Source of the DNA: Lutibacter citreus
Lineage (GTDB): Bacteria > Bacteroidota > Bacteroidia > Flavobacteriales > Flavobacteriaceae
Length of the DNA stretch: 64,000 bases
Direction of reading: 5' to 3'
Assembly: GCF_003260195.1 (NCBI RefSeq)
Contig: NZ_QEIH01000009.1
Span: 62,001 to 126,000 of the forward strand
Below are positions 1 through 64,000 of the stretch, one piece after another. Below the pieces are notes generated by a model. That model was not told the DNA's origin and searched no databases. It saw only the letters and a list, made by a program, of their open reading frames with translations. Position numbers and translations under genes: made by a program. Position 1 is the stretch's first letter. Each line of letters starts with the position of its first letter.

Positions 1-585
1 AATAATGATTCTAATGAAATTTTTGAATTTCAATATGAAGGAAATGGAACGTATAGCACAACTAATTTTAATCCAATAATTGGGGATTCATATACTTTAG
101 AAATTAATTATGAAGGAGAGCGCTATTTAGCAACTGACACATTTGCTTCAGGTATAGAAATTTCATCAATAACACAAAGTATAGAAAGTAGGTTTGGTAG
201 TGATGAAATAAATATAAAAGTGAATTATTTAGACCCTCAGTCAACTGAAAATTATTATTTGGCAGAATTTATTCCATCTCATAAACCATTAATTTCTTTA
301 GATTCATCAGATGATGAATTTTATAATGGAAATATTTTCTTTTTAGAATACGAAGATGAAGATTTAGAGCCAGGCGTTAATGTACAAGTTAAACTACACG
401 GAATTTCAGAGGATTATTACAATTATATTGAAATTTTAATAAGTCAGTTAGGTGAAAAAGGTCCTTTTCAAACAACTCCTGTTTCTTTAAAAGGAAACTG
501 TGTAAATGTAAATAATACTGAAGAAGAAGTTTTAGGTTATTTCAGGTTAAATGAGGTTGATGTAAAAGATGTTACCGTTGAATAA
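1..585 (+). CDS. DUF4249-like lipoprotein, 3' part only
   Basis: The reading frame is open from base 1 to the TAA at 583-585, so the gene starts outside the window. An internal ATG at 220 is in the same frame but is not a likely start, because the protein-like sequence (EFQYEGNGTYS, GDSYTLEINYEGERYLATD) continues upstream of it. The ending, with a GNCVN stretch followed by EEEVLGYFRLNEVDV, resembles the C-terminus of the DUF4249 family. These are Bacteroidota lipoproteins usually encoded beside TonB-dependent receptors. The N-terminal lipobox and any receptor partner would lie upstream of the window. Function is unknown. Confidence 0.6.
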   Translation, partial: NNDSNEIFEFQYEGNGTYSTTNFNPIIGDSYTLEINYEGERYLATDTFASGIEISSITQSIESRFGSDEINIKVNYLDPQSTENYYLAEFIPSHKPLISLDSSDDEFYNGNIFFLEYEDEDLEPGVNVQVKLHGISEDYYNYIEILISQLGEKGPFQTTPVSLKGNCVNVNNTEEEVLGYFRLNEVDVKDVTVE

Positions 586-654
586 AGGGAATACAATTTT
601 TTTATTAATCATTATTTTGGATGTTATTCGTTGAAATATTTACGAGTTGAATCA

Positions 655-718
655 TTGAAAAGTACCATGTTTCCGTTTACTTGTCTCTTACATGCTATAA
701 TTAAAACATATAATTTTG
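655..718 (+). promoter_or_regulatory. Promoter with 37-bp operator-like motif, copy 1
   Basis: A 37-bp block (655-691) opens with TTGAAAAGTACCAT and closes with TGTCTCTTAC. It is followed by a TAATTTTG box at 711-718, a match to the Bacteroidota -7 consensus TAnnTTTG. The same opening and closing sequences recur at 2669-2705, with the -7 box again exactly 56 bases from motif start to box start. No TTG sits at the usual -33 distance, so I infer that an activator bound to the block replaces it. The promoter would serve the gene starting at 770. Confidence 0.65.
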
Positions 719-769
719 ATTTATTAATAGTTAAAACTATAAAGTATACGCTGTAATTCAAAAATAATT

Positions 770-1117
770 ATGTTTAGAAAAATAGTATCAATATCGCTTC
801 TTGTATCGTTAATGGCATTGGCTTCATCAGGAATAATGATGATAGTCTTAAACAGTCTCGAATTTCAATTGCAAATGCATCCAGTGCATAAAATCTTTGG
901 AATTTTAATGACTATTTCGGGATGTTTTCACGTGTATTTCAACTTTAAACCCATTAAAAAATATTTAAGTCTTCGAAAAGTATTAGTATTTGGAATAGGT
1001 ATGGTATTAATAATGTCATTTTTATATGTTGTTGGAATAAACAAACCTTTAGATAAGCAAAAAATTCAAGAAATTGAGGTGTTAATGTCTCAACTTGAAG
1101 GAGGAAATCAAAAATAA
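770..1117 (+). CDS. DUF4405-type membrane protein
   Basis: This 115-residue protein has three predicted membrane helices, roughly residues 5-27, 38-57 and 70-90. A histidine-bearing stretch, MHPVHKIFGILMTISGCFHV, lies at the start of helix two. Paired histidines in a small helical bundle are typical of the DUF4405 family, which is related to cytochrome-b-like membrane proteins, so haem binding is possible but not shown. The gene lies five bases before the sulfatase-like gene and is presumably cotranscribed with it from the promoter at 655-718. Its role next to a dehalogenase operon could be electron transfer; that is inference. Confidence 0.6.
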   Translation: MFRKIVSISLLVSLMALASSGIMMIVLNSLEFQLQMHPVHKIFGILMTISGCFHVYFNFKPIKKYLSLRKVLVFGIGMVLIMSFLYVVGINKPLDKQKIQEIEVLMSQLEGGNQK

Positions 1118-1122
1118 AAATT

Positions 1123-2511
1123 ATGAATACTTTTAATCATCTTATTAAACAAATAAATTTCAGAATAATAGTTGTTTTAATTGTAACAATTTTGGTAACA
1201 GCTTGTAATAATAAGCTTAAAAACAAGGTTGAACAAGAACATCCCAACATTACTCAATTAAAAAAGAATTCAGCAGAATTTACTCCTGAGATTATTAAAA
1301 TGAATGCAAACGTGTATGTTGCTGTTGGATATGATGGCTCAAATGCAGCAATGTTAATTGGAAAAGATGGAGTAATAATTATAGATGCTCTTAGAGCTCT
1401 GGGAGCTGCAGAAAAAGTAGCTTCAGAATTTAAAAAAATCTCAAATAAACCTGTAAAAGCACTTATATACACACACGGTCATTTAGATCATACCGGAGGA
1501 ACTTCAGCATTTGTTGGAACTGAAAAGAATGTAAAAATAATTGCCAGGGAAGGTTTTAAAAAAGAATTACAAGAACATTCTCCAGTCCAAAATATTTTAG
1601 AAAAACGTAATGGACGCCAATTTGGAAGAAATTTACCCAAAGAAGATATTATTAACAGAGGTGTTGCTGCTGGTTCAACATCAAAAGACAGAGTGAATAA
1701 AGGTTATATAAAGCCCAATACCTTTTTTAAAGATTCATTGTTTGTAAATATTGCTGGTGTTTCTTTAGAAATTTACAAGGCTAATGGAGAAACAAACGAT
1801 GCACTATTTGTGTGGTGTCCTAAAGAAAAAGTATTGTTTTCAGGTGATAATTATTACAAGGCATTTCCAAATTTATATGCCATAAGAGGTTCTAAATACA
1901 GAGATGTGAAATCTTGGGGAGAAGTAATTAAAAAAATGAGTACGTTTCCTGTGGAATATTTAGTGCCAGGACATACACGTCCAATTTCAGGAAGAGCTTT
2001 AGTAAACAATAACTTAAAAAATTATTCAGCAGCTATTTTAAGTGTTTATAATCAAACTATTGACTGTATGAATAAGGGGTATTCACTTCAACAAACGGTT
2101 GATAATGTAAAGTTATCTAAGGAATTGGCAAGTCAGTCCAATTTACAAGAATTTTACGGTTCAGTTCAGTGGGGAGTTCGTTCTATTTACCTTCATTATG
2201 TTGGTTGGTTTGATGGGAATCCAACAAATTTATATCCACTTTCTTCAAAAGAAGAAGCTGATAATATGATTGAGTTAGCTGGTGGTGAGAAAAAGATATT
2301 TAAAAATATACTGAAGGCAGAGAAAGAAGGAAACTACCAATTTGGATTGCAGTTAACAGATTATTTATTAAATGTAAACTATAAAAAGGATGAGGTTTCT
2401 AAAATGAAAATAAAATTATTAAGAAAGTTAGCTTCACAGCAAATAAATGCTCCGGCAAGAAATTATTATTTGTCTTATGCTTATGAGTTGGAAGAAAATA
2501 TAAAACAATAA
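1123..2511 (+). CDS. Alkylsulfatase-like metallo-beta-lactamase lipoprotein
   Basis: The 462-residue protein starts with a lipoprotein signal ending in LVTAC (Cys28), so the mature form is probably membrane-anchored outside the cytoplasm. The metal-binding motif THGHLDHTGG (His118, His120, Asp122, His123) marks the metallo-beta-lactamase fold. The C-terminal half, including GVRSIYLHYVGWFDGNPTNL and a following helical region, matches the dimerisation part of SdsA1/BDS1-type alkylsulfatases, which cut sulfate esters by hydrolysis. The usual C-terminal sterol-carrier-like domain of long family members appears absent. Substrate is unknown. Because it shares a promoter motif with the dehalogenase operon, a sulfated and halogenated compound is a reasonable guess. 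Confidence 0.75.
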   Translation: MNTFNHLIKQINFRIIVVLIVTILVTACNNKLKNKVEQEHPNITQLKKNSAEFTPEIIKMNANVYVAVGYDGSNAAMLIGKDGVIIIDALRALGAAEKVASEFKKISNKPVKALIYTHGHLDHTGGTSAFVGTEKNVKIIAREGFKKELQEHSPVQNILEKRNGRQFGRNLPKEDIINRGVAAGSTSKDRVNKGYIKPNTFFKDSLFVNIAGVSLEIYKANGETNDALFVWCPKEKVLFSGDNYYKAFPNLYAIRGSKYRDVKSWGEVIKKMSTFPVEYLVPGHTRPISGRALVNNNLKNYSAAILSVYNQTIDCMNKGYSLQQTVDNVKLSKELASQSNLQEFYGSVQWGVRSIYLHYVGWFDGNPTNLYPLSSKEEADNMIELAGGEKKIFKNILKAEKEGNYQFGLQLTDYLLNVNYKKDEVSKMKIKLLRKLASQQINAPARNYYLSYAYELEENIKQ

Positions 2512-2608
2512 AGATTTTATGAAAGGATTAAAAAGTTTAGGAAAAGGAAGATAAATTTTAATATTTTCATTAAAGAAGAACTGCTTTAAGTTCTATTTAA
2601 TTATTGTC

Positions 2609-2645
2609 AAAAAAAACCAAATAGTAAAGCTGTTTGGTTTTTTTT
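2609..2645 (+). terminator. Rho-independent terminator after the sulfatase unit
   Basis: An A-rich arm ending in ACCAAA (to 2621) pairs with TTTGGT starting at 2633, and a run of T residues follows. The stem is A/T-extended and could work in either direction. It separates the sulfatase unit from the dehalogenase promoter. Confidence 0.8.
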
Positions 2646-2668
2646 ATTTAGCAACTAAAACGTTTTCG

Positions 2669-2732
2669 TTGAAAAGTACCATAAAATCCGTATTCTGTCT
2701 CTTACTGCTTGTTATTTAAGGTTTTAAATTTG
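2669..2732 (+). promoter_or_regulatory. Promoter with 37-bp operator-like motif, copy 2
   Basis: The block at 2669-2705 repeats the copy at 655-691: identical TTGAAAAGTACCAT at the 5' end, identical TGTCTCTTAC at the 3' end, and a shared TCCGT shifted by one base in the middle. The -7 box TAAATTTG lies at 2725-2732, the same distance from the block as in copy 1. The rdhA start codon is 27 bases beyond the box. The conserved geometry argues for one regulator controlling both units. Confidence 0.7.
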
Positions 2733-2759
2733 TTTAAATGAATTTAAAAAGAGTTTAAT

Positions 2760-4226
2760 ATGGGAAAGTCAAATAAAAAATATCATTCAACAGTAGGTCG
2801 AAGAGATTTCATGAAAAAGTTAGGTGTAGGAGCTGGAGCTTTTGGATTGGGAGCGGCTGGATTTACAGGGTTTGCAGGAACAGGATTTGGTGCTGATGGA
2901 TTTAATGATCTTGATGAAATGATGTCATCTCCTTTAGCAGAGCGAAAATTACCCTTCTGGGTTAAAGAGGTTGATGAACCTACCGTAAAAATAGATTGGG
3001 ATAATATGGAAATATTCCATGGGCCTGAGAATACATTGTTTAATCCTGCTTCTTGGGAAAACCCAAAAGATTATTTTGATATCTACAATAAAAATATTGC
3101 ATCTACTAAGAAAAATGTTCAAGATAATGTTCCTGGGCTTTCGTTAAAAGATAGAGCTTTAGCAGATGCAAATTGTTGGGGTTGGGGAGGCCGTTCGGGT
3201 GCTGATTTAGCACCACCATGGTCAGGTGCTGATGTTAAGGCAAATCCGAAATGGGAACACCCTACTATGTTTTATACTCCTGAAGATTATGGTGTAGAAA
3301 AACATCAAGGTACTCCTGAAGAAAATTCCAAAATGTTACGATCAGCTGGAAGGATTATGGGAGCATCAGACATGGGTTTTGTAAAGCTAGATGAAAAAAC
3401 AAAAAAATTATTGTGGGGTAAAATCACATTTGAAGACGTAGAGAAAGGCTATGCTGAGCCAGAAAATAACAAATTTGTTTTACCAAATAAAGAATTGTGG
3501 GCAGTATGTTCTGTAATACCACAGTCGTTATGGATGCAGCAATACTCAGAGCGTATGAGCTGGGCTTCCAGTAATACAATGAGTTATTCTAGAGCTAATA
3601 TATACGGAAATAGATTGAGTGTGTTTTTAAGAGGTTTAGGATATCAAGCCTATGGAGGAGATACAGAGTCTATAGGGCGTTCGGTAGGTTTTGGAGTGAT
3701 GGCTGGATTGGGAGAATACGGTAGAGCAGGTATTTTGGTTAGTCCAAAATATGGAACTGATATTAGAACTGTATTAATAACCATTACAGACTTGCCTTTG
3801 GCAGTCACAAAACCAATAGACGCAGGAATTACTAAATTTTGTGAAACCTGTAAAAAATGTGGAGAAATGTGTCCTTCTGGCGCAATTAGTATGGAAGAAA
3901 AGCCATTTTGGGGTGGTGGAGCCGCATATCAAGCGAAAGGAATAAAAGGATGGTATATGGATGCTAAAAAGTGTTATACCTATATGTTGGGAGGCGAACC
4001 AGATTGTAGTCGTTGTCAAACCGTTTGTCCATTTACAAAATTTGATGAAGCTGTAATACATGACCTTATTAAATTATCAATAGGAACTACGCCAATGTTA
4101 AATTCAGCAATTAGAAAAATGGATGATGTATTTGGCTATGGTGAACAACCTGATCTAAGTAAAACACCCTGGGATCTTGATCCTATGGATATTCCTTTGT
4201 ATGGTCTAGATAAATCTCGTTCGTAA
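2760..4226 (+). CDS. rdhA: Reductive dehalogenase catalytic subunit
   Basis: The 488-residue protein has a Tat signal (RRDFMKK, Arg14-Arg15, then a Gly/Ala-rich hydrophobic stretch), so it is exported folded with cofactors. Two 4Fe-4S ligand sets lie near the C-terminus: Cys361, 364, 367 and 371 followed by Pro, and Cys405, 416, 419 and 423 followed by Pro. Between signal and clusters, the region around SYSRANIYGNRLSVFLRGLGY looks like the corrinoid-binding core of RdhA enzymes. The family removes halogens from organohalides reductively using a cobamide and two clusters. Length fits respiratory RdhA. It leads an operon with an anchor and a membrane electron-transfer protein. The halogenated substrate cannot be read from sequence, and no cobamide biosynthesis gene is seen in the window. 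Confidence 0.9.
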   Translation: MGKSNKKYHSTVGRRDFMKKLGVGAGAFGLGAAGFTGFAGTGFGADGFNDLDEMMSSPLAERKLPFWVKEVDEPTVKIDWDNMEIFHGPENTLFNPASWENPKDYFDIYNKNIASTKKNVQDNVPGLSLKDRALADANCWGWGGRSGADLAPPWSGADVKANPKWEHPTMFYTPEDYGVEKHQGTPEENSKMLRSAGRIMGASDMGFVKLDEKTKKLLWGKITFEDVEKGYAEPENNKFVLPNKELWAVCSVIPQSLWMQQYSERMSWASSNTMSYSRANIYGNRLSVFLRGLGYQAYGGDTESIGRSVGFGVMAGLGEYGRAGILVSPKYGTDIRTVLITITDLPLAVTKPIDAGITKFCETCKKCGEMCPSGAISMEEKPFWGGGAAYQAKGIKGWYMDAKKCYTYMLGGEPDCSRCQTVCPFTKFDEAVIHDLIKLSIGTTPMLNSAIRKMDDVFGYGEQPDLSKTPWDLDPMDIPLYGLDKSRS

Positions 4227-4244
4227 ATCTTAAATATATATATT

Positions 4245-4556
4245 ATGAAATTAATTAGTTGGGTTTGGTTTTGGTATGTTTTAGTTGGTTTTTTAATGGG
4301 TGGTGGAGCTGTAATAATTTGGAACATTTTAAAAAAAGTTAAATTAAAATTAGTTTGGTACGAATGGATTTTAATGATTTTATCCACTGTGGTCTTTTTA
4401 TTAATGAGCCAAACTTTTATTGCTTCTTTTTATGAATTTGAGCCTAAGGCAGCGTGGTTTTCACTAATTTTTATGGGAATACCTATACTCTTAATGGCTG
4501 TTGTATTATTCCGTTCCTTAAAAAAGAGATATATAAAAAATAGCGAAATTAATTAG
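4245..4556 (+). CDS. rdhB: Reductive dehalogenase membrane anchor
   Basis: This 103-residue protein has three predicted membrane helices (about 5-28, 40-60 and 70-90). Between helices two and three there is a short loop with FEPKAAW, and WYEW precedes helix two. Small three-helix proteins directly downstream of rdhA are the RdhB anchors that tether the exported enzyme to the outer face of the cytoplasmic membrane. It starts 18 bases after rdhA. The glutamates in the inter-helix loop match those seen in PceB-type anchors, which are thought to face RdhA. Confidence 0.8.
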   Translation: MKLISWVWFWYVLVGFLMGGGAVIIWNILKKVKLKLVWYEWILMILSTVVFLLMSQTFIASFYEFEPKAAWFSLIFMGIPILLMAVVLFRSLKKRYIKNSEIN

Positions 4557-4599
4557 GTACTGTATAATTTATTAGTAATCAATATTATAAAGCTATAAA

Positions 4600-5784
4600 A
4601 TGTTGAAAAACAACATAAATAAAAATAGAATTGAAACTAGGTTGGCTATTATTTCTATTGTTATAATAATAGCCGCTTGGTTTATTGGAAGGCAATTTGA
4701 AGATGCTGATATTGTTTCTACTATTAAGGTAAAAATGCCAGAAATTTCCAAATTAGAGGAAATTGAAAAGGCCTCCTATAAAATTTACAATTCAAAAAAT
4801 GAAGAAACAGGTTATCTTTCTATTGAATCTTCAATGGGGTATGGAGGTCCGTTAAAAATGGCTGTTGCGGTTGACGAAAAAGGAAAAATATTCGATTTAG
4901 CTGTAGTCAGTTCAAAAGAAACTCCTTCATATTTAAAAAAAGTTTTAAGCGCAGATTTTCTGGATAATATTATTGGCAAATCTTATAATGAAGAATATTC
5001 AATAGGGAATAAAGTGGATGCTATTTCAAGTGCTACTTATTCATCAAGAGCTATTTTAGAAGCTTCAAAAAAAGGAAATAGATTTATTGCTGCAAATGTT
5101 TTGGGTTTTAATTTACCAAAAGAAATTGCGCCGTCATTACAATTTGGTGCAGTAGAAATAATACTGATATTACTTTTTGCAGTAGGGTATTTTGCTCATA
5201 AAAAAACATTTAAGTATACAAAAATAGCAAGATGGGGAACAATGTTGGTTGGTTTATTTGTAATTGGTTTTTATTATAATCAGCCTTTTACACTTTCTAT
5301 GTTTAACCAATTACTCTTGGGATATTTTCCTCCAATACATTCCCATTTATATTGGTATTTATTATTGGGAGGCGTTTTTCTTGTTTTTACGGTTGAAAAT
5401 AAGAATCCATATTGTTCTTGGTTTTGTCCTTTTGGAGGAGCGCAAGAATGTTTGGGCTTAGTTGGAGGAGCAAAACACATACCTATTGGGAAATATAAGA
5501 ATCTTCTTAAATGGACCTTAAGAATTTTAGTGTTATTGGCCATTGTTGTTGCATTATTATTAAGAAATCCTGGTGTAACTAGTTATGAAATATTTGGAAC
5601 ACTTTTTAAGCTAACAGGAAGCAATTTACAATTTGGAATATTAGGAATAGTATTGGTTTCCTCAATATTTATAAAAAGGCCATGGTGTAATTATTTATGT
5701 CCTTTAGGTCCTGTGACAGAACATTTTACTTATGTAAGAAAATTGATAATAAACAAATGGAAAAGCAAAAAAGAAAACGCTTAA
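4600..5784 (+). CDS. RdhC/NosR-like flavin and Fe-S membrane protein
   Basis: The 394-residue protein has an N-terminal membrane helix and an FMN-binding domain (about 55-165) with the motif DAISSATYSS. Thr146 is the likely site of covalent flavin attachment. Several membrane helices follow. Two cytoplasmic CxxxCP motifs (Cys272/Cys276 and Cys363/Cys367) resemble NosR, NapH and RdhC. The family is proposed to carry electrons from quinol to an exported reductase. No ApbE flavin transferase gene is in the window, so one must be encoded elsewhere if the Thr is flavinylated. The last 28 bases overlap the start of the next small gene. Confidence 0.85.
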   Translation: MLKNNINKNRIETRLAIISIVIIIAAWFIGRQFEDADIVSTIKVKMPEISKLEEIEKASYKIYNSKNEETGYLSIESSMGYGGPLKMAVAVDEKGKIFDLAVVSSKETPSYLKKVLSADFLDNIIGKSYNEEYSIGNKVDAISSATYSSRAILEASKKGNRFIAANVLGFNLPKEIAPSLQFGAVEIILILLFAVGYFAHKKTFKYTKIARWGTMLVGLFVIGFYYNQPFTLSMFNQLLLGYFPPIHSHLYWYLLLGGVFLVFTVENKNPYCSWFCPFGGAQECLGLVGGAKHIPIGKYKNLLKWTLRILVLLAIVVALLLRNPGVTSYEIFGTLFKLTGSNLQFGILGIVLVSSIFIKRPWCNYLCPLGPVTEHFTYVRKLIINKWKSKKENA

Positions 5785-5909
5785 CAGAAACTATTGTAGT
5801 TGCTATTGTAGTTATATGTTTGGGTTTAATCATACTTCAATTAAAAAGTAATATACATAATGAGTTGAATGCTCTTTTAAATGATATTTCAACTAACCAG
5901 TTTACATAA
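5757..5909 (+). CDS. Small single-helix membrane protein of the rdh operon
   Basis: The 50-residue protein starts with a basic MEKQKRKRL stretch, has one hydrophobic helix (about 11-29) and a short polar tail outside. I chose the ATG at 5757 rather than an in-frame ATG at 5697, because the latter lies well inside the RdhC-like gene and would add a cysteine-rich non-membrane extension. It overlaps the end of the RdhC-like gene. No family is recognised; a role as accessory subunit or chaperone of the electron-transfer complex is only inferred from position. Confidence 0.55.
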   Translation: MEKQKRKRLTETIVVAIVVICLGLIILQLKSNIHNELNALLNDISTNQFT

Positions 5910-5941
5910 AAATAATTAACCAATTAAATAGATAATTTATT

Positions 5942-6853
5942 ATGAAACAGAAATTAAAATTGTCGTTCTTTAGTTTGTTGTTGCTTGTAATTGCCTCAAC
6001 AAAAATGTATAGTCAGGAAACAGGACATTATACTCCGGGGGTTCAAGGAATAAAAGTTGGAACGCTTCCTCCTCCAGGATTTTATTACATAATGCATAAT
6101 GTTTACTATTCAGCAGATACTTATTATGATGGAAATGGAAATAAAGCGGATATAAATTTTGATGTAAGTGTTTTTGCAAATGTTCACCGTTTTTTATATG
6201 TATGGGAAAATGTAATTTTTGGCGCTAACTATGGTGTTCACGTACTTATACCAACAACTTATACCGATATTAGTATTGGAGCGTTTGGTGTTAATGATAA
6301 TAAATATGGAATTGGAGATATTGTAATTGAACCATTTTTATTGTCTTGGAATAAGTCAAAATATGATATATCTGTAGCATTGGCTGCTATAGCTCCAGTT
6401 GGAAGTTATGATATTAATGAAGCTGCATCTCCAGGAAAAAGTTTTTGGTCTGGAATGCTAACATTTGGAGGGACCTATTATTTTGATGCTAATAAATCTT
6501 GGACAGCTTCAATTTTAAATAGATATGAAGTACACGGTGAGAAAAAAGATTTTGACGTAACACCTGGTGATGATTTTACTTTTGAATGGGGAATAGGTAA
6601 AACTATTGTTTCTAAACAAATTTGGAATGTTGGGGCTTCTGGATATGCACATTGGCAATTATCTGATGATGAAGGAAGTTATGTTTCGTATGATCCAAGT
6701 GTTCACGATGAAATTTTTGCAGTTGGCCCAGAAGTAACTTGTTATTTTCCGAAAGCAAAATTAAATCTTGAATTTAGAACACAGTTCGAGTTTGGTGCTA
6801 TTGATAGATCTCAAGGAACAAAAATGTGTTTATCTTTATTTAAAAATTTCTAA
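5942..6853 (+). CDS. Outer-membrane barrel, MetA-pathway phenol-degradation type
   Basis: The 303-residue protein has a signal peptide ending near MYSQ (residue 25). Alternating aromatic and polar strands, such as DIVIEPFLLSWN and DFTFEWGIGKTI, and a terminal aromatic residue fit an outer-membrane beta-barrel. It resembles the Phenol_MetA_deg family (PF13557), often encoded with genes for aromatic compound breakdown and presumed to be channels. As the last gene of the dehalogenase operon it may admit the organohalide substrate to the periplasm. This role is inferred from context. Confidence 0.65.
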   Translation: MKQKLKLSFFSLLLLVIASTKMYSQETGHYTPGVQGIKVGTLPPPGFYYIMHNVYYSADTYYDGNGNKADINFDVSVFANVHRFLYVWENVIFGANYGVHVLIPTTYTDISIGAFGVNDNKYGIGDIVIEPFLLSWNKSKYDISVALAAIAPVGSYDINEAASPGKSFWSGMLTFGGTYYFDANKSWTASILNRYEVHGEKKDFDVTPGDDFTFEWGIGKTIVSKQIWNVGASGYAHWQLSDDEGSYVSYDPSVHDEIFAVGPEVTCYFPKAKLNLEFRTQFEFGAIDRSQGTKMCLSLFKNF

Positions 6854-7054
6854 TTAAGATGCTTTTATAAAACTAAATTTATGTGAATAGTTTGTAAAGT
6901 ATAAAAAAGGTTGGCTCTAAGTATTTCCTTGCTGATTTTACAAGTTCTATTTAAGTTAACACTATAGATGCTTCATCATCTTCAGCAATTAAGGTCTTCA
7001 AAATATATGTTTTTTTTTATTTTAAATTTATTTTAAAAAAAAATAGATTTATCG

Positions 7055-7083
7055 TTTGGTATTTAATTAAAAGTGTATATTTG
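7055..7083 (+). promoter_or_regulatory. tRNA-Asp promoter
   Basis: TTTG at 7055-7058 is separated by 17 bases from TATATTTG at 7076-7083, a near-perfect Bacteroidota -33/-7 pair. The tRNA starts 18 bases after the -7 box. Confidence 0.8.
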
Positions 7084-7100
7084 CATCCGCTAAGAGCAAC

Positions 7101-7174
7101 GGTCTGGTAGTTCAGCTGGTTAGAATACCTGCCTGTCACGCAGGGGGTCGCGGGTTCGAGTCCCGTCCAGACCG
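7101..7174 (+). tRNA. tRNA-Asp (GTC anticodon)
   Basis: The acceptor stem GGTCTGG (7101-7107) pairs with CCAGACC (7167-7173), and the discriminator base is G. The D arm, a CCTGC/GCAGG anticodon stem around a CTGTCAC loop, and a TTCGAGT T-loop are all present. The anticodon GTC reads Asp codons, and G73 fits aspartate identity. CCA is not encoded. It stands alone with its own promoter and terminator. Confidence 0.97.
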
Positions 7175-7206
7175 CAAAAAGCATCTCATTTGAGATGCTT
7201 TTTTTG
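7175..7206 (+). terminator. Rho-independent terminator of tRNA-Asp
   Basis: AAAAAGCATCTCA pairs with TGAGATGCTTTTT around a two-base loop, followed by more T residues. It begins directly after the mature tRNA end. Confidence 0.9.
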
Positions 7207-7404
7207 TTTATATTCTTTATTTTTAGCACTTTAAAAGTGCTATTACTTTTTTAATTGCCAAAAATTAGTATATTTAGACATAAATAAGCACTATGTTAAG
7301 AGTGTTTATTCTTAAAATTATTCCCCTCGCAAGCCCCATTTTTTTTTAAAAATTCAAAAAGAATATTAATATATATTGTGTTAAAACATATTTTAGAATT
7401 AAAA

Positions 7405-8583
7405 ATGGATATAATCTTAAAATTTTTGTTTAGATATTTAACCTATTGGGTTATTTATAGCTTAGGTATTTTAAATGTATTTAGTCAAATAAATAATGTA
7501 ACAGAAGAACTTCAATTGCATAGTGATTTAAGTGAATCTTCAGGGCTCATTTATTTTAATAATAAGTTAATTACCCATAATGATTCAGGAGGAGCAATCA
7601 CATTGTTTGAAATTAATGTAGGGTCAGGTGAAGTAGAACGTACTGTTACTATTACTAATGCAACTAACGTTGACTGGGAAGATATTACTCAAGATGACAC
7701 TCATATTTATATTGGAGATATTGGAAATAATAGCGGAACAAGAACCGATTTAAAAATATATAAGATACTTAAATCTGATTATCTTAGTTCAGTAGCTGTA
7801 ACGGCTGAAATTATTGAATTTAGTTATAGTGATCAATTAACTTTTGCTTCTAATTCCCGAGATACAGAATGGGATGCTGAAGCATTAGTGTCTTTAAACG
7901 CTACGGACTTAATATTGTTTACTAAAAATTGGGTTGATGGAACAACAAAAGCATATACCATATCAAAAAATGCAGGAACATATGTTGTTTCACCAGAAGT
8001 AACTATTTTAAATAGTGGTGGCTTAATTACTGGAGCTACTTTTAATAATTTAACAAATAAACTTTTTTTAATAGGTTATACATGGGTAATTCCTTTTAAT
8101 GTGTTACAGCCTTTTGTGAGGATCATTAATAATTTTGTTGGGAATGATGTTTTTTCAGGAGATGTAATATCAATATCATTAGTATCTGAATTAGGTGTTG
8201 AACAAACTGAAAGTATTGCATTTATTAGCGAAAACGAGTACTACGTAACTTCGGAGTCATTTAGTTTTCCTTTTATAGGTTCAGATTATGGAAAGCTTAT
8301 TTCTTTTGAAACTGATGATGTGGTTTTAGGGGTTAATGATTATATAACGGATAACCATTTTCGTGTATACCCAAACCCGGTTTCTGGTAAATTATTAGTT
8401 GAAAATAATAAAGATGAGAGAGCTATTCATTCTTTAGAATTATTTGATGTAAATTCAAGATTAATCCATAAAAATAGTAATATGGAACATATTGATATGG
8501 CTAATTTAATTGAAGGTATTTACTTTTTAAAGATCGTTTTAGAGAATGATAATTTTAGTATCAAAAAAATTATAAAAAACTAG
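7405..8583 (+). CDS. T9SS-secreted protein, probable beta-propeller
   Basis: The 392-residue protein has an N-terminal signal ending near NVFSQ, and a C-terminal type IX secretion tail of about 75 residues: VYPNPVSGKL, then the LEGIYFL-like strand NLIEGIYFLKIV and a final basic KKIIKN. It should therefore be exported to the cell surface or medium. The middle, with DWEDITQDDTHIYIGDIGNN and WDAEAL, has repeating strand patterns typical of a beta-propeller, but the substrate is not recognisable. I chose the ATG at 7405; a GTG nine codons upstream (7378) is in frame and cannot be excluded. It stands alone, convergent with the LacI gene. Confidence 0.8.
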   Translation: MDIILKFLFRYLTYWVIYSLGILNVFSQINNVTEELQLHSDLSESSGLIYFNNKLITHNDSGGAITLFEINVGSGEVERTVTITNATNVDWEDITQDDTHIYIGDIGNNSGTRTDLKIYKILKSDYLSSVAVTAEIIEFSYSDQLTFASNSRDTEWDAEALVSLNATDLILFTKNWVDGTTKAYTISKNAGTYVVSPEVTILNSGGLITGATFNNLTNKLFLIGYTWVIPFNVLQPFVRIINNFVGNDVFSGDVISISLVSELGVEQTESIAFISENEYYVTSESFSFPFIGSDYGKLISFETDDVVLGVNDYITDNHFRVYPNPVSGKLLVENNKDERAIHSLELFDVNSRLIHKNSNMEHIDMANLIEGIYFLKIVLENDNFSIKKIIKN

Positions 8584-8601
8584 TTTCACTTTTATTGTAA
8601 T

Positions 8602-8615
8602 TTGATTAGAATCAA
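8602..8615. terminator. Weak hairpin between convergent genes
   Basis: TTGATT and AATCAA form a six-base stem around a two-base loop between two convergent genes, followed by TTTTA. It may act as a weak two-way terminator; the stem is short. Confidence 0.3.
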
Positions 8616-8629
8616 TTTTAGAAAAAGAG

Positions 8630-9655
8630 TTAAATAATTTTAAAAGAAGAATCTCTAACAATTAAATTTGTTTTAACAATTATAGTTTTAGGTTCAAGCT
8701 GCGTAGTTGAATTCATTTCTTGAATTAAATATTGTACAGCAACTTCGCCAATTTTATTTCCTGGTTGGTCTACTGTTGTTAATTTAGGTTCAATAATAAT
8801 AGAACTTCTAGAATTACTAAAACCTACCACTGCAATTTCTTGTGGAATTTTAATTTTATGTTTTTTTAAGGTTTTTATTGCGCCTATTGCAGCACTGTCT
8901 GTTATAGCAAAAATTGCATCAGGTTTATTTTGCATACTTAAAAGTTGATTGGTCAATCGTTTTCCATTTTGCATAGAAATATTTTCAGAACTCAAAATAA
9001 TACTTTCGTCAGTTTCAATATTGTTAGATCTTAATGCTCTTAAATACCCTCGATACCTCATTTGGGAGTTATAAGAATCTTCGGATTCTTTAATAATAGC
9101 TATTCTTTTTTTTCCGGTTTGAATTAAATGTTCAACAGCGTAAAAAGCAGCTTCTTCATCATCTATCATTACTTGAGTACAAGGAACTTTTAGGGAAACT
9201 TTATCAAATAAAATAAGAGGGATATGGTTTAATGTTTTTAAAATTTCATCTACTTTTAATGTGGTTCGTGCTAAAGAAAGAAGAATTCCATCAACACCAA
9301 ACTGAATCATTGTTTGGAGCATTTCTCCTTGTTTTTTTTCGTTGTTAACCGATTCAGAAACAATTACTTTGTACCCTTGTAGTTCTGCTTCTCTCATAAT
9401 TCCTTTTAATAAGGTAGATGTAAAATAATGAGCAATGTCAGGCACAACTACACCTATTATGTTTGATTTATGGGCTCGAAACCCTTTTGCGAAAAGATTA
9501 GGTACATAATTTAGGTTTTTAGCCAATGAGGTAACTTTTTCTTTAGTTTTTAAGCTAATATCTGGATGATCATTTAAAGCTCTTGAAACTGTTGATATTG
9601 AAAGGTTTAATTCAGATGCGATTTCCTTTAATGTTGTTATATTTTTCTTTGTCAT
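8630..9655 (-). CDS. LacI-family transcriptional regulator
   Basis: The 341-residue protein has an N-terminal helix-turn-helix (TLKEIASELNLSISTVSRAL) and hinge, then a periplasmic-binding-protein-like sensor domain (IIGVVVPDIAHYF, VGFSNS). I chose the start MTKKN at 9655; a start 12 codons upstream (9691) would add an atypical tail before the DNA-binding domain. It is divergent from the TonB receptor gene, and two palindromes of LacI type lie between them. It probably represses or controls the catabolic genes at 9826-17581 in response to a sugar or sugar derivative. Confidence 0.9.
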   Translation of the reverse strand: MTKKNITTLKEIASELNLSISTVSRALNDHPDISLKTKEKVTSLAKNLNYVPNLFAKGFRAHKSNIIGVVVPDIAHYFTSTLLKGIMREAELQGYKVIVSESVNNEKKQGEMLQTMIQFGVDGILLSLARTTLKVDEILKTLNHIPLILFDKVSLKVPCTQVMIDDEEAAFYAVEHLIQTGKKRIAIIKESEDSYNSQMRYRGYLRALRSNNIETDESIILSSENISMQNGKRLTNQLLSMQNKPDAIFAITDSAAIGAIKTLKKHKIKIPQEIAVVGFSNSRSSIIIEPKLTTVDQPGNKIGEVAVQYLIQEMNSTTQLEPKTIIVKTNLIVRDSSFKII

Positions 9656-9706
9656 AATGCTATTTTGGTTCAACCTTTTGTAAATTAACACTATTATAGT
9701 AAGAGT

Positions 9707-9730
9707 GCAAACGTTTCCGCAAACGTTTGC
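9707..9730. promoter_or_regulatory. Tandem LacI-type operators
   Basis: Two 12-bp palindromic sites abut directly: GCAAACGTTTCC (9707-9718) and GCAAACGTTTGC (9719-9730). The second is a perfect palindrome with the central CG typical of LacI-family operators. They lie between the divergent regulator and receptor genes, 52 bases from the regulator start and 96 from the receptor start, so one regulator could control both directions. Confidence 0.8.
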
Positions 9731-9825
9731 ATAAGTTTTTTGCTAATATTTTGTTAAAATTACCTTATTTGTGTTCTAAATTCACATCATATTAAAACCA
9801 AATATTAAACTAAAATATCAATCTT

Positions 9826-12414
9826 ATGAAGAATTTTCTAACCATTTGTTTATGTCTTATAGGGTCATATGCAATTTCTCAATCAACTATTTCAGGTAAG
9901 GTTATAGATGAATTTAACAATCCAATTCCGGGCGTAAATGTTGTAGTAGCAGGAACTGATGTAGGAGCTACAACAGATTTTGATGGGCATTTTGAAATTA
10001 ATACTCAATTATCGGGTATGCATGAATTAAAAGTGCTATTTATTGGTTTTGCTACACAAACTAAAAAAGTTGATTTATCAAAGAATGTAGCTATAAATTT
10101 TACCTTAGTTGAAAGTGTTCAAAGTTTAGATGCAGTTGTTTTAACCGGAACGTCTACAAAACGTTCTCAAAAAGAAACACCATTATCTATTACTTCTTTT
10201 GGGGCTAAAGAATTATCCAAAACAAATTCAAGTAGTCAGGCAGATGTATTAAGAAGTGTTCCTGGTATTACTGCTGAAGGTGGTGGAGGGGAAGTAGCTT
10301 CTAACATTTTTGTAAGAGGTTTACCTTCTGGAGGACAATATCAATTTAATCCATTGCAAATAGATGGAATGCCTGTATTAAGCACTTTTGGTTTAAACTC
10401 CTCGGCGCATGATGTTTATTTTAGAAATGACATTGGTATAAAAAGTTTAGAGTTTGTTCGTGGAGGTTCTTCAATTTTATATGGTGTAGGATCTGTTGCC
10501 GGTATTATTAACTATACAAGTGTTACAGGTAGCGATACTCCTAAAAATGTTATAAGAACAGAAATTGCTTCAAATTCAAGATATAAAGCAGATTTCCTTA
10601 CAAGTGGTCCGTTAGGAGGAGAAGATTCGAATACGTATTATGCGCTTTCTGGTTTTTACAGATATGATGAAGGACCTTTAAAAACTGGATTGGCAACTGA
10701 AGGTTTTCAATTAAGAGGTAATATTAAACACGTTACGGATAAAGGTTCTGTTACATTCTCTGGTCAATTTATAGATGACAATGTACAGTTCTTTTTGCCA
10801 TATCCTTTAGAAGGAGGTACTCGTAATCGCCCTACAGGAAACGATGGAGAAGAAATATTTACATTACAAACTGCAGCGGCTTCAGATATATCATATGCAA
10901 CTCCAGATGGTATTTATAGTTCTCCAATAGAAGATGGTGTTGTTACAAAAGGTGGTTATTTTTTAACCAACTTTAAACATAACTTTTCCGATGATTTAAA
11001 ATTAGATGCTAAATTAAGATATTCAAGATATAAGCATCAATTTAATTTATTTTTAGATGGAAGTGGAGTTGGAGGAGCCAAAGTAGTTGAAACACAAGCA
11101 GAGTATTTAGCTGCAAGAGGTTTATCTAGTGGGAATTTTACGATGTTAAACGGACAGCCTTTACCTGCAAATGCAAAATTATTTGAAAATAGAATTTTAG
11201 ATAGAAACAGACCATTAACAGAATTAATGGCAGATTTTAAAATAACAAAAACTGCAGGTGAACATAATATTACGTTAGGTTCTTTTATGTCAAGATCTAA
11301 AGCAGGAGATTTTAATGTTATTACAAATTATTTAGGAGAATATAATGATAGACCGGAGTTAGTAAATCTTTCAGGATATACTGTAAATGGCGTTACTAAC
11401 AGAGGGACTTCATATACAAATAGAAATATTAATAGTAACAAAATAGCTATTTTTATTGCCGATGAAATAAAACTTGACAGATGGAATTTAGACTTTGGTA
11501 TTCGTTATGAAAGAGCATCTGGAGATATTGAAAATGAAGGTTCAGATACTTATACTGTTGATGATACTGGTATTGCAAATTTAGACAATGTTAAATGGGG
11601 AAATGGAACTTGGACACGTGGACACGTTTCTGCTGATGATTTTGCAGTAGCATTGGCTGGTCTTTATAAAGTTAACGATAATTTAAGTGCTTATGGAAAC
11701 TTTTCAAGAGGGTATTTCTTCCCAGAACTTAGAGGAACTAAATTCGATTCTTTTGGAAATCCAAATAGTTACGATACTGAAAAAATAATTCAAGGAGAGT
11801 TAGGTGTTAAGTATGGTAAAGATAAATTTTCAGGTACAGCAGCGCTTTATGCAGTAAGTTTAAAAGATCGTAGATCTGTGAGTTTTGTTAATAGTGGATC
11901 TGGTGGAGTTACTGAAGAGGTAGATACACAAGACACTAAAACTATTGGACTTGAAACAACTTGGAAATATAGAATTTCTGATGAATTTAACTTTAATGGA
12001 TCTTTTACTTTTCAAGACCATGAAATAAGTAAATCGGAAAGTAACCCAGAATTTGAAGGTAATGAATTAAGAAGACAGCCTAACGTTGTATCGTCTTTTG
12101 GTTTAGACTATGACAACCAACTATTTGATGGTAGTTTAGTTTATAATTATACTGGTAAAAAATTCTCTAACGATTCTAACTCAATAGAATTGGATGCAAT
12201 TGGTATCGCAAATTTAAATTTTGGATATACGTTTCCTGTAGGAGAAGGTGATGAAACAGTACGTTTAGGAATGCAAGTATTTAATTTATTTAATGATGAG
12301 GGAATAACAGAAGGTTCTCCAAGACTTAACAATAGTCAAACTGAAGAAGACTTTTTTGTAGGAAGACCAGTATTGCCTACAAGAGTATTTTTAAACGCTA
12401 CATTTAACTTCTAA
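9826..12414 (+). CDS. TonB-dependent outer-membrane receptor
   Basis: The 862-residue protein has a signal peptide ending at AISQ (19) and an N-terminal carboxypeptidase-regulatory-like domain (about 20-105; GKVIDEFNNPIPGVNVVVAG). A plug domain follows (about 115-235; SVPGITAEGGG, FVRGL, LQIDGMPVLS), then a large barrel ending in FLNATFNF. It should import a substrate across the outer membrane using TonB energy. There is no SusD-type lipoprotein gene after it, so the substrate may be a small molecule and not a bound glycan. A hairpin separates it from the glycosidase gene. Its place behind LacI operators suggests induction by the catabolic substrate. Confidence 0.9.
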   Translation: MKNFLTICLCLIGSYAISQSTISGKVIDEFNNPIPGVNVVVAGTDVGATTDFDGHFEINTQLSGMHELKVLFIGFATQTKKVDLSKNVAINFTLVESVQSLDAVVLTGTSTKRSQKETPLSITSFGAKELSKTNSSSQADVLRSVPGITAEGGGGEVASNIFVRGLPSGGQYQFNPLQIDGMPVLSTFGLNSSAHDVYFRNDIGIKSLEFVRGGSSILYGVGSVAGIINYTSVTGSDTPKNVIRTEIASNSRYKADFLTSGPLGGEDSNTYYALSGFYRYDEGPLKTGLATEGFQLRGNIKHVTDKGSVTFSGQFIDDNVQFFLPYPLEGGTRNRPTGNDGEEIFTLQTAAASDISYATPDGIYSSPIEDGVVTKGGYFLTNFKHNFSDDLKLDAKLRYSRYKHQFNLFLDGSGVGGAKVVETQAEYLAARGLSSGNFTMLNGQPLPANAKLFENRILDRNRPLTELMADFKITKTAGEHNITLGSFMSRSKAGDFNVITNYLGEYNDRPELVNLSGYTVNGVTNRGTSYTNRNINSNKIAIFIADEIKLDRWNLDFGIRYERASGDIENEGSDTYTVDDTGIANLDNVKWGNGTWTRGHVSADDFAVALAGLYKVNDNLSAYGNFSRGYFFPELRGTKFDSFGNPNSYDTEKIIQGELGVKYGKDKFSGTAALYAVSLKDRRSVSFVNSGSGGVTEEVDTQDTKTIGLETTWKYRISDEFNFNGSFTFQDHEISKSESNPEFEGNELRRQPNVVSSFGLDYDNQLFDGSLVYNYTGKKFSNDSNSIELDAIGIANLNFGYTFPVGEGDETVRLGMQVFNLFNDEGITEGSPRLNNSQTEEDFFVGRPVLPTRVFLNATFNF

Positions 12415-12440
12415 AAAAATAACCCCCTTTTATTTAAGTA

Positions 12441-12476
12441 AGAATGCATTAATGTTTATTAATGTTAGTGCATTCT
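12441..12476 (+). terminator. Hairpin between receptor and glycosidase genes
   Basis: AGAATGCA (12441-12448) pairs with TGCATTCT (12469-12476), with further AT pairing in the loop; an A-run follows on this strand instead of the expected T-run. It may partly stop transcription or protect the receptor mRNA, giving more receptor than enzymes. Confidence 0.45.
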
Positions 12477-12510
12477 TTATAAAAAAAAATTCCAATAAAA
12501 CCTTTTGAAA

Positions 12511-13821
12511 ATGAATAAGAACTTAATAAATGATGCGAAAATTGTTTTAAACAATAATTTTCAAGACAAAGGATATTCAATACCATGTAAAGGATTGTAT
12601 CCATTTCAATGGAAATGGGATTCAGGATTTATAGCTATTGGTTTTGCTCATTATGATATGGATAAAGCCAAAAAAGAAATTGAAACGTTGTTAGATGCAC
12701 AATGGGAAAATGGATTTATTCCTCATATTGTATTTCACGTAGAAAGTGATACGTATTTTCCAGGGCCAGATTATCATCAATCAGAACTGCATCCGTTGTC
12801 TAATAAAAAACACCCTTCAACAGGAATGACACAACCTCCTGTTACTGGTTTTACTATAGAAAAGATATATGAAATAGCAAAGGATAAAACCGATGGTTTG
12901 GAATTTGTGAAAAGAAACATAGATAAAGTTTTTGAAAATCACCGTTATTTTTATGAAAACAGAGATCCTCAAAATGAAGGATTGGTGTATATTTATCATA
13001 ATTGGGAATCAGGAACGGATAATTCTCCAATATGGGATGATATTTGGAAAACTATGAATCCGCCAACATATAATATAAAAAGAAAAGATACGCAATTAGT
13101 AGATCCATCTCAACGTCCGTCAAATAGAGAATACGATCATTATTTACATATTATTGAAATTGCGAAAAAACATAATTATTCAGATGAAAAAATAGCTGAA
13201 TTATCACCGTTTTTAGTTCAAGACCCCTTATTTAATGCAATGTTAATTAAATCTAATAACGCATTAATTAATTTATATAAATTAATAGGAAATAATGAAG
13301 CTAAAATTAAACAACTTGAAAAGTGGCAAGAAAAAAGTATAAAATCATTTAATGATAAATTGTATGATGAAGAGTTAGGAGCTTACATTCATTACGATTT
13401 AAGAAATGAGAAGCCTTTACGTTTTGTGAGTTCATCTTCTTTTTCTCCTTTGTTTGCTGGGATTCCTAGTAAAGAAAGAGCTAAAAGATTAGTAACTACT
13501 ATGATGGATAAGTTTGGAGGTGAGGACTTGTATTTATGTGCTTCATTTGATCCAGAAAGTGAACGCTTCAACCCGAAAAAATATTGGAGAGGCCCAGTTT
13601 GGATTAATTTAAATTGGATATTGTATTACGGTTTAAAAGATTATGGTTACAATGAAATTGCTGAACGCGTAAAATCTGATAGTATTGAGTTGATTGAAAA
13701 ATCGGGTTTTTACGAATATTTTGATGCTAGAAAATCAATTTATAAAACAGATAAAGGCGGTTATGGCGGTGGAAATTTCTCATGGAGCGCAGCCTTACTT
13801 ATTGATTTAATAAATAATTAA
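12511..13821 (+). CDS. GH63-like glycosidase, probable mannosylglycerate hydrolase
   Basis: The 436-residue protein has no signal peptide and should act in the cytoplasm. Its (alpha/alpha)6-barrel-like sequence, with YPFQWKWDSGF near the N-terminus, NWESGTDNSPIWDD with Asp170 as likely acid, and FYEYFDA with Glu402 as likely base before FSWSAALLID, fits the bacterial GH63 mannosylglycerate/glucosylglycerate hydrolase group. Start: ATG at 12511; a TTG two codons upstream is less likely. Neighbouring glycerate kinase and mannose-6-phosphate isomerase would handle the two products of mannosylglycerate cleavage. Glucosylglycerate or another short alpha-glycoside remains possible. Confidence 0.75.
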   Translation: MNKNLINDAKIVLNNNFQDKGYSIPCKGLYPFQWKWDSGFIAIGFAHYDMDKAKKEIETLLDAQWENGFIPHIVFHVESDTYFPGPDYHQSELHPLSNKKHPSTGMTQPPVTGFTIEKIYEIAKDKTDGLEFVKRNIDKVFENHRYFYENRDPQNEGLVYIYHNWESGTDNSPIWDDIWKTMNPPTYNIKRKDTQLVDPSQRPSNREYDHYLHIIEIAKKHNYSDEKIAELSPFLVQDPLFNAMLIKSNNALINLYKLIGNNEAKIKQLEKWQEKSIKSFNDKLYDEELGAYIHYDLRNEKPLRFVSSSSFSPLFAGIPSKERAKRLVTTMMDKFGGEDLYLCASFDPESERFNPKKYWRGPVWINLNWILYYGLKDYGYNEIAERVKSDSIELIEKSGFYEYFDARKSIYKTDKGGYGGGNFSWSAALLIDLINN

Positions 13822-13844
13822 TTTTAACACTTAAAACTAATAGT

Positions 13845-15464
13845 ATGAATTGGTTAGATTATTTAATAGTTATTGTTTACTCAATTGGATTTTTAGGATT
13901 GGGATACTTTTTTAAAGAAAATAAAAATGCTAAAGATTACTTTTTAGGAGGGCAAGATATGGGGTGGTTCCCATTGAGTCTTTCAACAATAGCAACACAG
14001 TTATCTGCTATTAGTTTTATTTCTGCACCAGCTTTTGTTGGTTTGGCTCAAAACGGAGGAATGAAATGGTTAACTTTTGAATTTGCCGTTCCTTTAGCAA
14101 TGATTGGGATTATGTTAATTATTATTCCGCCATTGTATAGAGCAAATATTGTTAGTATTTATGAATATGTTGAAAAACGTTTTTCAACTTCAACAAGAAT
14201 AATTTTAAGTATTGTTTTTCAAATAAGCAGATCATTAGCAACAGGTGTAATGGTGTATACTATTGCAATGATATTACAAGCGGTTCTGAATATTAGCTTT
14301 CATTGGACAATTTTAATAATTAGTGTAATTACCCTAATTTACTCCTATCAAGGAGGGATGAAAGCCGTGGTTTGGGGAGATGCCATACAAATGATTATTT
14401 TATTTTTTGGTTTAGTAATTTGTATGGTTTATGGTTGGAATATGTTACAAGATAATCCTGAGTTTACAGGTTTTGCACAAGAAAGACTAACTGTTATAGA
14501 ATTTGATAATTTTGGATTAGATGGTGGTGAATTTGGATTTTGGCCAATGGTTTTAGGTGGGTTGTTTTTATACCTATCTTACTATGGTACAGATCAAACA
14601 CAAGCACAACGTTTAATGTCTGCCAAAAATGAAGGAACAATAAAAAAATTATTATTGGCAAATGGATTGTTGCGGTTTCCGGTAGTGTTAGTATATTCTG
14701 TAATGGGATTAATAATTGGTGCTTTAGTAACTTTAACTCCAGATTTTTTAAATGATATTACAGAAATGACTAAAACTCATTATCCGGCTCAATACGCAAT
14801 AGATGGAATTAAGCCAGATTTAATGATCCCTGTATTTATTACTAAATATTTACCTCACGGTTTAATTGGTATTTTAATAGTTGGAATTTTATCAGCGGCA
14901 ATGTCGTCTTTAAGTTCAACAATAAATTCTTTAGGGGCTGTTACGGTTGAAGACATTTTTAACCGAGGAGCCAAAAAACTTAGTGTAACTAATTATATGA
15001 AATATTCAAAAATTTCAGTTATATTTTGGGGTGTTGTTTGTATAACCGCTGCTTATTTATTTGGAGGAAGTAAAGGAACAGTAATAGAATTAATTAATAT
15101 TATTTCCTCTCAATTTTATGGGCCTATATTAGCAACATTTGTATTAGCTATTCTTGTGAAAAGAGTAAATCATGTGGGTATGAACGCAGGTATTATAGGT
15201 GGTGTTTTAATTAATGTGTTAATAAAAATTAATTATGATAATATTTTTTGGATTTGGTTTAACCTAACAGGTTTTATAATTACAACAGTAATTGCATTGG
15301 TTGTAAGTGAAATATTTAAAGCAAAAACTAAAGATCGTTTAATTATTGATTTTTCAATTAAAAGAGAAGATGTATTGTCTAAGGAAGTGTTTATTTTAAC
15401 TGGGTTTTTTATAGTAATATTGGTATTCAGTTATTTCTTGCCTTCGTTACTTCAAAAAGTATAA
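13845..15464 (+). CDS. Sodium/solute symporter (SSS family)
   Basis: The 539-residue protein has about 13-14 membrane helices. Family features include an early FLGGQDMGWFPLSLSTIATQLSAISFI stretch carrying the sodium-site region and GMKAVVWGDAIQMI. It should bring the catabolic substrate across the inner membrane with sodium ions. It lies 23 bases after the hydrolase gene and 15 before the kinase gene. Since the hydrolase is cytoplasmic, the likely cargo is the intact mannosylglycerate, though mannose or glycerate cannot be excluded. Confidence 0.9.
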   Translation: MNWLDYLIVIVYSIGFLGLGYFFKENKNAKDYFLGGQDMGWFPLSLSTIATQLSAISFISAPAFVGLAQNGGMKWLTFEFAVPLAMIGIMLIIIPPLYRANIVSIYEYVEKRFSTSTRIILSIVFQISRSLATGVMVYTIAMILQAVLNISFHWTILIISVITLIYSYQGGMKAVVWGDAIQMIILFFGLVICMVYGWNMLQDNPEFTGFAQERLTVIEFDNFGLDGGEFGFWPMVLGGLFLYLSYYGTDQTQAQRLMSAKNEGTIKKLLLANGLLRFPVVLVYSVMGLIIGALVTLTPDFLNDITEMTKTHYPAQYAIDGIKPDLMIPVFITKYLPHGLIGILIVGILSAAMSSLSSTINSLGAVTVEDIFNRGAKKLSVTNYMKYSKISVIFWGVVCITAAYLFGGSKGTVIELINIISSQFYGPILATFVLAILVKRVNHVGMNAGIIGGVLINVLIKINYDNIFWIWFNLTGFIITTVIALVVSEIFKAKTKDRLIIDFSIKREDVLSKEVFILTGFFIVILVFSYFLPSLLQKV

Positions 15465-15479
15465 TTTAAATTGTGAAAA

Positions 15480-16604
15480 ATGAAAATAGTAATTGCTCCG
15501 GATAAATTTAAAGGTTCCCTATCAGCTTTGGAAGTTTGTAAAGCTATTGAAAATGGTATTAAAACTTTTGATGCTACAATAGAAACAGCAAAACATCCAC
15601 TTGCAGATGGAGGTGAAGGAACATTAGATATTTTACAAAATTATTTCGAATTAAAACAAGTTACTACTTTAGTAAAAGATCCTTTGTTTAGAGAAATTGA
15701 GGCTACTTATATGGTTTCTGGAGAAACAGCTTTTATTGAAATGGCGAATGCTTCTGGACTTCAATTATTAAAAAAAGAAGAGCAAAATTGTTATCATACT
15801 TCAACTTACGGAACGGGAGAACTTATTTTAAATGCCATAGGAAAAGGAGCCAAAGAGGTAATTTTATTTATTGGAGGAAGTGCAACTAATGATGCCGGAA
15901 TAGGTATGGCCGCTGCTTTGGGTTATAAGTTTTTTAATACAGATAATAATCCAATCCATCCAATTGGAAGTGAGCTAATTAATATTTCTACTATTGATGA
16001 TAGTGATGTGAAAATAGACTTTAAAAAGGTTAAATTTACTGTTGTTTGTGATGTTAAAAATTTGTTGTTTGGACCACAAGGAGCTGCATATATGTATGGA
16101 GAACAAAAAGGAGCCTCGTATGAGGAAATTTATAAGTTAGATTTGGGCTTAATGAATTTTAGTGCTAAAGTTCATGAATGTTTAATCAGGTCTATTGAGA
16201 GCTTAGAAGGTGGTGGAGCAGCTGGTGGGTTAGGAGCTGGAGCAGTTAGCTTTTTAAATGCAAAAATGCAATCTGGGATTGACTTTGTGTTAGAGAAAAC
16301 CAATTTTCAAGAGACATTGAACAATGCAGATTTAATTATTACCGGAGAAGGATGTGCGGATAAGCAAACTTTGGAAGGGAAAGTGATAAAAGGAATAAGT
16401 GATGTTTCAAAAGAGAGAGGTATTCCATTTGCTATTATAGCCGGTGTTGTAAAAGATAAGGAAATAATAAAAGATTCATTAAATCCGATTTCAATAAATT
16501 CAATTATGGAATTAAATGTTACTTTTGAAGAAGCGATGGGTAATGCTTCTTTATATGTTACTGAAATTGCAAATACTATTATAAATCAAATATTAGAACA
16601 ATAA
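15480..16604 (+). CDS. Glycerate kinase (GarK/GlxK family)
   Basis: The 374-residue protein begins MKIVIAPDKFKGSL and contains HPLADGGEGTLD and IGGSATNDAGIGMAAALG, hallmarks of the bacterial glycerate kinase family that makes 2-phosphoglycerate from glycerate and ATP. Length is normal. It is three bases from manA. In this operon it would feed the glycerate half of mannosylglycerate into lower glycolysis, which is the strongest clue to the substrate of the locus. Confidence 0.93.
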   Translation: MKIVIAPDKFKGSLSALEVCKAIENGIKTFDATIETAKHPLADGGEGTLDILQNYFELKQVTTLVKDPLFREIEATYMVSGETAFIEMANASGLQLLKKEEQNCYHTSTYGTGELILNAIGKGAKEVILFIGGSATNDAGIGMAAALGYKFFNTDNNPIHPIGSELINISTIDDSDVKIDFKKVKFTVVCDVKNLLFGPQGAAYMYGEQKGASYEEIYKLDLGLMNFSAKVHECLIRSIESLEGGGAAGGLGAGAVSFLNAKMQSGIDFVLEKTNFQETLNNADLIITGEGCADKQTLEGKVIKGISDVSKERGIPFAIIAGVVKDKEIIKDSLNPISINSIMELNVTFEEAMGNASLYVTEIANTIINQILEQ

Positions 16605-16606
16605 TT

Positions 16607-17581
16607 ATGAAATTATACCCATTAAAGTTTTTACCACAATTTAATTATCGTATTTGGGGAGGTGACAAATTAAAAACTGTACTAAATAAAAAATACACTG
16701 AAGATTCTATTGGAGAATCTTGGGAGATTTCAGATGTTAAAGGAAATGAGACACTTGTTGAAAATGGAGCCTTTAAAGGACAAACTTTAAAACAATTAAT
16801 TAAAACCTATAAAGGTGATTTTTTAGGTAAAACTGTATATGAAAGGTTTGAAAATGATTTTCCTTTATTGATAAAATTTATTGATGCTAAAACTCCTTTA
16901 TCTATTCAAGTTCACCCCAATAATGAAGTTTCAAAAATCCGTCATAATTCATTTGGTAAAAATGAAATGTGGTATGTAATGGATGCCGATAAAGAAGCTG
17001 AATTAATTGTAGGATTTGAGAAAGAAATAACTAAAGACACCTACGAATCACACATAGAAAACAACACCATATTAGAAGTTTTACATCATGAAGAAGTTTC
17101 AGAAGGTGATACGTTTTATATACCTACGGGTAGGGTACATGCTATTGGAGCCGGAGTTTTGTTAGCTGAGATACAACAAACATCGGATATTACGTATCGA
17201 ATGTATGATTACAACAGAGTTGATTCTAAAACAGGAAAAAAGAGAGAGCTTCATGTGGATTTAGCTGCTGATGTAATTGATTTTAGTGTTCAAGATAACT
17301 ATAAAACTTCATATGCTAAGGAGTTGAATGTTTCAAATACTTTGGTGCATACGCCTTATTTTAAATCTAACTTTATAAGATTTGAAAGTATGTTAACTAA
17401 AGATTATTCAAATATTGATTCATTTGTAATTTATGTATGTGTTAAAGGAGCTATTAAAATACAATGTAATGATGAAATTTATTCTTTAAGCAAAGGAGAG
17501 TCTATTTTGTTTCCAGCATCAGTTAATTTATTAAAAATAATAGCAGAACTTCAAACAGATGTATTAGAGGTATATATGTAA
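16607..17581 (+). CDS. manA: Mannose-6-phosphate isomerase, class I
   Basis: The 324-residue protein has the zinc-ligand pattern of type I phosphomannose isomerases: QVHPN (Gln101, His103), Glu120 in GKNEMWYV, and His178 in GRVHAIGAG. It interconverts mannose-6-phosphate and fructose-6-phosphate. It is shorter than the E. coli enzyme but typical of Bacillus and Bacteroidota forms. It ends the operon and would take the mannose half of the substrate after phosphorylation. No mannokinase is present in the window. Confidence 0.92.
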   Translation: MKLYPLKFLPQFNYRIWGGDKLKTVLNKKYTEDSIGESWEISDVKGNETLVENGAFKGQTLKQLIKTYKGDFLGKTVYERFENDFPLLIKFIDAKTPLSIQVHPNNEVSKIRHNSFGKNEMWYVMDADKEAELIVGFEKEITKDTYESHIENNTILEVLHHEEVSEGDTFYIPTGRVHAIGAGVLLAEIQQTSDITYRMYDYNRVDSKTGKKRELHVDLAADVIDFSVQDNYKTSYAKELNVSNTLVHTPYFKSNFIRFESMLTKDYSNIDSFVIYVCVKGAIKIQCNDEIYSLSKGESILFPASVNLLKIIAELQTDVLEVYM

Positions 17582-18137
17582 AATATAAGTGTTGGGCAAG
17601 CAAAAAGCATCTCTTAAGGATGCTGTTTTGCAGTCTAACTCAAACAATAAACGTGAATGAAAATTCACTTATATATTTTAATAGTGATGTTTTTAGCTTG
17701 TGTAATTTTGTAAAAATTCTTCAAACGACATTGGTGATAATTTTTTTAAACGGTAATGATTTAAATACGTTTGGTAATTGTTGTAAGCTGTTTGATTTAC
17801 ACCCTCTTTGGTGAAGGAGATTACCGGAGATAGTGAATTCATAGAGGAATAATTTATGGGGTTAATAATGCTATTTATTTTTATCAAATCAGATAAAAAA
17901 TATATTTATGGCTTGAAATTACTAAAAAAAATAAAAACAAACAAATAAAATGCTATTTATGTAGTTAAATACGTGTATTATATTGTTTTACGCACGGTTT
18001 ATTTGGTTTATTAGTGTTTTTTTGCTCAAATTTGGTAAACAGTTTCTTATTTCATTTTTTAATTAAACCTTCATCTTTTTTGTGATTTTATTAAGTTCAT
18101 AGTTTATTAGTTGGATGGTTAATCAATATTAAATAAC
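17582..18137. other. Intergenic region with one doubtful short ORF
   Basis: Apart from the hairpin after manA this stretch holds no clear gene. A 64-codon frame on the minus strand (17887-17693) ends with YRLKKLSPMSFEEFLQNYTS. The arrangement of Tyr, Arg, SP and FE resembles, weakly, the C-terminus of IS3-type transposases. No DDE catalytic residues or terminal repeats are visible. It may be a decayed fragment or chance. Confidence 0.3.
17600..17631 (+). terminator. Hairpin after manA, possible terminator
   Basis: GCAAAAAGCATC and GATGCTGTTTTGC can form an imperfect stem around TCTTAAG, 19 bases after the manA stop. There is no clean T-run, so it could be a processing site or weak terminator. 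Confidence 0.4.
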
Positions 18138-18145
18138 TATTTTTG
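18138..18145 (+). promoter_or_regulatory. Probable -7 element of the rhamnose/polysaccharide operon
   Basis: TATTTTTG matches TAnnTTTG and lies 22 bases before the rfbA start codon. A TTGG at 18111-18114 is the nearest -33 candidate, with a long spacer of 24 bases. Confidence 0.5.
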
Positions 18146-18167
18146 CTAAAACCTAGAATACGAAGAT

Positions 18168-19046
18168 ATGAAAGGAATTATTTTAGCAGGAGGGTCAGGT
18201 ACACGTTTACACCCTATTACAAAAGGAACTTCTAAGCAATTGTTAGCTATTTATGATAAGCCAATGATTTATTATCCATTATCAATTTTAATGCTGGCTG
18301 GAATTAAGGAAATTTTAATAATATCTACACCTCAAGATTTACCAAATTTTGAAAAACTTTTAGGTGATGGAAGATCTTTAGGAATGAAATTTTCTTATAA
18401 AGAGCAACCTACACCAGATGGTTTGGCGCAAGCTTTTATTCTAGGAGAAGAATTTATAGGAGATGATGATGTTTGTTTAGTTTTAGGTGATAATATTTTT
18501 TATGGCTCTGGAATTGAAAAACGCTTAAATGAAGCTGTAAGAGATGTTAAAGAGGAGAAAAAAGCAGTTGTTTTTGGTTATTACGTTCAGGATCCTGAAA
18601 GGTATGGTGTTGCAGAGTTGGATAAAAATAGGAATGTATTAAGTATAGAGGAAAAACCAGAAAATCCAAAAAGTAATTATGCTGTTGTAGGGTTATATTT
18701 TTATCCTAATAATGTAATTAAAATTGCTAAAAGTATTAAACCAAGTAAACGTGGAGAATTAGAGGTTACAGCCGTAAATCAAACTTATTTATCTAATAAT
18801 AATTTAAAAATGGAGTTATTAGGTAGAGGTTTCGCTTGGCTAGATACTGGCACAGAAGATTCTTTGTTGGAAGCATCCAATTTTATACAAACTATTGAAA
18901 AAAGACAAGGGTTAAAAATTGCATGTATTGAAGAGGTTGCCTTTGAGATGAAGTTTATAAATAAAAGTCAGTTATTAGAATTGGCAACAGTTTATAAAAA
19001 TAATAATTATGGTAACTATATATTAAGAATAGCAAATTCAAAATAA
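18168..19046 (+). CDS. rfbA: Glucose-1-phosphate thymidylyltransferase
   Basis: The 292-residue protein has the nucleotidyltransferase start [19 protein letters not shown], followed by [12 protein letters not shown] and GDNIFYG. It makes dTDP-glucose from glucose-1-phosphate and dTTP, the first step to dTDP-L-rhamnose. It opens a tight run in the order A-C-D-B; rfbC follows after one base. dTDP-glucose may also feed the dTDP-4-amino sugar branch suggested by the gene at 29915. Confidence 0.96.
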
Positions 19047-19047
19047 A

Positions 19048-19614
19048 TTGAAATTAATTAGAACAGAAATACCGGATGTAATACTTTGTAAACCAAATGT
19101 TCATAGTGATGACCGTGGTTATTTTTACGAAGTTTTTAAAAAAGAAGTAATAGAAAGTTTTATCGGAGAAACTATAAATTTTTGTCAGGATAACGAAGCC
19201 AAATCTTCAAGTAATGTATTAAGAGGATTGCATTATCAATTGCCTCCTTATGCACAATGTAAATTAGTGAGAGTTATAAAAGGAAAGGTATTGGATGTAG
19301 TTGTAGATATTAGAAAAGGTTCGAAAACATTTGGGAAAAAAATAGCAGTAGAACTAAGTGAAGAGAATAAATACCAATTGTTTGTGCCTAAGGGTTTTGC
19401 ACATGGGTATGTTACTCTAGCTGAAGGAACTATTTTTGGCTATAAAGTAGATAACTATTATAATAAAGATTCTGAAAGAGGCATTTTGTTTAGTGACCCT
19501 GAATTAAATATAGATTGGCAATTACCAATTGAAACATTAACAATTTCAGAAAAAGATAAGTTGCAACCTCTATTTAAGGATGCTGATGTTTTTGAGCCAA
19601 ATTTTATAAAATAA
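19048..19614 (+). CDS. rfbC: dTDP-4-dehydrorhamnose 3,5-epimerase
   Basis: The 188-residue protein contains RGLHYQLPPYAQCKLVRV and FVPKGFAHGY, diagnostic of RmlC. The start is TTG at 19048: the encoded KLIRTEIPDV directly after it matches the usual beginning of the family, and no ATG is available before the conserved core. It overlaps rfbD by one base. It catalyses the third step of dTDP-rhamnose synthesis. Confidence 0.94.
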   Translation: MKLIRTEIPDVILCKPNVHSDDRGYFYEVFKKEVIESFIGETINFCQDNEAKSSSNVLRGLHYQLPPYAQCKLVRVIKGKVLDVVVDIRKGSKTFGKKIAVELSEENKYQLFVPKGFAHGYVTLAEGTIFGYKVDNYYNKDSERGILFSDPELNIDWQLPIETLTISEKDKLQPLFKDADVFEPNFIK

Positions 19615-20477
19615 TGCATATTTTAATTACAGGTTCTAAAGGTCAATTAGGGTCTTCTATAAAGGAACTATCTAAAGAGTTTAATAATTTTAAGTATTTT
19701 TTTACAGATAAAGATCCACTAGATATTTCCAATCTTCAATTAGTGGAAAAATTTGTTAATGATAATAGAATTGATGTAATTATTAACTGTGCAGGGTATA
19801 CTAATGTAGATGGTGCAGAGAATGCATTTAAGTTGGCCAATAAAATTAATCATAAAGCGGTTAAGAATCTTGGACTAATTTCAAAAAAGAATAAAATTAA
19901 ACTGATTCATATTTCAACGGATTATGTGTTTAAAGGAAATTCGGAAATACCGTATTTAGAGACGGATGTAACTATGCCTAAGAATAATTATGGAGTCTCT
20001 AAATTAAAAGGTGAAAAAGCGCTTCTTGAACTAAACCCAAAAAATTGTGTTATTATAAGAACCTCTTGGATGTATTCTTTATATGGCGAAAATTTCATGA
20101 AGACAATGTTGAGCTTGTTTAAAGAAAATGAATCAATAAATGTAGTTTCAGACCAAATAGGATCACCAACAAACGCTTTAGATTTAGGACGCGTTATATT
20201 AGGTATAATTCCCAAAATTGATAATAAAGATGTTGAGGTGTATCATTATTCAAATAAAGGAATGTGTAGTTGGTATCAATTTTCAAAAGAAATTTTAAAA
20301 AACACCAATGAGACATGTATTATAAATCCAGTATCATCAAAAATGTATAAATCAAAGGCTAAAAGACCAAAATTTAGTATATTAGATACTCGAAAAATAG
20401 AAGATACATTTAGTATTCAAATTCCTAAATGGGAAGTATCATTAAGCAAATGTTTAAAAAAAATAAATAGTATATGA
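19614..20477 (+). CDS. rfbD: dTDP-4-dehydrorhamnose reductase
   Basis: The 287-residue protein has the NAD(P)-binding start ILITGSKGQLGSSI, then INCAGYTNVDGAE, HISTDYVF and the YGVSKLKGE catalytic Tyr/Lys pair, all typical of RmlD. It reduces the epimerised 4-keto sugar to dTDP-L-rhamnose. It overlaps rfbB by four bases, indicating translational coupling. Confidence 0.95.
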   Translation: MHILITGSKGQLGSSIKELSKEFNNFKYFFTDKDPLDISNLQLVEKFVNDNRIDVIINCAGYTNVDGAENAFKLANKINHKAVKNLGLISKKNKIKLIHISTDYVFKGNSEIPYLETDVTMPKNNYGVSKLKGEKALLELNPKNCVIIRTSWMYSLYGENFMKTMLSLFKENESINVVSDQIGSPTNALDLGRVILGIIPKIDNKDVEVYHYSNKGMCSWYQFSKEILKNTNETCIINPVSSKMYKSKAKRPKFSILDTRKIEDTFSIQIPKWEVSLSKCLKKINSI

Positions 20478-21484
20478 ATTCAATATTAGTAACTGGTGGA
20501 GCTGGTTTTGTAGGCTCAAATTTTGTTAAATATTTAATTGATAAACATCCATCATATAAAATAGTAGTTGTTGATTCTTTAACTTATGCAGGTGATGAAG
20601 GTAATTTAGATTCGGTTAAAAATTCTAAGAACTACACTTTTGTAAAAGGAAATATCTGTGACCGTGATTTAATGGAGCGTGTTTTTCAACATTATATAGT
20701 GCAAGGTGTAATACATTTAGCTGCCGAATCTCATGTAGATAATTCTATAAGTGGGCCTGATGTTTTTATAGAAACAAATGTAAAAGGTACTTTTACATTG
20801 TTAGATGTTGCCTACAAATATTGGATGGAAAAACCTTTTGTGATTAAAAATGGTTTTGAAAAAGCACGATTTTTACATGTTTCAACAGATGAAGTTTATG
20901 GAACTTTAGGAGAAACAGGTTTGTTTACAGAAAGTACTCCGTATGCTCCAAATTCACCATACAGCGCTTCAAAAGCAAGTAGTGATTTAATAGTTAGAAG
21001 TTATTTTCATACCTATGGATTAAATGTAGTTATCACAAATTGTTCAAATAACTATGGGCCAAATCAACATGATGAGAAGCTAATTCCAACGGTAATTAGA
21101 AAAGCACTTTCAGGAGAAGCCATTCCTATTTATGGAGATGGTAAAAACATTAGAGATTGGTTGTATGTTTTAGATCATTGCACCGGAATTGAAGCAGTAT
21201 ACGATAGTGGTAATGCAGGTGAGGTTTATAATATTGGAGGAAGAAATGAACGTGATAATAATTATATAGCAACAAAAATTTGTGAAATTTTAGATGAACT
21301 TGTACCTAAAGATACTAGTTATAAAGATCAAATAACATATGTTGAAGATAGAGCAGGTCATGATTATAGATATGCCATTGATGCTAGTAAAATTGAAAAA
21401 AAATTAGGTTGGAAAGCCAATGAGAATTTTGAAACAGGAATTTTAAAAACTGTTGAGTTTTATGTAAATAAATATAAAAAGTAA
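20474..21484 (+). CDS. rfbB: dTDP-glucose 4,6-dehydratase
   Basis: The 336-residue short-chain dehydrogenase-like protein has GGAGFVGSNF, the HVSTDEVYG loop with Asp/Glu catalytic residues and YSASK for the Tyr/Lys pair. It converts dTDP-glucose to dTDP-4-keto-6-deoxyglucose, the branch point for rhamnose and for 4-amino-4,6-dideoxy sugars. Full length for the family. Confidence 0.95.
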   Translation: MNSILVTGGAGFVGSNFVKYLIDKHPSYKIVVVDSLTYAGDEGNLDSVKNSKNYTFVKGNICDRDLMERVFQHYIVQGVIHLAAESHVDNSISGPDVFIETNVKGTFTLLDVAYKYWMEKPFVIKNGFEKARFLHVSTDEVYGTLGETGLFTESTPYAPNSPYSASKASSDLIVRSYFHTYGLNVVITNCSNNYGPNQHDEKLIPTVIRKALSGEAIPIYGDGKNIRDWLYVLDHCTGIEAVYDSGNAGEVYNIGGRNERDNNYIATKICEILDELVPKDTSYKDQITYVEDRAGHDYRYAIDASKIEKKLGWKANENFETGILKTVEFYVNKYKK

Positions 21485-21530
21485 TATTATATATAAACTG
21501 TTGATGTGTATAATTTGAAAAAGATTTAAA

Positions 21531-22517
21531 ATGGAAAATGGATATATAAAAAACAGCAAAATATTGGTTACTGGTGGAGCCGGTTTTATAGGTTCAAATT
21601 TATGTGAAGCTTTATTAGAGTTAGATAATGAGGTTGTTTGTTTAGATAATTTTTCAACAGGAAAAAGAGATAATATTGAGCATTTGTTTAAAAACCCTAA
21701 TTTTCAACTATTAGAAGGTGATATTAGAAACCTTAATAATTGTAAAAATGCATGCGATGGAGTAGATTTTGTATTTCATGAAGCAGCGTTGGGATCAGTG
21801 CCACGGTCTATTAAAGATCCTATTACTACAAATGATGTTAATATTTCTGGTTTTTTAAATATGTTAATTGCAGCAAGAGATGCAAGAGTTAAAAGATTTG
21901 TATATGCAGCGAGTTCTTCAACATACGGAGACTCAAAAGAACTTCCAAAAGTAGAAGATACAATAGGAAAACCCTTATCACCATATGCCATTACTAAATA
22001 TGTAAATGAATTATATGCTGATGTTTTTCACAGAACTTATGGTTTAAATACGGTTGGTTTACGTTATTTTAATGTATTCGGCAGAAAGCAAGATCCAAAC
22101 GGAGCTTATGCGGCGGTAATTCCAAAATTTGTAAAGCAATTTATGAATCATGAATCGCCTATTATTAATGGTAACGGAGAGTTTTCAAGAGATTTTACAT
22201 ATATAGATAATGTTATTCAAATGAATTTGTTAGCTATTAGTTCAACAAACAAAGAAGCATTAAACCAAGTATATAATGTAGCTTACGGTGAACGAACAAC
22301 ATTAAATGATTTAGTTTTAAATTTAAGAAAAAAATTAACCGATTTTGATGAAAAGATAGCCGATGTTAAAATTGAACATGGTCCAAATAGGGTGGGTGAT
22401 ATACCTCATTCATTGGCGTCTATAGAAAAAGCAAAAAAATTATTAGGTTACAATCCACAATTTTCAATTGAAAAAGGGTTGGGAGAAGCAGTTAAATGGT
22501 ACTGGGAAAATTTATAG
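21531..22517 (+). CDS. UDP-GlcNAc/UDP-GlcNAcA 4-epimerase (WbpP/TviC type)
   Basis: The 328-residue extended SDR protein shows [25 protein letters not shown] and YAITK. The N-terminal segment before the fold, LGSVPRS and the [13 protein letters not shown] region match WbpP and TviC, which act on N-acetylated UDP-sugars. With the dehydrogenase seven bases downstream, it would make UDP-GalNAcA from UDP-GlcNAc, as in Pseudomonas O6 and Vi antigen pathways. Action on non-acetylated UDP-sugars is less likely. Confidence 0.85.
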
Positions 22518-22524
22518 AATTAAA

Positions 22525-23811
22525 ATGCAGGAAGATATAAAAATAGCAATAATTGGTTTAGGATATGTAGGTTTGCCATTAGCGCGTTTATTTGCTACAA
22601 AATACAATGTTATTGGGTTTGATATTAATAAAGAAAGAGTTTCTCAACTTAAAAAAGGAAACGATGTAACTCTTGAAGTAGAAAATGAAGTTTTGCAAGC
22701 CGTTTTAAAAACGGAAGTGGATACTGATGAAAAAGGTTTGTATTGCACCACTTCAATAGAAGATATAAGAGATTGTAATTATTATATAGTAACCGTTCCA
22801 ACACCAGTAGATAGCAATAATAAGCCAGATTTAACACCGTTGGTAAAATCTAGTGAAACCGTTGGTGCTGTATTAAATCAGAATGATATTGTGATTTACG
22901 AATCAACAGTATACCCTGGTGCTACAGAAGAAGTATGTATTCCTATTTTAGAAAAAATTTCTGAATTAACCTTTAATAAAGATTTTTTTGCAGGATATTC
23001 TCCAGAACGTATCAATCCAGGAGATAAAGAACATACGGTTGAAAAAATACTAAAAGTTACTGCTGGTTCAACACCTGAAATTGGAGAGAAAGTAAATAAA
23101 TTATATGCTTCTGTAATTATTGCAGGAACTCACTTAGCACCTTCAATTAAAGTTGCTGAGGCAGCTAAGGTAATTGAGAATTCTCAAAGAGATATTAATA
23201 TTGCTTTTGTAAATGAGTTGGCAAAAATATTTAATTTATTAAATATTGATACCAGTGCTGTTTTAGAAGCAGCTGGAACAAAATGGAACTTTTTACCGTT
23301 TAAACCTGGTCTTGTTGGTGGCCATTGTATTGGTGTTGATCCTTATTATTTAGCTCAAAAGGCGCAAGAAGTTGGGTACCATCCTGAAATTATTTTGGCA
23401 GGAAGAAGAATGAATGACAGCATGGGTAATTATGTAGCTTCTGAAGTTGTAAAACTATTGGTGCAGCAAGATATTCATGTAAAAAATGCACGAATATTGG
23501 TTCTTGGAATTACTTTTAAAGAAAACTGCCCTGATGTTAGAAATACCAAAGTAGTAGATGTTATCGAAAATTTGGAACAGTTTGGAACCAAGGTAACTGT
23601 ATATGATCCTTGGGCTGATATTTCTGAAGTAAAAAAGGAATATAATATTGAAACACTTAAAAACATGCCTCAAAATAAATTTGATGGAATTGTTTTGGCA
23701 GTATCTCATAAAGAATTTTTGAATATCGATTTCAATAAGTTTTTAAATCCAAATGGAATTATTTATGATGTTAAAGGCTTTTTGAATTGTAAAGTTCAGG
23801 GGAAACTTTAA
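22525..23811 (+). CDS. UDP-N-acetylhexosamine 6-dehydrogenase (WbpO/TviB type)
   Basis: The 428-residue protein has [31 protein letters not shown] and [12 protein letters not shown], which contains the catalytic Cys. These are typical of dehydrogenases acting on UDP-GlcNAc or UDP-GalNAc and giving the uronic acid. I use the ATG at 22525; an in-frame ATG at 22468 lies inside the epimerase gene and would add a 19-residue tail unlike the family. Together with its neighbour it supplies UDP-GalNAcA and probably UDP-GlcNAcA for WlbA. Confidence 0.9.
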
Positions 23812-23920
23812 TTTATAGTATGCGTTTTCTCAATTTTTTATGAATCACCTATTTATTTTTTTACCTAGGTTTTTTTAAAAGTTAAGGTTTTATTCACTCA
23901 TTTTAAGAGAGGTAAAAGTA

Positions 23921-23973
23921 TATTTCGGTAGTTGATAATTTACAGTTACAATAGTTTTAAATAGACCGAAATA
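23921..23973. repeat. Inverted repeat before ugd
   Basis: TATTTCGGT (23921-23929) and ACCGAAATA (23965-23973) are perfect inverted repeats, 35 bases apart, in the 287-base gap between the dehydrogenase and ugd genes. They may be a hairpin or regulator site; nothing else is seen there except a possible -7 box TAATTTTG at 24022-24029. Confidence 0.4.
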
Positions 23974-24098
23974 ACCCTTAAAAAAGACGAAGTTATAGCA
24001 TTTAATCAAAATTATCTTTATTAATTTTGAGATCAAATTTTTCGCTTATAAAAAATGCAGAATTATAGTGTTAGAATTATTTATTTAGAATTGAAAAT

Positions 24099-25430
24099 AT
24101 GAGAATAGTAGTTATAGGAACAGGTTATGTAGGATTAGTATCAGGAACTTGTTTTTCTGAAATGGGGAATAAAGTAACTTGTGTTGATATAGTTTCAGAG
24201 AAAATAGAGAATTTAAAAAAAGGAAAACTTCCAATTTTTGAACCAGGATTAGAAAGCATGGTGTTAAAAAATATGGAGCGAGGTACTTTACAATTTACAA
24301 CTAATTTAAAAGAAGCTATTATAACCGCAGAAATCGTTTTTATTGCAGTGGGAACACCTATGGGAGATGATGGTTCTGCAGATTTACAATATGTGTTAGA
24401 AGTAGCACGTAATATTGGTTCTTTAATGGAGCACAAGTTAATTATTGTAGACAAATCAACTGTGCCAGTAGGTACTGCAGATAAAGTAAAAGCTACTATT
24501 CAGCAAGAACTTGATAAAAGAAAGGTGAAAATAGATTTTGAAATTGTATCGAACCCTGAATTTTTAAAGGAAGGAGTTGCCATTCACGATTTTATGAAAC
24601 CAGACAGGGTTGTAATAGGAGTTGAAGATGATGAAGCATTGGAAAAAATGAAACAGTTGTATGCGCCGTTTTGTATGTCACATGAGCGATTTATTGCAAT
24701 GGATGTACGTTCAGCCGAAATGACTAAATATGCAGCAAATGCTATGTTAGCTACTAAAATTTCATTTATGAATGAAATTGCAAATATTTGTGAAAAAGTT
24801 GGAGCAGATGCCAATCAGGTGCGTATAGGAATAGGGTCAGATAAAAGAATTGGTTATGGATTTATTTATCCTGGTTGTGGATATGGAGGTTCTTGTTTTC
24901 CTAAAGATGTAAAAGCCTTAAAAAAAATTGCAGAAGACCATAATTACAATGCTAAATTAATTAGTTCAGTAGAGCAAGTGAATGATGCTCAAAAGTTGGT
25001 AATTGCTGAAAAAGTTGTTCGTAAATTCGGTGAAGATTTGTCAGGTAAAACATTTGCAATTTGGGGACTTTCGTTTAAACCAGGTACTGATGATATGCGT
25101 GAAGCGCCTTCAATATATATTATAAATGAATTGGTGAGAAGAGGTGCTAAAATTCAAGCATATGATCCAAAGGCAATGGAAGAAGCGCAATTATTTTATT
25201 TAAAAGACACTCCTAATGTTAGTTATGTAAATTCTAAATATGAAACTTTAAAAAATTCGGATGCTTTATTATTATTAACCGAATGGAAAGAGTTTCGCTC
25301 GCCAGATTTTGATGAAATTAAGTTGCAATTAAATGCACCAATAATATTTGATGGTCGTAATCAGTATAATATTTTTAATTTAGAAGAAAAAGGATTTGAA
25401 TATTATCAGATAGGGAAAGCAATGAGTTAG
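24099..25430 (+). CDS. ugd: UDP-glucose 6-dehydrogenase
   Basis: The 443-residue protein has GTGYVGLVSGTCFSEMGN at its N-terminus, VGTPMGDDGSADL and GCGYGGSCFPKD with the active-site Cys. It oxidises UDP-glucose to UDP-glucuronate, a further acidic precursor for the polysaccharide. It is set apart by intergenic DNA on both sides, with a repeat array immediately downstream, so it may be its own transcription unit. Confidence 0.95.
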   Translation: MRIVVIGTGYVGLVSGTCFSEMGNKVTCVDIVSEKIENLKKGKLPIFEPGLESMVLKNMERGTLQFTTNLKEAIITAEIVFIAVGTPMGDDGSADLQYVLEVARNIGSLMEHKLIIVDKSTVPVGTADKVKATIQQELDKRKVKIDFEIVSNPEFLKEGVAIHDFMKPDRVVIGVEDDEALEKMKQLYAPFCMSHERFIAMDVRSAEMTKYAANAMLATKISFMNEIANICEKVGADANQVRIGIGSDKRIGYGFIYPGCGYGGSCFPKDVKALKKIAEDHNYNAKLISSVEQVNDAQKLVIAEKVVRKFGEDLSGKTFAIWGLSFKPGTDDMREAPSIYIINELVRRGAKIQAYDPKAMEEAQLFYLKDTPNVSYVNSKYETLKNSDALLLLTEWKEFRSPDFDEIKLQLNAPIIFDGRNQYNIFNLEEKGFEYYQIGKAMS

Positions 25431-25458
25431 TGTATGTGTTTTGCAAGGAACCAAAGCA

Positions 25459-26210
25459 ACGTCATTACGAGGAGCTCAGCAACAAAGCAATCAGATCTTT
25501 AAGTTGAAATTTAATAGCACTACGTCATTGCGAGGAGCTCAGCAACGAAGCAATCAGATCTTTATAAGTTGAAATTTAATAGCACTACGCCATTACGAGG
25601 AGCTCAGCAACGAAGCAATCTCATCATTTTAAGTTGAAATTTAATAGCACTACGTCATTGCGAGGAGCTCAGCAACGAAGCAATCTGATCTTTTAAGTTG
25701 AAATTTAACATCATAACGTCATTACGAGGAGCTCAGCAACGAAGCAATCTCATCATTTTAAGTTGAAATTTAATAGCACTAAGTCATTGCGAGGAGTTCA
25801 GCAACGAAGCAATCTGATCTTTTAAGTTGAAATTTAATAGCACTACGTCATTGCGAGGAGCTTAGCAACGAAGCAATCTCATCATTTTAAGTTGAATTTT
25901 AATAGCACTAAGTCATTGCGAGGAGCTTAGCAACGAAGCAATCTCATCATTTTAAGTTGAATTTTAATAGCACTAAGTCATTGCGAGGAGCTTAGCAACG
26001 AAGCAATCTGATCTTTTAAGTTGAAATTTAATAGCACTAAGTCATTGCGAGGAGCTTAGCAACGAAGCAATCTGATGATTTTAAGTTGAAATTTAATAGC
26101 ACTACGTCATTGCGAGGAGCTCAGCAGCGAAGCAATCTCATCATTTTAAGTTGAAATTTAATAGCACTACGTCATTGCGAGGAGCTCAGCAACGAAGCAA
26201 TCTCATGAAC
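25459..26210. repeat. Repeat array 1: twelve 65-bp units
   Basis: Twelve copies of GTCATTRCGAGGAGCTYAGC, each continuing to GAAGCAATC, start at 25461, 25524, 25589, 25654, 25718, 25783, 25847, 25912, 25977, 26041, 26106 and 26171. Periods are 63-65 bases. The linker is also repeated (TTTAAGTTGAAATTTAATAG and CACTA). ATTGC and GCAAT at the unit ends can pair, and GAGCTC is self-complementary. There is no coding sense. It fills nearly all the gap between ugd and wlbA. Confidence 0.95.
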
Positions 26211-26240
26211 AATACTTTATAAGCAAATCATTGTGTTATT

Positions 26241-26269
26241 GTTACACTGAACTTATCAAAGGGAGTGTG
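26241..26269. repeat. Single imperfect palindrome
   Basis: GTTACACTGAACTTATCAAA continues into GGGAGTGTG; ACACT and AGTGT form the stem ends. It resembles a short dispersed repeat type known from Bacteroidota genomes. The rest of 26211-26454 shows nothing else clear. Confidence 0.35.
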
Positions 26270-26448
26270 TTTTTGTTAAAATTGTACTGCAGAACTAAAT
26301 TCCGCATATTGTTTTTTATTTAAAATTAACGTATTCGTGAATTTTCAAATGTAGCATATCGTCTTTTAAAATAAAATTGTAATTATTTATAAAAGAACGC
26401 TACATTATTTATAAATTTGAAATTCAAAAAATTAGTTAAAAGAGTTAA

Positions 26449-27423
<975 letters not shown>

Positions 27424-27430
27424 ATAATAC

Positions 27431-28206
27431 GTCATTGCGAGCAGCCAATGCTAGGAAGCAATCTACATTTTACAATTCATTTTTTATTTACCGTCATCGC
27501 TAGGAAGAGTTTGCAATGCAATAAAAACACATCTGCGGCAATCTCATGAACACACCACGTCATTGCGAGGAAGAGTTTGCAATGAAATAAAAACACATCC
27601 GTGGCAATCTCATGAACACACCACGTCATTGCGAGGAAGTGTTTGCAATGCAATGAAAACACATCTGCGGCAATCTCATGAAAAGAAAAGTAAGCTCTTC
27701 ACTACCTCCCCAACTGTAAACATTTTATACCCTGTCATTGCGAGGAAGTGTTTGCAATGAAATAAAAACACATCCGTGGCAATCTCATGAACACACCACG
27801 TCATTGCGAGGAAGAGTTTGCAATGCAATAAAAACACATCCGTGGCAATCTCATGAAAAGAAAATTAAACTCTTCTCAACCTCTTCAACTGTAAACATTT
27901 TATAACCCGTCATTGCGAAGAAGTGTTTACAATGCAATAAAAACACATCCGTGGCAATCTCATGAACACACCACGTCATTGCGAGGAAGTGTTTGCAATG
28001 AAATAAAAACACATCCGTGGCAATCTCATGAACATACCACGTCATTGCGAGGAAGAGTTTGCAATGAAATGAAAACACATCCGTGGCAATCTCATGAAAA
28101 GAAAATTAAACTCTTCTCAACCTCTTCAACTGTAAACATTTTATATCCTGTCATTGCGAGGAAGTGTTTGCAATGCAATGAAAACACACCTGCGGCAATC
28201 TCATGA
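27431..28206. repeat. Repeat array 2: ten hairpin units with two linker types
   Basis: Units begin GTCATTGCGAGGAAGWGTTT, continue GCAATGCAATRAAAACACA and end GGCAATCTCATGAA. Starts are at 27431 and 27493 (both degenerate), 27559, 27625, 27734, 27800, 27909, 27975, 28041 and 28150. Spacing is 66 bases with a short linker (CACACCAC) or 109 bases with a longer linker holding CTCTTCTCAACCTCTTCAAC and TGTAAACATTTTATA. Within a unit, GTGTTT pairs with AAACAC inside an outer ATTGC/GCAAT pair. Open frames on both strands here are side effects of the repeat. Confidence 0.95.
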
Positions 28207-28475
28207 AAAGAAAAGAAAATTACGGTATTTATGAATCTTCAATAGCAATATCTTGCAATTTTAAGTTTATACACTGTTTTTAATGCTTTTTTAAGCAGGA
28301 ATTACCATAATATAATAGGGTTATTTATTAAAAATACTAATACCGTTTTTAAATACATTATTAAATAGTAATATTGCAATAATTAAACAAATAAACATTA
28401 ACGCAAGATTAAAATTATATCTTTGTTAATAGTTTTTTAACCCCATAATTTCCAGAGTTAATAAAAGATTAAATC

Positions 28476-29918
28476 TTGAGCGAATTAAAGAAAAAAGCAT
28501 TATCTGGAGTATTTTGGACTGCCATACAACAATTTGGTAATAAAGGAATAGGTTTCTTTATTTCAATATTATTAGCACGTTTACTACTTCCAGAAGAGTT
28601 TGGACTTATTGCCATGATTGGAATTTTTATGGGCTTGGGTTCAATTTTAATGAATGCAGGGCTTGGCTCTTCACTTATAAGAACCGACAACCCAACACAG
28701 GAAGATTATTCTACAGTATTCTTTTTTAATTTAATAGGCAGTATTGTAATGTATGTAATACTATTTGCAACCGCACCTTTTATAGCCGATTTTTATGATC
28801 AAGAAATTTTAACCTCAATAACAAGATGGTATGGCGTTATTTTTATAATCAATGCTTTTTCAATGGTTCAAAGTACTCGCTTAACCAAGCTTATGGATTT
28901 TAAAACTCAAATGAAAATTTCCATTCCTTCAACAGTTATAGGTGGTTTATCAGGAGTTATTTTTGCTTATTTGGGTTATGGTGTTTGGAGCTTGGTTTAT
29001 ATGGCTATTATACAATCTGCCGTAAGTACATTGCAATTATGGTTTTATACAAAATGGAAACCATCATGGAGTTTTAACAAAGAAAAATTTAACTATCATT
29101 TTAACTATGGTTATAAACTCACTTTATCTGGAATATTAGATGTGATTTTTTTAAATGTTTATACTATTATTATTGGTAAATTTTTTGCCCCTGCACAAGT
29201 TGGTTTTTATAATAGAGCAGACAGTTTAAAACAATTTCCTGTTACTAATATTTCTACTATTTTAAATAAAGTTACTTTTCCTTTATTTGCTGAAATTAAA
29301 AATGATGATGTACGCTTAAAAAGTGTCTATAAAAAAATTATGCAATTGGTAATTTTTCTTGTTGCACCTCTATTATTAATAATGGTGGTATTAGCAGAGC
29401 CGTTGTTTCGGTTTTTATTTACTGAAAAATGGTTACCTGCCGTACCTTATTTTCAAATACTGTGTTGGAATGGTATTTTGTTCCCAATCCACGCCTATAA
29501 TTTAAATGTATTAAAAGTGAAAGGTAGGAGTGACTTGTTTTTAAAATTAGAAATTGTTAAAAAAATAATGATTGTATTAGTGGTTGCTGTTTCCTTTCAT
29601 TTTGGTATTTATGGCTTGTTGTATGGGGCTGTTTTTACTTCAGTTGTTGGTTTTTTTATCAATACGCATTATTCAGGAAAGTTTATTAACTATACAGCAT
29701 GGGAACAAACCAAAGATCTAGTACCTATTATTTTTATGGCTTTTATAGCAAGTGTTTTCGTCTATTTTGAAGACCATTTTTTAAAGGACAAAATAAACTA
29801 TGATGCTCTCCGTTTGGTAATTGGGGGTTTGTTAGGCGCAGGAATATACTTGTTTTTAGCAGTAGTATTTAAAATAAATTCTTTAACAGAATTAAAAAAT
29901 ATAATTAAAAGGAAATGA
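28476..29918 (+). CDS. Wzx-type polysaccharide flippase 1
   Basis: The 480-residue protein has about 12-14 membrane helices and starts SELKKKALSGVFWTAIQQFG, the usual opening of MATE/Wzx-like lipid-linked oligosaccharide flippases, with LLARLLLPEEFGLIAM following. The start is TTG at 28476. It would move lipid-linked repeat units to the periplasmic side. It overlaps the aminotransferase gene by four bases and opens the main assembly operon. A second flippase lies at 45473. Confidence 0.88.
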   Translation: MSELKKKALSGVFWTAIQQFGNKGIGFFISILLARLLLPEEFGLIAMIGIFMGLGSILMNAGLGSSLIRTDNPTQEDYSTVFFFNLIGSIVMYVILFATAPFIADFYDQEILTSITRWYGVIFIINAFSMVQSTRLTKLMDFKTQMKISIPSTVIGGLSGVIFAYLGYGVWSLVYMAIIQSAVSTLQLWFYTKWKPSWSFNKEKFNYHFNYGYKLTLSGILDVIFLNVYTIIIGKFFAPAQVGFYNRADSLKQFPVTNISTILNKVTFPLFAEIKNDDVRLKSVYKKIMQLVIFLVAPLLLIMVVLAEPLFRFLFTEKWLPAVPYFQILCWNGILFPIHAYNLNVLKVKGRSDLFLKLEIVKKIMIVLVVAVSFHFGIYGLLYGAVFTSVVGFFINTHYSGKFINYTAWEQTKDLVPIIFMAFIASVFVYFEDHFLKDKINYDALRLVIGGLLGAGIYLFLAVVFKINSLTELKNIIKRK

Positions 29919-30985
29919 TAAACGTTACCAAAACATTTTTACCGCCTATTGAAGAATACCAACAACAATTGAGCCGTATATGGAAAAATGAATGGATAAC
30001 AAACCGTGGAGAATTGTTACTTGAATTAGAAGAACAACTAAAACATTACCTAAATGTTTCTTCTGTTGTTTGTATGAATAACGGTACCATACCATTACAA
30101 ATTGCCTTAAAGCTTTTTGGAAATAATGGAGAAATAATAACCACACCATTTAGTTATGTAGCTTCAACTTCAACAATTGTTTGGGAAAATTGTACTCCAG
30201 TTTTTGTAGATATTCATCCAGAGTATTTAACAATTGATGAAACAATGATAGAAGCTGCCATAACTTCAAAAACAACCGCTATTTTAGCTACGCATGTGTT
30301 TGGTAATCCTTGTAATGTTGAGGTAATTGAAGCCATAGCTACCAAACACAATTTAAAAGTAATTTACGATGCCGCCCATTGTTTTGGTGTAACTTTTAAT
30401 GGGAACTCACTTTTTAATTATGGAGATATAAGTACTTGTAGTTTTCACGCAACAAAAGTATTTCATACTGGTGAAGGTGGTGCGTTATTTTGTAATAATA
30501 AAAATTATGAATTACAAAGTTTTTACAGTCATAATTTTGGGCATAAATCTGCAACAGAATTTTATGGTGTAGGTGTTAACGGAAAGCTTTCCGAAATGCA
30601 AGCAGCCATGGGCTTAACGGTATTACCGTATATGCCTAAAATATTGGAAGGAAGAAAAAATGTGGTAGATTATTATAATAAAAATTTAGATTTTTCTAAA
30701 TTAAATAAAATGAGCTTAAGAGCTGGTACAGCATGGAATTATAGTTACTATCCTGTTATTTTTAAAAACGAAGCAACCTTATTAAAGGTTCAAAAAGCTT
30801 TAAATGCAGTTCAAATATACCCTCGTAGATATTTTTATCCATCGTTAAATACCTTAAATTATGTTGGTAAACAAAAAATGCCAGTTTCTGAAAGTATTGC
30901 TGAATGTATTTTGTGTTTGCCATTATATTGCAATTTGAATACGGAGGATATAGAAAATATTATATCAATTATTAATAAATACTAG
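29915..30985 (+). CDS. DegT/StrS sugar aminotransferase, VioA-like
   Basis: The 356-residue PLP enzyme has the cofactor lysine in SFHATK (Lys181) followed by a TGEGGAL loop and AAHCFG. The N-terminal TKTFLPPIEEYQQQL and overall pattern resemble VioA/FdtB-type transaminases acting on dTDP-4-keto- or 3-keto-6-deoxyhexoses. RfbA and RfbB in this locus would supply dTDP-4-keto-6-deoxyglucose, so dTDP-Qui4N is a plausible product. Action on the WlbA product is less likely by motif pattern but cannot be ruled out. Confidence 0.8.
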   Translation: MINVTKTFLPPIEEYQQQLSRIWKNEWITNRGELLLELEEQLKHYLNVSSVVCMNNGTIPLQIALKLFGNNGEIITTPFSYVASTSTIVWENCTPVFVDIHPEYLTIDETMIEAAITSKTTAILATHVFGNPCNVEVIEAIATKHNLKVIYDAAHCFGVTFNGNSLFNYGDISTCSFHATKVFHTGEGGALFCNNKNYELQSFYSHNFGHKSATEFYGVGVNGKLSEMQAAMGLTVLPYMPKILEGRKNVVDYYNKNLDFSKLNKMSLRAGTAWNYSYYPVIFKNEATLLKVQKALNAVQIYPRRYFYPSLNTLNYVGKQKMPVSESIAECILCLPLYCNLNTEDIENIISIINKY

Positions 30986-30986
30986 T

Positions 30987-31697
30987 ATGAAAATTGCTAT
31001 TATGCAGCCTTATTTGTTTCCTTATATAGGATATTTTCAGCTAATTAATGCTGTTGATAAGTTTATAATCTACGATGATGTAAATTTTATTAAACAAGGT
31101 TGGATAAATAGAAATCAAGTTTTGGTGCAAGGTTCTAAACAATTGTTTACGGTACCATTACAAAAACAAAGTTCTTTTTTAAAAATTAATGAAACTTTTA
31201 TAAATGAGAAGCAGTTTGAGAAATGGAAAATTAAATTTTTAAAAACAGTAGAACAATCCTACAAAAAAGCCACCTTCTATGAGCAAGCAAATCAGTTAAT
31301 TAATAATATTTTATCAAATGTGAATGACAAAGTTACTATTTCAAAAATAGCAGTAAAAAGTCTTGTAGAGATCAGTAACTTTTTAGAGTTAAAAACAGAG
31401 TTTGTTTTAACTTCATCTTTGTATAATAATGTTACCTTAAAAGGTAAAGACAGAATTATAGATATTTGTAAAAAAGAACAAGCTAAAAAGTATATTAATC
31501 CAATTGGTGGAGTTGATTTATATAATAAAGAAGATTTTTATAAAGAAAATATTCAATTGAATTTTTTGAAATCAAACAGTATAGAATATAAACAGTTTAA
31601 TGATGAATTTGTACCATGGTTGTCTATAATTGATGTAATAATGTTTAATTCAAAGGAAGAGGTAAAAGAAATGTTGAATAATTATACTTTAATATGA
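30987..31697 (+). CDS. WbqC family protein
   Basis: The 236-residue protein opens MKIAIMQPYLFPYIGYFQLI and has DKFIIYDDVNFIKQGWINRN, the signature of the WbqC-like family. Members are common in O-antigen and capsule loci beside sugar aminotransferases. Their reaction is not settled; a role in modifying amino sugars, such as adding an acyl or amino acid, has been suggested from context. It overlaps the next gene by four bases and follows the aminotransferase by one, so the three are probably coupled. Confidence 0.82.
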   Translation: MKIAIMQPYLFPYIGYFQLINAVDKFIIYDDVNFIKQGWINRNQVLVQGSKQLFTVPLQKQSSFLKINETFINEKQFEKWKIKFLKTVEQSYKKATFYEQANQLINNILSNVNDKVTISKIAVKSLVEISNFLELKTEFVLTSSLYNNVTLKGKDRIIDICKKEQAKKYINPIGGVDLYNKEDFYKENIQLNFLKSNSIEYKQFNDEFVPWLSIIDVIMFNSKEEVKEMLNNYTLI

Positions 31698-32647
31698 AAG
31701 CTATTGGAGGTTATTTTGAATTGGAACTCAATAAAGGAGAAGAGTATCATAAAAAAGCTATCAGCCTAAATACTGGGCGTAATGCTTTAGAATATATTTT
31801 ATTGGCTAATGGGTATAAAAAAATTTATTTACCATTTTTTACTTGTGATGTTTTGTTAGAGCCAATACAAAAACTTAAAATTGAAGTAGTATTTTATAAT
31901 ATAAATGAGCTTTTAGAGCCCGTTTTTGATTTTAATAGCATTAAACATAATGAAGCTTTTTTATATACTAATTATTTTGGTTTGAAGGATAGCTACATAA
32001 ATGTTTTAGCTAAAAGTTGCAAGAATTTAATAATTGATAACGCACAATCTTTTTATTCCAAACCAATAAAAGGTGTGGATACGTTTTATTCACCAAGAAA
32101 ATTTTTTGGTGTACCTGATGGTGCTTATTTATATAGCAATAAAAATTTAGATATTGATTTAGAGAAAGACGTTTCATACAATAGATTTGAGCATTTATTA
32201 AGAAGGATTGATACGAGTGCAGAAGATGGCTATTCCTATTTTAAAGAGAATGATGAAAAGCTATCAAAGCAACCAATTAAAAAAATGGCGAAGCTTACAC
32301 AACTTATTTTATCCAATATTGATTATAGAAGTTGTGCAAATAAACGACGACAAAATTTTAACTATTTACATGATATTTTAAATAAAACTAATTTGTTAGA
32401 AGTAGTTGTACAAGGGGAGAGTGTTCCTATGGTTTACCCATATTGGTGTGAAGATATTGGATTAAGAGAACGGTTAATTAATAATAAAGTATACACAGCA
32501 ACTTATTGGCCAAATATTTTAGAATGGTGTACTAAGGATGATTTAGAATTTAAACTAGCCAGTGATATAGTATATTTGCCTATAGATCAAAGGCAAACAG
32601 AAAAGGAATTGGTTGAAATTATAAAGATTATAAAAAATGAATATTGA
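31694..32647 (+). CDS. Divergent DegT/StrS-like PLP-fold protein
   Basis: The 317-residue protein has a loose match to DegT aminotransferases: LNTGRNALEYIL near the nucleotide-sugar binding start, LIIDNAQSF at the PLP-binding Asp strand, and SPRKFFGVPDGA where the cofactor lysine would sit. It lacks much of the usual glycine-rich region and is shorter than the family. It may be a specialised aminotransferase or a non-catalytic partner. It lies between WbqC and GNAT genes, with overlaps at both ends. Confidence 0.6.
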   Translation: MKAIGGYFELELNKGEEYHKKAISLNTGRNALEYILLANGYKKIYLPFFTCDVLLEPIQKLKIEVVFYNINELLEPVFDFNSIKHNEAFLYTNYFGLKDSYINVLAKSCKNLIIDNAQSFYSKPIKGVDTFYSPRKFFGVPDGAYLYSNKNLDIDLEKDVSYNRFEHLLRRIDTSAEDGYSYFKENDEKLSKQPIKKMAKLTQLILSNIDYRSCANKRRQNFNYLHDILNKTNLLEVVVQGESVPMVYPYWCEDIGLRERLINNKVYTATYWPNILEWCTKDDLEFKLASDIVYLPIDQRQTEKELVEIIKIIKNEY

Positions 32648-33197
32648 AGGTAAATTAGTAACGCTTAAAGCAATTGAACAGGAAGATTTAGCATTATTAA
32701 ATAAATGGGGTAACGAACCTGAAATACAATATTGGCTAGGAGGTTGGCATTTTCCAACAAGTATGGGTGATATTCAAAAATGGCAATCTAATTTATCTGT
32801 AATGTCTTTAAATCAACGGTTTGCGATACATACAGATGAGTTAGGACTAATTGGTACTGCTAATTTAGTAGAAATTGACTGGAAAAATAAAAATGCATTT
32901 CATGGAATGCTTTTAGGTGATAAAGAAATAAGAGGTAAGGGTTATGCAGTAGATACTGTAATGGCAATAATGAAATATGCTTTTGAAGAATTAGGTTTAC
33001 AAAGGTTGAATGGAGATATGATTGAATACAATATTGCTTCTTTAAAAATGTATATTGGTAAGTGTGGCTGGAAAGAAGAAGGGATACAACGTAATTTTTA
33101 TTTTAGAAAAAATAAATTTTGGGATAAAATTATAGTGGGCATAACTAGAGATGATTATTTTGAATTAATTGGGCAGAATAACTACTGGATTAAGTAG
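32637..33197 (+). CDS. GNAT-family N-acetyltransferase
   Basis: The 186-residue protein has the RimJ/RimL-type GNAT fold: LVTLKAIEQEDLALLNKW at the N-terminus, the acetyl-CoA loop EIRGKGYAVDTVMAIM and GLQRLNGDMIEYNIASLKMY. It overlaps the previous gene by 11 bases. It probably acylates the amino group made by the upstream aminotransferase, for example giving Qui4NAc. The exact acyl donor and sugar are unknown. Confidence 0.85.
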   Translation: MNIEGKLVTLKAIEQEDLALLNKWGNEPEIQYWLGGWHFPTSMGDIQKWQSNLSVMSLNQRFAIHTDELGLIGTANLVEIDWKNKNAFHGMLLGDKEIRGKGYAVDTVMAIMKYAFEELGLQRLNGDMIEYNIASLKMYIGKCGWKEEGIQRNFYFRKNKFWDKIIVGITRDDYFELIGQNNYWIK

Positions 33198-33206
33198 AGT
33201 AATAAT

Positions 33207-34076
33207 ATGAATGATAAGTTATTAGTTAGTATATGTTGTATTACATATAATCATGAAAAATTCATTAAACAATGTTTAGATGGTTTTTTAATGCAGCAAA
33301 CTAATTTTGAGTTTGAAATATTAATACATGACGATGCTTCTACAGATGGAACAGTAGCTATTATTAGTGAATATGAAAATAAATACCCAAACATTATAAA
33401 ACCAATTTACCAAAAAGAAAATCAATTTTCACAAGGTATTAATCCAGATTTTACATATAATTACCCAAGAGCCAAAGGCAAATACATAGCTATTTGCGAA
33501 GGTGACGATTATTGGACAGATCCTTTAAAATTACAAAAACAAGTAGATTTTTTGGAGGCTAACACAAGTGTTGTTATTTGTGGTACGCAAGTAAAAAAGC
33601 TTACAAAAGATAAAGTTTTAAAAAATAAGAGTTATAAAAATTTTAAAGGGAAAAATAAGCTGTTTTTTTCTAGAAAAGATGTTTTAAAACACAATCCTTT
33701 TGATACTTGTTCGGTAGTATTTAAAAATATAAAAATACCTAAAAATTTATTTAAAAATTATAATGCTTCAGATTGGGTATTATACTTGTTTTTATTAAAG
33801 AAAGGAAAAGGTTGTATTTTAAATATATGTACAGCTGTTTATAATTACCATGGCAACGGTATTGCTTCTTCTTTAACGCATACTACCTATTTGCAAAAAA
33901 GGTTAAAGGATATTTTGATATTTGTAACAGACAATAAAAAGGATAAAAAAATAATAAAAAAAACTGGACTTTTTATTATTTGGAATTATGTGAAACAAGC
34001 AATTCGGTTTAAAAAAGAATTTATAATGGCATTGCATTATAATAGAAAATTAATAATTGAGTTTGTATTAAATTAA
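33207..34076 (+). CDS. Family 2 glycosyltransferase
   Basis: The 289-residue protein has a GT-A fold start (VSICCITYNHEKFIKQCLDG), the HDDASTDGT metal/nucleotide motif and GKYIAICEGDDYWTDPLKLQKQ. It adds one sugar to the growing repeat unit in the cytoplasm. It is a close relative of the next gene: the first ~120 residues share many blocks, whereas the C-terminal parts differ, so it looks like a tandem duplication followed by change of acceptor. Confidence 0.9.
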   Translation: MNDKLLVSICCITYNHEKFIKQCLDGFLMQQTNFEFEILIHDDASTDGTVAIISEYENKYPNIIKPIYQKENQFSQGINPDFTYNYPRAKGKYIAICEGDDYWTDPLKLQKQVDFLEANTSVVICGTQVKKLTKDKVLKNKSYKNFKGKNKLFFSRKDVLKHNPFDTCSVVFKNIKIPKNLFKNYNASDWVLYLFLLKKGKGCILNICTAVYNYHGNGIASSLTHTTYLQKRLKDILIFVTDNKKDKKIIKKTGLFIIWNYVKQAIRFKKEFIMALHYNRKLIIEFVLN

Positions 34077-34089
34077 AATATTATAATCT

Positions 34090-35079
34090 ATGAATACCCC
34101 AATGGTAAGTGTTGTTTGTTTTGTATATAATCACGAAAAATATATTAAAGATGCATTGGACGGTTTTATAATGCAAAAAACATCATTTCCTATAGAAGTG
34201 ATTGTGCATGATGATGCTTCTACAGATAGTTCTGCTTTAATAATTAAGGATTATGAAGAAAAATATCCAGAAATAATAAAACCAATTTATCAAAAAATAA
34301 ATCAATATTCAATTGAAAAAGGAATTGTATCTGAAATTTGTTTTAACAAAGCTAAAGGCAAATACATTGCTATGTGCGAAGGCGATGACTATTGGACAGA
34401 CCCGCTAAAATTGCAAAAACAAGTGAATGCATTAGAAGTAAATCCGGATATTGATATATGTTCACATGCTTCCATAATTTTTAATGATGATAAAAAAGAA
34501 AATGTAGGTATTGTAGGTAATAATGGGAAAAAAGAAAGAGTGATACCAACTAAAGAAGTAATTTTGAAATTTGGATATGTGTGTCCTATGCAGTCAATTA
34601 TTATTAGAAACAATAGAATTGACGAGTTTAAAACATTGTCTTTAAGTGCATATGGAGGTCATGGAATTATGCAAGTACTTTGGTCACATCCAAATGGTGT
34701 TTTGTATTTACCTGATATAATGGGTGTTTACAGGTCTAATTCAGAGAATTCAGTAACAAAAAATGTATTAACAAATAAGAAGTATTATTTCAAAGTATTA
34801 AAAAAACAAATTGAAAAATTAAAAGAATTAGATGCACATTTTAATTTTATTTATGCTAAAGAATTCTTTGTTAAAATAACAGAGGTTAATCAAAAAATAT
34901 TGAGTTCAAGAATATTAAGTGAATATGATAAATTAAATTTTATTAGAGATAATAAATTAAAGATGAGTCTAATACAAACACTAAATTTATTATTTAAAGG
35001 GTGGATTTCAAAAATTAAATATAATCTTTTAAAAATTGGTATTGTAAAAAGTATAAGAAACAGAAATAATGTTTATTAA
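34090..35079 (+). CDS. Family 2 glycosyltransferase, paralogue of the upstream gene
   Basis: The 329-residue protein shares VYNHEKYIKDALDGFIMQ, VHDDASTDSS and CEGDDYWTDPLKLQKQ with the gene 13 bases upstream, but has a longer and different C-terminal half. Its last 11 bases overlap the pyruvyltransferase gene. Donor and acceptor cannot be read from sequence. Confidence 0.9.
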   Translation: MNTPMVSVVCFVYNHEKYIKDALDGFIMQKTSFPIEVIVHDDASTDSSALIIKDYEEKYPEIIKPIYQKINQYSIEKGIVSEICFNKAKGKYIAMCEGDDYWTDPLKLQKQVNALEVNPDIDICSHASIIFNDDKKENVGIVGNNGKKERVIPTKEVILKFGYVCPMQSIIIRNNRIDEFKTLSLSAYGGHGIMQVLWSHPNGVLYLPDIMGVYRSNSENSVTKNVLTNKKYYFKVLKKQIEKLKELDAHFNFIYAKEFFVKITEVNQKILSSRILSEYDKLNFIRDNKLKMSLIQTLNLLFKGWISKIKYNLLKIGIVKSIRNRNNVY

Positions 35080-35905
35080 AAAAGGATATATAAATTTAAG
35101 AGGTTATTTAAAAAATTTTAAAATTCTCATTTTAAATTTTTCGGAAAAATCACATAAAGCTTTTTGGTTTGAAGATGCCAATAATTTTGGAGATGTAATT
35201 ACACCAAAATTATTGAAATGGTTAGGAGCTGAAAGTGTTGTTAAAATAGATACGGCATATTATCCTTTTGAAAATTATTTAACAATAGGGTCAATTTTAT
35301 CATTATCAAATAAAAAATCTATTGTTTGGGGGTCAGGATTTATAAGCGCAAATAATGTTTTTAAACATGGGAGTCCTAAAAAAATATTAGCAGTAAGAGG
35401 TCCTTTAACAAGAAATAGAGTTTTAGAATTAGGAGTTGATTGTCCTGAGGTTTATGGAGATCCAGCTTTGTTATTACCTAGGTTTTATAAATCAAAAGGT
35501 ATTAAAAAAAGATATAAACTAGGAATTATACCTCATTATAATGATAAAAATAATAAATGGTTGCAAGATAAATTTTTGGATAATGTTTTAATTATTGATG
35601 TTCAAAATAAAAATATATTTGAATTTATAGACCAAATTAATAGTTGTGAAAAAATAGCTTCAAGTTCTTTACACGGTATTATAGTTGCGGATGCCTATGG
35701 AATTCCATCTTTATGGCTAGAGTTTTCAGAATTAATGGGTAAAAACTTTAAATTTATAGATTATTTCCAGTCTGTAGGTAGGTTAGATAAAATGCCAATA
35801 AAAATGGATGAAACTATTTCAATTGAATTTATTTTAAGTCGTTTTTATTCTTACAAAATTAATATAGACTTAGATAAGCTTTTTGAAAGTTGTCCTATAA
35901 AATAA
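35069..35905 (+). CDS. Polysaccharide pyruvyltransferase family protein, short form
   Basis: The 278-residue protein has NNFGDVITPKLLKWLG near the start, IVWGSGFI, VRGPLTRNRV and SSSLHGIIVADAYGIPSLWLEF, the conserved pattern of polysaccharide pyruvyltransferases. They add pyruvate ketals from phosphoenolpyruvate to sugar residues, giving acidic groups. It is shorter than the next gene and may have a different acceptor. Start overlaps the glycosyltransferase gene. Confidence 0.85.
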   Translation: MFIKKGYINLRGYLKNFKILILNFSEKSHKAFWFEDANNFGDVITPKLLKWLGAESVVKIDTAYYPFENYLTIGSILSLSNKKSIVWGSGFISANNVFKHGSPKKILAVRGPLTRNRVLELGVDCPEVYGDPALLLPRFYKSKGIKKRYKLGIIPHYNDKNNKWLQDKFLDNVLIIDVQNKNIFEFIDQINSCEKIASSSLHGIIVADAYGIPSLWLEFSELMGKNFKFIDYFQSVGRLDKMPIKMDETISIEFILSRFYSYKINIDLDKLFESCPIK

Positions 35906-35912
35906 AAATATC

Positions 35913-37016
35913 ATGAAAATTAAAACTATTACTTGTCATGAAGTTTATAATTATGGAGCTAGTTTACAAGAGTATGCCTTGCTAAAATACCTTGAAGAAT
36001 TAGGGCATAAAGCGCAGGCAATACATTATAAACCATTTTATTTAAGTAATCATTTTAATTTACTGTCCGTTTCCCCAAAATACAATTCATTTCCTGTTAA
36101 GTACATTTATTTATTAGTAAAATTACCAGGAAGGTTAAAAGCTTTAAAGAGAAAGAAGGCATTCGATAAATTTTCGAAAAAATATATAAAAACTGGAGAG
36201 CACTTATATAAAAACAATCAAGAGTTAAAAAATAACTTACCTATTGCAGATGCGTATATTTGTGGAAGTGATCAGATTTGGAATTCTTTTTTCCAAAATG
36301 GGAAAGATTCTGCTTTTTATTTAGATTTTGTGCCAGATGATAAACTTAAAATATCTTATGCAGCAAGTTTTGCTATTGATAGTATTGCGGATAAGCTAAA
36401 ACCATTTGTAAAAGAAAAAGTTAAAAGAATAAACCATATTTCAGTAAGAGAGACGTCTGGTATAACTATTTTAAATGAATTAGGAATTGAAAATGTAGCA
36501 CAAGTATTAGATCCAGTATTTTTATTGTCAGCTACCTATTGGAAATCTACTTTTGTAAAACCGATAAAAGACAATTATATTTTTGTTTATGATTTTGATA
36601 GTAATCATTCTATAAAAAAAATTGCTAAAAAAATAGCTGCGGAAAATAATTTAAGAATAGTAACGGTTAATAAAAACATTAAATACGCTCAAGATAATTA
36701 TTGGTTAAAAGGACCCGAGTTTTTTTTATCATTAATTGCAAATGCGCAGTTTGTAATTTCAAATTCTTTTCATGCGGTTGCTTTTTCTTTAATTTTTGAA
36801 AAACAATTTTTGGTAGTAAATAGAAAAGAAAAAATTAATACTAGAATGAGGGATTTACTAGCTTTAGTAAATTTATCACATCTTATTGTTGATGAAACTG
36901 AACTTAATGGAAATAGTTATGGTATTAATACAATAAAATCATATAAAGAGATTAGTAGTAAATTAGAAAATTTAGTTTCTAAATCGAAACTTTTTTTAGA
37001 AAAGGCATTAAATTAA
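35913..37016 (+). CDS. Polysaccharide pyruvyltransferase family protein, long form
   Basis: The 367-residue protein has EVYNYGASLQEYALLKYLEE, ICGSDQIWN, YAASFAID and SNSFHAVAFSLIFEKQFLVV, the typical longer form of the pyruvyltransferase family seen in capsule loci. It sits eight bases after the other family member, so two pyruvylation or related reactions are possible. Some such proteins may instead be glycosyltransferase-like. Confidence 0.85.
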   Translation: MKIKTITCHEVYNYGASLQEYALLKYLEELGHKAQAIHYKPFYLSNHFNLLSVSPKYNSFPVKYIYLLVKLPGRLKALKRKKAFDKFSKKYIKTGEHLYKNNQELKNNLPIADAYICGSDQIWNSFFQNGKDSAFYLDFVPDDKLKISYAASFAIDSIADKLKPFVKEKVKRINHISVRETSGITILNELGIENVAQVLDPVFLLSATYWKSTFVKPIKDNYIFVYDFDSNHSIKKIAKKIAAENNLRIVTVNKNIKYAQDNYWLKGPEFFLSLIANAQFVISNSFHAVAFSLIFEKQFLVVNRKEKINTRMRDLLALVNLSHLIVDETELNGNSYGINTIKSYKEISSKLENLVSKSKLFLEKALN

Positions 37017-37019
37017 AGT

Positions 37020-38171
37020 ATGAAAAAAGTTGTTTTTATAATAGAATCTTTACAATGCGGAGGAGCTGAAAAAAGTTTAATTACCTTATTAAATTTGCTA
37101 GATTATTCAGTATTTCAAGTGGATTTAATTTTATTTAATTCTGGTGGTGAATTTGAGAAGTTTGTTCCAAAAGAAGTTACAATTATAAATAAACCACTTT
37201 TTAAGAATGTAAATGTTTTTAATAAATTTTATAAAAAAATAGAATTTTGGATTTTAAGAAAATTCACTAAAAATAAGCATACTGCACAAAATTTTTGGAA
37301 TGCATATCAGCACTTAATAAATACACATGCAGTTTACTACGATGTTGCAATTGCGTATAATCAGGGTTTTGCAACCTATTATTTGGCAACTAAAATGTCA
37401 GCATCTAAAAAAATTGCTTGGGTAAATACTGATTATCAAAAAGCGGGTTATAATGCAGCAATTGATTTTCAATTTTACAAAAAGCTAAATACTATTGTTG
37501 CAGTATCTGAAGAATGTAAACAATCTTTAAAAGCTGCATTTAATAACTATAATTTAAATGCTACTATTGAGGTAATTCCTGATATTTTAGATACTACTAC
37601 TATTAAAGAAAAAGCAGGTAGCAAAATTGAAAATTTAAATTTTGATACTAATTTAATAAATATTGTTACTGTTGGAAGGCTGGCAGAGGTAAAAGGGTAC
37701 CAATTAGCTATCAATGCTTGTAAAATTTTAGTGGAAAGAGGATTTTCAATAAAATGGTATGTTATTGGTGAAGGTTCAGAAAGAGAAAAATTAGAAAAGC
37801 ATATTAAAAATAGTAATTTAGAAAACGTATTTAATTTAATTGGCTATAAAGAAAATCCATATCCATATATTAATACTTGTGATATTTATGTGCAAACTTC
37901 TTTATTTGAAGGTTTAGGTTTAACACTAATTGAAGCAAGTATTTTAAATAAACCAATTGTAAGTACAAATTTTCCAACAGCATTTTCAATTTTAGAGCCT
38001 AATAAAACAGGCTTAATTGCAGCAATGGATGCAGTTTCAATTGCAGATGCCATACAAACAATAATTGAAAATGATGATTTAAAAAATAAATTAATAGAGA
38101 ATTTAAAAAAGCAAAAAAATACTAGAAAAGAAGAGTCCATAAGTTTAGTAAATAAATTATTGTTAAGTTAA
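37020..38171 (+). CDS. Family 4 glycosyltransferase
   Basis: The 383-residue protein has a GT-B fold. The N-terminus IIESLQCGGAEKSLITLLN and the C-terminal VGRLAEVKGYQLAI and EGLGLTLIEASILNKPIVSTN are standard GT4 motifs, including the retaining-transferase E-x7-E region. It adds one sugar to the lipid-linked unit on the inner face of the membrane. It starts three bases after the pyruvyltransferase gene. Confidence 0.92.
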   Translation: MKKVVFIIESLQCGGAEKSLITLLNLLDYSVFQVDLILFNSGGEFEKFVPKEVTIINKPLFKNVNVFNKFYKKIEFWILRKFTKNKHTAQNFWNAYQHLINTHAVYYDVAIAYNQGFATYYLATKMSASKKIAWVNTDYQKAGYNAAIDFQFYKKLNTIVAVSEECKQSLKAAFNNYNLNATIEVIPDILDTTTIKEKAGSKIENLNFDTNLINIVTVGRLAEVKGYQLAINACKILVERGFSIKWYVIGEGSEREKLEKHIKNSNLENVFNLIGYKENPYPYINTCDIYVQTSLFEGLGLTLIEASILNKPIVSTNFPTAFSILEPNKTGLIAAMDAVSIADAIQTIIENDDLKNKLIENLKKQKNTRKEESISLVNKLLLS

Positions 38172-38177
38172 TTATAT

Positions 38178-39284
38178 ATGAAACTTCTCTACATTACAAA
38201 TGCAATTAATGGTTCTGGAGGTTTGGAACGTGTATTGGCTGTAAAAGCAAGTTATTTAGTGGATAAGTTTGGCTACGAAGTTCATATTTTAACCTTAAAT
38301 GATGGTGATAAAAAACCATTTTATAATTTTAGCAGTGCATTAAAATTTCATGACATAAAAGTTGGAGGCAACCCAATTAATTATTTTTTAAGCTATAGAA
38401 AAGGAATTAAACAGGTTTTAAAAAATATAAAACCAGCTATTATTTCGGTTTGTGATGATGGTTTAAAAGGGCTGTTGTTTCCAATTATTTTTGGAAAGAA
38501 AATACCTGTTATTTATGAGCGACATGCTTCTTTAGATTTTAATTTTATTTCAGAAACAAACAAATCAGCAAATCAAAAGTTAAAAAATTATTGTGTACAA
38601 TTGGTAATGGTTTGGGGAGCAAAAAAGTTTAATGCTTTTGTAATTCTTACCAATGGGAATAAAAAAGATTGGAATAAAGTTAATTGTACAGTAATTCCAA
38701 ATCCTGCTCCATTTCAAGAATTTGATCAAGATTTTAAAAAACCTAAAAAAAATCTGGTTTTAGCAGTCGGAACCCAAAGTTTTAATAAAGGTTTTGATAG
38801 GTTAATTTCCATTTGGGGAATGATTGTAAAAAAACACCCTGATTGGAGGTTGGAAATTTATGGGAAGCAAAATAAAAAACTTAATTTGCAACAAATAATA
38901 AAGAAACAGGGTTTAAGTAATAGCTTAATCTTAAATGACCCAATTAAAAATATAGCAGATAAATACGCTGAAGCATCTATATTTGTACTACCATCAAGAT
39001 CAGAAGGCTTTGGTATGGTTTTAATAGAAGCAATGAGTTTTGGAGTTCCCTGTGTGGCATTTGATTGCCCACATGGACCGGCAGATATAATAAAAAATAA
39101 TGAGGATGGTTATGTAGTTGATAATGGAAATATAGAAGAATTTGCAGAAAAGTTAGCTGATATCATAGAAAATCAAGAAAAAAGAGAGCAAATGAGTGAG
39201 GAGGCAAAAATAAATGTAAAACGTTATGCCCCAGAAAAAATAATCCCAATTTGGGATACCTTATTTAAAAGCTTAATAAAGTAG
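38178..39284 (+). CDS. Family 4 glycosyltransferase
   Basis: The 368-residue GT4 protein has ITNAINGSGGLERVL, AVGTQSFNKGFDRLI and SEGFGMVLIEAMSFGVPCVA, then DCPHGPADII. The neighbour at 39286 has the same length and the same DCPHGP signature, so the two appear to be tandem paralogues that have diverged in donor or acceptor use. Confidence 0.92.
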   Translation: MKLLYITNAINGSGGLERVLAVKASYLVDKFGYEVHILTLNDGDKKPFYNFSSALKFHDIKVGGNPINYFLSYRKGIKQVLKNIKPAIISVCDDGLKGLLFPIIFGKKIPVIYERHASLDFNFISETNKSANQKLKNYCVQLVMVWGAKKFNAFVILTNGNKKDWNKVNCTVIPNPAPFQEFDQDFKKPKKNLVLAVGTQSFNKGFDRLISIWGMIVKKHPDWRLEIYGKQNKKLNLQQIIKKQGLSNSLILNDPIKNIADKYAEASIFVLPSRSEGFGMVLIEAMSFGVPCVAFDCPHGPADIIKNNEDGYVVDNGNIEEFAEKLADIIENQEKREQMSEEAKINVKRYAPEKIIPIWDTLFKSLIK

Positions 39285-39285
39285 C

Positions 39286-40392
39286 ATGAAAATAGTTTAT
39301 AGTACAGATCAAGTATATCTTCATGGAGGTATTGAAAAGGTATTGGCTCAAAAGTTAAACTATTTGGTTCAGATTCCAGATTATGAAGTTCATTTAATTA
39401 CAACTGAGCAAAAAGGTAAAGCGTTTTGTTATACAATTTCAGATAAAGTAATTCACCATGATTTGGATATTAATTATGTAAGGACAAAAAGTTATTTTAA
39501 TCCAACTAACCTTAACAAAGTTCCGAAACATCTGAAAAGATTAAAAAACAAGTTAAGTGAAATTAATCCGGATGTGTTAATTGTTTGTAATTATGCTTTT
39601 GATTTTTATTTTATTCCTTTTATAAGTGGTAACATAAAAACAATAAAAGAGTTTCATGCTTCTAGGTATTATTATGTAAAGCACTTGCCAAAAGCTAGTT
39701 TTTTAAAAAAAATAATGCACACAATTAATACTACTATTGAAAAAAAATACACACATGTAGTTGTATTAAATCCTGATGAGCAAAAATATTATAAATCTAA
39801 TAATGTAGTGGTAATTCCCAATGCCATTAAATTGGAAGTTAAAGGAAATAATGTAAAACGAAACCATACTATTATTGCAGCAGGTAGAATTGCTGAAGTA
39901 AAACAATTTGATCATTTAATAAAAACTTGGGGTTTAATTGTGGACAGGTTTCCAGATTGGGAAGTTTATATTTATGGAGAAGGAAATAAGTTATTATTGG
40001 ATACATTAAATAATTTAATTAAAGAATTATCCGTTTCAAACATACAATTTAAAGGAGCTACCAGTAAACTAGAAGAAAAAATGCAAGAAGCATCTATTTA
40101 CGCACTAACCTCTGAAACGGAATGTTTTCCTATGGTGTTGTTGGAATCTTTATCTTGTGGTTTGCCTATTGTTTCGTATGATTGTCCACATGGCCCAAGA
40201 AATATTATAACAAATGGGGAGGATGGTATTTTAGTGAAACACAATAAAATAGAAGCTTTTTCGGTTGAGATAGCTACCTTAATTGAAAATCCAGAGAAAA
40301 GAAAATTAATGAGGCAAGCTGCATTAAAAAATATAGAGCGTTTTAACGAAAATAAAGTGATGGAAAAATGGTTAAACCTTTTTAAAGAATAA
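39286..40392 (+). CDS. Family 4 glycosyltransferase, paralogue of the upstream gene
   Basis: The 368-residue GT4 protein has YLHGGIEKVLAQKLNYL, AAGRIAEVKQFDHLI and TECFPMVLLESLSCGLPIVS with DCPHGPRNII. It is separated from its paralogue by one base. Specificity is not known. Confidence 0.92.
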   Translation: MKIVYSTDQVYLHGGIEKVLAQKLNYLVQIPDYEVHLITTEQKGKAFCYTISDKVIHHDLDINYVRTKSYFNPTNLNKVPKHLKRLKNKLSEINPDVLIVCNYAFDFYFIPFISGNIKTIKEFHASRYYYVKHLPKASFLKKIMHTINTTIEKKYTHVVVLNPDEQKYYKSNNVVVIPNAIKLEVKGNNVKRNHTIIAAGRIAEVKQFDHLIKTWGLIVDRFPDWEVYIYGEGNKLLLDTLNNLIKELSVSNIQFKGATSKLEEKMQEASIYALTSETECFPMVLLESLSCGLPIVSYDCPHGPRNIITNGEDGILVKHNKIEAFSVEIATLIENPEKRKLMRQAALKNIERFNENKVMEKWLNLFKE

Positions 40393-40397
40393 ATTCA

Positions 40398-41483
40398 ATG
40401 ATTTTTAATTCCATTATACCATTACCTTTTTATACACCACTATTTTATAATGCGTTATTAATAATAATAGTAGTAGCATTTATAAAACTACAAACCAATG
40501 GTTATGTTATTTATAATAATAAAAAAAAGGAAATAGCCTCATTAATTTTATTAATTGTGGTATTATTTTATATGGGCTTACGTCCCATAAGTTTCGTGTT
40601 TGGAGATATGGGGATTTACGCAAAATACTTTAAGGAGTTTGCAAATGGGGCTGAAATAACAAACAATAAAGATTATTTATGGCGCTTATTTATGAAGTTT
40701 TGTAGTGGTATTATGTCTGCTCAAATCTTTTTTTTACTATGTGCCATATTGTATATTGTACCATTATACAGTGCTGTTAAAAAATGGTTTGGAGCAGATA
40801 GGTATTTTATCTTTTTAATGCTAATAGCTTCTTTTTCTTTTTGGCCTTATGGAACAAACGGAATACGTAATGGGATTGCAACGTCATTTATTATTTATGG
40901 GTTAGCTTCCAAAAATAATTTGGTTAAATATGGGCTATTTCTAATAGCTTATTTTATTCATGGGAGTGTAATTATGCCAATTGCAGCCTACATTTTAACG
41001 CTTTTTTATAAAAATCCACGCCATTATTTAATCGGTTGGTTATTTGCAATACCATTATCCTTGGTTTTGGGTGGTTTTTGGGAAAATTTATTTGCCTCAG
41101 TTGGTTTTGGAGGTGAACGCTTAAAATATTTAGGAGATGCAATAGATAAATCGCAATTTTCAAGAACTGGTTTTAGATGGGATTTCTTATTATATAGTGC
41201 AGCTGCTGTTTATGCTGGGTATTATTTTATTATTAAAAGAAATTTTAATGATAAAGTATATATACAGTTATTTAATATTTACCTTACAGCCAATGCTTTT
41301 TGGATTTTGGTAATACGTTCAAGTTTTTCAAATAGGTTTGCGTATTTATCTTGGTTTTTAATGGCTGTAATTATTTTTTACCCATTTTTTAAACAACAGT
41401 TTTTTATAAAGCAGCAAAAAGTATTGGCATATACCGTATTGTTGTATTATGGATTTACGTATTTTATGTTTATTATACTATAA
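40398..41483 (+). CDS. EpsG-family polysaccharide polymerase (Wzy-like)
   Basis: The 361-residue protein has about 10-11 membrane helices and the EpsG family pattern: YMGLRP early, NGIRNGIATSFIIYGL, FIHGSVIMPIA and a late SNRFAYLSWFL. EpsG-type proteins are thought to link repeat units in the periplasm, like Wzy. It lies five bases after the glycosyltransferase gene. It is the first of two polymerase candidates in the locus. Confidence 0.8.
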   Translation: MIFNSIIPLPFYTPLFYNALLIIIVVAFIKLQTNGYVIYNNKKKEIASLILLIVVLFYMGLRPISFVFGDMGIYAKYFKEFANGAEITNNKDYLWRLFMKFCSGIMSAQIFFLLCAILYIVPLYSAVKKWFGADRYFIFLMLIASFSFWPYGTNGIRNGIATSFIIYGLASKNNLVKYGLFLIAYFIHGSVIMPIAAYILTLFYKNPRHYLIGWLFAIPLSLVLGGFWENLFASVGFGGERLKYLGDAIDKSQFSRTGFRWDFLLYSAAAVYAGYYFIIKRNFNDKVYIQLFNIYLTANAFWILVIRSSFSNRFAYLSWFLMAVIIFYPFFKQQFFIKQQKVLAYTVLLYYGFTYFMFIIL

Positions 41484-41487
41484 TTAA

Positions 41488-42363
41488 ATGAAAAAAATAA
41501 CAGTATTTACTCCAACATATAACCGAGCTTTCTGTTTAGGGCAATTATATGATAGTTTATTAAGGCAAGCAACCAGAGATTTTTGTTGGCTTATTATAGA
41601 TGATGGCTCTACAGACACTACTAAAGAACTTGTAGCGTCTTGGATTGCTCAAAATGAAATTGAAATAACATATATATATCAAAGTAATTTAGGAATGCAT
41701 GGAGCTTATAATACTGCTTATGCTACTATTAATACAGAATTAAATGTTTGTATAGATTCTGATGATTATTTAACAGATAACGCAATTGAAAAAATTGTAG
41801 GATTTTGGGAGTTATATGGAAATGATAAATATGCTGGTATTGTAGGTTTAGATGTTTTAAATGATGGGGCAATACTAGGAAAAAGAATGCCGGTAGGTTT
41901 AAAAAATGCTTCACTGGAAGATTTATATTATAAATACCATATAACCGGAGATAAGAAATTGGTATTTAGAACAGAAATTGTAAAAAAATATCCTAAGTAT
42001 CCTATTTTTGAAGGTGAAAGTTTTGTGCCTTTAGGATCGTTATATTTGCAAATTGATAAAGAGTATACGTTACTTTGTTTAAATGAAGCTTTATGTGTGG
42101 TGGAATATTTAGAAGATGGTTCAACTAGAAATATATTTAGGCAATATATGAAGCATCCTAAAGGTTTTAGATATTCAAGGGTTATTGAATTAAAGTATTC
42201 TAAGTATTTTAAAGTTAGGTTTAAAGCATTGATTCATTACATCTCAAGTAGTATTATAATTAAAGAATATAATTTTTTTAAGAATAATAATTTTTTATTA
42301 ACAATGCTCGCACTTCCATTCGGGGTTTTATTAAATTATTATATAAGGTATCGTAACCGATAA
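41488..42363 (+). CDS. Family 2 glycosyltransferase
   Basis: The 291-residue protein has VFTPTYNRAFCLGQLYDSL, IIDDGSTD and CIDSDDYLTDNA, the GT2 catalytic core, followed by a C-terminal amphipathic helix and a hydrophobic end (LLTMLALPFGVLLNYYI) that may hold it at the membrane. Its sequence is distinct from the pair at 33207 and 34090. Confidence 0.9.
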   Translation: MKKITVFTPTYNRAFCLGQLYDSLLRQATRDFCWLIIDDGSTDTTKELVASWIAQNEIEITYIYQSNLGMHGAYNTAYATINTELNVCIDSDDYLTDNAIEKIVGFWELYGNDKYAGIVGLDVLNDGAILGKRMPVGLKNASLEDLYYKYHITGDKKLVFRTEIVKKYPKYPIFEGESFVPLGSLYLQIDKEYTLLCLNEALCVVEYLEDGSTRNIFRQYMKHPKGFRYSRVIELKYSKYFKVRFKALIHYISSSIIIKEYNFFKNNNFLLTMLALPFGVLLNYYIRYRNR

Positions 42364-42380
42364 AATTAACGAAAAGTTTT

Positions 42381-44324
42381 ATGTGTGGAATAGTAGGTTT
42401 TTTAGCAAATGGAACACTTAATTATAAAAGTATACTTAGTTCCATGGTAACTGAAATTAAACATCGTGGTCCTGATAGTAAAGGGATTTGGTTTAATAAT
42501 AGTTGCAATATTGGATTAGGCCATGCAAGATTATCTATTATAGATTTAACGGAGAATGGAAGCCAGCCAATGCATTCAGATTCTGAAAGGTATACCATTA
42601 TTTTTAATGGGGAAATTTATAATCATTTAGCAATTAGAAAAGAATTAGAACTTAATACAAGCATTAGCTGGAAAGGAACATCAGACACTGAGACTTTATT
42701 AAAAGCAATTGAAATTTGGGGGTTAGATAAAACTATTGAAAATTGTATTGGTATGTTTGCCTTTGCACTTTGGGATGCTACTGAAGAGAATTTAACACTC
42801 GTTAGGGATAGAATGGGTGAGAAACCTATATATTATGGCTGGGTAAATGGAAATTTTGTTTTTGCATCGGAACTTAAACCTATTCAATCATTCCCGCTTT
42901 TTAATAATGCTATTAATAGAAATGCTTTAGCGCTGTTTTTAAAACATTGTGCAATTCCTGAACCCTATTCAATTTATGAAAATATTTTTAAGCTTGAAGC
43001 TGGCTTTACATTAACTATTAATGCAAAAACTAAGAAAATAAATAAAAGCCAATATTGGTCAATTGAAGATTTGGCTAATAGCAACAATCAACCATCATTT
43101 AAAGGCTCAAGTAAACAGGCTGTTGAAAACTTAGAAGAGTTGCTTTTAAATGCAATAAGTCTTCAAATGCAAGCAGACGTGCCGTTAGGAGCTTTTTTGT
43201 CTGGTGGTGTAGATTCAAGTGTAGTTGTAGCATTAATGCAAAAGCAATCTGATAAAAAAGTAAATACTTTTTCAATTGGTTTTAATCAAAAGGAGTATAA
43301 TGAAGCTGAACATGCAAAGAAAGTGGCAAACCATATAGGTACAGACCATCATGAAGCTTATATTACAAGTAAAGAAGTATTAGATATTGTACCTTTATTA
43401 CCTAAAATTTATACAGAACCTTTTTCTGAAGCATCTCAAATCCCTACTTATTTAGTGTCAAAAATGGCTAAAAATAAAGTTACTGTTAGTTTGTCTGGTG
43501 ATGGTGGAGATGAATTGTTTTGCGGATATAGCAGGTATCAATTAGCAAGTAAATCTTGGAATAGTTCATCTAAAATTCCTTATTTTCTTAGACAGGGTAT
43601 GTTTAAAGGAATAACAAACTTACCAATAGGTTTTTTAGAGTTATTGGTAAAACCATTAAAAGGTAAAGTTGATAAGAATGCTAAAGAAATAAATTTTGTA
43701 GATAAAATTTTAAAAGCTGCGCCTTTATTAAATATCAATAATAGAAACGAGTTTTATCAAAAAGGTTTTATGACTCATAATTTAAATGCAACCGATTGGG
43801 TTTTAGGAAGTGAAGCGTCTGAAACTTTATTTCAAAAGAACAATTTAAAATTAGATTCTTTTTTTGCTGAAATGATGGCGGTAGATTTAATGACGTATTT
43901 ACCTAATAATAATTTAACCAAAGTAGATAGAGCGGGAATGTCAAATTCATTAGAAACAAGGGTGCCTTTGCTAGATCATAGAATTGTAGAATTTGCAATG
44001 TCTTTACCAATAGAGTATAAATTACGTAATGGAATAGATAAATGGGTGCTGAGAGAAGTATTATATAAATATGTGCCAAAACAATTAATAGAACGTCCAA
44101 AAATGGGGTTTGGAGTACCGTTAGGAGAATGGTTAAGAGGGCCTCTAAAAGAATGGTGTGAAAACTTATTAGATGAAAAACGATTAAAAGAAGAGGGTTT
44201 TTTTAACGCCCAAATTATTCGTTCAAAATGGAAGGAACATTTGTCTAGAAAAAGAAATTGGGAGGTACAATTGTGGGATGTAATAGTTTTTCAAGACTGG
44301 TTGGATAATCAGAAGGATAATTAA
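42381..44324 (+). CDS. Asparagine synthase-like amidotransferase
   Basis: The 647-residue protein starts MCGIVGF, giving the N-terminal nucleophile Cys2 of class II glutamine amidotransferases, with RGPDSKG and FNGEIYNH. The C-terminal synthetase half has the ATP pyrophosphatase loop SGGVDSSVV and LSGDGGDELFCGY. General asparagine synthases share this form, but in polysaccharide loci the family includes WbpS-type enzymes that convert the carboxyl group of a uronic acid to an amide. The WbpO and WbpP homologues in this locus favour amidation of GalNAcA. The acceptor is inferred only. Confidence 0.85.
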   Translation: MCGIVGFLANGTLNYKSILSSMVTEIKHRGPDSKGIWFNNSCNIGLGHARLSIIDLTENGSQPMHSDSERYTIIFNGEIYNHLAIRKELELNTSISWKGTSDTETLLKAIEIWGLDKTIENCIGMFAFALWDATEENLTLVRDRMGEKPIYYGWVNGNFVFASELKPIQSFPLFNNAINRNALALFLKHCAIPEPYSIYENIFKLEAGFTLTINAKTKKINKSQYWSIEDLANSNNQPSFKGSSKQAVENLEELLLNAISLQMQADVPLGAFLSGGVDSSVVVALMQKQSDKKVNTFSIGFNQKEYNEAEHAKKVANHIGTDHHEAYITSKEVLDIVPLLPKIYTEPFSEASQIPTYLVSKMAKNKVTVSLSGDGGDELFCGYSRYQLASKSWNSSSKIPYFLRQGMFKGITNLPIGFLELLVKPLKGKVDKNAKEINFVDKILKAAPLLNINNRNEFYQKGFMTHNLNATDWVLGSEASETLFQKNNLKLDSFFAEMMAVDLMTYLPNNNLTKVDRAGMSNSLETRVPLLDHRIVEFAMSLPIEYKLRNGIDKWVLREVLYKYVPKQLIERPKMGFGVPLGEWLRGPLKEWCENLLDEKRLKEEGFFNAQIIRSKWKEHLSRKRNWEVQLWDVIVFQDWLDNQKDN

Positions 44325-44340
44325 TTAAAATTTAATTAAG

Positions 44341-45435
44341 ATGAAGATTTTACGTGTTATAAACTCACTTCATATTGGTGGTGCAGAAAGATCAATTGTA
44401 GGGAATGTTCCCTTACATATTAAGAATGGTTATGCTACCGATGTGCTTTTATTAAATGGGGAAGACACGTTTTTTTTAAAAGAATTAAAAGAACAAAATG
44501 TACCTGTTATTTCTTTAGGTAAAAGTAATATGTTATTCAATCCCTTTTTTATTTTAAAAATTAGCCGAATAATTAATAATTATGATATTGTACATGCACA
44601 TTTATTTCCTTCATTTTACATAGTAGCATTTGCTAAAATATTTAGAAATTCTAAAACTAAATTAGTTTTTACAGAACATAGTACAAGCAATAATAGAAGA
44701 GGAAAATTCATTTTTAAATGGATTGAAAGGTTTATATATAATCAATATGATAAAATAATAGCAATAACTCCTGAGGCAAATATCAATCTTAAACAGCACT
44801 TAAGGGGCAATGAAAATATAACAGTTATATACAATGGTGTAGATTTGGTCAAAATTCGAAATGAAAAGAATCAAAATAGGGAATCTTTTAATTTAAATGT
44901 TAAGCTTAAAGATAAAACAATAATTACTCAAATAGCAAGCTTTAGAAGTCAAAAAGACCAAGATACATTAATTAGATCTTTAGCTTTATTACCAGAAAAT
45001 TTTCATGTTTTATTTGTGGGAGATGGTGCAAGAATGTCAATTTGTAAAGAATTAACTGAAAAATTGGGTGTTGCGGATCAAGTTAGTTTTTTAGGCCTAC
45101 AAAACAATGTGGGCGCTATTTTAAATAAATCTAGTATTGTTGTAATGTCAAGTAATTATGAAGGGTTTGGGAGAGCTGCTATTGAAGGTATGGCAGCAGG
45201 GAAGCCTGTAATAGCATCAAATGTTCCAGGGCTATCTAAAATTGTTGAAGGTGCAGGGTTATTATTTGAGCCAAGAGATGAGAAAATGTTGTCTAATTTG
45301 ATTTTAAAACTTTCAAATGATAGTAATTTTTATAATCAAACAGTTAAAAAATGTTTAAACAGAGCAGAAGAGTTTGATATTAGTAAAATGGTTAAAGAGT
45401 ACGAAGATGTTTATGATAATCTATTTAATTCATAA
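44341..45435 (+). CDS. Family 4 glycosyltransferase
   Basis: The 364-residue protein has VINSLHIGGAERSIVGN, IASFRSQKDQDTLI and NYEGFGRAAIEGMAAGKPVIAS, matching GT4 enzymes. It follows the amidotransferase by 16 bases. Donor sugar unknown. Confidence 0.9.
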   Translation: MKILRVINSLHIGGAERSIVGNVPLHIKNGYATDVLLLNGEDTFFLKELKEQNVPVISLGKSNMLFNPFFILKISRIINNYDIVHAHLFPSFYIVAFAKIFRNSKTKLVFTEHSTSNNRRGKFIFKWIERFIYNQYDKIIAITPEANINLKQHLRGNENITVIYNGVDLVKIRNEKNQNRESFNLNVKLKDKTIITQIASFRSQKDQDTLIRSLALLPENFHVLFVGDGARMSICKELTEKLGVADQVSFLGLQNNVGAILNKSSIVVMSSNYEGFGRAAIEGMAAGKPVIASNVPGLSKIVEGAGLLFEPRDEKMLSNLILKLSNDSNFYNQTVKKCLNRAEEFDISKMVKEYEDVYDNLFNS

Positions 45436-45472
45436 ATAAACAGAAACAATTTTAATATATAATTTAAAACCA

Positions 45473-46717
45473 TTGAATAACAAAAAAATATACCATTTCA
45501 TAGAAAACACCCTTTCATTGTTTTCCGTTAAAGCAATTGATTTGGTAATAGCTATTTTTTTAATACCCTATTTAATATTAAAAGTAGGGATTGAAAACTA
45601 TGGGGTATATGCTTTTGCTATAGCATTAGTGTTCTTTTTTATGAACATTTCTAATTATGGGTTTAATTTAGTTGCGGTTAGAGAGTTGGCAAAACCTGAA
45701 GATAAAAGAAGTTATAATAGTGTTTTTAATGAAGTTTTTTCAGTAAAATTATTCATAATTGTATTTTTATTACTGCTTCTGGTAATACTAAATTTTATAG
45801 TACCTAGTTTTAGATCACATAGTTTATTATACGTGTTCGCGTCTTTTTTATTATTAAGTGATTTGTTTTCTTTACGTTGGTTTTTTATTGGTGTTGAAAA
45901 AATGAAGTTTTTGCCTATAATAAGTTTGGTAGCTACGCTTATTTATGCACTACTTGTAATTTTATTTATAAATGAACCAAAAGATTATATTTATATTATT
46001 TTATTTGAGGCTATAGGATTATTAGTTGCCGGAGGGATAAGTTTTTTTTATGTGATACAAGAGTATGAGTTATCAATTAAAATACTTTCGTTTAAAAAAG
46101 TAAGTGCTTATTTATATAATAATTTTAGTTCATTTATTAACTTATTTGTGCCGTCTGTACTTTCTAATTTAGCTGTTTTATTAGTAGGTATGTTTAGTAT
46201 TCCAATACACGTAAGTTATATGCAATTAGGGGTGAAGTTTTCTAATGCTTTTTCAACAGTGAATTCAATTGTTACAAAAGTTTTTTATCCAATTGTAAAT
46301 AGAGATTCTAAGGTGCGGAAAATATCTGTTAGAACCTTATTAATAATGGGAGTGTTGTTTTCAGTTGTTATGTTTTTTAGTGCAGATTTGTTGGTGAAAC
46401 CTTGGTTGAAATTAGACAATGAAGAATCTATTAATCAAGTAACTTTTATTATTAAAATAATGAGTCCCACACCTTTGTTAATGTCAATAATTTCAGCATA
46501 CGGAGTAAATGGTTTATTAGTGCTTGGTAAGGATAAATTATTTGGGTTTATAACAATAAGTTCGGTATTAGTTGGTTTGTTAATTGGAGCATTAGGGTTT
46601 ATAAATTACGGTTATTTAGGAGCTGCAATTTTCTTAATAGCAGCAAGATTTGTATATGCATTATTGTCGTTTTGGTTATTTACTAAAAAAACTGCGCATT
46701 CAACTTTAAAAAAATGA
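45473..46717 (+). CDS. Wzx-type polysaccharide flippase 2
   Basis: The 414-residue protein has 12 or so membrane helices and KAIDLVIAIFLIPYLILKVG followed by ENYGVYAFA, a Wzx/RfbX-type opening. The start is TTG at 45473 directly before NNKKIYHFIEN. It overlaps the next gene by four bases. It is not closely similar to the flippase at 28476, so the locus may assemble two glycans or have gained a second set. Confidence 0.85.
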   Translation: MNNKKIYHFIENTLSLFSVKAIDLVIAIFLIPYLILKVGIENYGVYAFAIALVFFFMNISNYGFNLVAVRELAKPEDKRSYNSVFNEVFSVKLFIIVFLLLLLVILNFIVPSFRSHSLLYVFASFLLLSDLFSLRWFFIGVEKMKFLPIISLVATLIYALLVILFINEPKDYIYIILFEAIGLLVAGGISFFYVIQEYELSIKILSFKKVSAYLYNNFSSFINLFVPSVLSNLAVLLVGMFSIPIHVSYMQLGVKFSNAFSTVNSIVTKVFYPIVNRDSKVRKISVRTLLIMGVLFSVVMFFSADLLVKPWLKLDNEESINQVTFIIKIMSPTPLLMSIISAYGVNGLLVLGKDKLFGFITISSVLVGLLIGALGFINYGYLGAAIFLIAARFVYALLSFWLFTKKTAHSTLKK

Positions 46718-47871
46718 TAGTATTTCTAAATAGCATTCTTGTATTTGTTCTCATTTATTATGTGCAAAAAAACGTACAAGAACTTTGGTGTAATGCAGTT
46801 TCAAAAAATGAAAAAGTTTTTTATATAGTTTTTACATTGGTTCATTTTGCAATGTCATTGGCTTTTGTGTTGCTACTAGATACCTTGCCTAATAATGATC
46901 CTGAAAAGTACTATAATGCAGCTGTTGCAGCTGATAATTGGTGGGAGCTTTTTTCAGTTGGTGGATTTGTGGTTTCTTTTTTAATATATCCTTTGGTAAA
47001 GTTAAAAATAACTATAGAAGTGCTGTTCTTGCTCTTTGCTACTATTAGTTTTAAAGGGTTTTTAGAATATTTTAAATTAATATCTCTTGAAAAGATAGTT
47101 AAAAAGAAGCTTTTATTAGGGGTGTTCTTTTTAATTCCGTCCATTCATTTTTGGACAGGGTTTTTAGGTAAGGAGGCATTACTTTTTTTATTGATGGTTT
47201 TTATATTGAAAAAAGTAAAGCACCAATTTTTTGATTGGGTTTTAGTTGTTTGTTTTGCGCTTGTTTTTATAATTAGACCGCACGTTTTTTTTATGTTGTT
47301 GTTAGGGCTATTAGTGTCTATTCTTTTTGATACAAATTTTTCAAAAAAAATAAAATTAAAAATAGTACTAATCGTTTCGTGTATAACTCTAGTTTTGATT
47401 CCAGTAGCTTTTAAATATTTTTTAAAAATAGATACGGTTAATTTAGCAGCAATTCAAGAGTTTTTTTATGGTTTAGCTGAACATGGAGAAGCTAATGGAA
47501 ATTCTAAAATTGATATATTAGACACTTCCATAATTTCCCGGATATTTTATCTACTTTTTATGCCATTACCATTTTTGTATAGTATAAAAAACAGTTTTCA
47601 ATTGGTGACTTCAATTGAAAATTTATACTATGTTGTAATTTGCGGACTAATAATAAAAAAACTGATTAAAAATAAATTTAAAATAAGTGTACTTTCGTTT
47701 GATCATAAGTTTGCCCTACTATCAAGTATTTTCTTAATTGTGTTGTTTGGATCTTATTTGTACAATTTAGGATTGGGAAATAGAATGAGAATTATGTTTT
47801 TTCCTTACATTTTTTATTTTTTAATAACTTATAAAAAAACGAGAGCCTTAAATGAAAAAGAAATTAATTAG
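46714..47871 (+). CDS. Membrane polymerase-like protein (Wzy candidate 2)
   Basis: The 385-residue protein has about 10 membrane helices, with a loop containing NNDPEKYYNAA after helix two and PSIHFWTGFLGKEALLF and IIRPHVFFML later. The pattern, and its place directly after a flippase, fit Wzy-like proteins of Bacteroidota. Sequence conservation in this family is low, so function rests partly on context. Its last 20 bases overlap the next glycosyltransferase gene. Confidence 0.65.
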   Translation: MIVFLNSILVFVLIYYVQKNVQELWCNAVSKNEKVFYIVFTLVHFAMSLAFVLLLDTLPNNDPEKYYNAAVAADNWWELFSVGGFVVSFLIYPLVKLKITIEVLFLLFATISFKGFLEYFKLISLEKIVKKKLLLGVFFLIPSIHFWTGFLGKEALLFLLMVFILKKVKHQFFDWVLVVCFALVFIIRPHVFFMLLLGLLVSILFDTNFSKKIKLKIVLIVSCITLVLIPVAFKYFLKIDTVNLAAIQEFFYGLAEHGEANGNSKIDILDTSIISRIFYLLFMPLPFLYSIKNSFQLVTSIENLYYVVICGLIIKKLIKNKFKISVLSFDHKFALLSSIFLIVLFGSYLYNLGLGNRMRIMFFPYIFYFLITYKKTRALNEKEIN

Positions 47872-49015
47872 AATAACAACAGTACCAATTTCTTTAGAAA
47901 AACTATTGGAGGGGCAATTGGGTTTTATGAAATCCTATTTTCAGGTTATTGCAGTTTCTTCAGAGAAGGAACGCTTAAACACCTTTGGGGAAGAACAAAA
48001 TATACCAGTGTTTCATTTAGAAATGACACGTAAAATAACTCCAATTAAAGATCTAATTTCTTTGTTGAAATTATATAAATATTTAAAAAAGGAAAAACCT
48101 TTTATAGTGCATACGCATACTCCAAAAGCAGGAATTGTTGGTATGTTGGCTGCTAAAATGGCAAATGTTCCAAACAGGTTACATACGGTGGCTGGCTTGC
48201 CTTTGTTAGAATCAATTGGTATAAAAAGAAAAGTACTTAATTTTGTTGAGAAATTAACCTATTCTTGTGCTACCAAGGTGTATCCCAATTCAATGGGCTT
48301 AAAAGAAATTATTATTAAAAATAATTTTGCAAAACCATTAAAATTGAAAGTACTTGCAAATGGAAGTTCAAATGGAATTGATACTGAATTTTTTAATCCG
48401 CAATTGTTTTCAGTCGAAAAAAATGAAGCTTTAAAACAAGAATTAGGAATACAAAAAAACGATTTTGTATTTATTTTTGTTGGGCGAATTGTTGGTGATA
48501 AAGGTATTAACGAATTAGTGGCAGCGTTTGAGGAATTACAAAACTCTGCACTGCAAACTCAAAAATTTAAACTCTTATTAGTAGGTCCTTTTGAGCAAGA
48601 CTTAGACCCATTAAAAAAAGAAACTATACATAGTATAAAAAATAACCCAAGTATAATTTCAGTGGGATATCAGCAAGATGTACGTCCATATTTTGCTATT
48701 TCAGATGTATTGGTTTTTCCCAGTTACCGAGAAGGTTTTCCTAATGTGGTTATGCAGGCAGGAGCAATGGGATTGCCAAGTATTGTTACCAATATAAATG
48801 GCTGTAATGAAATTGTAGTTGAAGGTAAAAATGGCTGGGTTATTCCTGTGAAAAATACAGAAGCAATTTTAAGTGCAATGCGGCATTGTTTAATAAATAC
48901 TACAGCTTTTATAAAAGCAAAATCAAATGCTAGAATAATGATTGAAACGAGATACGAACAACAATTGGTTTGGGAAGCTATTTTAGAAGAGTATAAGGTT
49001 TTGGGGATGAATTAA
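47852..49015 (+). CDS. Family 4 glycosyltransferase, PglA/WbnK-like
   Basis: The 387-residue GT4 protein has ITTVPISLEKLLEGQLGFM, VHTHTPKAGIVGMLAA, VGRIVGDKGINELV and PSYREGFPNVVMQAGAMG. The early HTHTPKAG motif is typical of the group that adds the second sugar to a lipid-linked N-acetylated first sugar. PglC-like and diNAcBac genes downstream make that a natural role here. It ends just before repeat array 3. Confidence 0.88.
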   Translation: MKKKLIRITTVPISLEKLLEGQLGFMKSYFQVIAVSSEKERLNTFGEEQNIPVFHLEMTRKITPIKDLISLLKLYKYLKKEKPFIVHTHTPKAGIVGMLAAKMANVPNRLHTVAGLPLLESIGIKRKVLNFVEKLTYSCATKVYPNSMGLKEIIIKNNFAKPLKLKVLANGSSNGIDTEFFNPQLFSVEKNEALKQELGIQKNDFVFIFVGRIVGDKGINELVAAFEELQNSALQTQKFKLLLVGPFEQDLDPLKKETIHSIKNNPSIISVGYQQDVRPYFAISDVLVFPSYREGFPNVVMQAGAMGLPSIVTNINGCNEIVVEGKNGWVIPVKNTEAILSAMRHCLINTTAFIKAKSNARIMIETRYEQQLVWEAILEEYKVLGMN

Positions 49016-49021
49016 GTAAAC

Positions 49022-49708
49022 GTCATTGCGAGATTTGAATACGTCATTACGAGGGCGGCACAACCGAAGTAATCTCATGAACATTACATATAAGTTTGTT
49101 TTAAGTTTTAATTCAACAGATTGCGACACTCCATTGCATTTCATTCGCAATGACGGTTTCATAGTAACACGTCATTACGAGGGCGGTACAACCGAAGTAA
49201 TCTCATAAACATTACTTATAATTTTATTTTTAGTTCCAAATCAACAGATTGCTTCACTCCATTACATTCATTCGCAATGACGGTTAAATCGTACAACGTC
49301 ATTACGAGTGCGGTACAACCGAAGTAATCTCATGAATATTGGTTGTAATTTTGTTTTAGTTCCAAATCAACAGATTGCTTCACTTCATTGCATTCCGTTC
49401 GCAAAGACGGTTTCATAGCCTAACGTCATTGCGAAGGAGAGTTTGCAATGCAATGGAAAACACAACTGCGGCAATCTCATGAATAATGGTTACAATTTTG
49501 TTTTAGTTCCAAATCAACAGATTGCTTCACTTCATTGCATTCCGTTCGCAAAGACGGTTTCATAGCCTAACGTCATTGCGAAGGAGAGTTTGCAATGCAA
49601 TGGAAAACACGACTACGGTAATCTCATGAATAATGGTTACAATTTTATTTTTAGTTCCAAATCAACAGATTGCTTCATTCCACTGCGTTGTATTCGCAAT
49701 GACGGTTT
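49022..49708. repeat. Repeat array 3, left part: paired inverted hairpins
   Basis: Forward units GTCATTACGAGGGCGGTACA, ending ACCGAAGTAATCTCATGAA, start at 49043, 49171 and 49298. Longer GTCATTGCGAAGGAGAGTTT units start at 49425 and 49572, and a stub lies at 49022. About 30 bases after each one there is an inverted hairpin CAACAGATTGCTTC...CGCAATGACGG. Periods are 127-128 bases, or 147 with the longer unit. ATTAC pairs with GTAAT in the first type and ATTGC with GCAAT in the second. Confidence 0.95.
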
Positions 49709-49732
49709 ATAAAAAAATAGTACATTTAAAAT

Positions 49733-50032
49733 ATGAAAAAAAGCTATGTGTATTTTATGACCAATAAAAACAATACAGTTATTTATACTGGTGTTACAAG
49801 TAATTTATTAAAAAGAACTTATCAGCATAAAAATAAAGTATACAAAGGGTTTACATCTAGATTTAATGTTGATAAATTAGTTTATTATGAAGAGTTTGAG
49901 GATATAGGACTTGCGATATCCAGAGAGAAACAATTAAAAGCAGGAAATAGAAAGCGAAAAGAACAATTAATTTTAGGAATGAATCCTAATTGGATTGATT
50001 TAGCTGAAGGTTGGTTGTTTAATGAGCATTGA
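49733..50032 (+). CDS. GIY-YIG nuclease-superfamily protein inside the repeat array
   Basis: The 99-residue protein is a complete stand-alone GIY-YIG domain: YVYFM and IYTGVTSNLLKR with the catalytic Tyr and Arg, GFTSRFNVDKLVYYEEF, a helix with the metal-binding Glu region (ISREKQLKAGNRKRKEQLI) and a NPNWIDL end. This is the short COG2827/UPF0213-like form. It lies 25 bases after one inverted hairpin (ending 49708) and 7 bases before the next forward one (50039), where other units have a 13-base linker. A role in spreading or cutting the repeats is possible but unproven. DNA repair-related roles are the alternative. Confidence 0.9.
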   Translation: MKKSYVYFMTNKNNTVIYTGVTSNLLKRTYQHKNKVYKGFTSRFNVDKLVYYEEFEDIGLAISREKQLKAGNRKRKEQLILGMNPNWIDLAEGWLFNEH

Positions 50033-50038
50033 TACAAC

Positions 50039-51797
50039 GTAATTGCGAAGGAGAGTTTGCAATGCAATGGAAAACACAACTGCGGCAATCTCATGAACAT
50101 TACTTATAAGTTTATTTTTAGTTTCAAATCAACAGATTGCTTCACTCCATTGCATTTCGTTCGCAATGACGGTTTCATAGTAACACGTCATTACGAGGGC
50201 GGTACAACCGAAGTAATCTCATGAACATTACATATAAGTTTATTTTTAGTTTCAATTCAACAGATTGCGTCACTCCATTGCATTTCGTTCGCAATGACGG
50301 TTTCATAGTAACACGTCATTACGAGGGCGGTACAACCGAAGTAATCTCATGAACATTACTTATAAGTTTATTTTTAGTTTCAATTCAACAGATTGCTTCA
50401 CTTCATTGCATTTCGTTCGCAATGACGGTTTCATAGTAACACGTCATTACGAGGGCGGTACAACCGAAGTAATCTCATGAACATTATTTATAAGTTTATT
50501 TTTAGTTTCAATTCAACAGATTGCTTCACTTCATTGCATTCCGTTCGCAATGACGGTTTCATAGTAACACGTTATTGCGAGGGTGGTACAACCGAAGTAA
50601 TCTCATGAATATTACTTGTAAGTTTATTTTTAGTTTCAATTCAACAGATTGCTTCACTTCATTGCATTTCGTTCGCAATGACGGTTAAATCGTACAACGT
50701 CATTACGAGGGCGGTACAACCGAAGTAATCTCATAAACATTACTTATAAGTTTGTTTTTAGTTTCAAATCAACAGATTGCATCACTTCATTGCATTCCGT
50801 TCGCAATGACGGTTTCATAGTAACACATCATTGCGAGGGTGTGTTTGCAATGCAATGGAAAACACAACTGCGGCAATCTCATGAATGAAATTTACGAGTT
50901 TGTTTTAGTTCCAAATCAACAGATTGCTTCACTTCATTGCATTTCGTTCGCAAAGACGGTTTCATAGTAACACGTCATTACGAGGGCGGTACAACCGAAG
51001 TAATCTCATGAACATTACATATAAGTTTATTTTTAGTTTCAATTCAACAGATTGCGTCACTCCATTGCATTTCGTTCGCAATGACGGTTTCATAGTAACA
51101 CGTCATTACGAGGGCGGTACAACCGAAGTAATCTCATGAACATTACTTATAAGTTTATTTTTAGTTTCAATTCAACAGATTGCTTCACTTCATTGCATTT
51201 CGTTCGCAATGACGGTTTCATAGTAACACGTCATTACGAGGGCGGTACAACCGAAGTAATCTCATGAACATTATTTATAAGTTTATTTTTAGTTTCAATT
51301 CAACAGATTGCTTCACTTCATTGCATTCCGTTCGCAATGACGGTTTCATAGTAACACGTTATTGCGAGGGTGGTACAACCGAAGTAATCTCATGAATATT
51401 ACTTGTAAGTTTATTTTTAGTTTCAATTCAACAGATTGCTTCACTTCATTGCATTTCGTTCGCAATGACGGTTAAATCGTACAACGTCATTACGAGGGCG
51501 GTACAACCGAAGTAATCTCATAAACATTACTTATAAGTTTGTTTTTAGTTTCAAATCAACAGATTGCATCACTTCATTGCATTCCGTTCGCAATGACGGT
51601 TTCATAGTAACACATCATTGCGAGGGTGTGTTTGCAATGCAATGGAAAACACAACTGCGGCAATCTCATGAATGAAATTTACGAGTTTGTTTTAGTTCCA
51701 AATCAACAGATTGCTTCACTTCATTGCATTTCGTTCGCAAAGACGGTTTCATAGTAACACGTCATTACGAGGGCAGTACAACCGAAGTAATCTCATG
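50039..51797. repeat. Repeat array 3, right part
   Basis: Forward hairpin units start at 50039, 50187, 50315, 50443, 50571, 50699, 50827, 50974, 51102, 51230, 51358, 51486, 51614 and 51761. Steps are 128 bases, with 147-148 where the longer GTGTTTGCAATGCAATGGAA form occurs. Each is paired with the inverted CAACAGATTGC unit. The array ends in a partial unit at 51797, before the pglC-like gene. Short open frames in it repeat the same peptide and are not genes. Confidence 0.95.
50171..51744 (+). repeat. Tandem duplication of a 787-bp block
   Basis: Bases 50171-50957 and 50958-51744 are two copies of the same block. By reading, I found no difference between them, including rare variants such as GTTATTGCGAGGGTGG (50571 and 51358) and ATTGCGTCACTCC. 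Each block consists of six repeat units, five of 128 and one of 147 bases. A third copy begins at 51745 and is cut off after about 50 bases. A recent unequal crossover is the simple explanation. Confidence 0.92.
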
Positions 51798-51880
51798 TGT
51801 AGGATCTTAAGTTAATCTTAAGAATATTATTTTATTTTCTTCATACAATTTAAAACTATTAAATTTACATCAAAAAGAAG

Positions 51881-52486
51881 ATGTACAGTAATTATATTAA
51901 AAGATTTTTAGATCTAGTACTTTCCATTATCGGATTGTTTGTACTCTTGCCAATTATGGTGCTTGTTATGTTGTTGTTAGCAATTGTTAATAACGGAAAG
52001 CCTTTTTTCTTTCAAGTAAGACCAGGGTTAAATGGAAAATTGTTTAAAATTATTAAGTTTAAAACAATGAATAATAAAAGGGATGCTCAGGGTAATTTAT
52101 TAGATGACAAAATAAGACTTACTAAAATTGGACAGTTTGTTAGAAAAACCTCGTTAGATGAGATTCCGCAATTAATAAATATATTAAAAGGAGATATGAG
52201 TTTAATAGGTCCTAGACCATTACTTCCAGAATACTTACCTTTATACAATACTGAACAAAAAAAAAGGCATTTAGTGAAGCCAGGGATAACTGGCTGGGCA
52301 CAGGTGAATGGTAGAAATGCAATTAGCTGGAAACAAAAATTTGAATTTGATGTTTGGTATGTTGAGCATTTAAATTTTAAAACAGACATGCAAATTATAT
52401 TAAAAACAATTAAAAAAGTTTTAAATTCAGAAGGTGTTAACGCGAGTGCAACAACAATAATGGAACCGTTTAAAGGAAATAACTAG
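51881..52486 (+). CDS. pglC: Undecaprenyl-phosphate sugar phosphotransferase, PglC-like
   Basis: The 201-residue monotopic phosphoglycosyltransferase has an N-terminal membrane helix (RFLDLVLSIIGLFVLLPIMV), then FFFQVRPGLNGKLFKIIKFKTM, the catalytic region RKTSLDEIPQLINILKGDMS with the Asp-Glu pair, and SLIGPRPLLPEYLPLY. It transfers a sugar-phosphate from UDP to undecaprenyl phosphate to start the repeat unit. Being short and lacking the extra N-terminal helices of WbaP, it fits PglC. With PglD, E and F encoded next to it, diNAcBac phosphate is the likely substrate. Confidence 0.9.
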   Translation: MYSNYIKRFLDLVLSIIGLFVLLPIMVLVMLLLAIVNNGKPFFFQVRPGLNGKLFKIIKFKTMNNKRDAQGNLLDDKIRLTKIGQFVRKTSLDEIPQLINILKGDMSLIGPRPLLPEYLPLYNTEQKKRHLVKPGITGWAQVNGRNAISWKQKFEFDVWYVEHLNFKTDMQIILKTIKKVLNSEGVNASATTIMEPFKGNN

Positions 52487-52488
52487 GT

Positions 52489-53085
52489 ATGTATTTATAT
52501 GGAGCAAGTGGTCATTGTAAGGTAATTATTGATAGTATACAAGCAACCACAAATAAAAAAATAGAAGGAGTTTTTGATGATAATTTAGAATTGAAAGAAA
52601 TTCTAAATATTCCAGTTTACAACTATAAGAAATTTCATACATATGCTATAAAAGAACTTTTTATAAGTGTAGGGGATAATAAAACAAGAAAGTTGATAGT
52701 AAAATCAATTACTGCAACTTATGTTTCAGTGTTTCATCCTAAGGCAGCAATATCTAAGTTTGCAAGTATTGCAGAAGGAACTTGTGTAATGGCAAATGCA
52801 GTTATAAATGCATCTTCAATTATTGGTAAACATTGTATTATTAATTCAGGTGCTATTGTTGAACATGATTGTGAATTAGAAGATTATGTGCACATATCTC
52901 CAAATGCTTCTTTAGCGGGAAATGTTAAAATAGGAGAAGGAACTCACATTGGAATTGGAGCACAAGTAATACAAGGGATAACTATTGGTAAATGGGTAAC
53001 TATTGGTGCTGGAGCAGTTGTTATTAGAGATGTGCCTGATAATATAATGGTAGTTGGTAACCCAGCTAAAGAAATAAGAAAATAG
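52489..53085 (+). CDS. pglD: Sugar O/N-acetyltransferase, PglD-like
   Basis: The 198-residue protein has an N-terminal nucleotide-sugar binding fold (YLYGASGHCKVIID, VFDDN) and a C-terminal left-handed beta-helix of hexapeptide repeats (IGKHCIINSGAIVEHDCELE, GEGTHIGIGAQVIQGITIGK). This two-domain form is PglD/NeuD-type. It would acetylate the C4 amine of UDP-4-amino-sugar. His at the EHDC motif is the conserved catalytic base. It follows pglC by two bases. Confidence 0.88.
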   Translation: MYLYGASGHCKVIIDSIQATTNKKIEGVFDDNLELKEILNIPVYNYKKFHTYAIKELFISVGDNKTRKLIVKSITATYVSVFHPKAAISKFASIAEGTCVMANAVINASSIIGKHCIINSGAIVEHDCELEDYVHISPNASLAGNVKIGEGTHIGIGAQVIQGITIGKWVTIGAGAVVIRDVPDNIMVVGNPAKEIRK

Positions 53086-53137
53086 AAGTTTTAATTTATT
53101 TGCATCTTAAGCGTGTCCATCACTCTAGAAAATTCAG

Positions 53138-53233
53138 TTACCTTTTATCGTTAGTCCAAGCAAGTCCGTTAATCTTTAAGGTGTGCATATTAACTTCAAT
53201 AAATCTGTCATTTCTTGAACTTGATTTTGGGTC
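53138..53233 (-). other. Possible gene fragment between stop codons
   Basis: On the minus strand, 31 residues run between two stop codons (DPKSSSRNDRFIEVN...GLAWTNDKR). The composition looks protein-like, but there is no start and I recognise no family. It may be a decayed gene end or chance. The rest of 53086-53298 shows nothing clear. Confidence 0.2.
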
Positions 53234-53298
53234 TTATAAGTAAATTAAACATTTTGTTAATTATTAAAATCTAGTTTTTATAATTACCGATGTTGAAA

Positions 53299-53421
53299 AT
53301 GAAAAATCATACAAACAACAATAAAAAGATACTGAATCTAGCACAGCATTATGAGCCGCTAAGCTACTTAAATCAAAAATTTTCAAAATCAAAAATTTTA
53401 ATTATCTCCGAAACAAAATAA
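53299..53421 (+). CDS. Possible 40-residue ORF before pglE
   Basis: ATG at 53299 opens 40 codons (MKNHTNNNKKILNLAQHYEP...) ending eight bases before a -7 box. Sequence is Lys/Asn-rich, with no recognised domain and no membrane helix. It could be a short peptide or a remnant of a gene displaced by rearrangement. Coding is uncertain. Confidence 0.25.
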   Translation: MKNHTNNNKKILNLAQHYEPLSYLNQKFSKSKILIISETK

Positions 53422-53428
53422 ATTAGTC

Positions 53429-53436
53429 TAATTTTG
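53429..53436 (+). promoter_or_regulatory. Probable -7 element of the pglE-pglF-export operon
   Basis: TAATTTTG matches TAnnTTTG and lies 24 bases before the pglE-like start codon. No clear TTG is seen at the expected -33 position. Confidence 0.5.
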
Positions 53437-53460
53437 CGTTCTTAATGCAATAAAACCCTC

Positions 53461-54573
53461 ATGAATAAAAAAATATGGTTATCCTCACCCCATATGGGAG
53501 GAGGTGAACTAAAATATGTAAACGAAGCATTTGATACCAATTGGATAGCTCCTTTGGGGCCAAATGTAAATGAATTTGAAATAGGTTTAGAGCATTATTT
53601 AGGAGACAAGGTTTATGCAGCAGCATTAAGTTCTGGTACGGCTGCTATACATTTGGCCTTAGTGTTATTGGGTATTTCAAAAGGAGATGAGGTATTGTGC
53701 CAAAGTTTTACGTTTTCAGCATCTGCAAATCCTATAATATACCAAGGAGCAACCCCCATTTTTATTGATAGCGAATTAGAAACATGGAATTTATGTCCTG
53801 AGCAATTAGAAATTGCAATATTGGATAGATTAAAACACGGTAAAAAGCCAAAAGCTATTATAGCCGTGCATTTATATGGAATGCCATATAAAGTAACGAA
53901 AATTCAAGAGTTGGCTCAAAAATATGATATTCCTATAATTGAAGATAGCGCAGAAGCCTTGGGAAGTTCTGTAAATGGCCAAAAATGTGGTTCTTTTGGA
54001 ACGTATTCAATTCTTTCATTTAATGGAAATAAAATTATTACCACTTCAGGAGGAGGAGCATTAATAACTAAGAATATAATAGATAAACAAAAAGCAGTGT
54101 TTTTAGCAACACAGGCTAGAGATAATGCACCGCATTATGAACATTCTTCTATTGGTTATAATTACAGAATGTCTAACGTTATTGCCGGAATTGGGAGAGG
54201 ACAATTAGAGGTTTTGGATGAAAGAGTTACGGCAAGAAGAAATAATTATAATTTTTATAAATTGAATGTAAAAAATAAAAATTTATTGTTTTTGAAAGAA
54301 CCGGCAGGTTACTTTTCTAATAGGTGGTTAAGTTGTATCTTAACTCCTTCTTTTGAAATTAGAGAAGAGATTAGATTATCTTTAGAAAAAGAAAATATAG
54401 AATCAAGACCCTTGTGGAAACCAATGCATTTACAACCAATATTTAAGAATTGCCTAAGTTTTAATAATGGTAATTCTGAGAAATTGTTTCAAGTTGGGTT
54501 GTGCTTACCAAGTGGATCTAATCTTACTTCTAATGAATTGAGCAAAATTGTTGAGATTTTAAATAGTTTTTAA
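53461..54573 (+). CDS. pglE: Sugar nucleotide aminotransferase, PglE-like
   Basis: The 370-residue DegT-type PLP enzyme begins NKKIWLSSPHMGGGELKYVN, as PglE and related UDP-4-keto sugar aminotransferases do, with ALSSGTAAIHLAL, IIEDSAEALGS and the cofactor lysine in SFNGNKIITTSGGGAL. It would put an amino group at C4 of UDP-4-keto-6-deoxy-GlcNAc made by the PglF-like protein three bases downstream. A promoter element lies immediately upstream. Confidence 0.88.
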   Translation: MNKKIWLSSPHMGGGELKYVNEAFDTNWIAPLGPNVNEFEIGLEHYLGDKVYAAALSSGTAAIHLALVLLGISKGDEVLCQSFTFSASANPIIYQGATPIFIDSELETWNLCPEQLEIAILDRLKHGKKPKAIIAVHLYGMPYKVTKIQELAQKYDIPIIEDSAEALGSSVNGQKCGSFGTYSILSFNGNKIITTSGGGALITKNIIDKQKAVFLATQARDNAPHYEHSSIGYNYRMSNVIAGIGRGQLEVLDERVTARRNNYNFYKLNVKNKNLLFLKEPAGYFSNRWLSCILTPSFEIREEIRLSLEKENIESRPLWKPMHLQPIFKNCLSFNNGNSEKLFQVGLCLPSGSNLTSNELSKIVEILNSF

Positions 54574-54575
54574 AA

Positions 54576-56462
54576 ATGATAAATAGAGTATTTAAAGACT
54601 TATTAAAAAGAAATACACCAAGATGGTTTGTTTTATTAATTGATGTATATATTGTTTTTAATACGTTTATACTTTCCTATTTAATAAGGTTTAATTTCAG
54701 CTTTAATTTTGATACTTCAAAGTTATTTGTACAAGTGCCAATTGTAATTGTAGTATCTATTTTATCTTTTTTATTAATAGGCTCTTATAAGGGAATTATT
54801 AGGCATACTGGTGTAAGGGATTCAATTAATGTTTTTTTAGCAAGTTTGTTAATTTTTGGGATGTTAATAGGCACAGTCTCTTTAAATTTTAAGTTTAATT
54901 TTATACCTGAATTTACGATTCCTAAATCAATTATTGCAATACATTTTTTATTAAATGTGGTGGTGTTAATTGTAATTAGGTTTATATATAAAGAATTGTA
55001 TATTCTGTTATTTTCAGGTCTTAAGAGTGATAAGCGTGTACTTATTTTTGGAGCCGGAGAAGCAGGAGTATTGGTGCATTCTGTAATTAAAGAAGATATT
55101 GCAAGTAAAACAAATATAGTTGGTTTTATAGATGATGATAAAAGAAAATGGAAGAGTAAATTAGATGGTCTTCCTGTAATGGGGTTGGCGAGTATAGATG
55201 AAGATTTTATTCTTAAAAAAAATATAGATGAAATTATTTTAGCAATTGAGAATATTAAACCCTCACGGTTGCTTGAAATTGTAGATGAAATCTCTAAATA
55301 CCCTGTGAATGTAAAGATAGTACCAGCCTTAAAATCTTGGATTGATGGCGATTTACAATTAAAACAAATAAAACCGGTAAAAATAGAAGACTTGTTAGGT
55401 AGAAGTCCTATTGATATTAAAAACCCTGTTATGGAACAAGAGTTCTTAAATAAAGTGGTTTTAATTACTGGGGCGGCTGGCTCAATTGGAAGTGAAATTG
55501 CACGTCAAGTAACAAATTTTAACTCCAAAAAAATTATTTTAATTGATCAGGCAGAATCAGATTTGTATAATTTACAACAGTTTTTTATAAATAAACAGAT
55601 AGATAATATTGAGTGTGTGGTAGCTGATATACAGAATAAAGAACGGATGTCTGTATTGTTTAAAAAGTATGCGCCTAATTTAGTTTTTCATGCAGCAGCG
55701 TATAAACATGTACCTTTTATGGAGGAAAACCCCTATGAAGCGGTAAGAACCAATGTAATGGGAAGTAAAAATATAGCAAACCTTTCTGTAGAAAATAATG
55801 TTGAGAAATTTGTAATGGTATCTACGGATAAAGCCGTAAATCCTACTAATATAATGGGAGCCACCAAGCGAATAGCAGAACAATATATTACTTGTTTGGA
55901 TGCCACAAGTACTACCAAATTTATTACCACTCGTTTTGGAAATGTTTTGGGATCTAGTGGGTCTGTAATTCCACTTTTTAAACAGCAAATAAAAAATGGA
56001 GGTCCCGTAACGGTAACACATAAAGATATTACGCGTTATTTTATGACTATTCCAGAAGCATGTCAATTAGTACTAGAAGCTGGATGTATGGGCCAAGGAG
56101 GAGAAATATTTGTGTTTGATATGGGGAAATCAATAAAGATATTTGATTTGGCTTTAAATATGATTCGACTTTCAGGATTAAAATATCCATATGATATTGA
56201 TATTAAGATAACAGGATTGCGTCCTGGTGAAAAAATTTATGAAGAATTATTAGCAACTTCAGAAAACACTAAAGAAACCCATCATAAAAAAATTATGATT
56301 GCTAATGTTACTTCATTAGATGCTAAGGTTGTTAAATCTGAAATAGAAGCCTTATGTTTGCTAAATAATGTAGATGATATGGAACCTACTATATTAGAAA
56401 TGAAGAAAATTGTACCTGAATTTATTTCAAACAATTCAAAATATGAGGCGCTAGATGCCTAA
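54576..56462 (+). CDS. pglF: UDP-GlcNAc 4,6-dehydratase, PglF/WbpM/CapD type
   Basis: The 628-residue protein has four N-terminal membrane helices (about 15-135), a Rossmann-like region (VLIFGAGEAGVLV) and a C-terminal SDR catalytic domain with LITGAAGSIGSEIARQ. The site TDKAVNPTNIMGATKR has Met where most SDR enzymes have Tyr, the hallmark of the membrane dehydratases PglF and WbpM. It converts UDP-GlcNAc to the 4-keto-6-deoxy sugar. With pglE, pglD and pglC it completes a bacillosamine-type pathway. Confidence 0.9.
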   Translation: MINRVFKDLLKRNTPRWFVLLIDVYIVFNTFILSYLIRFNFSFNFDTSKLFVQVPIVIVVSILSFLLIGSYKGIIRHTGVRDSINVFLASLLIFGMLIGTVSLNFKFNFIPEFTIPKSIIAIHFLLNVVVLIVIRFIYKELYILLFSGLKSDKRVLIFGAGEAGVLVHSVIKEDIASKTNIVGFIDDDKRKWKSKLDGLPVMGLASIDEDFILKKNIDEIILAIENIKPSRLLEIVDEISKYPVNVKIVPALKSWIDGDLQLKQIKPVKIEDLLGRSPIDIKNPVMEQEFLNKVVLITGAAGSIGSEIARQVTNFNSKKIILIDQAESDLYNLQQFFINKQIDNIECVVADIQNKERMSVLFKKYAPNLVFHAAAYKHVPFMEENPYEAVRTNVMGSKNIANLSVENNVEKFVMVSTDKAVNPTNIMGATKRIAEQYITCLDATSTTKFITTRFGNVLGSSGSVIPLFKQQIKNGGPVTVTHKDITRYFMTIPEACQLVLEAGCMGQGGEIFVFDMGKSIKIFDLALNMIRLSGLKYPYDIDIKITGLRPGEKIYEELLATSENTKETHHKKIMIANVTSLDAKVVKSEIEALCLLNNVDDMEPTILEMKKIVPEFISNNSKYEALDA

Positions 56463-56499
56463 TCAAATTTAGAATAAATATATTTACAAAAAATAGTAA

Positions 56500-57255
56500 A
56501 TGAAAAATAACAAACTTCAATTAATTTTTGTGCTACTATGTTTATTAGTTGCGACTTCTTCTTGTGTCTCTAAAAAGAAAATGATTTATTTTCAGAATGA
56601 TGAAGTAATAACTAATGAATTACTTAAAAATTATGCTCCTAAAATTCAAAGTGATGATATTCTTAATATAACTGTGAATGGGTTTGATCCTGAAACGGCA
56701 AAACCATTTAATTTGTATCAAGGTGGAGATCAAGCAAGTTCAACAAAATCGATTACATATTTGGTAGATATTGAAGGTGATATTACATTTCCTATATTAG
56801 GGAAAATACCAGTTGCAGGTTTAACAACTAATGAGTTGAAAAACTGGTTTATAAAAGAATTGGAGTTGTATATGAAAAAACCAATTGTAAATATTCGTTT
56901 AGAAAATTTTAGGGTATCAATTTTAGGGGAAGTAAAATCCCCTGGATCATTTAAATTAGAAAATGAGAAAGTTTCAATCCCAGAAGCTATTGCTATGGCT
57001 GGAGATATATCTATTCAGGGAAAAAGAAAAAATATTCTTTTAATTAGAAAAAATGGTGAGAAAATAGAAAGTATTCGTTTGGATCTTACAGATAAATCTA
57101 TTTTTAAATCACCATACTATTATTTAGCACAAAATGATATTGTATATGTAGAGCCTAATAAGGCAAAAGTTAATTCTTCAGCAATTGGAACTACATCTTC
57201 ATTAATATCAATAGCAACGGCATTGTTGTCTTTAGTACTTATTTTAACACGTTAA
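56500..57255 (+). CDS. wza: Polysaccharide export lipoprotein, Wza-like
   Basis: The 251-residue protein has a lipoprotein signal with Cys22 (VATSSC), a Poly_export domain (about 45-135; IQSDDILNITVNGFDPETA) and a SLBB domain (about 140-215; VSILGEVKSPGSFKLENEKV). A C-terminal hydrophobic segment (SSLISIATALLSLVLILT) resembles the membrane-spanning helix of Wza. It forms the outer-membrane channel for the finished polysaccharide, paired with the Wzc protein encoded four bases downstream. Confidence 0.92.
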   Translation: MKNNKLQLIFVLLCLLVATSSCVSKKKMIYFQNDEVITNELLKNYAPKIQSDDILNITVNGFDPETAKPFNLYQGGDQASSTKSITYLVDIEGDITFPILGKIPVAGLTTNELKNWFIKELELYMKKPIVNIRLENFRVSILGEVKSPGSFKLENEKVSIPEAIAMAGDISIQGKRKNILLIRKNGEKIESIRLDLTDKSIFKSPYYYLAQNDIVYVEPNKAKVNSSAIGTTSSLISIATALLSLVLILTR

Positions 57256-57258
57256 GTT

Positions 57259-59604
57259 ATGCCAGAAAACCAAGAGTTGAAACCAATAAATTTTAATGAA
57301 GGCACTATTAATATTCGTGAAGAAATTGAAAAATACTTATACCATTGGAAATGGTTTGTTTTAAGTCTGGTTGTTGCTTATTTTGCTGTAAAAACGTATT
57401 TGAGATATACTCCAAATCAATATGCTGCAACAACTACAATTTTAATTGGTGATAAAGAGAATAATGAGCTTTCTGCATTTAAAGAGTTGGGATTGGTAGG
57501 AAGTTCAAACAAATCTTTAGAAAATGAAATAGAATTATTAAAATCGAGAAGTTTATTTGAGCGAGTTGTAAAAGATTTAAATTTAAACCTTCAATTTTAT
57601 AAAAAAGGAAGAGTTTATGATTCTGAAATGTTCAATCAAAGTGCTCCTATTAAAATAAATTTTTTATTTGGAAATGAAAAACTGTATAATTTATGGGCTA
57701 CATTTTCAATAATAACAAAGTCTAAAACAAGTTTTGTTTTTGTAAATGGTTTAGAAAGTAAGGAATATGATTATGGCCAAAAAATAACTTCAAGTTTTGG
57801 AGATTTAACAATTACGCCTTTAAGTGTTGATAGATTGCAGCCTGGAGAAGAAATTATTGTAAAAGTAAGTCCGGTTATTGTAATTGCTAATAATTATAAA
57901 AATAGAGTTCAAATTCAAGTAGTTAATAATTCAAGTGTATTAAAATTATCGCTAAACGACTATGTAACATCTAAAGCTCAAGCAATTTTAGATTATTTGG
58001 TGTTTCAATACAATAAAGATGTTGTAGAAGATAAAAATTTAATTTCTAAAAATACCAATGAATTTATAAACGAGCGAATTGATGCAATTAATAAGGACTT
58101 GAAAATTGTTGAGGCCGGTGCTGAAGCATATAAAACCACTAATAAATTAACTAATATAAGTTCTGAAGCAGACATTGCTTTACAATCTAAAACAGCGCTT
58201 GAGGATAAGATTATAGAATTAAACTCTCAATTAAAGTTGGTTGATTATGTAGAAGATTATATCAACAACACTTCAAAAGAATTTATTCCTGTTAATTTGG
58301 GGTTAACAGAAAAATCAATAGATGAAAGCACTCAAAAATATAATGAATTAGTACAAGAACGAAATCGTATTTTTAAAAATTCGAGTAGTTTAAATCCTGT
58401 AGTTATAAATTTAGAGGAGCAAATAGCAACATTTAAAGAAAATATAAAGCAAAATCTGGGAAGTCTTAAATCTTCAATAACAATGTCTTTAAGTGAATTA
58501 AGACAACAAGAATTTAGAATGGCCTCAAAAATTGCTACTGTACCTAGAATTGAACGCGAATTTAGAGATATTGAGCGTCAGCAACAAATTATTGAAGCCT
58601 TGTATTTGTATTTGTTACAGAAACGTGAAGAGAATTCAATTTCTATGGCAGTTACAATTCCAAATGCTAAAATAATAGACAAAGCCTATGGAAGTAATGT
58701 TCCAGTAGCTCCTAATCGCAGAATGTATTTAATGGGTGCAATTGCATTAGGATTTATAGTTCCTTTCGCAGTTTTATTTATAGTTTTCTTATTAGATAAT
58801 AAAGTGCATACAAGAAAAGATGTTGAAGCTGTTTTAAATGTGCCAATTTTAGGTGATATTCCAAAATCAAAAACAGAAACAAAAGTTGTTATTTCTGAGA
58901 ATGACCGAGATAGTAAGGCAGAGTCTTTTAGATTGTTACGTACAAATGTTAATTTTATGCTTTCAAGTGTAAAAGAAAATGCGAAAACAATTTTTATTAC
59001 TTCTACTATTGGTGGAGAGGGAAAAACGTTTATTGCCATTAATTTAGCGTCAGTATTAGCATTAACTGATAAAAAGGTATTGTTGGTAGGAGGTGATATT
59101 AGAAAGCCAAAAATCGCGACTTATTTAAATTTTAAATCTACAAAAAAAGGACTTTCTCATTTTCTTATGGATACTTCTATTAGGCCTAAAGATGTAATTC
59201 AGCGAGTTGATGGTACAAATTTTGACGTTTTGGAATCTGGAATAGTAGCACCTAATCCTTCAGAATTATTAATGAATGGTAGGTTTGAAGAGATTTTAAC
59301 TTATGGAAATAAAAATTACGATTATGTATTGGTAGATACTGCTCCAATTAGTGTGGTAACTGATACCTTGTTGTTTAGTCATCATGCAGATTTATTTGTT
59401 TATGTGGTGCGTGCAAATTATTTAGATAAAAGGTTATTAGATATTCCAAGTAAATTACATGAAGAAAAAAGGTTGCCAAACATGGCAATTCTTATTAATG
59501 ATACAGATTTAGAGCGTGGTTATGGATACGGTTATGGTTACGGATATGGATATACGCAAGAGGTGAAATCTAATAAATGGTGGCGTAAGTTGTTGCCGTT
59601 TTAG
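57259..59604 (+). CDS. wzc: Polysaccharide co-polymerase and tyrosine autokinase, Wzc-like
   Basis: The 781-residue protein has an N-terminal Wzz domain with a membrane helix (about 30-48), coiled-coil-like segments (270-420), a GNVR-type region, and a second membrane helix (about 492-513). The cytoplasmic bacterial tyrosine kinase domain carries Walker A GGEGKT (Lys589), Walker A' GGDIRKP and Walker B VLVDTAPI. The tail has six tyrosines alternating with glycines (Tyr755-Tyr765), the autophosphorylation cluster. It controls chain length and export; the phosphatase at 59852 probably reverses phosphorylation. Confidence 0.94.
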   Translation: MPENQELKPINFNEGTINIREEIEKYLYHWKWFVLSLVVAYFAVKTYLRYTPNQYAATTTILIGDKENNELSAFKELGLVGSSNKSLENEIELLKSRSLFERVVKDLNLNLQFYKKGRVYDSEMFNQSAPIKINFLFGNEKLYNLWATFSIITKSKTSFVFVNGLESKEYDYGQKITSSFGDLTITPLSVDRLQPGEEIIVKVSPVIVIANNYKNRVQIQVVNNSSVLKLSLNDYVTSKAQAILDYLVFQYNKDVVEDKNLISKNTNEFINERIDAINKDLKIVEAGAEAYKTTNKLTNISSEADIALQSKTALEDKIIELNSQLKLVDYVEDYINNTSKEFIPVNLGLTEKSIDESTQKYNELVQERNRIFKNSSSLNPVVINLEEQIATFKENIKQNLGSLKSSITMSLSELRQQEFRMASKIATVPRIEREFRDIERQQQIIEALYLYLLQKREENSISMAVTIPNAKIIDKAYGSNVPVAPNRRMYLMGAIALGFIVPFAVLFIVFLLDNKVHTRKDVEAVLNVPILGDIPKSKTETKVVISENDRDSKAESFRLLRTNVNFMLSSVKENAKTIFITSTIGGEGKTFIAINLASVLALTDKKVLLVGGDIRKPKIATYLNFKSTKKGLSHFLMDTSIRPKDVIQRVDGTNFDVLESGIVAPNPSELLMNGRFEEILTYGNKNYDYVLVDTAPISVVTDTLLFSHHADLFVYVVRANYLDKRLLDIPSKLHEEKRLPNMAILINDTDLERGYGYGYGYGYGYTQEVKSNKWWRKLLPF

Positions 59605-59851
59605 AATTTAATTAACTTTTTTTTAGCTCATTAAAAGGTATCCTCAACAAGAGTAGTCTTATTTTTAGAGTTGAATGTTTTTTTGTTAAGTGTCTGAAAA
59701 TAAAAACTTTAACTTGATTAATCCTATTAAATTGGAAATCTTAGAATCTTATTTTGTAAGTATCTGTGATGAGGCTTTATAATGTTTAGTTACAAATTCC
59801 TTATAAAATAAAAATTGGATAAGTTACCTCATTCAACATAACATTATATAA

Positions 59852-60592
59852 TTATTTTAGTATTGAATTATTTTCAATAATTGGAGAAATCAGTTTTAAC
59901 AATTTTTTATTATTAATGGATTCTAAAAATTTTAAATGTCGTTCTGAATGAGTATCTGTTCCTACAAAATTAATTAAACCATCTTTTAGTAATTTAATTG
60001 CAACCTTTTTAATATCGGGGCCGTAATAATTAGATAGCGATAATAGGTTTAGTTGAAATAAGCAACCAGCTTCTTTTAATTTTAAATATTCATTATAGTT
60101 GTTGTGATAAAAAACGTAACGTTCTGGATGTGCTAAAATAGGAGTGTAACCTTTAATTTGAATTTTAAACAGTAGATCTTTTAGGTTAATTGGAGGGTTT
60201 AAATAAGACATTTCAATCAAAAGATAATTATCTTTAATTGTAAGTAATTTTTCAGTATCTAATAAGTGTTCAAAATTAGAATCTAGCATATATTCTGCCG
60301 CAGCTCTAATTTTTATGTCAGCCAAATTATGTGTTTTTAAGTAATCCTTCAATTGAAATAACTTGTTTTGTATTATCTCAGGATTATTATTCCAAACTCC
60401 ATCCATTATATGTGGTGTTGTTACAAAATTATTGACACCAAAACTATGAAGTGTTTTTATAAGTGACACTGAGTCTTCAAAACTTTTTGCACCATCATCA
60501 ATATTTGGAAGTAAATGAGAATGAATATCAATAAAATCATTTGAAAACAATGATGTGATTGAGACGTTATTTTTTTTGAATAAGGAAAACAT
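59852..60592 (-). CDS. Tyrosine-protein phosphatase, CpsB/CapC (PHP) family
   Basis: The 246-residue protein has PHP metal-binding motifs: DIHSHLLPNIDDGAKS, TTPH, AHPERY and GTDTHSERH. The CpsB/YwqE family removes phosphate from tyrosines of Wzc-type kinases. I chose ATG at 60592: an earlier in-frame ATG at 60691 would overlap the neighbouring wzi gene by about 95 bases and add an unrelated tail. It is cotranscribed with wzi, four bases downstream, and convergent with wzc. Confidence 0.9.
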   Translation of the reverse strand: MFSLFKKNNVSITSLFSNDFIDIHSHLLPNIDDGAKSFEDSVSLIKTLHSFGVNNFVTTPHIMDGVWNNNPEIIQNKLFQLKDYLKTHNLADIKIRAAAEYMLDSNFEHLLDTEKLLTIKDNYLLIEMSYLNPPINLKDLLFKIQIKGYTPILAHPERYVFYHNNYNEYLKLKEAGCLFQLNLLSLSNYYGPDIKKVAIKLLKDGLINFVGTDTHSERHLKFLESINNKKLLKLISPIIENNSILK

Positions 60593-60596
60593 ATAC

Positions 60597-61964
60597 TTAA
60601 AATTTACCGGTTTTTGATAGTTTAAGGAATCCTCCCAAATTATTAGGTAAGAAGTCTCCAAGATCGCCTGTTGCTCCAAAAGAAATATCAAATGGAAAAT
60701 TATTCTTTTTGTAATTTAATTCTAAATAAGGAGAAAATTGGTTTTTATTTATTGGAGTATTAAAACTTCCAGCATATTTAGTGTAAGTTAAATTTGCTTT
60801 GTATTCAATATCTGGATGCACATATCCTTTAAAACCAAAATTAAAGGAAGTGAATCTATTTTGAGCTATTCCAAGAGTTACATCATCAATAGAAGTTTTT
60901 GGAACAAAAAATGGGGATCCAATTGTATTTCCAAAATATGTCCATCCACTTTTATAAATAGAATTATTAAAATAATTGTCAATTAAGCCATGTAGAGAGG
61001 TTGATTTACCCTGATGTTTGGTGTATTGGAACTCTGTTATAATATGTGTAATAATACTTTTGGGCTTTTTTAAGTCAAAAAACAGGCCGTATAAAGCATC
61101 GGGGTAGTTGGATAATTCTCTACCTGAAGCATCTTCAAAAGGATGTGACAAATAAAAACTCCAATTTAAATTCGTTCCTTGGTGGTCTAATTGAATCTGG
61201 TAATTTCCAATATGGTTACCTAATGCATTAATTTGCTCTCCAGAGTTGGAGAGTTCACCACCTGCACTACCTGATATAACTTTAAGATAGTCACTAAAAC
61301 TAGAAGGTTGTTTTCCATACTCTTCGGAGGTTCCTCCCCATTGAACATAATGATCTAATCCTGTTGTTAAAGTAAAGGTATTACTTAGTTTAGATTTAAA
61401 ATACAAGCTTTTATGATGAAGATGTGCATTGTCTACTGCTCGTTTATCGTTTAAAATATATTCCGCATAATTAACTTTAGCGCTTAACCAATTTTTGGCG
61501 AATGGTAGTTTAAAATAGTTTTTTGTTTTAATGTTAATCCCTGGAATTGCTCTCGCATTAATAGATTTAATAATATTTCCATTTGAAACGGATAAGCCTT
61601 CAAAAAGAATTTCATCGTTTTTGCTTCCAATATCCATTTGAATATTTTTAAAAAGAAGACTTCCATAAAGTTCATTTATAAGTATATCATTCTTGTCTGC
61701 AATATAACCAGTAACTGAAGCTTTGTAAGAAAACTTAAATAAGTCATTTGAATCTTTAAAATCTGAAAAAATTGCGGTGTTTAATAAAACATTGTTATTG
61801 TTTGGTACGGCACCAAATTTATTTGCTCTTAAGAAAAAAGGAAGTGTTTCTTTTGCAGATACATTAGAACTTAATTCAACTAAATAATTTTGAGATTGCA
61901 TTTGAGAGATTACAAACAATATAAAAATTGAATTAGTTAAACCTTTAATGAATGTTTTCTTCAT
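60597..61964 (-). CDS. Capsule assembly Wzi family outer-membrane protein
   Basis: The 455-residue protein has a signal peptide ending near MQSQ, then repeated beta-strand segments fitting a barrel. Features include LPFFLRANKFG near the start, a long GLDHYVQWGGTSEEYG region and NWSFYLSHPFEDASGRE, all resembling Bacteroidota Wzi-type proteins. E. coli Wzi holds capsule to the cell surface. A -7-like box on the minus strand (TAACTTTG, 61991-61984) lies 20 bases upstream. Confidence 0.85.
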   Translation of the reverse strand: MKKTFIKGLTNSIFILFVISQMQSQNYLVELSSNVSAKETLPFFLRANKFGAVPNNNNVLLNTAIFSDFKDSNDLFKFSYKASVTGYIADKNDILINELYGSLLFKNIQMDIGSKNDEILFEGLSVSNGNIIKSINARAIPGINIKTKNYFKLPFAKNWLSAKVNYAEYILNDKRAVDNAHLHHKSLYFKSKLSNTFTLTTGLDHYVQWGGTSEEYGKQPSSFSDYLKVISGSAGGELSNSGEQINALGNHIGNYQIQLDHQGTNLNWSFYLSHPFEDASGRELSNYPDALYGLFFDLKKPKSIITHIITEFQYTKHQGKSTSLHGLIDNYFNNSIYKSGWTYFGNTIGSPFFVPKTSIDDVTLGIAQNRFTSFNFGFKGYVHPDIEYKANLTYTKYAGSFNTPINKNQFSPYLELNYKKNNFPFDISFGATGDLGDFLPNNLGGFLKLSKTGKF

Positions 61965-62161
61965 AGTAAACTGTATAAAAAAGCAAAGTTAATTAAAATT
62001 AAAGTAGAATTTTAGAACAATCTGTTTGATTACAACGAGTTGTTCAAATGTATATTGTTTAAAAAATAATGATTTAAATTGTGTTTTTCATTAAAAAAAA
62101 TCGCATATAGCTATTATTTTTTAATTTTTGTATTGAGGGTGAATGTTTTTTATAAAAATGA

Positions 62162-62191
62162 TTGATGTTTTAAATATTATGTATAAATTTG
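62162..62191 (+). promoter_or_regulatory. Promoter of the pheA leader
   Basis: TTG at 62162-62164 and TAAATTTG at 62184-62191 are separated by 19 bases, a good Bacteroidota promoter. The leader peptide starts 20 bases after the -7 box. Together with the attenuator this accounts for the 61965-62355 gap. Confidence 0.75.
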
Positions 62192-62210
62192 GGCTCATAT
62201 TTAACGAATT

Positions 62211-62273
62211 ATGATAACAAATAACACTTGGAATAGCTTCTATTTTTACTTTTATTTTAACAATAAGAGATGA
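62211..62273 (+). CDS. Phe/Tyr-rich leader peptide of the pheA attenuator
   Basis: ATG at 62211 opens 20 codons ending with TGA at 62271-62273. Seven codons in a row read Phe-Tyr-Phe-Tyr-Phe-Tyr-Phe (62238-62258), after MITNNTWNS and before NNKR. Such a run of the amino acids made by the downstream operon is the signature of a regulatory leader peptide. The stop codon lies at the start of the antiterminator arm. The alternation suggests response to both Phe and Tyr supply. Confidence 0.85.
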   Translation: MITNNTWNSFYFYFYFNNKR

Positions 62274-62339
62274 GGCTTTGTATGTGTTAGTTAAAAATAT
62301 AAATTATAAAGTCTCGAAATTATTTCGAGATTTTTTTTT
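62271..62339 (+). terminator. Attenuator: antiterminator and terminator hairpins
   Basis: The terminator pairs TCTCGAAA (62312-62319) with TTTCGAGA (62323-62330) around TTA, followed by nine T residues (62331-62339), 16 bases before pheA. An alternative 12-pair stem joins 62271-62282 (TGAGGCTTTGTA) with 62305-62316 (TATAAAGTCTCG), with three G-U pairs, and uses up the 5' arm of the terminator. A ribosome stalled on the Phe/Tyr codons leaves the first arm free, allowing read-through; one at the stop codon covers it, so the terminator forms. Confidence 0.85.
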
Positions 62340-62355
62340 GATAATTACTGAATAA

Positions 62356-63174
62356 ATGAAAGTAGCAATACAAGGAATAAAAGGATCATTCCACCACATA
62401 GTGGCTGAGGAATATTTCGGTAAAAATATAGATTTACTTGAGTGTTTATCTTTTACTGAAATGCCTGCATTATTAGAAGATAATAAAGCAGATGTATTGA
62501 TTATGGCTATTGAAAATTCAATTGCAGGTGCAATACTACCAAATTACGCACTTATTGATGACCATAAATTAACAATATGCGGAGAATTTCATTTGTCAAT
62601 TCATCATAATTTAATGGCGCTTAATGGGCAGTCTATTGAAGATATTAAAGAAGTATATTCACATCCTATGGCACTATTACAGTGTCATAAATTTTTTAAA
62701 GACTATCCACACATTAAATTAATTGAAGATGAAGATACTGCATCTGTAGCAAAAAGAATTCAAGATAATAAATTAATGGGTGTTGGAGCTATAGCAAGTA
62801 ATTTGGCTGCTGAAACCTATAAATTGGATATTTTAGCATCAGACATTCAAACAATTAAAGAAAATGCTACTCGTTTTTTTATTTTAACAAATAACCAAGA
62901 TAAAAGTAGTGTTTCAGCTAATAAAGCTTCAATTAAATTTATTACAAGTCATGATACTGGAAGTTTGGCAGAAATTTTAACCATGTTAGCAAAGCACGGT
63001 TTAAATTTATCTAAAATTCAATCAATGCCGGTGATAGATACTCTTTGGAAATATTCATTTTTTGCAGATGTTGTTTTTACAAGTTATGCAGACTATTTTG
63101 ATGCTCTTGAAGAGATTAGAGAGAAGGTAGAAGCACTGGAAATATTAGGAGAATACAATAAAGGAAAAAGATAA
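62356..63174 (+). CDS. pheA: Prephenate dehydratase
   Basis: The 272-residue protein has a type-2 periplasmic-binding-like catalytic domain with the TRF motif (Thr172-Arg173-Phe174 in ENATRFFIL) and a C-terminal ACT domain (about 195-270; HDTGSLAEILTMLAKHGLNL). It makes phenylpyruvate from prephenate. The ESRP Phe-binding motif of many ACT domains reads IQSMP here, so feedback by Phe may be altered. It is preceded by a Phe/Tyr attenuator and overlaps the aminotransferase gene by one base. Confidence 0.95.
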   Translation: MKVAIQGIKGSFHHIVAEEYFGKNIDLLECLSFTEMPALLEDNKADVLIMAIENSIAGAILPNYALIDDHKLTICGEFHLSIHHNLMALNGQSIEDIKEVYSHPMALLQCHKFFKDYPHIKLIEDEDTASVAKRIQDNKLMGVGAIASNLAAETYKLDILASDIQTIKENATRFFILTNNQDKSSVSANKASIKFITSHDTGSLAEILTMLAKHGLNLSKIQSMPVIDTLWKYSFFADVVFTSYADYFDALEEIREKVEALEILGEYNKGKR

Positions 63175-64000
63175 TGATACAAAAAGCTGACAGATTAGGA
63201 AGTGTTAAAGAATACTACTTTTCAAAAAAATTAAGAGAAGTAGCAGCTTTAAGAAGTGAAGGGAAACCAATTATAAATATAGCTATTGGGAGTCCAGATT
63301 TACAACCACCATTAAGCGTTGTTAACGCATTGCAAAGCGCGGTTGAATTACCAAATGCACATCAATATCAAAGTTATCAAGGTATTCCAGAATTAAGAGA
63401 AGGAATGTGTAATTTTTATAAAGAAAAATACAATGTTTCTTTAGATATGAATACTGAAGTGCTTCCTTTAATGGGATCTAAAGAAGGTATCATGCATATT
63501 TCTATGGCTTTTTTAAATAAAGGAGATAAGGTGTTAATTCCTAATCCAGGATATCCAACATATGCATCTGTAACTAATTTAGTGCAAGCTGAAGCTATTA
63601 ATTACGATTTAAATGAGGCGGGAAATTGGCTGCCAGATTTTGATGCATTAGAAAAAGAAGATTTAAAGAATACGAAAATAATGTGGGTAAATTACCCTCA
63701 TATGCCAACTGGTGCCGTGGCAAGTAAAGAAGATTTTAAGAAATTAATTGCGTTTGCAAAAAAACATGAGATACTTATTGTAAATGACAATCCGTATAGT
63801 TTTATTTTACATAAAAATCCGTTAAGTATTTTAGAAGTTGAAGGAGGAAAAGAAGTTGCTATAGAGTTAAATTCTTTAAGTAAAACCTTTAATATGGCAG
63901 GTTGGCGTGTAGGAATGGTTGTTGGTGATGCAGAAATTATTAAAACGATTTTACAAGTAAAAAGTAATATGGATTCTGGAATGTTTTTAGGAATTCAAAA
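63174..64000 (+). CDS. Class I/II aminotransferase, 5' part
   Basis: The frame from ATG at 63174 stays open to the window end (275 codons). It has IGSPDLQPPLSVVNAL near the start, SYQGIPELREGM, NPGYPTYASV, a PHMPTGAVAS segment and the PLP lysine in SLSKTFNMAGWRVGM. Directly after pheA, it probably acts in Phe/Tyr synthesis as an aromatic or aspartate-type transaminase. The C-terminal portion is outside the window. Confidence 0.9.
   Translation, partial: MIQKADRLGSVKEYYFSKKLREVAALRSEGKPIINIAIGSPDLQPPLSVVNALQSAVELPNAHQYQSYQGIPELREGMCNFYKEKYNVSLDMNTEVLPLMGSKEGIMHISMAFLNKGDKVLIPNPGYPTYASVTNLVQAEAINYDLNEAGNWLPDFDALEKEDLKNTKIMWVNYPHMPTGAVASKEDFKKLIAFAKKHEILIVNDNPYSFILHKNPLSILEVEGGKEVAIELNSLSKTFNMAGWRVGMVVGDAEIIKTILQVKSNMDSGMFLGIQ

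Follow-up and report, generated by a model that had tools for sequence, protein, structure and literature searches.

The element described here is most closely related in design to the pheA (pheL) attenuator of Gammaproteobacteria, RF01859 in Rfam, with which it shares an aromatic leader peptide and alternative antiterminator and terminator structures ahead of pheA. The pheL leader itself is rich in Phe and free of Tyr, and the leader of the pheST (pheM) attenuator is likewise Phe-rich, although the latter controls a tRNA synthetase operon and not a biosynthetic one. Precedents for a single leader that serves several amino acids of a shared operon are the ilvGMEDA, ilvBN and thr attenuators of enterobacteria, whose leaders hold codons for more than one amino acid; these, however, sense branched-chain amino acids or Thr and Ile, and do so in a different phylum. 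The ilvGMEDA, ilvBN and thr operons are named in PMC1183508, pheST is given as a classical attenuator of gamma-proteobacteria in PMC1262725, and his attenuation is treated in general terms in PMC8305728. In 2010, the authors of PMC2965389 stated that, before their own Firmicutes case and with the atypical ermC aside, no leader-peptide system was known beyond Proteobacteria and Actinobacteria.

Closer to home, long 5' UTRs with short ORFs reminiscent of leader peptides were noted in B. thetaiotaomicron (PMC7366714); unlike our case, the named example there is the hypothetical gene BT_4401 and not pheA, and the passages concerned show no mechanism. For F. psychrophilum, PMC9723704 reports clues that leader peptides attenuate amino-acid operons, and it counts a pheA 5' element among the structured elements that are conserved in other Flavobacteriaceae genera and have no Rfam hits. 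As this is the same gene in the same family, the pheA element itself is not new, and the novelty suggested in an earlier note on this DNA has to be softened accordingly. In the passages of PMC9723704 on this element, neither the leader sequence nor its Phe/Tyr content is given, and segments and occurrence outside the family are likewise absent, though its tables may hold more; set against those passages, what appears to be new is the Phe/Tyr design, the segments and their geometry, the occurrence in other orders and a tandem, Phe-only case. Among the matches listed from the open-licence literature, no paper describes a Phe/Tyr leader in Bacteroidota.

The pheA element in our window (the whole 64-kb stretch of DNA that was analysed) is real, well supported and of classic design. 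It differs from pheL in that the leaders of this group mix Phe with Tyr codons, and in that the operon adds an aminotransferase, tyrA and DAHP synthase/chorismate mutase. Its parts are as follows:

62162-62191, plus strand: putative Bacteroidetes-type promoter, read from the sequence, with TTG at 62162-62164 (presumably the -33 element), then 19 nt, then TAAATTTG at 62184-62191, which fits TAnnTTTG
62211-62273, plus strand: leader ORF MITNNTWNSFYFYFYFNNKR of 20 codons, read from the sequence, with seven consecutive Phe/Tyr codons at 62238-62258 and the stop codon TGA at 62271-62273
62223-62240, plus strand: segment 1, within codons N-T-W-N-S-F, which pairs with segment 2 as a protector (MFE folds, covariation, swap test)
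62249-62269, plus strand: apical hairpin of the 1:2 protector, Phe/Tyr codons 62249-62256 against Asn-Lys-Arg codons 62262-62269 (RNAalifold consensus)
62272-62288, plus strand: segment 2, the switch strand, partner of segment 1 or segment 3, starting inside the leader stop codon (folds)
62305-62319, plus strand: segment 3, comprising the antiterminator 3' arm (62305-62315) and the terminator 5' arm (62308-62319) (folds)
62323 to about 62340, plus strand: segment 4 (62323-62334) and U tract, an intrinsic terminator together with segment 3
62356-63174, plus strand: pheA, prephenate dehydratase with ACT domain, first gene of the operon (Pfam PF00800, PF01842)
63174-64000, plus strand: class I/II aminotransferase, second gene of the operon, extending beyond the window (Pfam PF00155)

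The leader, with its aromatic codons TTC TAT TTT TAC TTT TAT TTT, and the terminator had both been pointed out before and can be read directly. The terminator stem (62308-62319/62323-62334) has 12 pairs, a loop of 3 and a T tract to about 62339, 16 bases after which the pheA ATG follows at 62356; it folds at -11.4 kcal/mol (z -4.2), with 1 of 200 shuffles equally good. An intrinsic terminator thus stands between the leader and the first gene, and since the sole gene listed upstream (ORFs of at least 80 aa) is on the minus strand, at 60597-61964, it does not belong to the end of another plus-strand gene lying before it. The short leader ORF codes for amino acids that the operon makes (pheA, tyrA). 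Its FYFYFYF is the only F/Y run of at least seven residues anywhere in the six translated frames of the window; dinucleotide shuffling produced 2 in total in a first set of 20 and, in a second set of 20, none with at least three Tyr.

Folding reveals a further stem, missed by the earlier note. The 147-nt leader (z -4.1, 0/200 shuffles) folds as a long, interrupted 1:2 stem with an apical hairpin, plus the terminator, which provides a protector or pause stem overlapping the regulatory codons. When segment 1 is omitted from the fold, segment 2 pairs with segment 3 instead, across the 5' arm of the terminator. The core of this alternative stem (62272-62282/62305-62315) has 11 pairs and grows to 17 when 62272-62330 is folded (-13.8 kcal/mol, z -3.7, 0/200 shuffles). 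Positions 62308-62315 are common to the 2:3 stem and the terminator, so that antiterminator and terminator exclude each other. This second stem is the one that the earlier note had seen.

The best explanation, to which we would give a probability of roughly 90%, is a four-segment ribosome-mediated transcription attenuator of the pheA-aminotransferase-tyrA-DAHP synthase/chorismate mutase operon. This is the reading of the earlier note as well, and it is supported by conservation of leader, stems and geometry. How stalling, switching and OR logic would work together we infer as follows. Transcription would start about 15 nt before the leader. With ample Phe-tRNA and Tyr-tRNA, the ribosome would reach the stop codon and cover segment 2, leaving segments 3 and 4 to form the terminator. 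If Phe or Tyr ran short, it would stall on one of the seven aromatic codons, blocking segment 1 and setting segment 2 free; the latter would then form the antiterminator with segment 3, and RNA polymerase would enter pheA. Were the leader not translated at all, the 1:2 protector would form and the terminator with it. Since a stall at any aromatic codon should free segment 2, a shortage of either amino acid should be sensed and would relieve termination, amounting to an OR gate.

How widely the element recurs bears directly on whether it could be fortuitous. One genome scan gave 57 close pheA loci. Of these, 24 carry the name Lutibacter, as does the best relative (86% identity), so that the window is probably Lutibacter DNA, and the phylum name Bacteroidota follows from this. 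A Phe/Tyr-rich leader followed by a terminator precedes pheA in all 56 with upstream sequence (L055 has none), as in the window. Lack of conservation, named beforehand as an outcome that would speak against the attenuator, was looked for, and leader and terminator do recur. A wider set came from PF00800 searches of two overlapping collections, 148 genomes from the phylum and 98 from the order, with 119 further loci, a subset of the matches, being scanned under thresholds of our own (ORF of 8-50 codons, hairpin with T tract, at most 500 nt before the PF00800 match). Leader and terminator are present in 40 of the 119: in 16/16 loci of the own family (17/17 counting the window), in 8/35 of other families of the order (8/8 in f34, f35, f39 and f45), in 13/16 of other orders of the class and in 3/52 outside the class. 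The weakest positive (L149) has 5 aromatic residues in 9. In the same scan, the pair is absent from families f2 (0/15), f46 (0/11, all in small genomes) and f42 (0/1), and from 49/52 loci outside the class, where several PF00800 frames are 670-740 aa long and the scanned stretch may be coding. Loci without it include L090-L098 in f2 and L099, L100, L102, L105, L107-L109, L111, L112, L116 and L117 in f46; two of the latter, L102 and L112, have a short ORF dense in F/Y and no terminator. Perhaps the element was lost in f2 and f46, or pheA belongs to another operon there.

R1, a model of the element that has the window in its training set, gives the window 118 bits and the runner-up in the genome 44.7. 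The next places in the same genome (at most 44.7 bits; L180-L182 examined) resemble ordinary terminators that follow other genes, and so do the R1 matches L212 and L213 in f2. Because of this resemblance, R1 matches below about 50 bits are left uncounted and the 37 of 196 genomes with a match are not to be taken as a prevalence. Nor does R1 find every copy: it has no match in 12 of the 30 genomes from the own family, among them five that bear a leader by scan (G021, G068, G084, G222, G227), and the matches in G025, G057 and G142 lie away from pheA. A chance meeting of a terminator and a random ORF in an AT-rich stretch might be invited by the low GC content at the element (22%), but conservation and the distance between the two R1 scores make such a coincidence vanishingly improbable.

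In a number of relatives, mostly Lutibacter MAGs, the gap between terminator and pheA holds additional units, each some 90 nt long and carrying ATGCG and CGCAT motifs (L009:2821-3000, L005:1691-1869; inspection by eye adds L006, L008, L011, L015 and L026). L009 has two tandem copies that are 81% alike, and in L006 a repeat was not detected. Perhaps these units are a small repeat element.

The 57 close sequences (window included) and the 40 wide ones make up a set of 97, in which the close and wide loci may have species in common. Although we chose leaders on F+Y density alone, both Phe and Tyr occur within a 9-codon run in 97/97. Of the 873 run codons, Phe accounts for 421, Tyr for 276, and Leu and Ile for 3 each; with so few Leu codons, the aromatic run is not mere U-richness.

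The putative promoter of the window, TTG plus TAnnTTTG, can be read in its sequence, and its second element is enriched across the loci. TAnnTTTG, named as the -7 box of F. psychrophilum in PMC9723704, lies within 70 nt 5' of the leader start at 64 of 96 loci, against 9.9 expected from shuffles (1 of the 97 was left out, its upstream sequence being too short), and in the loci scanned it is mostly 14-21 nt from the leader start. A scan for E. coli-type sigma-70 promoters found no excess (12 vs 16.3 expected), this promoter type being outside the scan's consensus. Shine-Dalgarno sequences, according to PMC9723704, are lacking in this group.

The spacing of codons and stems is what ribosome control would lead one to expect. 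Segment 2 as placed by folding starts 7-14 nt past the last aromatic codon in 93 of the 97 sequences, whereas the distance from that codon to the stop codon ranges from 6 to 39 nt; the kept distance thus appears to be the one from the codons to the switch strand and not to the stop codon. With a ribosome covering 12 nt downstream (PMC4833913), segment 2 stays free for stalls at two or more of the aromatic codons in 97/97, and at all seven in the window; at the stop codon, such a ribosome would hide half or more of the first 8 nt of segment 2 in 77/97, not all. A constitutive 5' element, in which translation of a short ORF and leakiness of the terminator do no more than lower pheA expression and nothing is sensed, would have no need for a conserved aromatic run, a kept distance from run to segment 2 or alternative stems, and we consider it very unlikely.

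As for the stems, the evidence differs between them. On an alignment (A1) of the 56 close loci and the window, 97.9% of terminator cells are paired, and both this figure and the covariation score exceed those of all 500 column shuffles, which do not preserve relatedness, and of slid registers; further pair types do not stand out (488/500 shuffles). The 1:2 stem with its apical hairpin (86.5% paired) likewise exceeds all 500 shuffles and the slid registers on both measures, and its pairs changed on both sides do not stand out (29/500). The apical hairpin has 92.4% of its cells paired and some compensatory changes in the RNAalifold consensus. On the other hand, the 2:3 stem is not above column shuffles on A1 (76.6% vs 76.4% paired, 202/500; covariation score 91/500), since its core is nearly invariant in most of A1 and some divergent rows seem misregistered at segment 2. 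Its register nonetheless comes first among seven, both in cells paired and in score, slid registers reaching at most 53.3% of cells. The earlier note had proposed to look for compensatory changes in the terminator and in the alternative stem; the former covaries beyond shuffles by covariation score, and the latter does not. In short, the 1:2 and 3:4 stems covary, and the 2:3 stem rests on alignment-free tests.

In those tests, the antiterminator is predicted in 97/97 sequences, and spacer plus segment 3 fold with z at or below -2 in 87/97. The 2:3 duplex beats dinucleotide-shuffled spacers (p<=0.05) in 86/97 sequences, the 1:2 duplex in only 46/97. Segments were also swapped among 39 representatives with differing segment-3 ends, composition and kinship being uncontrolled: cognate 2:3 duplexes averaged -11.8 against -7.6 kcal/mol for swapped ones, cognate 1:2 duplexes -12.6 against -9.2 kcal/mol, and in neither case were any of 5000 permutations equally good. 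Cognate partners ranked above the median in 37/39 (2:3) and 35/39 (1:2), and in the best tenth in only 21/39 and 17/39, respectively.

As to what the ribosome would sense, a joint Phe/Tyr sensor, as proposed before, fits in that the run codes for both amino acids and the operon makes both; judging from codon content (97/97 leaders) and operon content, we consider this part of the reading probable in its own right. In the same genome the operon runs pheA-aminotransferase-tyrA-DAHP synthase/chorismate mutase, and in L059 the aminotransferase is followed by tyrA (PF02153, PF20463) and then DAHP synthase/chorismate mutase (PF00793, PF01817). All four genes are present in 54 of the 57 close loci and tyrA in 55; the other three comprise one with all but the DAHP synthase, one with pheA and the aminotransferase and one with pheA only. 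The last two are the close loci without tyrA; L047, one of them, stops some 500 bases past pheA, L051 and L041 being short as well. Among the 40 wider operons, tblastn finds tyrA in 31.

Within attenuation, the alternative is a sensor of Phe only, in which Tyr codons are tolerated for the pairing of a U-rich apical hairpin and Tyr stalls are irrelevant. The aromatic codons do pair inside that hairpin, Phe outnumbers Tyr (421 vs 276), and E. coli pheL manages with Phe and no Tyr. Against this, Tyr is in the run of every one of the 97 leaders while Leu and Ile (3 each) are nearly absent, and tyrA accompanies pheA in the great majority of the close and wider loci just counted. One genome, G232, speaks on both sides: it has three tandem attenuators before pheA (L201, G232:C25:18620-19039; also L217), each with leader and terminator, and the runs of the three leaders (MKHITENKAFSFEAFFFNRKTQA, MNNLVSTFRFFGFFFFRKEGAMS and MNQNTQQNFSFFGFFFFKWKSEAVD) have Phe without Tyr, as a Phe sensor would; its operon, however, has no tyrA, and no PF02153 match was found in the genome, which is 83% complete. 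An in-frame ATG seven codons further upstream offers the first leader another start (MYTFVFYMKH...), bringing in two Tyr ahead of the likely one and overlapping the promoter-like site. Phe-only runs together with the absence of tyrA fit a joint sensor, and sensing of Phe only strikes us as the unlikely option.

Tyr codons are not, however, a strict marker of tyrA. We tried them as such among the nine tblastn-negative operons and the rule fails, as six of the nine keep Tyr with tyrA not near pheA. Two (G066, G133) carry a match to PF02153 that lies 2-5 kb downstream of pheA, G002 has tyrA elsewhere in the genome and keeps its Tyr codons, and G057, G080, G099, G122 and G138 keep theirs with PF02153 matches of 28.8 bits at most; the ninth is G232. 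A phenylalanine-hydroxylase-like gene (PF00351), which could make Tyr from Phe, is found in those six genomes and in G232 as well, and so does not separate the two groups. Because the five genomes with weak tyrA matches keep their Tyr codons, the case for a joint sensor falls short of proof.

Any structured 5' UTR with a terminator also calls to mind a tRNA- or metabolite-binding riboswitch, such as a T-box or another Rfam class, or an attenuator bound by a protein. Positions 61500-64000 of the window yield no Rfam family at E<=1, and T-box models are absent at that threshold from this region and from 20 relatives. Those relatives give only 13 sub-threshold matches, the best being Phe_leader (RF01859), which is the top match in 6 of the 20 and falls at the element upstream of pheA; the geometry of the run, moreover, suits ribosome control. 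We therefore regard a riboswitch or protein-bound attenuator as barely plausible. The best relative reaches 39.3 bits against a gathering score of 55 bits for RF01859, and since the six match only below threshold, the pheA attenuator would work like Phe_leader without being a member of it.

Three further elements of the same genome are of related make. The first (C1, L259:764-894) precedes a PF00425 chorismate-binding gene, perhaps trpE, and has the leader MNNSLNMIWWWNSLIK followed by a strong terminator; it is likely a trp attenuator. Before hisG (C31, L257:1183-1305), the leader MLLIQLHHRHHLNTCNQAK is followed by a terminator-like hairpin, likely a his attenuator. Finally, the leader MKLIKIQIVILIQVVIVLIT and a terminator before an ilvD/edd-type gene (C35, L261:1062-1195) constitute a possible branched-chain attenuator.

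Overall, the observations allow a joint reading that we hold to be about an even bet: a single class outside Rfam, old in Bacteroidota as it spans more than one order, with a Phe and Tyr OR gate in one leader, a ruler set by the 7-14 nt from run to switch strand and not by the stop codon, and tandem triplication with loss of Tyr in one lineage without detectable tyrA. If this were true, the Tyr content of the runs would be a readout of the enzymes of the operon. The R1 model and its alignment could seed an Rfam family. Furthermore, the presence of a Phe/Tyr attenuator beyond a single order of Bacteroidota, along with the candidate trp, his and perhaps branched-chain ones, would make ribosome-sensed attenuation a general means of controlling amino-acid synthesis in this group.
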